Notes under the pieces: model-generated
Told to the model about the DNA's origin: nothing
The model's database searches: none
The model's input: the letters and a program-made list of their open reading frames with translations, nothing else
DNA from: a virus
DNA: 26,990 nucleotides
Direction: 5' to 3' (one strand)
IMG/VR virus record: IMGVR_UViG_3300003895_000003
Span: 1 to 26,990 of that record
Made by a program: the position numbers and the translations under genes
Shown: positions 1-26,990 of the stretch, in pieces
How positions within the stretch are numbered: position 1 is the stretch's first letter
Layout of the letters: each line of letters starts with the position of its first letter

Positions 1-2571
1 CAGTTCTGCCCCCTTGGCAATGTTGTCGTCGTAGGTGCCGGTCAACTTATTGAGCGTCAACCAAAATTTTTGAGTTCCAGTTGCTGCCTCTCCCGTGCCG
101 ATCCCATACGTGTTGCGCAGATCTTCAACGTAGGAAGCCATTTCCTTTTTGGCTTCCCCGAAGGCGCGGGTCTGGGCCTCCAGTTGCAGGGCCAGAGTTT
201 GGCTGTCATCCTTTTTTAACAGATCAAGGTAGGCATTGATCTTTCCTGCGTTGTCGCTGGCGGCGTTACCGACGCGAGCCAGAACCCGGCCTTGCTCGTC
301 CAAGGATTGATTGGCGTTGGGCAGGATGGCCGCCAGTTTTTCCTCGGCATCGGTATGCGCCTTGGTGCCGGGTTGGGTGGTCTCCAGGGTTTTCTTTAAC
401 TCTTCCAGTGCCTTGATCTTTGCCACCGTCGCCTCTCGGCTTTTACCCAATACCTCTGCGTTTTCCAACAACGACGGAACGCTGGACGCAGTGGCTTTGG
501 AGAATGCGTAGGCTGCGATCCCGGCGGCGGTGAGTACCGCACCCAACGGCGTAAACATCAGACCACGTACCGCAGTCCCTAATGTAGCAAGGGGAGCGAC
601 CATGGCGGTCACCCCCGCCCGCAAGGCACTCCACACCAACCGCAAAGCAACAAATCCCGCAAAAGCGGTCAACGCCGTAACCGCAGCGGCAGAAAGTTGC
701 GGAAATTTTTCGATAACCGCAGCCATGCCGTGCATCAAGGAGGCCACAGCTTTGGCTACGGCGACAATCGCAGGTAGGAAGACATTGCCCAGGTTGACGG
801 CGGCTTCAGAAATGGCATTCTTGGCCAACTGCAACTGGGCCTCGGTGGTCTTGATCCGCTCGCCGAACTCCTTTTGCATCGACCCGGCATAGCCGGACTC
901 TTTCCCCACCAGACCGAGGATCTCCTTGTACTTATCCAGATTGTTGACCACCTGGACGATATCGTCGGAAAATTCATCCCCGAACAGCCCAACTAGGGTC
1001 TCTAACTTGGTCTGATCGTCCAGCCCAGAGAGAGCTTGCAACAGATCCATGATGGCTTTTTGCGGTCCCTGACGGATTTTGGTAGACATTTCCTCGCTGG
1101 TCAGGCCGACTCTCTGGAGGGCAGCCTTGAATTTGTCTGTTTGCTGCGGGGCGTTCATCAACTCGCGGGTCAGGGCGTTGATGGCGGTGGAAGCCCGCTC
1201 CGGTCCCAACCCCATGGAAAGGAATGTCGCCGCCAAGGCCGCCGTCTCGGTGTTGGCTAGCCCGAATACTCGCGCCATGCCACCGGTGCGGTTCATTACC
1301 TCAACGATGTCCTCTTCCACCGCATTGGTGTTGTTGCCCAGGTGGTTGATGGCGTCGGCTAGCAGACGTGTCTGGGGGACGGTCAAGGCAAAAACGTTCA
1401 TTAAACGTCCCACGGAAGTCCCGGCTTCATCAGCGGGCATTTTGAAGGCTGTGGACATCTTGGCAACGACATCAGTGAACTCACGGATGTCCTTGGAGGC
1501 GATTCCCATCTGCCCACCCGCTTCGGCAATTTTTGCCAATTCCACCAGCGTCAGGGGAATTTCGCGAGACATGGACTTGATGTCGGCTGTCAATTCCTTG
1601 AATGCCTTGGGCGTTGGAAAATCGACCACCTTACTGACATTCGCCATGGCACTTTCAAATTGAATGGCTTCTCGTGCAGCCAGACCCATTCCCGCTACAG
1701 TGACCGCCAGTTTGGCAAATTGTTCCCTGGCTCGGGAAATGGCAGCGGCCCAACCATTGGTGGACTCCCGTAAATTGTTGGTATTTTCGATCAGGCGTAG
1801 ATGGGCCTGAGCCATTTCCGCCGGTGTTGCTTTTCCCGATTTCCGCAACCGTTCATAAGCGGCTTCGACTCTCTGAATCTCTCGCTCAATGCTCCGGTGA
1901 TCCACTACGCCAAGGATTTCACGCGCCGACTGAATCCGGCTTGTATCACGCGCCTTGGCCATGACACCCGCCATCGCCGTTTGCAACCGTTTTTGCTCTT
2001 CGACCAATTGATGTGTGTCAACCCCGGCCAAGCGCATGCGGTTGCGCATCGCTTCCAGTGCCGTGGCATTTTTTCCCACAGCCTCGGATGCCGCCAAAAC
2101 AGCATGATTTGCGTTCTTCTGATCCTTGCCAAAGACCCGTGTCTGCTCCTGGAGACCCTTTAATTGTTCATTGAGGTTGGCATAGCGTTTCCCAAGTTGT
2201 TCAAGTTCGGTTTTTTGATCCAGGGTCAAATCTTTTTTCGGAACGGATTTTAATTCACCAATGCGCCGTTTGACCTGTTCAATGGATCCAACCATGCGAT
2301 CCGTTTCCAATGTTGACAGTCGCCAGGCATTACCCAACCGTTCTGCCTCCGTGCGTAAGCTGGATAATTCCTTTTTCAACTGACCGCTTTGCTCCGACAG
2401 GGATCCGAATCCCTTGATGTCTGCCATGGCCTGACTAATCCGCCCCGATTCCTGACGTGCGGCCTCACTCATCCGTCGCAAACCGGAAATCATGGTCGCC
2501 TTGGCCCGTGCCATACCGACGGCTAGATCTTGAACACCCACGCCAAGTGAAAATTGCAGTTTATTTTCCAT
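1..2571 (-). CDS. Tail tape measure protein, TP901-type (C-terminus outside window)
   Basis: Sets tail length and helps DNA ejection; it is packed inside the tail tube. I translated 857 uninterrupted codons from an ATG at 2571 to the window edge, so the 3' end is missing. The first ~270 residues are charged and coiled-coil rich (GKRYANLNEQLKGLQEQ). A TP901/PhageMin_Tail-type core follows, with a segment reading FESAMANVSKVVDF, then SREIPLTLVELAKIAEAGGQ and MSTAFKMPADEAG. Hydrophobic stretches near residues 610-670 (LTAFAGFVALRLVWSALRAG) would be membrane-interacting. A GGAG lies 12 nt before the ATG, a rather long spacing. It sits just downstream of the chaperone with the frameshift, as expected for the G-GT-H order of long-tailed phages. 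Family call is firm; the exact start is slightly uncertain. Confidence 0.93.
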   Translation of the reverse strand, partial: MENKLQFSLGVGVQDLAVGMARAKATMISGLRRMSEAARQESGRISQAMADIKGFGSLSEQSGQLKKELSSLRTEAERLGNAWRLSTLETDRMVGSIEQVKRRIGELKSVPKKDLTLDQKTELEQLGKRYANLNEQLKGLQEQTRVFGKDQKNANHAVLAASEAVGKNATALEAMRNRMRLAGVDTHQLVEEQKRLQTAMAGVMAKARDTSRIQSAREILGVVDHRSIEREIQRVEAAYERLRKSGKATPAEMAQAHLRLIENTNNLRESTNGWAAAISRAREQFAKLAVTVAGMGLAAREAIQFESAMANVSKVVDFPTPKAFKELTADIKSMSREIPLTLVELAKIAEAGGQMGIASKDIREFTDVVAKMSTAFKMPADEAGTSVGRLMNVFALTVPQTRLLADAINHLGNNTNAVEEDIVEVMNRTGGMARVFGLANTETAALAATFLSMGLGPERASTAINALTRELMNAPQQTDKFKAALQRVGLTSEEMSTKIRQGPQKAIMDLLQALSGLDDQTKLETLVGLFGDEFSDDIVQVVNNLDKYKEILGLVGKESGYAGSMQKEFGERIKTTEAQLQLAKNAISEAAVNLGNVFLPAIVAVAKAVASLMHGMAAVIEKFPQLSAAAVTALTAFAGFVALRLVWSALRAGVTAMVAPLATLGTAVRGLMFTPLGAVLTAAGIAAYAFSKATASSVPSLLENAEVLGKSREATVAKIKALEELKKTLETTQPGTKAHTDAEEKLAAILPNANQSLDEQGRVLARVGNAASDNAGKINAYLDLLKKDDSQTLALQLEAQTRAFGEAKKEMASYVEDLRNTYGIGTGEAATGTQKFWLTLNKLTGTYDDNIAKGAEL

Positions 2572-2624
2572 GACCGAATATTTCTCCAACGCTTGAAATT
2601 TTTCTTTTGCCCAGGTCCAACGTC

Positions 2625-2912
2625 ATGATTTACAGTGGACTCATGAAAACCTTAAAAACACTCAAAAACCGGACAGAACCATCGCTTTATTACATTACAG
2701 AAACCTGGATGATGCTTGGCAAGGCAACTGGCATCGGTTTTTTGGTCACCATTCCCGTTGCCAGTTCCTGCCCATGGTTCATTCAACTGTTCATCGGATG
2801 GTTTTTTGCAACTATCCTGCTGATATGTTTTGGTCCTCTTTTACGATTTTTCTACGATCGTTTTGTTTCCGTGATATTTTCAATCGCCACCAGGAAGAGA
2901 TCCCAGGGGTAG
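2625..2912 (+). CDS. Small plus-strand membrane protein, unknown function
   Basis: A 95-residue ORF on the strand opposite to the tail operon, filling the gap between tape measure and chaperone genes. From residue ~28 it holds two adjoining hydrophobic stretches (GIGFLVTIPVASSCPWFIQL and FIGWFFATILLICFGPLL) followed by a basic tail ending TRKRSQG, so it is probably a two-helix inner-membrane protein. ATG 2625 has an AGGT about nine bases upstream; ATG 2643 is an alternative. No long minus-strand ORF competes over 2577-2851, but the last 61 bases overlap the inferred frameshift extension of the chaperone. I do not recognise the family. It could be a moron gene (for example superinfection exclusion) or a chance ORF. 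Confidence 0.4.
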   Translation: MIYSGLMKTLKTLKNRTEPSLYYITETWMMLGKATGIGFLVTIPVASSCPWFIQLFIGWFFATILLICFGPLLRFFYDRFVSVIFSIATRKRSQG

Positions 2913-3297
2913 TTCCAAATCTGCGAATGTCCAAACCGTATCAAGGCACATGCAGAATATTCCAACCGTTTCAAATGTTCACGGCTGAGGGCATCACTCG
3001 TGCCGCTTCGGACAGGCGATGCCGCAACTGAAAAAAATGGGGGTTAACTTCTCGGCAGACTGCAAGCAAAGTCTCGATCTGTGATGGGGTTAAATTGTCC
3101 AAATCGTCCATCGTGATATTACTCATGCGGACCATATCTCCCAGGGAAGCATCGGCCATGAGAGCTTCGTTGACTAGATCGATGCTATTATCCCGCATTC
3201 CGCTCAAATCTTTAAACCAAGCACGCACCTCACTCACAGTTAATTCCCGGACCGTGACTACCCTGTCGCCAATCGAGATTTCTTTCATCCTCTTCAT
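2852..3297 (-). CDS. Tail assembly chaperone, predicted -1 frameshift long form (GT-like)
   Basis: Reading from 3297, the ribosome reaches CAT-TTT-TTT-CAG. Slipping back one base on T-TTT-TTT (3037-3031) leads into the -1 frame, which stays open for 59 more codons to a TAG at 2854-2852. The joined product is 148 residues (89 + 59). The extension reads ...SDALSREHLKRLEY, then ALIRFGHSQIWNYPWDLFLV; a domain with conserved aromatic residues after a leucine-rich helix is what gpT-type extensions look like. Without the slip, translation stops at the TGA at 2973. This mirrors lambda G/GT, where the minor long form bridges the tape measure and tail tube proteins. Inferred from sequence only; the slip efficiency is unknown. 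Confidence 0.65.
2971..3297 (-). CDS. Tail assembly chaperone, short form (lambda gpG-like)
   Basis: A 108-residue soluble protein beginning MKRMKEISIGDRVVTVRELT. The short 'beta-strand then tVsEVRaWf' N-terminus, followed by an acidic helical region (LVNEALMADASLGDM, LTPSQIETLLAVC), is typical of tail assembly chaperones placed between tail tube and tape measure genes. Start at 3297 is chosen because GGAGGAATAACC directly precedes that ATG and the ORF then begins just after the tail tube stop; the longer upstream version has no such site. It binds the tape measure protein during tail assembly and is not expected in virions. It carries the slippery heptamer at 3037-3031 described separately. 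The family assignment rests on gene position and the frameshift signal more than on motif identity. Confidence 0.75.
   Translation of the reverse strand: MKRMKEISIGDRVVTVRELTVSEVRAWFKDLSGMRDNSIDLVNEALMADASLGDMVRMSNITMDDLDNLTPSQIETLLAVCREVNPHFFQLRHRLSEAARVMPSAVNI
3031..3037 (-). other. Slippery heptamer T-TTT-TTT for -1 frameshifting
   Basis: Seven consecutive T on the minus strand, in the phase X-XXY-YYZ relative to the chaperone frame (codons CAT, TTT, TTT). The -1 frame is open from here to 2852. It sits 58 bases before the zero-frame stop, a normal place for a tail-chaperone frameshift. Confidence 0.7.
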
Positions 3298-3299
3298 GG

Positions 3300-4208
3300 T
3301 TATTCCTCCGCCATCTTGATTGCACAAAAAGAACTGATCTTGAATCCTGACCGGGTATCGTCCTTAAGGACAGATCCGGTGAGGGTCAGTCCGGCAAAAT
3401 CGTCACCAATGAACGACAGATCCTTGGGCGGGGAAAATTTGACCCGATAAAGATCCACAGCTAACGGTTGTCCTTCACGGGCAAGATTGGTCCCGGAAAA
3501 AAACACCCGGTATTCTCCTGCGGCGTTGACCAGAGCTTGGATGATGGTCCCCGCCGTCTTGGTATAGCTCACTTCGACCGGAGTGCCGGTGACTGCGATT
3601 TTTGCGGAATCTTCGGGGATAAAGATCCCGGCACTCTTGGTTTCAAAGTTACCTGCGACAAGAAGCATGGTCCCCATATCCATCCATGTGACTGTGCCAT
3701 CCGTTACAGTAGATCCGTCGGTGGGCCATGATGCCGGTTCCGTCCCACCCGTGTTTCCAGCCGCCGTGGCCTTGTAAAAATGGGTGCCTGCTGTTGGCTT
3801 GACGATATCGCCGATGACCTTGGCCGTGGTGTCGCTCCAGGCCGGAGGATCGACGGTGACCGTCACCGCTCTCGGCCCGATCCCTTCCAAGGGCAAAAAT
3901 CCACCGGCATAGGCGGTGTGTGCTTTGGTAACGGCTCCCGCCACCAAAGCCGTGATTTCACCTCGCATCGCCATGGCAAGGTTCTTGGCCGACAACGACA
4001 AAAAATTGAGAGAGGCGTCAATCTTGGAGATCCAACTCACCTGATCGGCCAGCCCGCCGCCGCCCTGGTAGTTCTTCATCTCCTTGGTTTCTTCAGATAC
4101 GTCAATCTTGAACTCCTTGACCTGTCCGACCGCCCGCAATGGACCACCGGAACGCGGGCCAATGAAAATTTCTCCTTCACCAACAAGACTCCACTGACTG
4201 GATGCCAT
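3300..4208 (-). CDS. Major tail tube protein
   Basis: A 302-residue structural protein forming the tail tube. The start MASSQWSLVGEGEIFIGPRS and the motif FKIDVSEETKEMKNYQGGGG are typical of tube proteins, in which beta strands stack around a lumen. The closing part (DLSFIGDDFAGLTLTGSVL) returns to tube-like strands. Between about residues 105 and 185 there is an extra segment rich in Thr/Gly (PTAGTHFYKATAAGN, then GGTEPASWPTDGSTV) that looks like an Ig-like or surface decoration domain inserted into the tube fold. AAGGA lies eight bases before the ATG, and the gene begins 3 nt after the tail terminator stop. Position before the chaperone supports the role strongly; the exact family name is less certain. 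Confidence 0.85.
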   Translation of the reverse strand: MASSQWSLVGEGEIFIGPRSGGPLRAVGQVKEFKIDVSEETKEMKNYQGGGGLADQVSWISKIDASLNFLSLSAKNLAMAMRGEITALVAGAVTKAHTAYAGGFLPLEGIGPRAVTVTVDPPAWSDTTAKVIGDIVKPTAGTHFYKATAAGNTGGTEPASWPTDGSTVTDGTVTWMDMGTMLLVAGNFETKSAGIFIPEDSAKIAVTGTPVEVSYTKTAGTIIQALVNAAGEYRVFFSGTNLAREGQPLAVDLYRVKFSPPKDLSFIGDDFAGLTLTGSVLKDDTRSGFKISSFCAIKMAEE

Positions 4209-4211
4209 GTC

Positions 4212-4628
4212 TTAATCCTTTGTTTGGCTGTTGAATACAAACTCGGTTGTGAACGCCAACGGAAAATAAAGCACTCCCGTGGGCGAATATTCGTGTGCAA
4301 AACTCGATTGCACACGTTTGAATGTGGAAAATTTTCTGTCTTCGGGCCGCCACCCATGCATGGCCTTGATGACCTGGCTGATCAACGGTCCAGCATCGTT
4401 CTTGGCATCCTGGACCACAACCAGGCAAAGCCAGGTTTGCTCAACCATATGGTTGCTCAGATGGACCTCCCCCGATTTGTCTTTTTCCAAAAACACCAAA
4501 ACCGCCGGAGGAAGGTTGATCGTTTCAAGGATCTTGGGCATCCCCCAGGTTGATTTAACGGTAATGTTGGCGATCTGATCTTCAAGCCGGGCAATAATCA
4601 ACGGCTCGGCGGCGAGATAATCCTTCAT
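4212..4628 (-). CDS. Tail terminator / gp37-like protein
   Basis: A 138-residue protein starting MKDYLAAEPLIIARLEDQI. The pattern is that of Mu gp37-like/tail terminator proteins: an N-terminal helix, PPAVLVFLEKDKSGEVHLSN, a QTWLCLVVVQDAKN strand, DAGPLISQVIKAMHGWRP and a closing YFPLAFTTEFVF strand. Such proteins cap the growing tail tube and define the joining end. ATG 4628 lies ten bases after AGAGG; a GTG at 4634 is closer and could also be the start. It sits directly upstream of the tail tube gene, as expected. The promoter-like region of the divergent SIR2 gene lies just beyond its 5' end. Confidence 0.75.
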   Translation of the reverse strand: MKDYLAAEPLIIARLEDQIANITVKSTWGMPKILETINLPPAVLVFLEKDKSGEVHLSNHMVEQTWLCLVVVQDAKNDAGPLISQVIKAMHGWRPEDRKFSTFKRVQSSFAHEYSPTGVLYFPLAFTTEFVFNSQTKD

Positions 4629-4642
4629 AATCACGTAACCTC

Positions 4643-4651
4643 TGGTATGAT
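4643..4651 (+). promoter_or_regulatory. Possible extended -10 promoter for the SIR2 gene
   Basis: TGGTATGAT on the plus strand fits an extended -10 (TGn-TATGAT) 37 bases before the first ATG of the SIR2 gene, in the divergent gap after the tail terminator start. The -35 position (CTTCAT) is poor. Sequence match only. Confidence 0.35.
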
Positions 4652-4687
4652 GCCTGACCTGTCATCAACATTTATTTCATTCATTCG

Positions 4688-5782
4688 ATGATTCCTGTCA
4701 TGGATATGTTTCTCATCGGAGCGGGAGCCTGTGTTCCCCTGGGTCTATCTACCACGCAAGGATTCATGACCAGCTTCAATCCATCTCCCGACACCCGGCT
4801 CCTGTTCGATGTCCTACTCGCACAGTTGGCCGACAACGACAAAAGCCGCCTGGACATCGAACGGATTTTTTTCGTTCTGGAAAATTTAATCAAAAATCAT
4901 AAGACCTATATCAATACGGCAACGCTATTTGAGGAGACGTATCGCAAGAAAATGGGGGACAGTACTTCTCCAGAAATGAAATCCGGGTTTGATAGCAAAA
5001 GAAATTATTCAGCCTCTGCCAAATATTTCCTGGGCGATCTTTACAGCATGGCAATCGTCCTGGATCGGGAATTAAAACGGTTCCTGTGGGACAGCCTCAA
5101 ACACGACCGGCAAAAAGCATTTGAACTCTTTTCCGGCCTGTTTTCCCCTTTGTTGCAAAGACAGGACAGCCTGACGATCTTTACGACCAATTACGATTTA
5201 GTGCTGGAATCCGTTTTCGAGGACGTTAACCGGGAGTCAGGATTAAAAAAACATTGGGAAGACCTTGGAATTCACGAAATCTACAATGGTTTTGAATGCC
5301 GTGGCTCCAGTCTCGTTCACACCCGTAACCTGGACGCAAACCGGCCCGCTGCCCATGAGGTTGGGTATTTCAAACTTCACGGTTCGTTGACCTGGGATTT
5401 CCATGATGGTGTTTGCATCACCGGCGCACCACGCATGCCCGAAGACTTGAACGGCCCGGCATTGATCTATCCCGGATACAAAGGCATCCCGGTGGATCAT
5501 CCCTTCTCCGATCTGCACCGACATTTCTTCAACCGGCTTGCTGTTCACAAACGCCTGATTTCCATCGGTTTTGCCTATCGCGACGAACTCATCAATTCCT
5601 TGATTGCAACCAGTCTCACACTTCGGCCAAAGTTGCAGGTGCATGCAATCTGTCCCGAGTTTCCTGAAGACTCCAATTTTCCAATGCTGGCCAGGCAGTT
5701 CCCGGAACAAGTTTTTCATCATCGTGAAAAATTTGGAGAAAAGGACCTGTTGGCGTTGATTCCGCCACCTCCGGCAGAATAA
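4688..5782 (+). CDS. Stand-alone SIR2-domain protein (probable defence NADase)
   Basis: A 364-residue protein on the strand opposite to the surrounding tail genes. It shows the SIR2 landmarks in order: a Rossmann glycine loop MFLIGAGACVPLG near residue 7, a TIFTTNYDLVLE motif near 160 with the NAD-contacting Asn and Asp, KLHGSLTW near 225 with the catalytic-type His, and ISIGFAYRDELINSLI near 300. There is no zinc-binding Cys quartet, so it resembles the SIR2_2 class used as NAD+-hydrolysing effectors in anti-phage systems rather than protein deacetylases. No second effector or sensor gene is adjacent. ATG 4688 is the first start; 4699 or 4705 are possible, and none has a clear ribosome site. 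Defence role is inferred from family and setting. Confidence 0.8.
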   Translation: MIPVMDMFLIGAGACVPLGLSTTQGFMTSFNPSPDTRLLFDVLLAQLADNDKSRLDIERIFFVLENLIKNHKTYINTATLFEETYRKKMGDSTSPEMKSGFDSKRNYSASAKYFLGDLYSMAIVLDRELKRFLWDSLKHDRQKAFELFSGLFSPLLQRQDSLTIFTTNYDLVLESVFEDVNRESGLKKHWEDLGIHEIYNGFECRGSSLVHTRNLDANRPAAHEVGYFKLHGSLTWDFHDGVCITGAPRMPEDLNGPALIYPGYKGIPVDHPFSDLHRHFFNRLAVHKRLISIGFAYRDELINSLIATSLTLRPKLQVHAICPEFPEDSNFPMLARQFPEQVFHHREKFGEKDLLALIPPPPAE

Positions 5783-6101
5783 CGGCATCTCTGGGCAGCA
5801 TCAGTGCGCCAAGGAATAACCTGATCGTTTGGAACAGACCCGCCCCTTCGCAAAAGAACAGTTTGCCATGGCGGTAGATGGCTCCTTTCCGGTGCTGTTT
5901 CCGATACATGGCAATCATAATCCTGGCCACGTCATGCGATGATGCTTTATTCATGTTTATTCTCGAAGTTTCAGAGGAAACGTTGCGGGAAGAACGCGCT
6001 GGCTGGTTCTTTGGATTGATCTGCCAACATTTTAATTCCAAGAAAGAATACGGGGGGCTATTACAGCCCCCGTATGAAATATCATCAGAACTCGGAAAGG
6101 G
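5783..6101. other. Gap between SIR2 gene and tail protein gene
   Basis: A 319-base stretch separating two convergent genes. Its right end holds the minus-strand terminator at 6050-6073. The rest contains one open minus-strand frame (from an ATG at 5954, MNKASSHDVARIMIAMYRKQ onward) that continues 167 bases into the SIR2 gene as antisense and has no ribosome site. It may be the relic of a phage gene cut by arrival of the SIR2 module, or simply a chance ORF. I see nothing else. Confidence 0.5.
6050..6073 (-). terminator. Intrinsic terminator after the tail protein gene
   Basis: On the minus strand ACGGGGGCT pairs with AGCCCCCCGT around a GTAAT loop (one bulged C), followed by ATTCTTTCTT. It begins 29 bases after the stop of the 611-residue tail protein, and would end the head/tail transcript before the SIR2 gene. 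Confidence 0.7.
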
Positions 6102-7937
6102 TTATACAACCCGGCGCAACGGGTTTTTCTGGACGGTAACGTCCACGGAATCAGTGGAAGCGATCCGCAAACGCATGAGACGCGCACTGAGCGCACCAGA
6201 GGTTTCAACATCAACACCGATGTCCAGACCACCAATGTTTTTGCCAAACTGCAAAATCCCTGCCTCGTTATAGTCGGCACGGGTCGCAGCCAATCCGGTA
6301 TTGGCATTGTGGGATGCAAATACGTTCACGGTGTAGATGTTTTGAGGATTGGCCACTTCACGAACATGGACCATCCAGTTCACGGCCAGATTTTGTTCCA
6401 TGATCACGGAATCAACGGTGGTGGCCGCAGTCACAGCCGCAGATTTGCTCTCTTTCAGATTGTCCCCAAGGCGAGCATCCAATGCGCCGATGGCATCGGT
6501 CAGACTGGTGCCGCCAGTCACCACTTTGGTGCTGGAGTAGGAAGGCATGGAGTTGCCGACCGAAAGCTTGCCAATGTAGGCAGAAATGAAATTGGCCTCT
6601 GTCGCATCAGCAGCACCCTGTTTGACGAATTGATTCTCGTCATTGTAGATCCACAAGGAACCCCAATCTTGACCACGCTCAACATAGAACGTGTCACCCT
6701 GATCAGGACGCCAGCCAATTTCCACCGAGTGGATTCCCCAACCCGGCATCAGGTGGTAATCACCATCAACACCACCACTCATCGGAGTTCCCGAATATTC
6801 TGCTTGGATAACAGCATCGAGAGAAATACCATCGGTGCTGATGCCAAACATGCGATCATAGAACATGCGACCTTGCTCATCCCGCCCTTCTGGAACCAGA
6901 TTCTCAAAAGAATCTGCCACGTTGCGAATGGTCGAAGTGATGGCCGAACCGTTGTTTTTCAAGCTGACCGTAAGGGTGTTGGTAGCAAAGTTGTAGACAG
7001 ACGTGGTGGTGGACGCACCATTGAATGAGTTGTGAGTCAACACAACGGTCGTTGCATTCCAACCAGAGCCGCCTGATTGTGCCGACAACGTGAATTGATC
7101 AACAGCCACGGTCCCAATCAGACCGGAAGCATTCACAGCATTGGTAGACCCTGCACCACCACCAGACAAATTCGTCTGAGCCAGTGCGTATGGAGTCACC
7201 CCAAGGGTAGCATTGGCCTCCATCTGCCAAACATGGCGAACGACCACCCGGTTCGTGGTATCTACTGCTTCGATTGCGGAAACCACGTCCCGCATGTCGC
7301 CAATGGGATTCGTGCCGTCGTTGGCCAAGGTCACGACGATGTTGTTGCCGATGAAGGTGGCCGAGGTTGTCGGATTGTTGTCGGCATTGTTGATCATGGC
7401 CAGGGTGATGTCATTTCCGGCAGATCCTTGCTCGGTGGCCACCAGATAATGGCTCTGACCGCCATCAGAGATGTCAATCATCGCGTAGCCAGCAGTTGCG
7501 ATGTAGCGACCCCTATTGAAGCCGCCAGTGAGATTCGGCAAAAGTACGGACGCATTCTTTTGGGTGGATTCCCAATCGGTATCCCCGATATTTGAAGGGA
7601 CAGTTTCACCACCAAGCATGCCGAACTGATTCATAAAGGTTTCAAACTGAGCCTGGGTTTTGACTTGCGTATCCACAACCCGGACCGGGTGTTTCCAATG
7701 AACAGCACCCACCTTGTCAGTGGCATCTGCCATTACGGACCATTTGTCAAAACCAGCACCCAGGGTGGTTTTGCGGTACATCTTTCCACTGTCACGGGCA
7801 ATGACAATGGAGCCGAGACCCATGGCGTCCGACTTACCATCGCCAGTGGCCGGGGCTGTATCCAAAACGTCGAACCTGATAGTGTCTTTGCCAAAAGCCA
7901 AACCACCATTGATACGAAAAGGCATGGGACTCCCCAT
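6102..7937 (-). CDS. Large tail/virion protein with two beta-rich repeats
   Basis: A 611-residue protein, very rich in Thr, Asn, Ser and Gly and with few charges, as in phage tail sheath-decorating or fibre proteins. Two related segments stand out: one near residues 165-235 (GSAGNDITLAMINNA, then NNIVVTLANDGTNP) and another near 280-345 (GSGWNATTVVLTHNS, then NTLTVSLKNNGSAI); both have the 'GS-x-x-N-x-x-T' turn, strand pairs and a closing 'I..vv.aie' helix. The N-terminus MPFRINGGLAFGKDTIRF resembles a virion attachment region. Two starts are possible: ATG 7937 after AAAGGAG, or ATG 7925 after GGGGAG. It ends the head-side operon ahead of a terminator. I cannot name a family; a tail fibre or virion-surface role is an inference. 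Confidence 0.6.
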   Translation of the reverse strand: MGSPMPFRINGGLAFGKDTIRFDVLDTAPATGDGKSDAMGLGSIVIARDSGKMYRKTTLGAGFDKWSVMADATDKVGAVHWKHPVRVVDTQVKTQAQFETFMNQFGMLGGETVPSNIGDTDWESTQKNASVLLPNLTGGFNRGRYIATAGYAMIDISDGGQSHYLVATEQGSAGNDITLAMINNADNNPTTSATFIGNNIVVTLANDGTNPIGDMRDVVSAIEAVDTTNRVVVRHVWQMEANATLGVTPYALAQTNLSGGGAGSTNAVNASGLIGTVAVDQFTLSAQSGGSGWNATTVVLTHNSFNGASTTTSVYNFATNTLTVSLKNNGSAITSTIRNVADSFENLVPEGRDEQGRMFYDRMFGISTDGISLDAVIQAEYSGTPMSGGVDGDYHLMPGWGIHSVEIGWRPDQGDTFYVERGQDWGSLWIYNDENQFVKQGAADATEANFISAYIGKLSVGNSMPSYSSTKVVTGGTSLTDAIGALDARLGDNLKESKSAAVTAATTVDSVIMEQNLAVNWMVHVREVANPQNIYTVNVFASHNANTGLAATRADYNEAGILQFGKNIGGLDIGVDVETSGALSARLMRLRIASTDSVDVTVQKNPLRRVV

Positions 7938-7966
7938 AATGATGAAACTCCTTTGATGTTGTGAAC

Positions 7967-8410
7967 CTACGAAAAAATACCGATTTTCACCGTCTTTGCT
8001 TCCAACGTCCCGCTGTATTGGGACGTGACCAACAACTGCACAAAATTGCCATCGATGACGAGGTCCAAATCATAGTTGATGACTTGGTAATCGCCGAGAA
8101 TGGCATACTCTGTAAATTCAACGACACCGCCCCGAATAAACGCATTGATCTCGCTGCCAACACCCACGCCGTTGGCGTCATCTGCAAGTAGCAATAACCA
8201 TTTAACGACCCTGTAATTACCGGGCATTTCTAGCCGATCCAAGATTGTGGGGACATTTTGAATGATCCCCTCCACCCGTTTCGGGTTTTCACCAAAAGGC
8301 CAACCACCAGATAACCCCACAGGAGAGGTCACCTTGATGGATTCTTCCTTGACGGTCACCTGGATGGGTTGTTGACCGACAGTGACCCGGATGCGCTTTA
8401 TTTCGGACAT
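7967..8410 (-). CDS. Conserved phage virion-module protein, unknown function
   Basis: A 147-residue protein starting MSEIKRIRVTVGQQPIQVTV. It is mostly predicted beta strand (VTVKEESIKVTSPVG, YAILGDYQVINYDLDLVIDG, GTLEAKTVKIGIFS), with no signal peptide or membrane segment. The gene starts two bases after the stop of the upstream BppU-like gene, so the two are probably translated together. Between the head-tail joining genes and the large tail protein, a small structural or baseplate/fibre-associated role is likely. I do not recognise the family. Confidence 0.6.
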   Translation of the reverse strand: MSEIKRIRVTVGQQPIQVTVKEESIKVTSPVGLSGGWPFGENPKRVEGIIQNVPTILDRLEMPGNYRVVKWLLLLADDANGVGVGSEINAFIRGGVVEFTEYAILGDYQVINYDLDLVIDGNFVQLLVTSQYSGTLEAKTVKIGIFS

Positions 8411-8412
8411 GG

Positions 8413-8787
8413 TTACATCCGGTTTCGGCGGGTGATGTCACGATTAAAGTAGATCCGTCCGGCCAGGAGGGTAAACACCACGGGGGGATCTCCCATGGCA
8501 ACCCACTGAAAGTCGTAGAAGTAAACTCCAGGGTTAATCATCCCCGTCTCGTTGGAATCAAGGACGAACATCCCTTCCCCCTTGACCGAGTCGGGCGGTT
8601 GAAACACGATTCTCCTTTGGAATACCGCATCGGCATCCAGATCATCCGGCAGACGTTTGATGGTCAACCACAACTCATGACCGGTAATGTCGAGTAATGA
8701 ACCATCTGCATTTTCAAACCCAAATGGAAAAGCTTTAGTGTCGCCACAAAACAACCTGAAATCATGCATGTTGTCTCGGTGCGACAT
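8413..8787 (-). CDS. Small tail/baseplate protein, BppU N-terminal-like
   Basis: A 124-residue protein from MSHRDNMHDFRLFCGDTKAF. The pattern 'F-x-G-D-t-x-x-F-x-f-x-n-x-D-G-s-x-x-d-i-t-g-x-x-l-w-l-T-i-K' (HELWLTIKRLPDDLDADAVF) and the strand ending VYFYDFQWVAM are characteristic of the small beta-sandwich found at the N-terminus of baseplate upper proteins and related tail attachments. I chose 8787 because GGAGTCATCA directly precedes this ATG; the longer version would start inside the hairpin region. It is likely a fibre or baseplate adaptor. The similarity is at motif level only. Confidence 0.55.
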   Translation of the reverse strand: MSHRDNMHDFRLFCGDTKAFPFGFENADGSLLDITGHELWLTIKRLPDDLDADAVFQRRIVFQPPDSVKGEGMFVLDSNETGMINPGVYFYDFQWVAMGDPPVVFTLLAGRIYFNRDITRRNRM

Positions 8788-8808
8788 TGATGACTCCAAT
8801 ATAGGAAA

Positions 8809-8857
8809 ACGCGCCCTGCGGCGCGTCAGTAAAGACAAAGAATGCGCATTTTGCGCA
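8809..8857 (-). promoter_or_regulatory. Two consecutive stem-loops between joining protein and BppU-like genes
   Basis: Reading the minus strand, TGCGCA-AAA-TGCGCA (8857-8843) is followed by ACGCGCC-GCAG-GGCGCGT (8826-8809) and then TTTCC. The second hairpin is GC-rich with a 7-bp perfect stem and a short U tract, so it could be a weak terminator or attenuator, or an mRNA-stabilising processing site, in the 75-base gap upstream of the 8787 start. Confidence 0.45.
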
Positions 8858-8862
8858 CCCTA

Positions 8863-9225
8863 TTAGAATCCGAAGTGATCCTGTTGCCTGTTGAGAATCA
8901 TGACTGCCACCCCATTCCCTGTGGATCGCACCTCCAGGATGTTATAGGTGATCCCGTAAATCGCCACAGAGTCTCCAGTCATGGGTGGGAATCCCAAGTC
9001 GGACAACCGAATCTCCAGCACCAATCTGGGAACGATGGCATCCATCCCGTCCCCCCCCATGAGAGAAACAACTTCGTGCTTTTCATCGAAGATCCCATCC
9101 AGTTCGACAGGTGTCCCACTCAACTCCATCCTGGTCTCCATGGATGGGGTGTAGACCACGGGGATCCCGAATGTGGCCAAGCAATTTTGGTTAACCAATC
9201 CAACCAGATTGCTCCACTGACTCAT
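8863..9225 (-). CDS. Head-tail joining protein, lambda gpFII-like
   Basis: A 120-residue protein beginning MSQWSNLVGLVNQNCLATFG. The following strands (VVYTPSMETRMELSGTPVEL, IFDEKHEVVS, RLVLEIRLSDLG, PMTGDSVAIYGITYNILEVR) match the layout of FII-type connectors, which link the head completion protein to the tail. The ATG at 9225 shares one base with the upstream cement stop (TGATG), and CGGAG lies seven bases before it; a GTG at 9228 is possible. Position after the cement protein and before tail genes agrees with the role. Confidence 0.7.
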   Translation of the reverse strand: MSQWSNLVGLVNQNCLATFGIPVVYTPSMETRMELSGTPVELDGIFDEKHEVVSLMGGDGMDAIVPRLVLEIRLSDLGFPPMTGDSVAIYGITYNILEVRSTGNGVAVMILNRQQDHFGF

Positions 9226-9551
9226 CACACCACTCCGTTCAGTCTCACCCGAACGGTTGCATCACCATTGGCGGCGGCCATGACGGCACAACCAATCAAA
9301 GTGTTGGTGCCAACAGTGGTGGTGACGTTTTTTGCGGTGTTGTCCCAATAAACCTTCGCGCCCTGGGTGATGGCCCCAGCAGCCTTGGTGATGTCTGCGA
9401 CACCGACCGTAACAATCTCAACGTCGTCACCAGAGACGGCATCGGACACTGCCAAGCCGAAGAGTGACCCGACAATGACTCCATTCCCACTGGCAACGTC
9501 AGCAGGGGCGACAACAGACACTGTGTCGCCAGATTGAATCCAATTTTTCAT
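9225..9551 (-). CDS. Capsid cement/decoration protein, DUF2190 type
   Basis: A 108-residue protein, MKNWIQSGDTVSVVAPADVA, then SGNGVIVGSLFGLAV. The pattern 'G-d-t-v-x-v-x-A-p-a-x-v-x-s-G-x-g-v-x-v-G-x-l-f-G-v-A' followed by ITQGAKVYWD and a Gly/Ala-rich beta C-terminus is typical of DUF2190 capsid cement proteins, which stabilise expanded heads by binding between capsomers. AAGGA sits seven bases before the ATG. It directly follows the major capsid gene, as in most phages that have this family, and overlaps the next gene by one base. Confidence 0.82.
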   Translation of the reverse strand: MKNWIQSGDTVSVVAPADVASGNGVIVGSLFGLAVSDAVSGDDVEIVTVGVADITKAAGAITQGAKVYWDNTAKNVTTTVGTNTLIGCAVMAAANGDATVRVRLNGVV

Positions 9552-9596
9552 TGGTGTTTCCTTCTAAATGGCACCAAAAACGGTGCGGTGGACAAC

Positions 9597-11633
9597 TTAT
9601 GCGCCGGGGTTTTTGTGGAAACCACGCCAATCAATGGCTTTGGCACCAAAATCCAACCGGGCTTTGATTTCAATCCCATCCACATCAAACCCAACTTTGG
9701 TCTCGATGTAGACGCCTTGCTGGCCTTCAAGATACGCATACTCAATGGTGTCCAAAGCCGCTGGCGATGCCGCCAAATACCATGCTGTCGTGCTGTTCGT
9801 GTCCAGGCGTGGCTCGGTGATCACGGATAGGGATCGCATGGAGGTCGGAACCACGTCATCGGGTTTCGCTGGTGCCAGATTTTGAGCCAAGAGTTGTTCT
9901 GCTACCACTTCCAATGCGGCAGGGACAATCAAGAAGGAGGGGCGAATGTTGAGGATGGTTTTGCCGTCGATCCCTGTTTGAAGGCCCATGTTTTTCCGAC
10001 ACACTCCAAGCGACGCAACGGACAATCCTGTCCCGGTTGCCAGGAGGTTTTTATGGTTGGCATGAAATAACGCAGTATTGTCGGCCATCTTCGGATTGGC
10101 GGTGAAGATGCCCCAAACAATCTCATTTTCCAAATTCGCCGCAGCGGCACCGAACAATTGGGGGATTCGGGTGAAAGCTTGGAGGTCATCATTGATGATC
10201 ACCTGACGCGAAATGGAAATGATCTTGCCGAAGGTTTCAATGCGGTAGGATTCCGCAGTTTCACCCAACGATCCACGCTTGTATTCCCCACCTTCCGCGA
10301 CCTTCTCAAGGCTAGGGGCTTCACCCAATTGTACCCGCGATACGGACTTAAAATCGCTGGCGGTGACTTGGCGGCAGAAAGATTGAAACGTCCTCTGCGC
10401 GACTTCATACGCACTTCGCAAGGTTTTCTGTGCGACGTTGGCCAGCAAGATCGGAAAATCAGATCCAGTGTGCAATGCCCTGGTGGCGACCTGATCGCGG
10501 CTCATTCCCTTTAAGCTGACGTTTTCAGCAGCCAAAAATGATCTGGACATTTCCAAAAGGGTCATCCCCGACCATTCTCTCCCAGCATCCGTAATCTTGT
10601 GGGTGGTAGGGGAAAACCGATGCAGCAGGGCGTTTTCCACGGCGGCATTGCGGGTCATTTTTTCATCTTGACCACCAGCAGTGGCCACAACGCCGTGCGT
10701 GACCATCGTTGCCGCAGACCTTTGTGCCGCAACGTCAATCAATGCAGCCCTGGCAACATCGACTGCCGCGCCGGAACTCACCAATTTGTCGGCCAAACCA
10801 CGGTCTAACCCCAACTTGACCTGAGTGTCATAGATCGCCGCAGTGCGTGATCTTTCATCGGATTGAGCCTTCTGGATCATCTTTTCGACATCAATTTTCC
10901 CTGGTTCAGTTCTGACAGTCAAAGTTGGCTCTGTCATTTCAGTGGCCGTTGAACGTGTTTGCGCGTCGGCGACTGGTGGGGCCACTACGGGTTCGCTTCG
11001 GTTGGATTCTGCTGGAACCTGATCCCCCGGCAACTGTCCTTCGTCTATCGTTTTGCTCATGACTGTTCCTCTATTTTCAAGACTGCATTGGTAAATTGTT
11101 TGTCCATCAACTGCGCGAAACCCCGCACCCATGTCGGCACCGACCGGGACAATCGATATTTCTTTCGGCGTCCAATCCACCGCCTTCCACTGTGGGATTT
11201 TGCCGCGCTCCTCAGTTACTTCAACCCTGGCAATCGTATAACCGACCGAGATGTTGCGGATGATCCCATCCTTCACATCATTGAGGATCGCATTCACATC
11301 TTCACGAGTTGAAAACCGCACCGTGGCATGGCCCTCAAAACCCAATGGCCCGTTAGCAATCCATGCCCTTTCGACAACACCAATAATGCTTTCCAAGTTA
11401 CTCCGATCATGGTTCGCTAAAAGCGGTGCGCCAGCGTTAAGGGCTTCCAGGTGGACGTGTTCCGGTGCTAACGAGAGCGTTTCGTCGTAAACCTTGTCTC
11501 TCATCCAGTCGGTTCGTCGAACTGCTGCACCTGTTGACCAGACCACGTTCACGGTCCTTGCCTCGGCGTTCATCGTATCGGGGGCAAAACTCGCCATTCG
11601 GACCTGCATGGGCAGGTCAATCACTTTGGCCAT
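9597..11633 (-). CDS. Prohead protease / major capsid protein fusion
   Basis: A 678-residue polyprotein. Residues 1-175 form an HK97-type prohead protease: PLLANHDRSNLESIIGVV carries the catalytic-type His (about H75), IIRNISVGYTI the Ser (about S129), and EISIVPVGAD follows. A low-complexity linker rich in Pro/Thr/Glu runs to about residue 250, then a helical scaffold-like stretch (DERSRTAAIYDTQVKLGLDR), then a Mu-type major capsid protein (RSAYEVAQRTFQSF, ALFHANHKNLLATG, AWYLAASPAALDTIEYAYLE). The protease should cleave itself and release mature capsid subunits. AGGAG sits six bases before the ATG. No separate capsid gene exists nearby, so the single ORF must supply both. Such fusions are known in other phages. 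Confidence 0.9.
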   Translation of the reverse strand: MAKVIDLPMQVRMASFAPDTMNAEARTVNVVWSTGAAVRRTDWMRDKVYDETLSLAPEHVHLEALNAGAPLLANHDRSNLESIIGVVERAWIANGPLGFEGHATVRFSTREDVNAILNDVKDGIIRNISVGYTIARVEVTEERGKIPQWKAVDWTPKEISIVPVGADMGAGFRAVDGQTIYQCSLENRGTVMSKTIDEGQLPGDQVPAESNRSEPVVAPPVADAQTRSTATEMTEPTLTVRTEPGKIDVEKMIQKAQSDERSRTAAIYDTQVKLGLDRGLADKLVSSGAAVDVARAALIDVAAQRSAATMVTHGVVATAGGQDEKMTRNAAVENALLHRFSPTTHKITDAGREWSGMTLLEMSRSFLAAENVSLKGMSRDQVATRALHTGSDFPILLANVAQKTLRSAYEVAQRTFQSFCRQVTASDFKSVSRVQLGEAPSLEKVAEGGEYKRGSLGETAESYRIETFGKIISISRQVIINDDLQAFTRIPQLFGAAAANLENEIVWGIFTANPKMADNTALFHANHKNLLATGTGLSVASLGVCRKNMGLQTGIDGKTILNIRPSFLIVPAALEVVAEQLLAQNLAPAKPDDVVPTSMRSLSVITEPRLDTNSTTAWYLAASPAALDTIEYAYLEGQQGVYIETKVGFDVDGIEIKARLDFGAKAIDWRGFHKNPGA

Positions 11634-11655
11634 TTGATACTCCTGTGGGGCGTGG

Positions 11656-13098
11656 TTATCGTCCAGAGACGGTATATCGAGGATCTGTCGTGAGTTTCAG
11701 ATTGAGGTTGTCCAATTGTTGGTTCGTTCTTGCGATTTCGGCCAAAACCGTCTCAGGGTCATAACCTTGGCGTGCGATTGCCTCGGACAACGTCATCAAT
11801 CCCGCACGAACCAACAGGATCTCACCCATTGTGTCTCGCTGCGGATCAACCGCCTCAAACCTGGGAGGCGTCCACTGGAATGAATAATTGCCTGTTTTAA
11901 GAAGTCCTTTGGCCTGGACAACATTGAAAAACCGCCTTCCAATCGGATTGCAAAGCTGTGGGATCAACAATTGATGCTGAGTGGCTTCAATCCGACGCCG
12001 AAATTCGATAAGCCCGGCACGCAAAGACGAATAGTTGACCTGGGAAAGATCCCCCGTCAAAAGTTCGTAAGTCAGTCCCAATGCCGCCGAAACAGCGTGG
12101 TAATGCCAACGCATGTATTCGACATATCCAGAGGTTTGTGCAGGAGAACCGAACCTGATGTCTTTCCCAGGAGGTAGATATTCAATCATGCCTGGTTCAA
12201 ATTGTTCCCTCATCGGTCCTGATGGATCCCCTTTTTTGATCCCAAGTGCATCGGTCGGTGAAGCATTTACCACAAACGCGACGAAACAGGATTCCATTTT
12301 CTTGCGGAGTAATTCCGCATCATCGTAATCATCCAAGTCCTGCATCCGAAGGAGAGCAGGTGCGAACCATGTCACACCACGATGTTGCCCAGGCCGTGTT
12401 CGGTTATAGATATGGAGGATATCCGTCGCAGGAACCCGAATGCTTTTAAAACTCGCTCTTCTGGCCAAGGACGACGACCCAGGATGTGTCGGATAGAGAT
12501 GATATGCCACCCGGTTACCAAAAATGTCGAATTCGATCCCTTGTTGAATGTAGCCTCCATCATCGAAGGATTTTTCGAGGCTGTTATCCAAATGATCAGC
12601 CTCCAGCACCCTCAAAAGTAAAGGAACCTTCATGTTGGAGTCGGAAGGCATGTTAATCATCTGGAGGAGGCACTCACCACTTTCCACCATAGATGTTGCC
12701 ATCAATGTTTGGAGACCGTTAAAATCGGACCTGCCATCGGCGTCACAATTGCCAGAGAACTCATCCCAAAGAGATGTGATGTCGTCGCTCCTTGCCGAAC
12801 TGGCGGCGAGCCTCGGCGTGATGCCAGTCCCAACCAAACTCGACGCATATGTGGCGACTGCCTTTGCTGCAAATGGATTGTTCCTGACAAGATCCCTGGC
12901 GCGATTCCTGAGAATTATTGTTTGGTTTCCGATCTCGGAATTGGCGTCTAACCCTGTGGCAATCCACCCGTCGGTGCGGCGTCCAGTTTTCGCGCCTTCA
13001 TAACTCCGCAGGAGCAAAGACGTTGCATTCCTCGCTTGCGCCCTCCTTAATCCCCTTTCAGGCGAAATCGCAGAGATGACTTTTTCTAAAAAGTTCAT
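11656..13098 (-). CDS. Portal protein, lambda gpB family
   Basis: A 480-residue protein forming the dodecameric DNA gate at one head vertex. It has the family hallmarks: ARDLVRNNPFAAKAVATYAS, ESGECLLQM, the LRVLEADHLDN motif, VAYHLYPTHPG, ILHIYNRTRPGQHRGVTWFA, then YMRWHYHAVSAALGLTYELL followed by DLSQVNYSSLRAGLIEFRRR. Length is slightly below lambda B (533). Unlike lambda, no ClpP-type protease gene follows; protease activity is on the capsid fusion. The ATG is six bases after the gpW stop with GAGG just before it. Confidence 0.95.
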   Translation of the reverse strand: MNFLEKVISAISPERGLRRAQARNATSLLLRSYEGAKTGRRTDGWIATGLDANSEIGNQTIILRNRARDLVRNNPFAAKAVATYASSLVGTGITPRLAASSARSDDITSLWDEFSGNCDADGRSDFNGLQTLMATSMVESGECLLQMINMPSDSNMKVPLLLRVLEADHLDNSLEKSFDDGGYIQQGIEFDIFGNRVAYHLYPTHPGSSSLARRASFKSIRVPATDILHIYNRTRPGQHRGVTWFAPALLRMQDLDDYDDAELLRKKMESCFVAFVVNASPTDALGIKKGDPSGPMREQFEPGMIEYLPPGKDIRFGSPAQTSGYVEYMRWHYHAVSAALGLTYELLTGDLSQVNYSSLRAGLIEFRRRIEATQHQLLIPQLCNPIGRRFFNVVQAKGLLKTGNYSFQWTPPRFEAVDPQRDTMGEILLVRAGLMTLSEAIARQGYDPETVLAEIARTNQQLDNLNLKLTTDPRYTVSGR

Positions 13099-13101
13099 AA
13101 A

Positions 13102-13314
13102 TCACCCTCGACGAAAACTGCCAAATGAGAAATTCTGGATCGAAGATGAAGAACCCGTCGATGTCTGTCTTATTTCCTGTTCGATCATCCGTATTCTTCG
13201 CAACAAGTCAGCCTCCGACCCGTATTCAACCGTTTTGCCTTCGTGAACGATCCGAAGTGCGCCTGATGCATAGGCTTTTCTGAGTACATCAAGTTCTGTT
13301 TGTGTAAAACTCAT
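13102..13314 (-). CDS. Head completion protein gpW
   Basis: A 70-residue protein, MSFTQTELDVLRKAYASGAL, then VEYGSEADLLRRIRMIEQEI. This matches lambda gpW (68 residues): two helices around a beta hairpin, with the conserved 'A-x-x-x-G-x-x-x-V-x-x-x-G-k-t-V-x-y-x-S-x-x-D-L' spacing. gpW binds the portal and closes the filled head before FII joins. The ATG overlaps the terminase stop as ATGA (13314-13311), with TTGGAG upstream, pointing to translational coupling. The longer start at 13332 lies inside the terminase gene and is less likely. Confidence 0.9.
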   Translation of the reverse strand: MSFTQTELDVLRKAYASGALRIVHEGKTVEYGSEADLLRRIRMIEQEIRQTSTGSSSSIQNFSFGSFRRG

Positions 13315-15344
13315 CGCCTTGGCTCCAACCATTTTGGCTTAGATCCACCAAGCCATTTAGACCTTTTTGTTTCTACAGCTTTTCCCTGAACAATTTGGCG
13401 CATTGGTATTTTTGGATTCGTTATTGTGTTGCCCTGCGTTTGATCCTCTTGTTCGACACCTTCTTTCAACGGAAATGATTCAATCCAATCCGATTCATCC
13501 CCCAAGTTGAATCCTCTGGCATAAACACCATGGGCCGCTGCCATGGCATAAACTCGACAGTCCAGTGCTTCGTTGCGTGCGCGATCTGGTTTAACCCACG
13601 TCCTGACCGGGCGACCTTTCCTGTAAGTCGTGGCCACCCTTTCCACGGTCAACTGGCGAAAATATTCTGCATCACTATCTAAAGGAAAATGGCAGTACCC
13701 TTGGCCAGGTTCACTGATGCGAAGCCTTGCGTAGATCGATTCTTTAGCTGCATCCACACCGATGATGAAAATCGGAACCCCACGGGTGGTGTTGCGGCTG
13801 GCGCGGAGAGGCCAAATTGGTCTGCCCATTCCGCCCATGCCCTTAATGCCCCAAACCCGTTCTTCAATTTTGCCTTGGCAGAACTGATATGCCTGTTGGG
13901 TATTAGAACCGCCGGTGTCGATTGCCGTAGCAAAAATGGGGAGATCATCGACCTGCCGGGAATGCGGAAATGTCATGTGGATAACGCGATCCAGATCCTC
14001 CCACACTGCTCGCCCGGTCGGGTCGCCAGGGATGACGATATATTTGATTGACCAGGATTCTTCGTCTCTGCCCCATCCCACAATTTCCAATTCCAGTCGG
14101 TCTCGTTGAACGTCCACACCCATGGTCAAGAAAACGACGCCTGGTGGCAGAAGTATTCCAAAATCCTCCCGTCGCGCCATAAACCCTTCGCTGTCCAGTT
14201 TCTCGAAGGATTCCTCCCAAGTCTCGCCTAGTTTGGTGTTGACCCACACTTTAAGGCGGGCCGGATCCTTATAAACTTTGCCATGTTCAACCGCGATTTT
14301 CGCCCACGATGTCCATGGGGAGTAGAGGCTGGAAAGATGAAAACCGGCGATCAATCCATTGCCTGGGTTTTGGGCAAACCACTCCCCATTGGCCAGCATC
14401 CACATTTTCTTGTGTTCTGGGATGACTTCGCCACATTGCAAACACTCATACCAAGCCTGATCCCTTTTACCTTTCAGGAATTTTATTTGTTTCCAGAGGA
14501 GAGGTTGTTTCACCAAGCAATGTGGGCATGGGACATCATATCGACGCTGGTCGCTTTCTTCGTAGGCTTTTTCAATCCTCGAAAAACCTTTGATAAGCGG
14601 AGTCGAAACCATGAAAATTTTCCGGTTCGGAAAATTGGCGGTACGCTCAATCGCCAGATCAACAGGATCGCCCTCGCCATCCGCATCATGGGTATAGTTA
14701 TCAACCTCATCCAAAAACAGGAACCGAATTGGCGTGGACCGCAACCCTGTGGCTGACTCCGCACCTGTGATCTTTAAAAATCCTCCAGGAAAATCCTTCA
14801 AAAGCAGGGTGTTTCCGCTGTCTCTGGATCGAGGAGGATGCACCCGATCTCGCAAGACTTCGGATGCCTCTATCATTTTATCGATTCGCTGCTTGGAATA
14901 TGCCTCCCCTGCATTTGTGGTCGGCTGAACCATGAGGATTGGTCCAGGGGTCAAATGGATGGTAAATCCAATCCAGTTGTTCCCCGCCTCAGATCCACCT
15001 GTTTGCGCACCTTTCATCAATACCACTGTCTCCACCGGAGACGATGGGGAAAGGCAATCCATGACCTCTTTCAGATAAGGAGTCCGACTGGTACGCCAAG
15101 GGCCGGGTGCGCTCGAAGATGTGGTCGTCAGAATCCGATGCCGATCAGCCCAATCACTGACCGTGGTCGTCGGGTCTGGTCGCAATCCATCGAAAAATGC
15201 CTTGGCATATATTTTTTCAGCAGACATCCCTGCGGCCACGTCATTCTTCTCCTCTACCATGTCGTGTACGGGACCAGCGTCCAATTCAAACGTGCATATT
15301 TCCTTTTCCAACTGTCCCCAATCTAATGAGGTATTTTTATCCAT
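13311..15344 (-). CDS. Terminase large subunit, GpA family
   Basis: A 677-residue packaging motor and nuclease. The Walker A-like loop KGAQTGGSEAGNN is near residue 111 and Walker B FLFLDEVDNY near 208. A zinc-ribbon-like CPHC...CLQC pair lies near residues 285-325, and the nuclease part shows TMGVDVQRDRLELEIVGWGR and IFATAIDTGGSNTQQAY. ATG 15344 was chosen because AGAGGA precedes it by six bases; that start overlaps the small-subunit gene by eight bases. Lambda gpA is 641 residues. Being of the gpA type, it probably cuts at cos sites, although lambda-type large subunits are not exclusively cos enzymes. Confidence 0.95.
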   Translation of the reverse strand: MDKNTSLDWGQLEKEICTFELDAGPVHDMVEEKNDVAAGMSAEKIYAKAFFDGLRPDPTTTVSDWADRHRILTTTSSSAPGPWRTSRTPYLKEVMDCLSPSSPVETVVLMKGAQTGGSEAGNNWIGFTIHLTPGPILMVQPTTNAGEAYSKQRIDKMIEASEVLRDRVHPPRSRDSGNTLLLKDFPGGFLKITGAESATGLRSTPIRFLFLDEVDNYTHDADGEGDPVDLAIERTANFPNRKIFMVSTPLIKGFSRIEKAYEESDQRRYDVPCPHCLVKQPLLWKQIKFLKGKRDQAWYECLQCGEVIPEHKKMWMLANGEWFAQNPGNGLIAGFHLSSLYSPWTSWAKIAVEHGKVYKDPARLKVWVNTKLGETWEESFEKLDSEGFMARREDFGILLPPGVVFLTMGVDVQRDRLELEIVGWGRDEESWSIKYIVIPGDPTGRAVWEDLDRVIHMTFPHSRQVDDLPIFATAIDTGGSNTQQAYQFCQGKIEERVWGIKGMGGMGRPIWPLRASRNTTRGVPIFIIGVDAAKESIYARLRISEPGQGYCHFPLDSDAEYFRQLTVERVATTYRKGRPVRTWVKPDRARNEALDCRVYAMAAAHGVYARGFNLGDESDWIESFPLKEGVEQEDQTQGNTITNPKIPMRQIVQGKAVETKRSKWLGGSKPKWLEPRR

Positions 15345-15909
15345 CACCATCCTCTGATGATTGGCTTCCGGCAATCTCGGTCAGCAACTCGCGGACAAAC
15401 CGTTCCAAAACAATGCGCATTTTTCGTTCGTCAACTTCCAATTCAGCCGCCATTGCGCGATACACGCCAGATGCCCAGTTTTCCAACAATGCGCGGAATT
15501 CTCGCCCTCGTGCCAAAGCCTCTTTGCGGACCTCCTGTGCATCCAGGAGCGTCTCAAGTTCTTTTTTTTCTTTTATGTCCAGCAATCCGCCCTTTTTGAC
15601 CTCAGTGCGGATTCGGGCAATAAGAAGCTTGGTTGGCAAATCTCCAGGTGGTGCGCTTGGAATGTCCAAAGACATCGTTGATGCTGGTGGAACTGGTGGA
15701 CTTGGTGAAACTGGTGGAACTGGCTGTGTGGGTGTTAATTTTCTCTTCGGCCCCCTGGCCGGGTCTCGAATCGAGTCCAACCCTCTTTTTGCCTGTGCTT
15801 CATCAATTCTTCCGTCAACCAGTTTGATGACGCCTTTTTTGATCAGTTCACTAACGTACTGACGAGAGAATCCTTGCCGTCGCGCCCATTCTGACTGCCT
15901 GACAAGCAT
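15337..15909 (-). CDS. Terminase small subunit, Nu1-like
   Basis: A 190-residue DNA-recognition subunit. The N-terminal winged helix (SEWARRQGFSRQYVSELIKK, then GVIKLVDGRIDEAQAKRGLD) is the Nu1/excisionase-like fold that reads the packaging site. It is followed by a Pro-rich linker (TPTQPVPPVSPSPPVPPAST) and a charged helical C-terminus (LLDIKEKKELETLLDAQEVR) likely to oligomerise and bind the large subunit. It sits immediately before the large subunit and overlaps it by eight bases. No strong ribosome site precedes ATG 15909; an in-frame stop lies shortly upstream. Confidence 0.85.
   Translation of the reverse strand: MLVRQSEWARRQGFSRQYVSELIKKGVIKLVDGRIDEAQAKRGLDSIRDPARGPKRKLTPTQPVPPVSPSPPVPPASTMSLDIPSAPPGDLPTKLLIARIRTEVKKGGLLDIKEKKELETLLDAQEVRKEALARGREFRALLENWASGVYRAMAAELEVDERKMRIVLERFVRELLTEIAGSQSSEDGDG
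15683..15725 (-). repeat. Short imperfect 9-bp tandem repeat encoding the terminase linker
   Basis: Units of CTGGTGGAA and close variants repeat across this stretch on the plus strand. On the coding strand they specify the Pro/Val-rich linker of the small terminase subunit. Length variation by replication slippage would change the linker by whole codon triplets. Confidence 0.6.
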
Positions 15910-16128
15910 GATATCGATTCCGGTAAAGTGTGTCGGCCCACATCATCCTGACGCCCGGATGCATGCCGATAAGATGAGAAAATTTCGGAGAAATCAAATG
16001 AGCAAACTCACACAGACCCAACGGACCCTTGTAGCCGCTGATTCTCTCCCGGTTGGGCCTATTCAACCACATGGTTGGATTCACCAGAGGCGACCCGGCA
16101 TTGAACCAGGTCTCTCGGTTGGACGGGA
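15910..16128 (-). promoter_or_regulatory. Structured gap between HU and small terminase genes; candidate packaging site
   Basis: 219 bases without a credible gene. It holds several dyads: ACGGG-TAAT-CCCGT overlapping the HU stop (16136-16123), GACCTGG-TTCAATG-CCGGGTC (16112-16092) and CAACCA-CA-TGGTTG (16064-16077). In lambda-type phages the cos region lies just upstream of the small terminase gene and uses an IHF bend. Here an HU/IHF gene is right next to it, so this is the natural place to look for cos or pac. No ribosome-bound small ORF is convincing. Functional assignment is inference from position. Confidence 0.4.
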
Positions 16129-16404
16129 TTACCCGTTAATAGCATCCTTCAACCTTTTGCCAGCCTTAAATTTTACCAACCGGGACGCCGGGATTTGGAT
16201 CTTCTCCCCGGTGCGTGGATTGTGGCCCATCCGGGAGGCACGTTCCCTGGTGGAGAATGATCCGAAACCCGGAACATTCACATCATCACCACTTTTTAAT
16301 GCATTGGTGATCGCTGCGAATCCAGCCCTCAATACCTTTTCGGTATCGGTTTTACTCATACCGGTGGATTCAGCGACATTTTCTTTCAGTTCATTCAAAG
16401 TCAT
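16129..16404 (-). CDS. HU/IHF-family DNA-bending protein
   Basis: A 91-residue histone-like protein. From MTLNELKENVAESTGMSKTD it shows the helical dimer part, then VNVPGFGSFSTRERASRMGH and the DNA-binding arm NPRTGEKIQIPASRLVKFKA with a closing GKRLKDAING. The Pro at the arm tip (IPAS) that intercalates into DNA is present. ATG 16404 follows AGGA by eight bases; the longer upstream reading would extend into the methylase gene. Position between methylase and terminase suggests a phage-specific bending protein for packaging or late-gene regulation; which, the sequence does not say. Whether it is closer to HU or IHF is not decidable by eye. Confidence 0.92.
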   Translation of the reverse strand: MTLNELKENVAESTGMSKTDTEKVLRAGFAAITNALKSGDDVNVPGFGSFSTRERASRMGHNPRTGEKIQIPASRLVKFKAGKRLKDAING

Positions 16405-16454
16405 GGTGGTATTCCTGGAGAGAAGTGTGGCCCCCATTAATAAACGAAATCCTG

Positions 16455-17843
16455 TCAATCTGTGTTCCCCGAGTCTGCCAGACCCACTCCACGTTCCGCC
16501 GCCACATCCTCAAACGTTTTCCCACCGGAGCCGTCCAGGTAGACGATCTTGCCGGTGGCATGGATGAACCGCTTTACCGCCACATCCACATAGACCGGGC
16601 TGATCTCCATGGCGTAAACTTTCCGGCCCGTCGTTTCCCCTGCCATAATCTGCGATCCTGACCCAGAAAACGGTTCGTAGCACAGCCCACCAAGTTCCAC
16701 ATGCTGGCGCATAGGAATGGCGAAACAATCCAGAGGCTTCGGCGTCGGATGGTCAGGGCGTGCATCCCCGGTGAGTCCCTTGATGTCCCACACCGAATAA
16801 ACTGGTTCTGCACCTTCGATCTTTTCAGGCCTGTTGCCACGAATCCAACCGTAGAAACAGGGTTCGTGCTTCCAGAGATAGTGCGTCCGTGTCAGAACGG
16901 GGGAGTTCTTGTTCCAGATAATCTGCTGGTGGACAAATGCCCCAAACTTTTCCCACACCGCCTCCAACATTGCTTGCCGTTTGGATGCGTGCCAACAGTA
17001 CCATGCCGCATGGGTGCCAATGGCGTGGTCAATGGCGTTCTTGATGAACCCCTCGTAGAGTTCCGGTCCCTGGTTGGCGTCATCCCATGTTACTCCGTAG
17101 GTGCCAGACCAGTCCTTGTTGCCATCCAACCATCCTTTCTTCACCTTTCCCTCAGCGGCCAGCTTTGCTTTTTCCTGCCTCTCATTGATCGTCTTGGTGG
17201 GCGGGTGGTTGGTGCCGTCGTAATCCACAAGATATGGCGGATCGGTCGCAAAAAGTACCGCCCGTTCGCCTTTCATCAGCCGGATCACGTCATCTGCGAC
17301 GATGCTGCTACCGCAAAGCAACCGGTGATCGCCCAGGCACCAGAGATCACCGGTGCGGGTGACTGGCTTGGCTGGCGGTTCAGGGATGGATTCTTCCTCC
17401 GTGGGGCCACCTTCACCAGCATTGCCCTCGGTCCCGTTTCCCATGTCCAACAACAAACGGTCAATCTCCTCCATATCGAAACCGGTCATCTCCATGTCGA
17501 AATCGAGGTCACGCAATTCACCCAGTAAGTTTTTCAACAATTCTTCGTCCCACTCGGCCCAATTGGCGGACTGATTGGCCAGCAGTCGAAACGCATTGAC
17601 TTGGGCTTCGGTGAGGTCGTCGGCCAGGACCACCGGCACCGTTTCCAGATTCAACCGCCGGGCGGCCTTGAGACGCAGGTGACCGTCCACAACCAGTCCA
17701 TCGCTCTTGGCGACGATGGGGATGCGGAAGCCGAACTCCCGGATGGCACCCACCATGCGGTCCACCACTTCATCGTTGCGTCTTGGATTTTTGGCATATG
17801 GAATCAACCGGTCCAATGGCCAGTCCTCAATCTGCAAACTCAT
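16455..17843 (-). CDS. ParB-like domain fused to N6/N4 DNA methyltransferase
   Basis: A 462-residue fusion. Residues 1-100 are a ParB/Srx-type domain (LIPYAKNPRRNDEVVDRMVG, VVDGHLRLKAARRL, ADDLTEAQVNAFRLLANQ). The methyltransferase has DPPY at 201-204 and the AdoMet loop YEPFSGSGSQIMAG near 389; DPPY before FxGxG is the beta-class order. It methylates adenine N6 or cytosine N4 exocyclic amines in DNA, probably to protect phage DNA from host restriction. No restriction gene is adjacent, so it is an orphan. GGAG precedes the ATG by six bases. It is the first gene of the rightward-starting morphogenesis operon. The target sequence is unknown. Confidence 0.92.
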   Translation of the reverse strand: MSLQIEDWPLDRLIPYAKNPRRNDEVVDRMVGAIREFGFRIPIVAKSDGLVVDGHLRLKAARRLNLETVPVVLADDLTEAQVNAFRLLANQSANWAEWDEELLKNLLGELRDLDFDMEMTGFDMEEIDRLLLDMGNGTEGNAGEGGPTEEESIPEPPAKPVTRTGDLWCLGDHRLLCGSSIVADDVIRLMKGERAVLFATDPPYLVDYDGTNHPPTKTINERQEKAKLAAEGKVKKGWLDGNKDWSGTYGVTWDDANQGPELYEGFIKNAIDHAIGTHAAWYCWHASKRQAMLEAVWEKFGAFVHQQIIWNKNSPVLTRTHYLWKHEPCFYGWIRGNRPEKIEGAEPVYSVWDIKGLTGDARPDHPTPKPLDCFAIPMRQHVELGGLCYEPFSGSGSQIMAGETTGRKVYAMEISPVYVDVAVKRFIHATGKIVYLDGSGGKTFEDVAAERGVGLADSGNTD

Positions 17844-18336
17844 TTGGTACTCCAGGGAAGGACGGAAAAATTGTAAAGTGAACTGTCAAGTAAGCTGTGA
17901 AAAATTCTTATTGTATTTCGGTCCATTATGTTGGTTCCAACTTTCCTAACCAATCGATTTGTCAAGTAAGTTAACGTGCCACTCCCTAGCCAAATGCCGG
18001 GGCCTCGCGGTACCCACCCCTCCCATGCCCAGGAAGGAACCAGAAAGCCAACCCTTGGCAACCTGTCGCACCGAGTTGCGTCCTGCCGAGGGATATGCGC
18101 CTTACTCGCCAGAGATGTTACCCGCGCCCGTATCTCGTCTGTTGAAGAAACGCAATCACGTCATGACAGACGCAAAGCCGTCGCAATGCATCGCAAGAAC
18201 CCGTCCATAAACGAGTGCGAACCCAATTATAAATCTTTAAAAACAATGAAGTTATTCTCATTTTACACTTGATGGTGAGGCTCTAATGATGGCTTCATGG
18301 GGCCATCAGAAACAAACACCAACGGGAGCGCAAACC
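17844..18336. promoter_or_regulatory. Divergent regulatory gap between methylase and DUF3489 genes
   Basis: 493 bases with no supported gene, separating two divergent transcripts, so promoters for both are expected. The 17844-17975 part is AT-rich. On the minus strand, TTGGTT then CATAAT with a 17-base spacer (near 17935-17960) is one possible promoter. The 11-mer TGTCAAGTAAG occurs twice (plus strand). I see no tRNA or clear structured RNA between 17980 and 18240. Confidence 0.45.
17884..17970. repeat. Repeated TGTCAAGTAAG boxes upstream of the methylase operon
   Basis: TGTCAAGTAAG occurs exactly at 17884-17894 and 17960-17970. On the minus strand each reads CTTACTTGACA, and the one nearer the gene is followed immediately by a related TTCACTTTACA, giving three similar boxes. 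They could be binding sites for a late-gene activator or repressor; both exact copies also include a TTGACA. Confidence 0.45.
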
Positions 18337-18990
18337 ATGAACGACCTGACCAAGACCCAAGAGACCATCATCGTAGCAGCAACCACCCGCGAAGATGGGT
18401 CTATCTACCCGATGCCACCCCACATCAAGGGCGGAGCAATCAACAAGGTTCTTGCATCCCTCCGAGCCAAGGGACTGATTGACAACGAGGACAAGATAGC
18501 GATGCACGTCTTGATGGTGATTGACCCTGACTTCAAGTCTGCACGAGGCCAACACATGACTCGCGTCGAATCATCACAAATTGCCAAAGAAGATGCAGAG
18601 GCATTTGCATCCCAACAGGGGATGGTCTGGGACTGGCCGGGTCAGGCCAACGAGCCGCAAACGACCACGGCAATGGAAACTGACGAGGTTCCCAACGCTA
18701 CCATCGACTTTGAAGATGAAGTCAAAGCCGCAGAACAGTCCTTTACCAAGCCAAAGAAGGTCAGGGACGACACCAAGAAGGCGAAGGTCATCGAGATGAT
18801 GAAGCGACCCGAAGGAGCAACCGCCGCCCAAATCGCTGAAATGACGGGGTGGCAGGGACACACGATTCGCGGGTTTCTCTCCATCGCCAAAAGCAAAATG
18901 GGATTGGTGATAACCACCCAAAGGTTGAGAATGGTTGGCCCAAACCAACAGGGTTCACCCGGCTCGTTCACCACCTACTTCGCTCAATAA
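18337..18990 (+). CDS. DUF3489-domain protein
   Basis: A 217-residue protein on the plus strand. The N-terminal part (TKTQETIIVAATTREDGSIY, then GGAINKVLASLRAKGLIDN) and the C-terminal part (KVIEMMKRPEGATAAQIAEM, then TGWQGHTIRGFLSIAKSKMG) make the DUF3489 pattern, whose core is a winged-helix-like fold (residues ~148-200). Between them is an acidic, low-complexity stretch. The ATG 18337 has GGGAG eight bases upstream; the longer start lacks this. DUF3489 proteins are common next to recombinases in pseudomonadotan mobile elements, but none is visible here. Function unknown, likely DNA binding. It faces away from the morphogenesis operon and ends before an intrinsic-like terminator. Confidence 0.85.
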   Translation: MNDLTKTQETIIVAATTREDGSIYPMPPHIKGGAINKVLASLRAKGLIDNEDKIAMHVLMVIDPDFKSARGQHMTRVESSQIAKEDAEAFASQQGMVWDWPGQANEPQTTTAMETDEVPNATIDFEDEVKAAEQSFTKPKKVRDDTKKAKVIEMMKRPEGATAAQIAEMTGWQGHTIRGFLSIAKSKMGLVITTQRLRMVGPNQQGSPGSFTTYFAQ

Positions 18991-19002
18991 CCAACCACCA
19001 AC

Positions 19003-19026
19003 GACCGCCTCTGCAACGGGGCGGTC
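19003..19026 (+). terminator. Probable terminator after DUF3489 gene
   Basis: GACCGCC and GGCGGTC pair around a ten-base loop, beginning 12 bases after the DUF3489 stop, followed by TCTGCTTCATTT. The U tract is interrupted, so it may be weak. Confidence 0.5.
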
Positions 19027-19052
19027 TCTGCTTCATTTGAATCCATGTTGGT

Positions 19053-19748
19053 TTACCTCGCCGTTGCCAGTGCCTTTTTCAAAGCCTCGACAAATCGATT
19101 GGAAAACCGTTCCCTTGCCACTTGCATTACCGTCTTCCGAAAATCAAACCGAGGATCGACGGACACTTTGTCCTTGAACACATAGACTAAATCGATAGGC
19201 AACCGCCTCCGACCACGCCGATGCCAGAGTGCCATGTTTCCAACATCAGAACTCTTTATGCGGGCAGAATCTTTATGATAAACAACGTTTGGTTTGTTAT
19301 GAATCCGCCTTCGATAATTGCCCTTGACCTGCGACCTCGCTGTGAGCGATTTGCCCGTGATCGGTGCAATGAAATATCCCTTCTTTTGCAACAGGGAAGA
19401 GGGCCACTTGGAACGGGGAAGGGTTTCTTTCGGGTATGACCTCGCACCAACGGGGACACTCATGGCGTGGTTTTGTTTCTCTTTGATCCCGCCGGTTTCC
19501 TGTAAAACCATGAACTGGTCCAGCACCGACACCGTTGCCGTCAAGTCGGTTTTGTTGGCAGCACGAACCCGGATGCCTTTGGCCAACCAGCCGGTGCGGG
19601 TCGTGAAGCGTTCTGGCAATTGTCGCCGTACTTCTGCTTGGGCGTCCTGGGCTGTCTTGGTCAGGGCCTGAGCGGCGGCAAACCGAACCTGCTTTTCCAG
19701 ATTGGCGAACAGACGGTTGACCTCCGATTCGGAGAACCCGGCTGTCAA
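19053..19748 (-). CDS. Minor tail / tail completion protein (gpZ- or gpG-like)
   Basis: A 231-residue basic protein. The stretch NLEKQVRFAAAQALTKTAQD with AQAEVRRQLPERFTTRTGWL and GIRVRAANKTDLTATVSVLD follows the pattern of Z-type minor tail and tail completion proteins. A charged region (RSQVKGNYRRRIHNKPNVVY) and a helical C-terminus (FSNRFVEALKKALATAR) follow. The best start is TTG 19748: GGAAGGGG precedes it by six bases, and the TTGA overlaps the stop of the small membrane peptide upstream. The longer ATG start would run through that peptide gene. Unusually, it lies with lysis genes rather than in the tail block. Family is a moderate call. Confidence 0.6.
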   Translation of the reverse strand: MTAGFSESEVNRLFANLEKQVRFAAAQALTKTAQDAQAEVRRQLPERFTTRTGWLAKGIRVRAANKTDLTATVSVLDQFMVLQETGGIKEKQNHAMSVPVGARSYPKETLPRSKWPSSLLQKKGYFIAPITGKSLTARSQVKGNYRRRIHNKPNVVYHKDSARIKSSDVGNMALWHRRGRRRLPIDLVYVFKDKVSVDPRFDFRKTVMQVARERFSNRFVEALKKALATAR

Positions 19749-19855
19749 CAGCAACCCCTTCCAGATTTGACCCAGCCTGCCAGAAGGCCAATAAAAACGA
19801 CGGTTGCTACCAGAACGATAATGCTTACAAAGACCGCTTCTGGATCGATGTGCAT
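19745..19855 (-). CDS. 36-residue single-pass membrane peptide
   Basis: Reads MHIDPEAVFVSIIVLVATVV, then FIGLLAGWVKSGRGCC. A single hydrophobic helix of about 22 residues follows a short acidic start, and a Lys/Arg/Cys tail ends it. AGGAG lies seven bases before the ATG, and its TGA overlaps the TTG of the next gene, so it is probably translated. In the lysis cassette it could be a small holin, antiholin or spanin-type accessory. No family recognised. Confidence 0.55.
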   Translation of the reverse strand: MHIDPEAVFVSIIVLVATVVFIGLLAGWVKSGRGCC

Positions 19856-19898
19856 ACATTTTCTCCTGTTGGCATAGTGGCAATGGCCGCAGATAGAG

Positions 19899-20252
19899 TT
19901 ACCGACCTTTCCCCGTCCGTTGTAATTCCCGTGACAATCCAAACCCAGCGATACAATCATGTCCACACCGCGAAGCTTGCGCATCAACACGTTCCATTAA
20001 TCGTTCCATAATTGAGTTAGTCGTTGCATTATGCTCGCGCAACAACTCTTTCAATTCATCCAGGTCTTCCCTGCGTACCCTTTCGTTCGCATGTAATATT
20101 TGGAAATCCTTGAACTCTTTTTCAATCCTATCGACATTCCGACTTATCACAGTTATTGAATGATGAATCCACCATATGGCCCCTGCGAGAACCAAAAAGA
20201 CCGCCTGTGGTCCACCGTTGGTGATTGCAGCCAGTGTCGATACGATATCCAT
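19899..20252 (-). CDS. Membrane-anchored coiled-coil protein of the lysis region
   Basis: A 117-residue protein with an N-terminal hydrophobic helix (GPQAVFLVLAGAIWWIHHSI, about residues 14-36) and then a long charged coiled-coil (DRIEKEFKDFQILHANERVR, REDLDELKELLREHNATTNS). This topology fits an inner-membrane spanin subunit or holin-associated protein, or a Mu-type DUF2730-like protein. No lipoprotein partner is visible nearby. It starts 15 bases after the holin-like peptide stop, with a weak ribosome site. The two Cys near the C-terminus (SRCGHDC) are notable. Role inferred from topology and place. Confidence 0.6.
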   Translation of the reverse strand: MDIVSTLAAITNGGPQAVFLVLAGAIWWIHHSITVISRNVDRIEKEFKDFQILHANERVRREDLDELKELLREHNATTNSIMERLMERVDAQASRCGHDCIAGFGLSRELQRTGKGR

Positions 20253-20267
20253 GTCGGTATACGTGAC

Positions 20268-20447
20268 TTACGTTGGCTTGCCGTTTTCCGGCATAAAGAT
20301 GGACGCAAGGGCAGCGGCAGCAGCCAAGAGATCAGTGACCGCCTTGGCTTGTTCTTGGGAAAGACCGAACAATGCCAAAAGAAGGGCAATTCCTCCCCAT
20401 GTGCTGGGTTCCTTAGTCCTGCGAATAACATTGGCAAGAAGAGACAT
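20268..20447 (-). CDS. Holin-like 59-residue membrane protein
   Basis: Translation of this short frame gives MSLLANVIRRTKEPSTWGGI, then ALLLALFGLSQEQAKAVTDL, then LAAAAALASIFMPENGKPT. The 'KEPSTW-G' motif followed by two short hydrophobic helices split by a Gln/Lys turn is common in small phage proteins lying beside endolysins. AGGTGA precedes the ATG by three to five bases. It follows the endolysin gene by 34 bases. Holin function is inferred, not shown. Confidence 0.75.
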   Translation of the reverse strand: MSLLANVIRRTKEPSTWGGIALLLALFGLSQEQAKAVTDLLAAAAALASIFMPENGKPT

Positions 20448-20481
20448 ACTTCACCTGTATCGTTTTGTAATGACGGGGTGT

Positions 20482-21021
20482 TTAACCGATCATCCGCTTC
20501 CAGTTCGACATGTATTGTTCAACGGTGCCTTTCCCAAGCGGAGTGTTGTACCATTTCTTCCAGTACCCAGCTTGGCCAGCAATATCACCAGCGTTCGGGA
20601 GTCCTTGCGGGGAGCGCAGGTAGTGGACGCGGCACATGGAGCAGGCATAGCCCAGATCCCACATCAGCCTGGAATGGTCAGGTTTGGAATATGGTCCAAG
20701 AATGCTCAAGCCGACCTTGGGCCGGGATTGCAGGTAATTTCCCCAAATATCGTTATGGGTGGCTGGTTCCATCTGCCATAGGCCGCAAGCCGGGCCGGAA
20801 CCGATCTGGTGGACGTAACGCAGACCGGATTCCTGGATAGCAGTACCCAATACCAGTTCCTCGGCAGCCTCGCTCCAGAGTTCAATGCGTTGGAGGGTTG
20901 GACGAATAATGTGTTTGCGGAGTTGAACCGGGTCGAGTCCCAATGGCGGTCTCCAGAAAGAAAAGCCCGCATCAGGAAGATCCGAGGCGGGCGTTGGGTT
21001 GATCATGTGGTATGTTGACAT
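20482..21021 (-). CDS. Endolysin, transglycosylase-like
   Basis: A 179-residue soluble protein. The core around LVLGTAIQESGLRYVHQIGS with GPACGLWQMEPATHNDIWGN has the catalytic-type Glu in 'IQESG' and the 'GLwQmEPaT' motif of lytic-transglycosylase/lysozyme-fold phage endolysins. No signal peptide, so release would depend on the neighbouring holin-like protein. The start is uncertain: ATGs at 21036, 21021 and 21006 all lie before the domain; 21021 has a weak GGA five bases upstream. A promoter for the opposite-strand gene at 21110 lies across the 5' end. Confidence 0.8.
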   Translation of the reverse strand: MSTYHMINPTPASDLPDAGFSFWRPPLGLDPVQLRKHIIRPTLQRIELWSEAAEELVLGTAIQESGLRYVHQIGSGPACGLWQMEPATHNDIWGNYLQSRPKVGLSILGPYSKPDHSRLMWDLGYACSMCRVHYLRSPQGLPNAGDIAGQAGYWKKWYNTPLGKGTVEQYMSNWKRMIG

Positions 21022-21043
21022 AGGCGTCCGGCACATATTCAAT
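21015..21043 (+). promoter_or_regulatory. Sigma-70-like promoter for the plus-strand gene
   Basis: A perfect TTGACA at 21015-21020, a 17-base spacer, then TTCAAT (four of six matches to TATAAT) at 21038-21043. The ATG of the plus-strand gene lies 67 bases downstream. It sits across the 5' end of the endolysin ORF on the other strand, so the two transcripts overlap. Confidence 0.55.
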
Positions 21044-21109
21044 GAAAAAGTCGGTCACCCGTATTTTGGCTTGCTGCTTTTCAATCATTTCTTTCAAGAA
21101 AGGATCGTT

Positions 21110-21442
21110 ATGAACAATGCAGTCAATAAAGTTAATCTGAAACGAGCTTCCCTACGGATTAACGCATTGGAAAAGCTGGTTTATGATATTAAAAAACTAC
21201 CTGAAGATGCAGGGCTTAATTCATACGGCACAATTTGCCTATTGCTGACAGAGTTGCAGGAGATTGGTAAGGAAATGGGCCTTCCTGAAGCAAACATTTG
21301 GGAGAACTGCGAAAGAATTCGTGCGTCCTGCGGTCAAATTGTTGGTATTGAATTTGAATTGAATGATCATGATCTGATCGGATTTGCCGGACATGGGTTG
21401 TCAGGGCTTATTTTTTACTTTCGGGAACAGGCCGATGGATAG
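21110..21442 (+). CDS. Plus-strand protein of unknown function
   Basis: A 110-residue soluble protein, MNNAVNKVNLKRASLRINAL onward, with helices (LEKLVYDIKKLPEDAGLN, CLLLTELQEIGKEMG) and then a strand-rich end (IVGIEFELNDHDLIGFAG, LSGLIFYFREQADG). AAAGGA lies six bases before the ATG and a good promoter is upstream, so it should be expressed independently of the phage operons. It is transcribed against the DUF551-like gene, and their 3' ends overlap by 35 bases. No signal peptide or membrane segment; no family recognised. A moron or small regulatory cargo gene is a reasonable guess. Confidence 0.6.
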   Translation: MNNAVNKVNLKRASLRINALEKLVYDIKKLPEDAGLNSYGTICLLLTELQEIGKEMGLPEANIWENCERIRASCGQIVGIEFELNDHDLIGFAGHGLSGLIFYFREQADG

Positions 21443-21725
21443 TACGAACGTTGCCATTTTTATCGACATGCATGTCGTGGAACATTGGATAACTTCCGTC
21501 CGGGTTGATATTCCGTAACATCTCATCTGGGAAAGCTTCAGGCAATAACCGCCACCATTCCACTTTCCGCATTGTTGAATAGCCATTCAGTGTTGGGAAA
21601 AGCCATTGCCCATCACAATAACTGGCCACCCCGAAGTTGAATGCATCTTGAACAGCCAATACCCGACCCGAGAATCCAGGAACAAAGATCCCAGGAATCC
21701 AATCAGTTGTTTTGAATCCTTCCAT
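21408..21725 (-). CDS. DUF551-like small phage protein
   Basis: A 105-residue protein starting MEGFKTTDWIPGIFVPGFSG. The order 'd-W-i-P ... v-l-a-v-q-d-x-x-x-f-g-v-a-x-y-x-d-g-x-W ... V-x-x-W-x-x-L-P-E' (YCDGQWLFPTLNGYS, VEWWRLLPEAFPDEM) resembles DUF551, small phage proteins of unknown role. ATG 21725 was chosen because AAGGA precedes it and the longer reading would pass through the terminator hairpin. The terminator just upstream means it needs its own promoter or readthrough. Confidence 0.55.
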   Translation of the reverse strand: MEGFKTTDWIPGIFVPGFSGRVLAVQDAFNFGVASYCDGQWLFPTLNGYSTMRKVEWWRLLPEAFPDEMLRNINPDGSYPMFHDMHVDKNGNVRTIHRPVPESKK

Positions 21726-21740
21726 TGGAGATGTCCTTTT

Positions 21741-21779
21741 AAAAATAAAAAACCCACCTCGGGTTGCCCCGGGCGGGTT
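21741..21779 (-). terminator. Strong intrinsic terminator closing the early operon
   Basis: On the minus strand AACCCGCC-CGGG-GCAA-CCCG-A-GGTGGGTT: a 12-bp stem capped by a GCAA (GNRA) tetraloop with one bulged A, followed by TTTTATTTTT. It lies 64 bases after the DUF6362 stop and 15 bases before the DUF551-like start. It should end transcription of the accessory operon. Confidence 0.85.
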
Positions 21780-21843
21780 GGGATGGTGTGGTTTGGTGAT
21801 GGCTTGATAGGTCGCCGTGCGTGCGATCCCGTCAGTATAGTTC

Positions 21844-22287
21844 TCAAAATAGCAAATTCTGTTGCAGTTGTCGCGTTCTTTTTTGTTGCAACATTGGATT
21901 GTGTCTGCTTTTAAGGCGGGAGGCAATGCAGTTGAGGGCGATATTCCATTTGCGCCACGCCGTGGAGCGGTCGTAGGCGAAGCGGACTTCGATCAGTTTC
22001 CACGGAATTCTTGTGGCCCGCAGCCACACCAGTTTGACCTGTTCTTGGTTCAACCAACGGAGCCACTCCATCACCTCGTCCATGCGGGTGATGGCCTCGG
22101 CAGACGGCTGACCAATACGCACCACCGCATCGTTCCATCCGTAGGCTTCCTTTGCATCGTGGATCACGGATGGCCATGAGTTACCGTATTCTCTAGGTTT
22201 CACCCCGGCCATCGGCAGGCGGCGCAAGGTGCTGGCGGCTTCTTCCATGCGGTCGGCCACCATCTTTAGGGTCCATTCAACCTCCAT
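21844..22287 (-). CDS. DUF6362 helix-turn-helix protein
   Basis: A 147-residue protein, MEVEWTLKMVADRMEEAAST, then LRRLPMAGVKPREYGNSWPS. The conserved 'W-P-x-v-x-x-d-x-x-e-A-Y-G-W' and 'A-I-x-R-M-D-E-v-m-e-W-L-r-W-L' segments match DUF6362. The C-terminal helices (PWKLIEVRFAYDRSTAWRKW) form a helix-turn-helix like region 4 of sigma factors. Such proteins sit in many phages near late-gene control points, so a transcription-regulator role is likely. AGGAGGTGACGC before the ATG is the strongest ribosome site in the window. It is the last gene before the terminator. Confidence 0.8.
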   Translation of the reverse strand: MEVEWTLKMVADRMEEAASTLRRLPMAGVKPREYGNSWPSVIHDAKEAYGWNDAVVRIGQPSAEAITRMDEVMEWLRWLNQEQVKLVWLRATRIPWKLIEVRFAYDRSTAWRKWNIALNCIASRLKSRHNPMLQQKRTRQLQQNLLF

Positions 22288-22297
22288 GCGTCACCTC

Positions 22298-22486
22298 CTA
22301 GACCAAGGCCCAATGGAGTATGGCCAAGGCATCGGCATCGTTATCGTCGCCGGGGTGGTAGCCTTTGGCCCGCATCGCGGTAATCATCGCGTCATTGTTG
22401 GCATTGCTCTTGCCGGTGACTCGGACTGATACTCTGTATTCTTCCCCGCAATCTTGGCATTTTTTGTATTTACGTTTATTGTCCAT
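22298..22486 (-). CDS. Truncated RuvC-like resolvase ORF with CxxC start
   Basis: A 62-residue ORF, MDNKRKYKKCQDCGEEYRVS, then GKSNANNDAMITAMRAKGYH and DDNDADALAILHWALV. The second half matches the C-terminal end of phage RuvC-type Holliday junction resolvases: the 'g-k-g-N-A-x-K-x-x-V-i-x-a-m-r-x-x-G' helix and the acidic 'D-D-N-D-A-D-A-l-a-i' motif. The N-terminal RNase-H strands with the first catalytic acids are absent, and a single CxxC precedes it instead. It is therefore probably inactive alone, either a remnant or a new short protein. ATG 22486 lies four bases after the previous stop. Similarity is by motif only. Confidence 0.5.
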   Translation of the reverse strand: MDNKRKYKKCQDCGEEYRVSVRVTGKSNANNDAMITAMRAKGYHPGDDNDADALAILHWALV

Positions 22487-22490
22487 TTTC

Positions 22491-22787
22491 TCATCCGTTC
22501 CCAGCATCAACATCATCCGCGCTTGGCTCCCCAGTCACGTCCTTATGGTGGTCAATCGCCAAGTATCTGAGGAAGGAAAGGCATTCAGGGCAAATTTCAC
22601 CTTCACGCTTTTCTGAAAAAGCGGTCGTAATACGGGCGATGTTCATTTCACGCTTTTCTGAAAAAGCGGTCGTTCTACCGGCGATGCCCATGTCCCGTTC
22701 GCACCCAAGGAATGGCCGCCATCCCCAATCTGTCATCACGACATGGCTTTTACTCCCTAAGGTATTTACCCATCCGATTTTTTTCAT
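22491..22787 (-). CDS. Small CxxC protein with internal 15-residue repeat
   Basis: A 98-residue ORF, MKKIGWVNTLGSKSHVVMTD, with GGGAG nine bases before the ATG. Residues ~38-62 hold two copies of a unit built on TTAFSEKRE (GRTTAFSEKREMNIA and RITTAFSEKREGEIC), from a 45-bp tandem DNA repeat. A lone CPECL pair follows, then an acidic tail. The repeat DNA itself is a palindrome, so selection may act on DNA or RNA rather than protein. It starts 118 bases after the NADAR stop and ends just before the RuvC-like ORF. No family recognised. Confidence 0.45.
   Translation of the reverse strand: MKKIGWVNTLGSKSHVVMTDWGWRPFLGCERDMGIAGRTTAFSEKREMNIARITTAFSEKREGEICPECLSFLRYLAIDHHKDVTGEPSADDVDAGNG
22602..22691. 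repeat. Two 45-bp tandem repeats, each with a hairpin dyad
   Basis: Units at 22602-22646 and 22647-22691 share the core CGCTTTT-CTGA-AAAAGCG followed by GTCGT and a diverged end. The inverted repeat (7-bp stem, 4-base loop) would give two equal hairpins 45 bases apart in either strand's RNA, or a repeated protein-binding site in DNA. Confidence 0.7.
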
Positions 22788-22905
22788 TTCAACAAATCTC
22801 CCTGTTTGGTTATACGGACGTTCCTCTCCGGGGATCCCCTCCGTTTGGTTCCTATGCGGAAGATGTGATTGTTCACCGTTATCAAGCCCCGGTCATAGGT
22901 AGTTT

Positions 22906-23412
22906 TTATTGGAAGTATCCCTGGCTGGTGGCATCATCCAATGGTTGTAACTCCCCCTCAGACAACTTTATCCGTTCTCTGACTTCCATCAGGATATTAC
23001 CCAGCATATTTTTCCCCTTTCCATTGACCTCGCCCCACAACCTGTTTACCGCGTTATCGACCGTGGCCGACTCAACCAATCGCTCTCCCCCGGTAGACAA
23101 GAGTAAAGCTTTCAGGTCACGGTGCTGTGTAAACTTTGCCAACAGCACCTTACGCATCCGGTCAACTTTGATTTTACTCCAGTTTGGAGCGATGTCCCAT
23201 GAGTAGAGTCCGTGTGCGGCCATGGCCAGCAGGGAGGGGGACGGGGCTGCCATCAGCCAGTCACGAACCTCTTTCGTCCTTGGCTTCCCAGCTTGATATG
23301 CGTGTTCCGATGTCGGAAAATTTTCCCCCTCGAAAACGATCTTCCTCCGATAGAGATTGCTGAACGCCCCATAGGGCTTGTCGCTGGCGCGGTAGAATTT
23401 AATGTCGTTCAC
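22906..23412 (-). CDS. NADAR/YbiA-like protein (DUF1768)
   Basis: A 168-residue enzyme of the NADAR superfamily. In order it shows IKFYRASDKPYGAFSNLY, GENFPTSEHAYQAGK, then a helical middle and WGEVNGKGKNMLGNILMEVR, the signature of the ADP-ribose-binding/N-glycosidase fold. NADAR proteins include YbiA (riboflavin intermediate N-glycosidase) and enzymes that remove ADP-ribose from guanine in DNA, as antitoxins to DarT-type toxins. GTG 23412 was chosen because TGAGGGGG sits just before it and the family usually begins close to 'I-x-F-Y'; ATG 23430 is an alternative that overlaps the previous stop. No DarT-like toxin is nearby. Confidence 0.85.
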   Translation of the reverse strand: MNDIKFYRASDKPYGAFSNLYRRKIVFEGENFPTSEHAYQAGKPRTKEVRDWLMAAPSPSLLAMAAHGLYSWDIAPNWSKIKVDRMRKVLLAKFTQHRDLKALLLSTGGERLVESATVDNAVNRLWGEVNGKGKNMLGNILMEVRERIKLSEGELQPLDDATSQGYFQ

Positions 23413-23422
23413 TTGCGCCCCC

Positions 23423-24193
23423 TCAATCATAACAGTCGCATGGGATATTTGGGTCGATATCATCAAATTCTAAATTAAATATCATTTGTTTTGCCTCTTG
23501 TTCGGCTCTGTCACGCCAGTAGGTGGCCGACCTATCTCGCCATTGGTAATAATAGTTTTGGATGTTGCCACCACTGTTGATCAGTCTGGATCTACTAACG
23601 CTTTCCAACTGGACGATTTTGTCAAACATTTTCCGGTTGTTTTTGGCTAATTCTAAAATCTCCTTAACCCTCATAAAAGGGCAATGCCAACAACCACTTT
23701 TTACTGGAACGCAAATACCAGCCGACTTGATAATATCAATGCATTTTCGTCGATCAATCCCATGAGAAACTAATGGGTAGTGCTTTGGAAAGTCTTTTTT
23801 TTTCTTGTTGGCTGGTTTTGCTCTGTGGGACTCTCCGGCATCGATCCCAATTAATTGTTCTGGGTTATCGTCGATTGTTTTTATGTACTCCATGATTGGC
23901 CGAATTTTTCCATGATCCGTACAGTCCCTGCGCACGCGAGACCCTGTAACTTCGTATCTTTGCCACCTTTCCAAGACCGTCTCTTTTGGCCTTACTGTAA
24001 TTAAATCCCTACCATTTTCATGCAAATACGGAAGAAACGTCTTGTTGATATACCTAATCGTTTCTGGCTTTTCATTGCCGGTGTCGCTAAATATAAACTT
24101 TACTTCACCATATTCCGGGAGACTGCCGTTAATGCACATGACCGCCAGTGCGGTGGAATTGACCCCGCCGCCGTATGAGAGCCAGAAGCTCAT
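23423..24193 (-). CDS. PAPS reductase-like PP-loop enzyme
   Basis: A 256-residue protein of the adenine-nucleotide alpha-hydrolase fold. SYGGGVNSTALAVM near residue 6 is the PP-loop that binds ATP; FIFSDTGNEKPET follows like the 'DTg...e' motif of PAPS reductases. RRDCTDHGKIRPIMEYI near 89 and SGCWHCPFM near 167 carry Cys placed as in enzymes that bind an Fe-S cluster or transfer sulfur (DndC, TtcA-like). A Lys-rich patch (AKPANKKKKDFPKHYP) may bind nucleic acid. ATG 24193 overlaps the radical-SAM stop as ATGA, with GGAG upstream. Sulfur or adenylyl transfer to nucleic acid is the inferred reaction; substrate unknown. Confidence 0.82.
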   Translation of the reverse strand: MSFWLSYGGGVNSTALAVMCINGSLPEYGEVKFIFSDTGNEKPETIRYINKTFLPYLHENGRDLITVRPKETVLERWQRYEVTGSRVRRDCTDHGKIRPIMEYIKTIDDNPEQLIGIDAGESHRAKPANKKKKDFPKHYPLVSHGIDRRKCIDIIKSAGICVPVKSGCWHCPFMRVKEILELAKNNRKMFDKIVQLESVSRSRLINSGGNIQNYYYQWRDRSATYWRDRAEQEAKQMIFNLEFDDIDPNIPCDCYD

Positions 24194-25116
24194 CCCCTGT
24201 ACTCCTTCCACGGCACCGCCCGATAAAGCCCCGTCGCGGCCCACCGGGAGAACGCCATCAAGTCTTTTTGCTTCCGGTCAATCGGCATCGGATATGGCTC
24301 AATCCCGCGCTCGACCATCCTATTGAACCGATACAACCGGCTCTCGATGGTCTCTTCTTGGTCATGGCCGATGAGCATATAGGCCCGCAGGTGGTGCGGA
24401 GGAATCCCGGCCCGATCCAGACGGTCCACTCCATCGAAAAACCGTCGCTCGTCCCGCAGGCGGTCCCATGCGCAATAAAGGCGGCGTCGCTGGAACTTTG
24501 TGCATCGGTACTCAATAGATGCCAGTGATGCCGCCTGGGTATCTGTGATGGTCCTGATGTTGATCCCCTGCTCCAAACAGACACGGAATCCGCCTGTCCG
24601 GATTTCGTCGATTCGCTTGCGCCACGCCCCTTCCGGCTGGCCAAAGAAGTCGCTGTCTAACAGAAGGAGCTTGCGGGAGTGCAGACCGCCACGCCAGATA
24701 TCCAGGATGGTGCTGGTAGCGCGGGGTTTCCCCTCTTTCTTGGGGACAATGCAGAATTCACACTTGAACCGACACCCCTGCATGGTGTAGCCAATGGAGG
24801 CGTCGCAATTCGGGTAGTCGGAGTAATCGACGCGCAACCACTCTTGGCCGATGATTTCCTCCACTGTCTGCCAGTTCCCCGACCCTGTGCCTCCAATAAT
24901 CGCGTCCGGGAACTGCTTCCTGAAATCCTCTACTTGCCTGAATGAGGAATTGAAAATTGCAGACCCATAGACGACATCCGGCTTCGGCTCACCAAGTTCT
25001 CGTGTCAGCGACCGGGTTACGGTTACTTGGTCTCCGTTTTCCCTGTGGAAACTGGCCAAGCGCATTAGGGCCAGATTCGGCAACTTTCCGTCGAGCGGGG
25101 TGATGCGGACGTTCAT
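24190..25116 (-). CDS. Radical SAM enzyme, phage type
   Basis: A 308-residue enzyme. The cluster motif CX3CX2C is at residues 115, 119 and 122 (MQGCRFKCEFCIVPKKEGKP), and the domain continues LLLLDSDFFGQPEGAW and GFRVCLEQGINIRTI. Residues 1-105 form a Rossmann-like domain (VVYGSAIFNSSFRQVEDF, AIIGGTGSGNW) in the place of the cobalamin-binding domain of methylthiotransferases, but the usual DxHxxG is absent. The C-terminus (HLRAYMLIGHDQEETIESRL) is helical. ATG 25116 has GGGGAGC just before it, so I dropped the 31 extra residues upstream. Coupled to the PP-loop gene by a 4-base overlap. It may install a carbon or sulfur group on a base; substrate unknown. Confidence 0.85.
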   Translation of the reverse strand: MNVRITPLDGKLPNLALMRLASFHRENGDQVTVTRSLTRELGEPKPDVVYGSAIFNSSFRQVEDFRKQFPDAIIGGTGSGNWQTVEEIIGQEWLRVDYSDYPNCDASIGYTMQGCRFKCEFCIVPKKEGKPRATSTILDIWRGGLHSRKLLLLDSDFFGQPEGAWRKRIDEIRTGGFRVCLEQGINIRTITDTQAASLASIEYRCTKFQRRRLYCAWDRLRDERRFFDGVDRLDRAGIPPHHLRAYMLIGHDQEETIESRLYRFNRMVERGIEPYPMPIDRKQKDLMAFSRWAATGLYRAVPWKEYRG

Positions 25117-25183
25117 TGTAGCTCCCCAGCAGCAAGTGATACCGCTGCCGCCATCCGCCTGACCCACACCGGCGTTGCCACCA

Positions 25184-26023
25184 TCACGAAAGCCTCCCTT
25201 CGAGTACACTGATCTCTAAAATCGCCTCCCCAATAAGCCGCACCACTTGCGGCACCACGGAGTTACCCAGGGCCATCACAGCCTGTTTTCGCCATCCAGC
25301 CAGCCGTCGGGGAACCCCATGAACCATTGACACCACGTCGGGTTGAGTTGGCCACCAGGGGCGATGATGTCCCGCAACGGTTTGGAGCGTTTTGCCCGTT
25401 GAATTTCCCCCCGCACCGAGTCCAGGCGATATCCAGTGCGCCAGTCGGTTGCGCAGAGCGTGGGTAAGAGGCGTATCATCCCCAGGAGAGAGATGCCGCC
25501 ACGCGGCCCACCGTGATACGTTCTCCCGTTCGCGTCCGTCGCGGTCAGGGTGGGCAATAATGAAAAGCCGGTCTCTCTCGTGATGCGCACCAACGGCGCA
25601 AGCCGGGATACAATGCCATTCCGCATCGTACCCGATCTCATCAAGTGCCCGGAGAATCTGGCATAGTCCTCGACTACGAAGAACTGGACTGTTTTCGATG
25701 ATGATCCAAGATGGGCGGACATCCCGGATGACTCGGAACATCTCCCACCACAAGCTGGATTTTGGTCCATCCAATCCTCTCCCCAATCCTGCGTTTGAAA
25801 TGTCCTGGCACGGAAATCCGCCGACAACCACATCAGCAAACCCGCGCGGCAGGTGCAACGACCGGATGTCTGCGTGCAATGGAACATTTGGATAGTGTCC
25901 CTCGATGTGCGAGTGGAGTGCTTGGTTGATCTCGCAAAACTGCACCGTCTTGAATCCCTCTGTCTTCTCAAGACCCAGCGTGAACCCGCAGATGCCGGAA
26001 AACAGATCAATGACGGTTAACAT
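25184..26023 (-). CDS. C5-cytosine DNA methyltransferase
   Basis: A 279-residue Dcm-type enzyme. Motif I is VIDLFSGICGFTLGLE, motif IV VVGGFPCQDISNAG with the catalytic Cys at 72, motif VI reads IIENSPVLRSRG (ENS in place of the usual ENV), motif VIII-like AHHERDRLFIIA, and motif X ALGNSVVPQVVRLIGEAI. The target-recognition part between VIII and X is short. ATG 26023 was chosen because GGAGA precedes it by seven bases; the reading from 26047 lacks a good site. No cognate restriction gene is visible. It could protect DNA, or supply a methylated base for the following enzymes. Confidence 0.92.
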   Translation of the reverse strand: MLTVIDLFSGICGFTLGLEKTEGFKTVQFCEINQALHSHIEGHYPNVPLHADIRSLHLPRGFADVVVGGFPCQDISNAGLGRGLDGPKSSLWWEMFRVIRDVRPSWIIIENSPVLRSRGLCQILRALDEIGYDAEWHCIPACAVGAHHERDRLFIIAHPDRDGRERENVSRWAAWRHLSPGDDTPLTHALRNRLAHWISPGLGAGGNSTGKTLQTVAGHHRPWWPTQPDVVSMVHGVPRRLAGWRKQAVMALGNSVVPQVVRLIGEAILEISVLEGRLS

Positions 26024-26078
26024 GGTGCGCTCTCCGTAGTCATTCATCGCAACTCATCTTTTGAGAACTTGGAACCTG

Positions 26079-26330
26079 CTATTCGCTGCTAAACGAAATG
26101 GCGCGTGCGGCATTCTGAAAGCGCATCACGCGCCACAACACCGAATCCAATCCGGTTAAAAAGCTGTAATCAACCCCCCTGCCGCGGTCCTCTAATTCCT
26201 GAATCATGGCCTCGGCCAAGTAATGTGCAGGTATTCGCTGCAATAATGTGCAAAGGCAATACCGCACCCATCAGCGTAGCTGAATCATGGCCTCAACCAC
26301 ATCCCTGTCGGTAATTTCGCAAGTTTTCAT
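26079..26330 (-). pseudogene. Split small ORF interrupted by an 81-bp repeat-flanked segment
   Basis: From ATG 26330 (GGGGGGG seven bases upstream, start overlapping the previous stop as ATGA) the frame reads MKTCEITDRDVVEAMIQLR then TGA. The same frame resumes 81 bases on with AEAMIQELEDRGRGVDYSFL and ends FQNAARAISFSSE. Both halves share the 15-mer GAGGCCATGATTCAG exactly. Removing one 81-bp unit by recombination between the repeats would restore one 57-residue protein. The downstream half could also start from GTG 26267. Either a degraded duplication or a switchable gene. No family recognised. Confidence 0.5.
26199..26294. repeat. 15-bp direct repeats, 81 bp apart
   Basis: CTGAATCATGGCCTC (plus strand) is identical at 26199-26213 and 26280-26294. 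The segment between holds a second small repeat, TAATGTGCA, twice (26221 and 26244). The pair flanks the in-frame stop in the split ORF. Confidence 0.8.
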
Positions 26331-26491
26331 GGTTTTCCCCCCCACAGTCTGACCATGTAGGCGGTTCCTCGATAATTTCCTTCTTGCCAAGAGTGGGCGA
26401 CGCACGACCAACAATGTCCGGCCAGGCGGATCAGCCACAGGAAGGGATGAAACAACAGGTACGCCAATCCTTCTCCAATCGTCTTGACCAT
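26327..26491 (-). CDS. 54-residue hydrophobic peptide of unknown function
   Basis: Reads MVKTIGEGLAYLLFHPFLWL, then IRLAGHCWSCVAHSWQEGNY, then RGTAYMVRLWGGKP. GGAG lies eight bases before the ATG, it begins 12 bases after the DUF3164 stop, and its TGA overlaps the next ATG, so it is probably translated. The first 25 residues are hydrophobic enough to sit in or on the membrane; His and Cys are frequent. No family recognised. Confidence 0.5.
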   Translation of the reverse strand: MVKTIGEGLAYLLFHPFLWLIRLAGHCWSCVAHSWQEGNYRGTAYMVRLWGGKP

Positions 26492-26503
26492 GCGCCTACT
26501 CCA

Positions 26504-26990
26504 TTAAACCGCTGCAATGTCCATGGGGATGGGTACATACTTGCCCATGCTGTCCCGCTCATAAACCCGGATATAACTCTTGGACCCCGTGGCAACCAGG
26601 CTGTCCTTGATGGCGTCCATAGCCCGGATCCAGGTGGAATCTTCGATGGAAAAGCGCAACAGGCTCAGGATACGGTGGGTGTTCAGCGTCCCTTCCTTGT
26701 CCACCTGGAAGGCATCCTGAACCAACACCTTGATTTCACTGCGGCTCCCTTCGGCCCAGCGGGTGATGCATTCATCCACCAGGGCTTTGGCGGCGTTGAT
26801 CCCCTCGGAGAAGGTCATCCGGTCGGAGACGGCCAGTTGCACTTTGAATTTTCCATCATAACTGGTCAGGGTGATATTGCCTTTATTGCCACCCAGTTTG
26901 GCGTCCCAGCGTTCTGCCGACAAATCGACAAAGGCGTAGATATCGGCCATGATGGTGGCCTTGGTCTGTGCCAGTGCTTTCGATTGGGCT
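26504..26990 (-). CDS. DUF3164 protein (N-terminus outside window)
   Basis: At least 161 residues; the frame stays open to the window edge, so the start lies upstream (an internal ATG at 26950 is probably not the true start). The motifs DIYAFVDLSAERWDAKLGGN, then KGNITLTSYDGKFKVQLAV, INAAKALVDECITRWAEGSR, VLVQDAFQVDKEGTLNTHRI and GSKSYIRVYERDSMGKYVPI define DUF3164. In Mu-like phages this family lies in the early region near the transposition genes. Its function is unknown; a DNA-binding or early-replication role is guessed. Its presence next to lambda-type packaging genes marks a mosaic genome. Confidence 0.9.
   Translation of the reverse strand, partial: AQSKALAQTKATIMADIYAFVDLSAERWDAKLGGNKGNITLTSYDGKFKVQLAVSDRMTFSEGINAAKALVDECITRWAEGSRSEIKVLVQDAFQVDKEGTLNTHRILSLLRFSIEDSTWIRAMDAIKDSLVATGSKSYIRVYERDSMGKYVPIPMDIAAV

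Follow-up and report, generated by a model that had tools for sequence, protein, structure and literature searches.

Results

Gene content of the locus

The window analysed here is the whole stretch of 26,990 nucleotides, corresponding to contig C78:58146-85135 (minus strand) of a 3.36 Mb draft genome that is 78% complete. Genes for terminase GpA, a lambda-type portal, a capsid protein, a tape measure protein and DUF3164 mark it as a tailed prophage, and the host is a magnetotactic bacterium (Magnetococcales). Judged by the radical SAM gene described below, the closest relatives of the window are Magnetococcales MAGs, that is, members of the same order. Four genes follow one another on the minus strand: a C5-cytosine DNA methyltransferase (Dcm; 25184..26023, 279 aa, with PCQ, ENS and GNSVVP; phrog_363), a radical SAM protein (24190..25116, 308 aa; phrog_9298) that begins 67 nt further on, a PP-loop ATP-pyrophosphatase-fold protein (23423..24193, 256 aa, PAPS_reduct; phrog_424), and a NADAR (YbiA-type) protein with a GTG start (22906..23412, 168 aa). 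ORF and domain checks agreed with the identities, order and strand that a sequence-only reading had assigned to these genes. The ATGA overlap between the radical SAM and PP-loop genes (24190-24193), the CX3CX2C motif of the former (CRFKCEFC), and the nucleotide loop (SYGGGVNSTA) and CWHC site of the latter were likewise present as described. The range 23412-26023 given for the cassette holds the first three genes but leaves out the body of the fourth, because the GTG start of NADAR lies at 23412 and the gene runs down to 22906. The GC content of the PP-loop gene is 0.43, compared with 0.57 for both the radical SAM gene and Dcm; being far more AT-rich, it indicates that the operon is a mosaic.

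Dcm matched Pfam DNA_methylase at 3.3e-37 (129 bits against a cut-off of 22), and this match, together with the PCQ, EN and GN-VVP motifs, identifies it as a C5-cytosine DNA methyltransferase. From its motifs, it would make 5-methylcytosine in phage DNA.

The NADAR protein matched Pfam NADAR (5.7e-28) and E. coli YbiA (2.8e-25), and contains the family glutamate (LVE). By the rule of PMC11125620, a NADAR domain with the catalytic glutamate in the last strand places it in the YbiA subfamily. It is the only NADAR found in the host genome, a 78% complete draft. Its relatives at 82, 76 and 70% identity, all from the same genus, were found next to mutS or in other regions of prophage origin, and none of the other three genes accompanied them. 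Among 240 loci of radical SAM or PP-loop genes, no NADAR gene was found.

The radical SAM and PP-loop proteins

The radical SAM protein matched phrog_9298 at 5e-37; its Pfam radical SAM score (21 bits) was below the cut-off of 29.5. Its AlphaFold2 model (pLDDT 96) consists of a Rossmann (B12-domain-like) N-terminal part and a radical SAM barrel. The only invariant cysteines in 74 sequences were C115, C119 and C122 of CX3CX2C, and this invariant motif and the barrel place the protein in the radical SAM superfamily. Foldseek alone returned no significant PDB match for the model, but when the Foldseek candidates were subjected to VIA-align, whole-length structural alignments were obtained with AprD4 (Z 20), MgmA (19.6), RimO (18.4) and MiaB (18.3), and also with MtaB and TsrM (Z 18-20). 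Matches to PPR proteins in the PDB sequence search were repeat artefacts. The cluster motif of QueE, an enzyme of the 7-deazaguanine pathway, is CX14CX2C; the protein has CX3CX2C instead, and its assignment as QueE was rejected. When viral contigs were scanned with one sequence at a time (radical SAM, PP-loop or terminase protein), nothing was found, whereas alignment-based scans gave matches. At least 558 confirmed relatives of the phrog_9298 type occur in viral contigs and many in prophages; the family is a widespread phage gene that usually stands alone.

The PP-loop protein matched Pfam PAPS_reduct at 2e-7, and conservation across 48 relatives extends to its cysteines 91, 151, 168, 171, 252 and 254. 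The fold of its model (pLDDT 91) matched PAPS reductase (Z 13.6), the tRNA thiolase NcsA (12.4), LarE (12.1) and also TilS, the likeness being about equal (Z 11-14) to PAPS reductases, the Fe-S thiolases NcsA and TtuA, LarE and others. Fe-S thiolases of the TtuA/NcsA/TtcA type combine a PP-loop fold with a [4Fe-4S] cluster held by cysteines; against them the model gave Z 11-12 and the cysteines are conserved, a resemblance that comes from model and sequence. The C-terminal ECGLH motif is absent, and the protein was therefore rejected as a CysH PAPS reductase of sulfate assimilation. By sequence, the PP-loop profile was matched best by a PDB chain named PptA (4e-7), for which no explanatory paper was found in the literature covered.

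The two genes were then considered together. The closest radical SAM relatives (62-64%, Magnetococcales) are flanked by tail genes and overlap a PP-loop gene of another kind, 353-398 codons long, and in the Bacteroides phages BI-TP1 and BKO1-TP3 both genes are present 1.3-4 kb apart. A PP-loop gene was found within about 8 kb in 32 of 160 radical SAM loci (20%), always on the same strand as the radical SAM gene, the figure for loci anchored on a C5-methyltransferase being 5 of 80 (6%); after dereplication the figures were 20/133 (15%) and 5/80 (6%), with p=0.077. Thirteen of 21 PP-loop genes lay within 1.1 kb of the radical SAM gene, compared with 7.5 expected (p=0.011), and the tree calls for at least 10 changes of adjacency. 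The expectation of the sequence-only reading that the two families would recur together across phages, which their never being found together elsewhere was to refute, is thus borne out, sometimes even with overlapping genes, but the association is loose. The PAPS_reduct domain occurred in only 5 of 179 immediate radical SAM neighbours, no enrichment over distant control genes (2 of 96), so the pair is not obligate. A radical SAM gene was present in 1 of 80 PP-loop-anchored and none of 80 Dcm-anchored viral loci, and the window's PP-loop protein has its nearest relatives in phages at loci without a radical SAM gene. Taken together, the overlap in the closest relatives and the excess of nearby PP-loop genes suggest a recurrent, loose and exchangeable pair, with modest pairing statistics. 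DNA methyltransferases were mildly enriched beside radical SAM genes (19/179 against 3/96, p=0.035), which leaves room for a role in DNA modification alongside methylation. No description of the pair was found in the literature covered, which lay mostly outside subscription journals.

A second conserved reading frame in the methyltransferase gene

Within the Dcm gene (frame A), the +1 frame holds another long ORF (frame B; 25276..25887, minus strand, 203 aa), which the sequence-only reading had overlooked. The +1 frame is open from 26010; the internal ATG at 25887, with GAGG upstream, is a candidate start giving 203 codons, the choice of start codon being a guess. The C-terminal motif of frame B is LNPTWCQWFMGFPDGW, and its consensus motifs are RSGMMRNGIVYPLPPLA, WPTPxAxD and LNPxWVEWLMGFPxGWTDL. 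It may be noted that, in translation, the ORF resembled part of a methyltransferase, and that LNPxWVEWLMGFP resembles methyltransferase motif IX. Frame B was rejected as a displaced C-terminus of the methyltransferase, since no single ORF joins the N-terminus of frame A with the C-terminus of frame B.

The frame B protein has homologues of its own (blastp 3e-31) and matches phrog_1008. Among 103 frame B ORFs, 102 overlapped a frame A ORF, in one phase throughout, and the sole exception was cut by a contig end. The same phase as in the window was observed at all 21 phrog_1008 loci examined, which came from bacteria of the window's phylum and from Mycobacterium, Paenibacillus and Microcystis phages. 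The methyltransferase frame accompanied frame B at every intact site checked.

When 66 dereplicated methyltransferase relatives were compared with synonymous shuffles of the same genes, the +1 ORF had a mean length of 235 codons as against 103 in the shuffles, the excess being significant (p<0.05) in 64 of the 66. The +2 frame showed nothing of the kind (58 codons, 59 in the shuffles), and the controls, namely radical SAM genes, PP-loop genes and a further 120 phage genes taken from the same loci, had no +1 excess.

Divergence at four-fold sites of frame A was 0.354 within the overlap and 0.66 outside it; these comparisons are not independent, as the gene pairs share relatives, but the limits of the constraint coincide with those of the frame B ORF. 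Values of 0.60-0.70 persisted before the overlap, as far as some 15 codons ahead of PCQ, and were followed by 0.20-0.55 within it; near the frame B stop, they changed from 0.11-0.16 just before to 0.53-0.61 after. Codon positions 1 and 2 of frame A were, if anything, more divergent within the overlap.

Internal starts with a Shine-Dalgarno-like stretch upstream of PCQ were present in 34 of 64 genes, compared with 2.7 in shuffles, a control in which shuffling also closes the +1 frame. The excess of stop-free frame, the synonymous-site constraint confined to the limits of the ORF and the homologues in the same phase are the marks of an overlapping gene. At the level of sequence conservation, these comparisons establish that the methyltransferase gene is double-coded and that frame B is conserved as a protein-like frame.

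Discussion

As the best explanation of the locus as a whole, we favour, with reasonable confidence, an accessory ('moron') island rather than one biosynthetic pathway. Four genes for nucleic-acid modification or anti-defence, each travelling separately, would be stacked in one transcription unit, contributing methylation by Dcm (with the frame B product), the action of the radical SAM/PP-loop pair, and that of NADAR. The independence of the genes is suggested by the NADAR and PP-loop relatives that stand without the others, by the near absence of radical SAM genes from PP-loop- and Dcm-anchored loci, and by the deviating GC content of the PP-loop gene. Stacking in one operon, with the ATGA overlap, could still reflect a joint function in the phage of the window.

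For NADAR, the removal of ADP-ribose proposed by the sequence-only reading holds up as reasonable in the form of guanine-ADP-ribose hydrolase chemistry: the domain is of YbiA type, and in vitro, members of several NADAR subfamilies release ADP-ribose from guanine in DNA by hydrolysis (PMC11125620). The protein would most likely remove ADP-ribose from guanine bases and so counter ADP-ribosylating toxins of the host. We consider such a counter-defence role plausible and no stronger than that, because hydrolysis is seen in vitro and yet neither YbiA nor phage NADARs gave rescue from DarT1 in cells (PMC11125620).

Sulfur chemistry on nucleic acid is a natural inference for the PP-loop protein, and sulfur insertion into nucleic acid by the pair is plausible. 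Judging from the folds and cysteines, the two enzymes most likely add sulfur or carbon to nucleic acid, either DNA or tRNA; the PP-loop enzyme would supply ATP activation, and the sulfur may be Fe-S-bound or a persulfide. If the substrate were tRNA of host or phage rather than DNA, as for MiaB, TtcA, TtuA and NcsA, the pair might sustain translation during infection. The whole-length likeness of the radical SAM protein to MiaB and MtaB, and that of the PP-loop protein to NcsA, TtuA and TilS, speak for this alternative. However, the radical SAM protein has neither a TRAM domain nor a second set of cluster cysteines, and the mild association of its gene is with DNA methyltransferases rather than with RNA genes. 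Action on tRNA is thus a minority possibility, unlikely but deserving attention.

The proposal that all four enzymes build one hypermodified, perhaps sulfur-containing base from or alongside 5-methylcytosine, with NADAR for protection or editing, found no support in the comparison of loci, unlike the gene identities, the co-occurrence of the pair and the NADAR chemistry. We regard it as very unlikely, even though the genes form one operon with an ATGA overlap, the PP-loop fold is common to sulfur-inserting enzymes and comes with conserved cysteines, and methyltransferases are mildly enriched beside radical SAM genes. The four genes occurred together nowhere else in the loci compared, the majority of radical SAM relatives stand alone, and the PP-loop gene looks separately acquired. 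Moreover, Dcm and NADAR are unlinked to the pair (0 NADAR genes in 240 loci, 0 radical SAM genes in 80 Dcm loci), and the 70-82% NADAR relatives sit without the rest. To read the operon as a pathway is to over-read it, which matters when phages are mined for new DNA modifications.

The island, then, is for the most part ordinary in its Dcm, its NADAR and its stacking of cargo, and moderately interesting in the exchangeable radical SAM/PP-loop pair. Overlapping genes are themselves a known phenomenon; the surprise here is a conserved double-coded methyltransferase pair. Translation of frame B is probable, with a start that lies inside the gene, some 10-25 codons ahead of the catalytic PCQ, and strict co-occurrence suggests that its product is most likely a partner of the methyltransferase. 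We think it fairly probable that a widespread methyltransferase family, in phages of proteobacteria, mycobacteria, Paenibacillus and cyanobacteria, encodes two proteins, the second (~150-250 residues), always found with the methyltransferase, being an undescribed partner such as a specificity or regulatory subunit. The frame B protein found no match in Pfam, NCBIfam or PDB, as would suit a +1 frame that is conserved but untranslated, with RNA structure or codon use as the source of constraint. This alternative is highly improbable: the long stop-free stretch exceeds synonymous shuffles in one frame only, the constraint starts and stops with the ORF, and about half of the genes have an internal start with a Shine-Dalgarno-like stretch (rare in the shuffles, which also close the frame). 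If the second protein is confirmed, a gene very common in phages also specifies a second, hidden product, and past cloning or mutation of such genes altered two proteins together. Annotation of the two frames is inconsistent, the name methyltransferase being given to one and sometimes to both.

Among known systems, DNA phosphorothioation by the PP-loop protein as a phage SspD/DndC-like enzyme with host partners is scarcely credible: the SspD model of PADLOC does match residues 5-199 (2.7e-24), but no DndD scored over the cut-off in the host genome (78% complete), no Ssp or Dnd partner was recognised in the window, and PAPS-reductase-like and thiolase-like folds score about equally. The protein shares with phage phrog_424/PAPS_reduct proteins, SspD, NcsA, TtuA and LarE the PP-loop fold, a CxxC and further conserved cysteines, and differs from them in a C-terminal CxC motif of its own and in being without a known partner. 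The radical SAM protein resembles AprD4, MtaB/MiaB/RimO and MgmA over its whole length, with a Rossmann-like N-terminal domain and a radical SAM barrel, but it lacks the three N-terminal auxiliary [4Fe-4S] cysteines of the methylthiotransferases MiaB, RimO and MtaB, and its 308 residues include no TRAM or other C-terminal domain. The NADAR protein has the full domain and LVE glutamate of the YbiA family; unlike that family, it is prophage-borne, and no ART toxin gene was recognised in the operon.

For the double-coded gene, no paper describing frames A and B as a conserved pair was found in a search that covered mainly literature outside subscription journals. Both families are already catalogued in PHROG (phrog_363 and phrog_1008), and the record of Paenibacillus phage Arcticfreeze, like those of some other phages, annotates both overlapping frames, each as a methyltransferase. 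The nearest parallel is the ShiLan insertion, a patchy element of phage methylases that conceals an HNH endonuclease in another frame (PMC11855218). There, as in the window, a second protein lies out of frame in a phage methylase gene; in contrast to that patchy element, frame B spans, in almost every member, the conserved region of the methyltransferase itself.

The C5-methyltransferase gene is overlapped by a long ORF in the +1 frame (window 25276-26010, minus strand). The same overlap was observed at loci L280-L359, and the +1 ORF overlapping this gene constitutes a conserved family, phrog_1008; this overlap is the principal finding of the analysis. The prophage that carries the C5-methyltransferase also has a second DNA methyltransferase (window 16455-17843, minus strand), an N6/N4-type enzyme whose N-terminal portion is ParB-like.

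At loci L016-L020 of the Magnetococcales genomes G089, G105, and G129, radical SAM and PP-loop genes were found flanked by tail genes; the PP-loop gene there differs from that of the window. The PP-loop copy of L019 is interrupted and the radical SAM gene of L020 is split, with a transposase-like ORF sitting in the break in each case.

The tail genes of the window enclose a gene with a SIR2-like domain (window 4688-5782, plus strand; Pfam SIR2_2, 1.3e-7) that runs on the opposite strand to them. It is possibly a prophage-borne, NAD-consuming defence gene.

When the profile of the window's PP-loop family was run against PDB sequences, the top sequence match among solved structures was chain 21fy_C (PptA; E 4e-7), for which a literature search found no describing paper.
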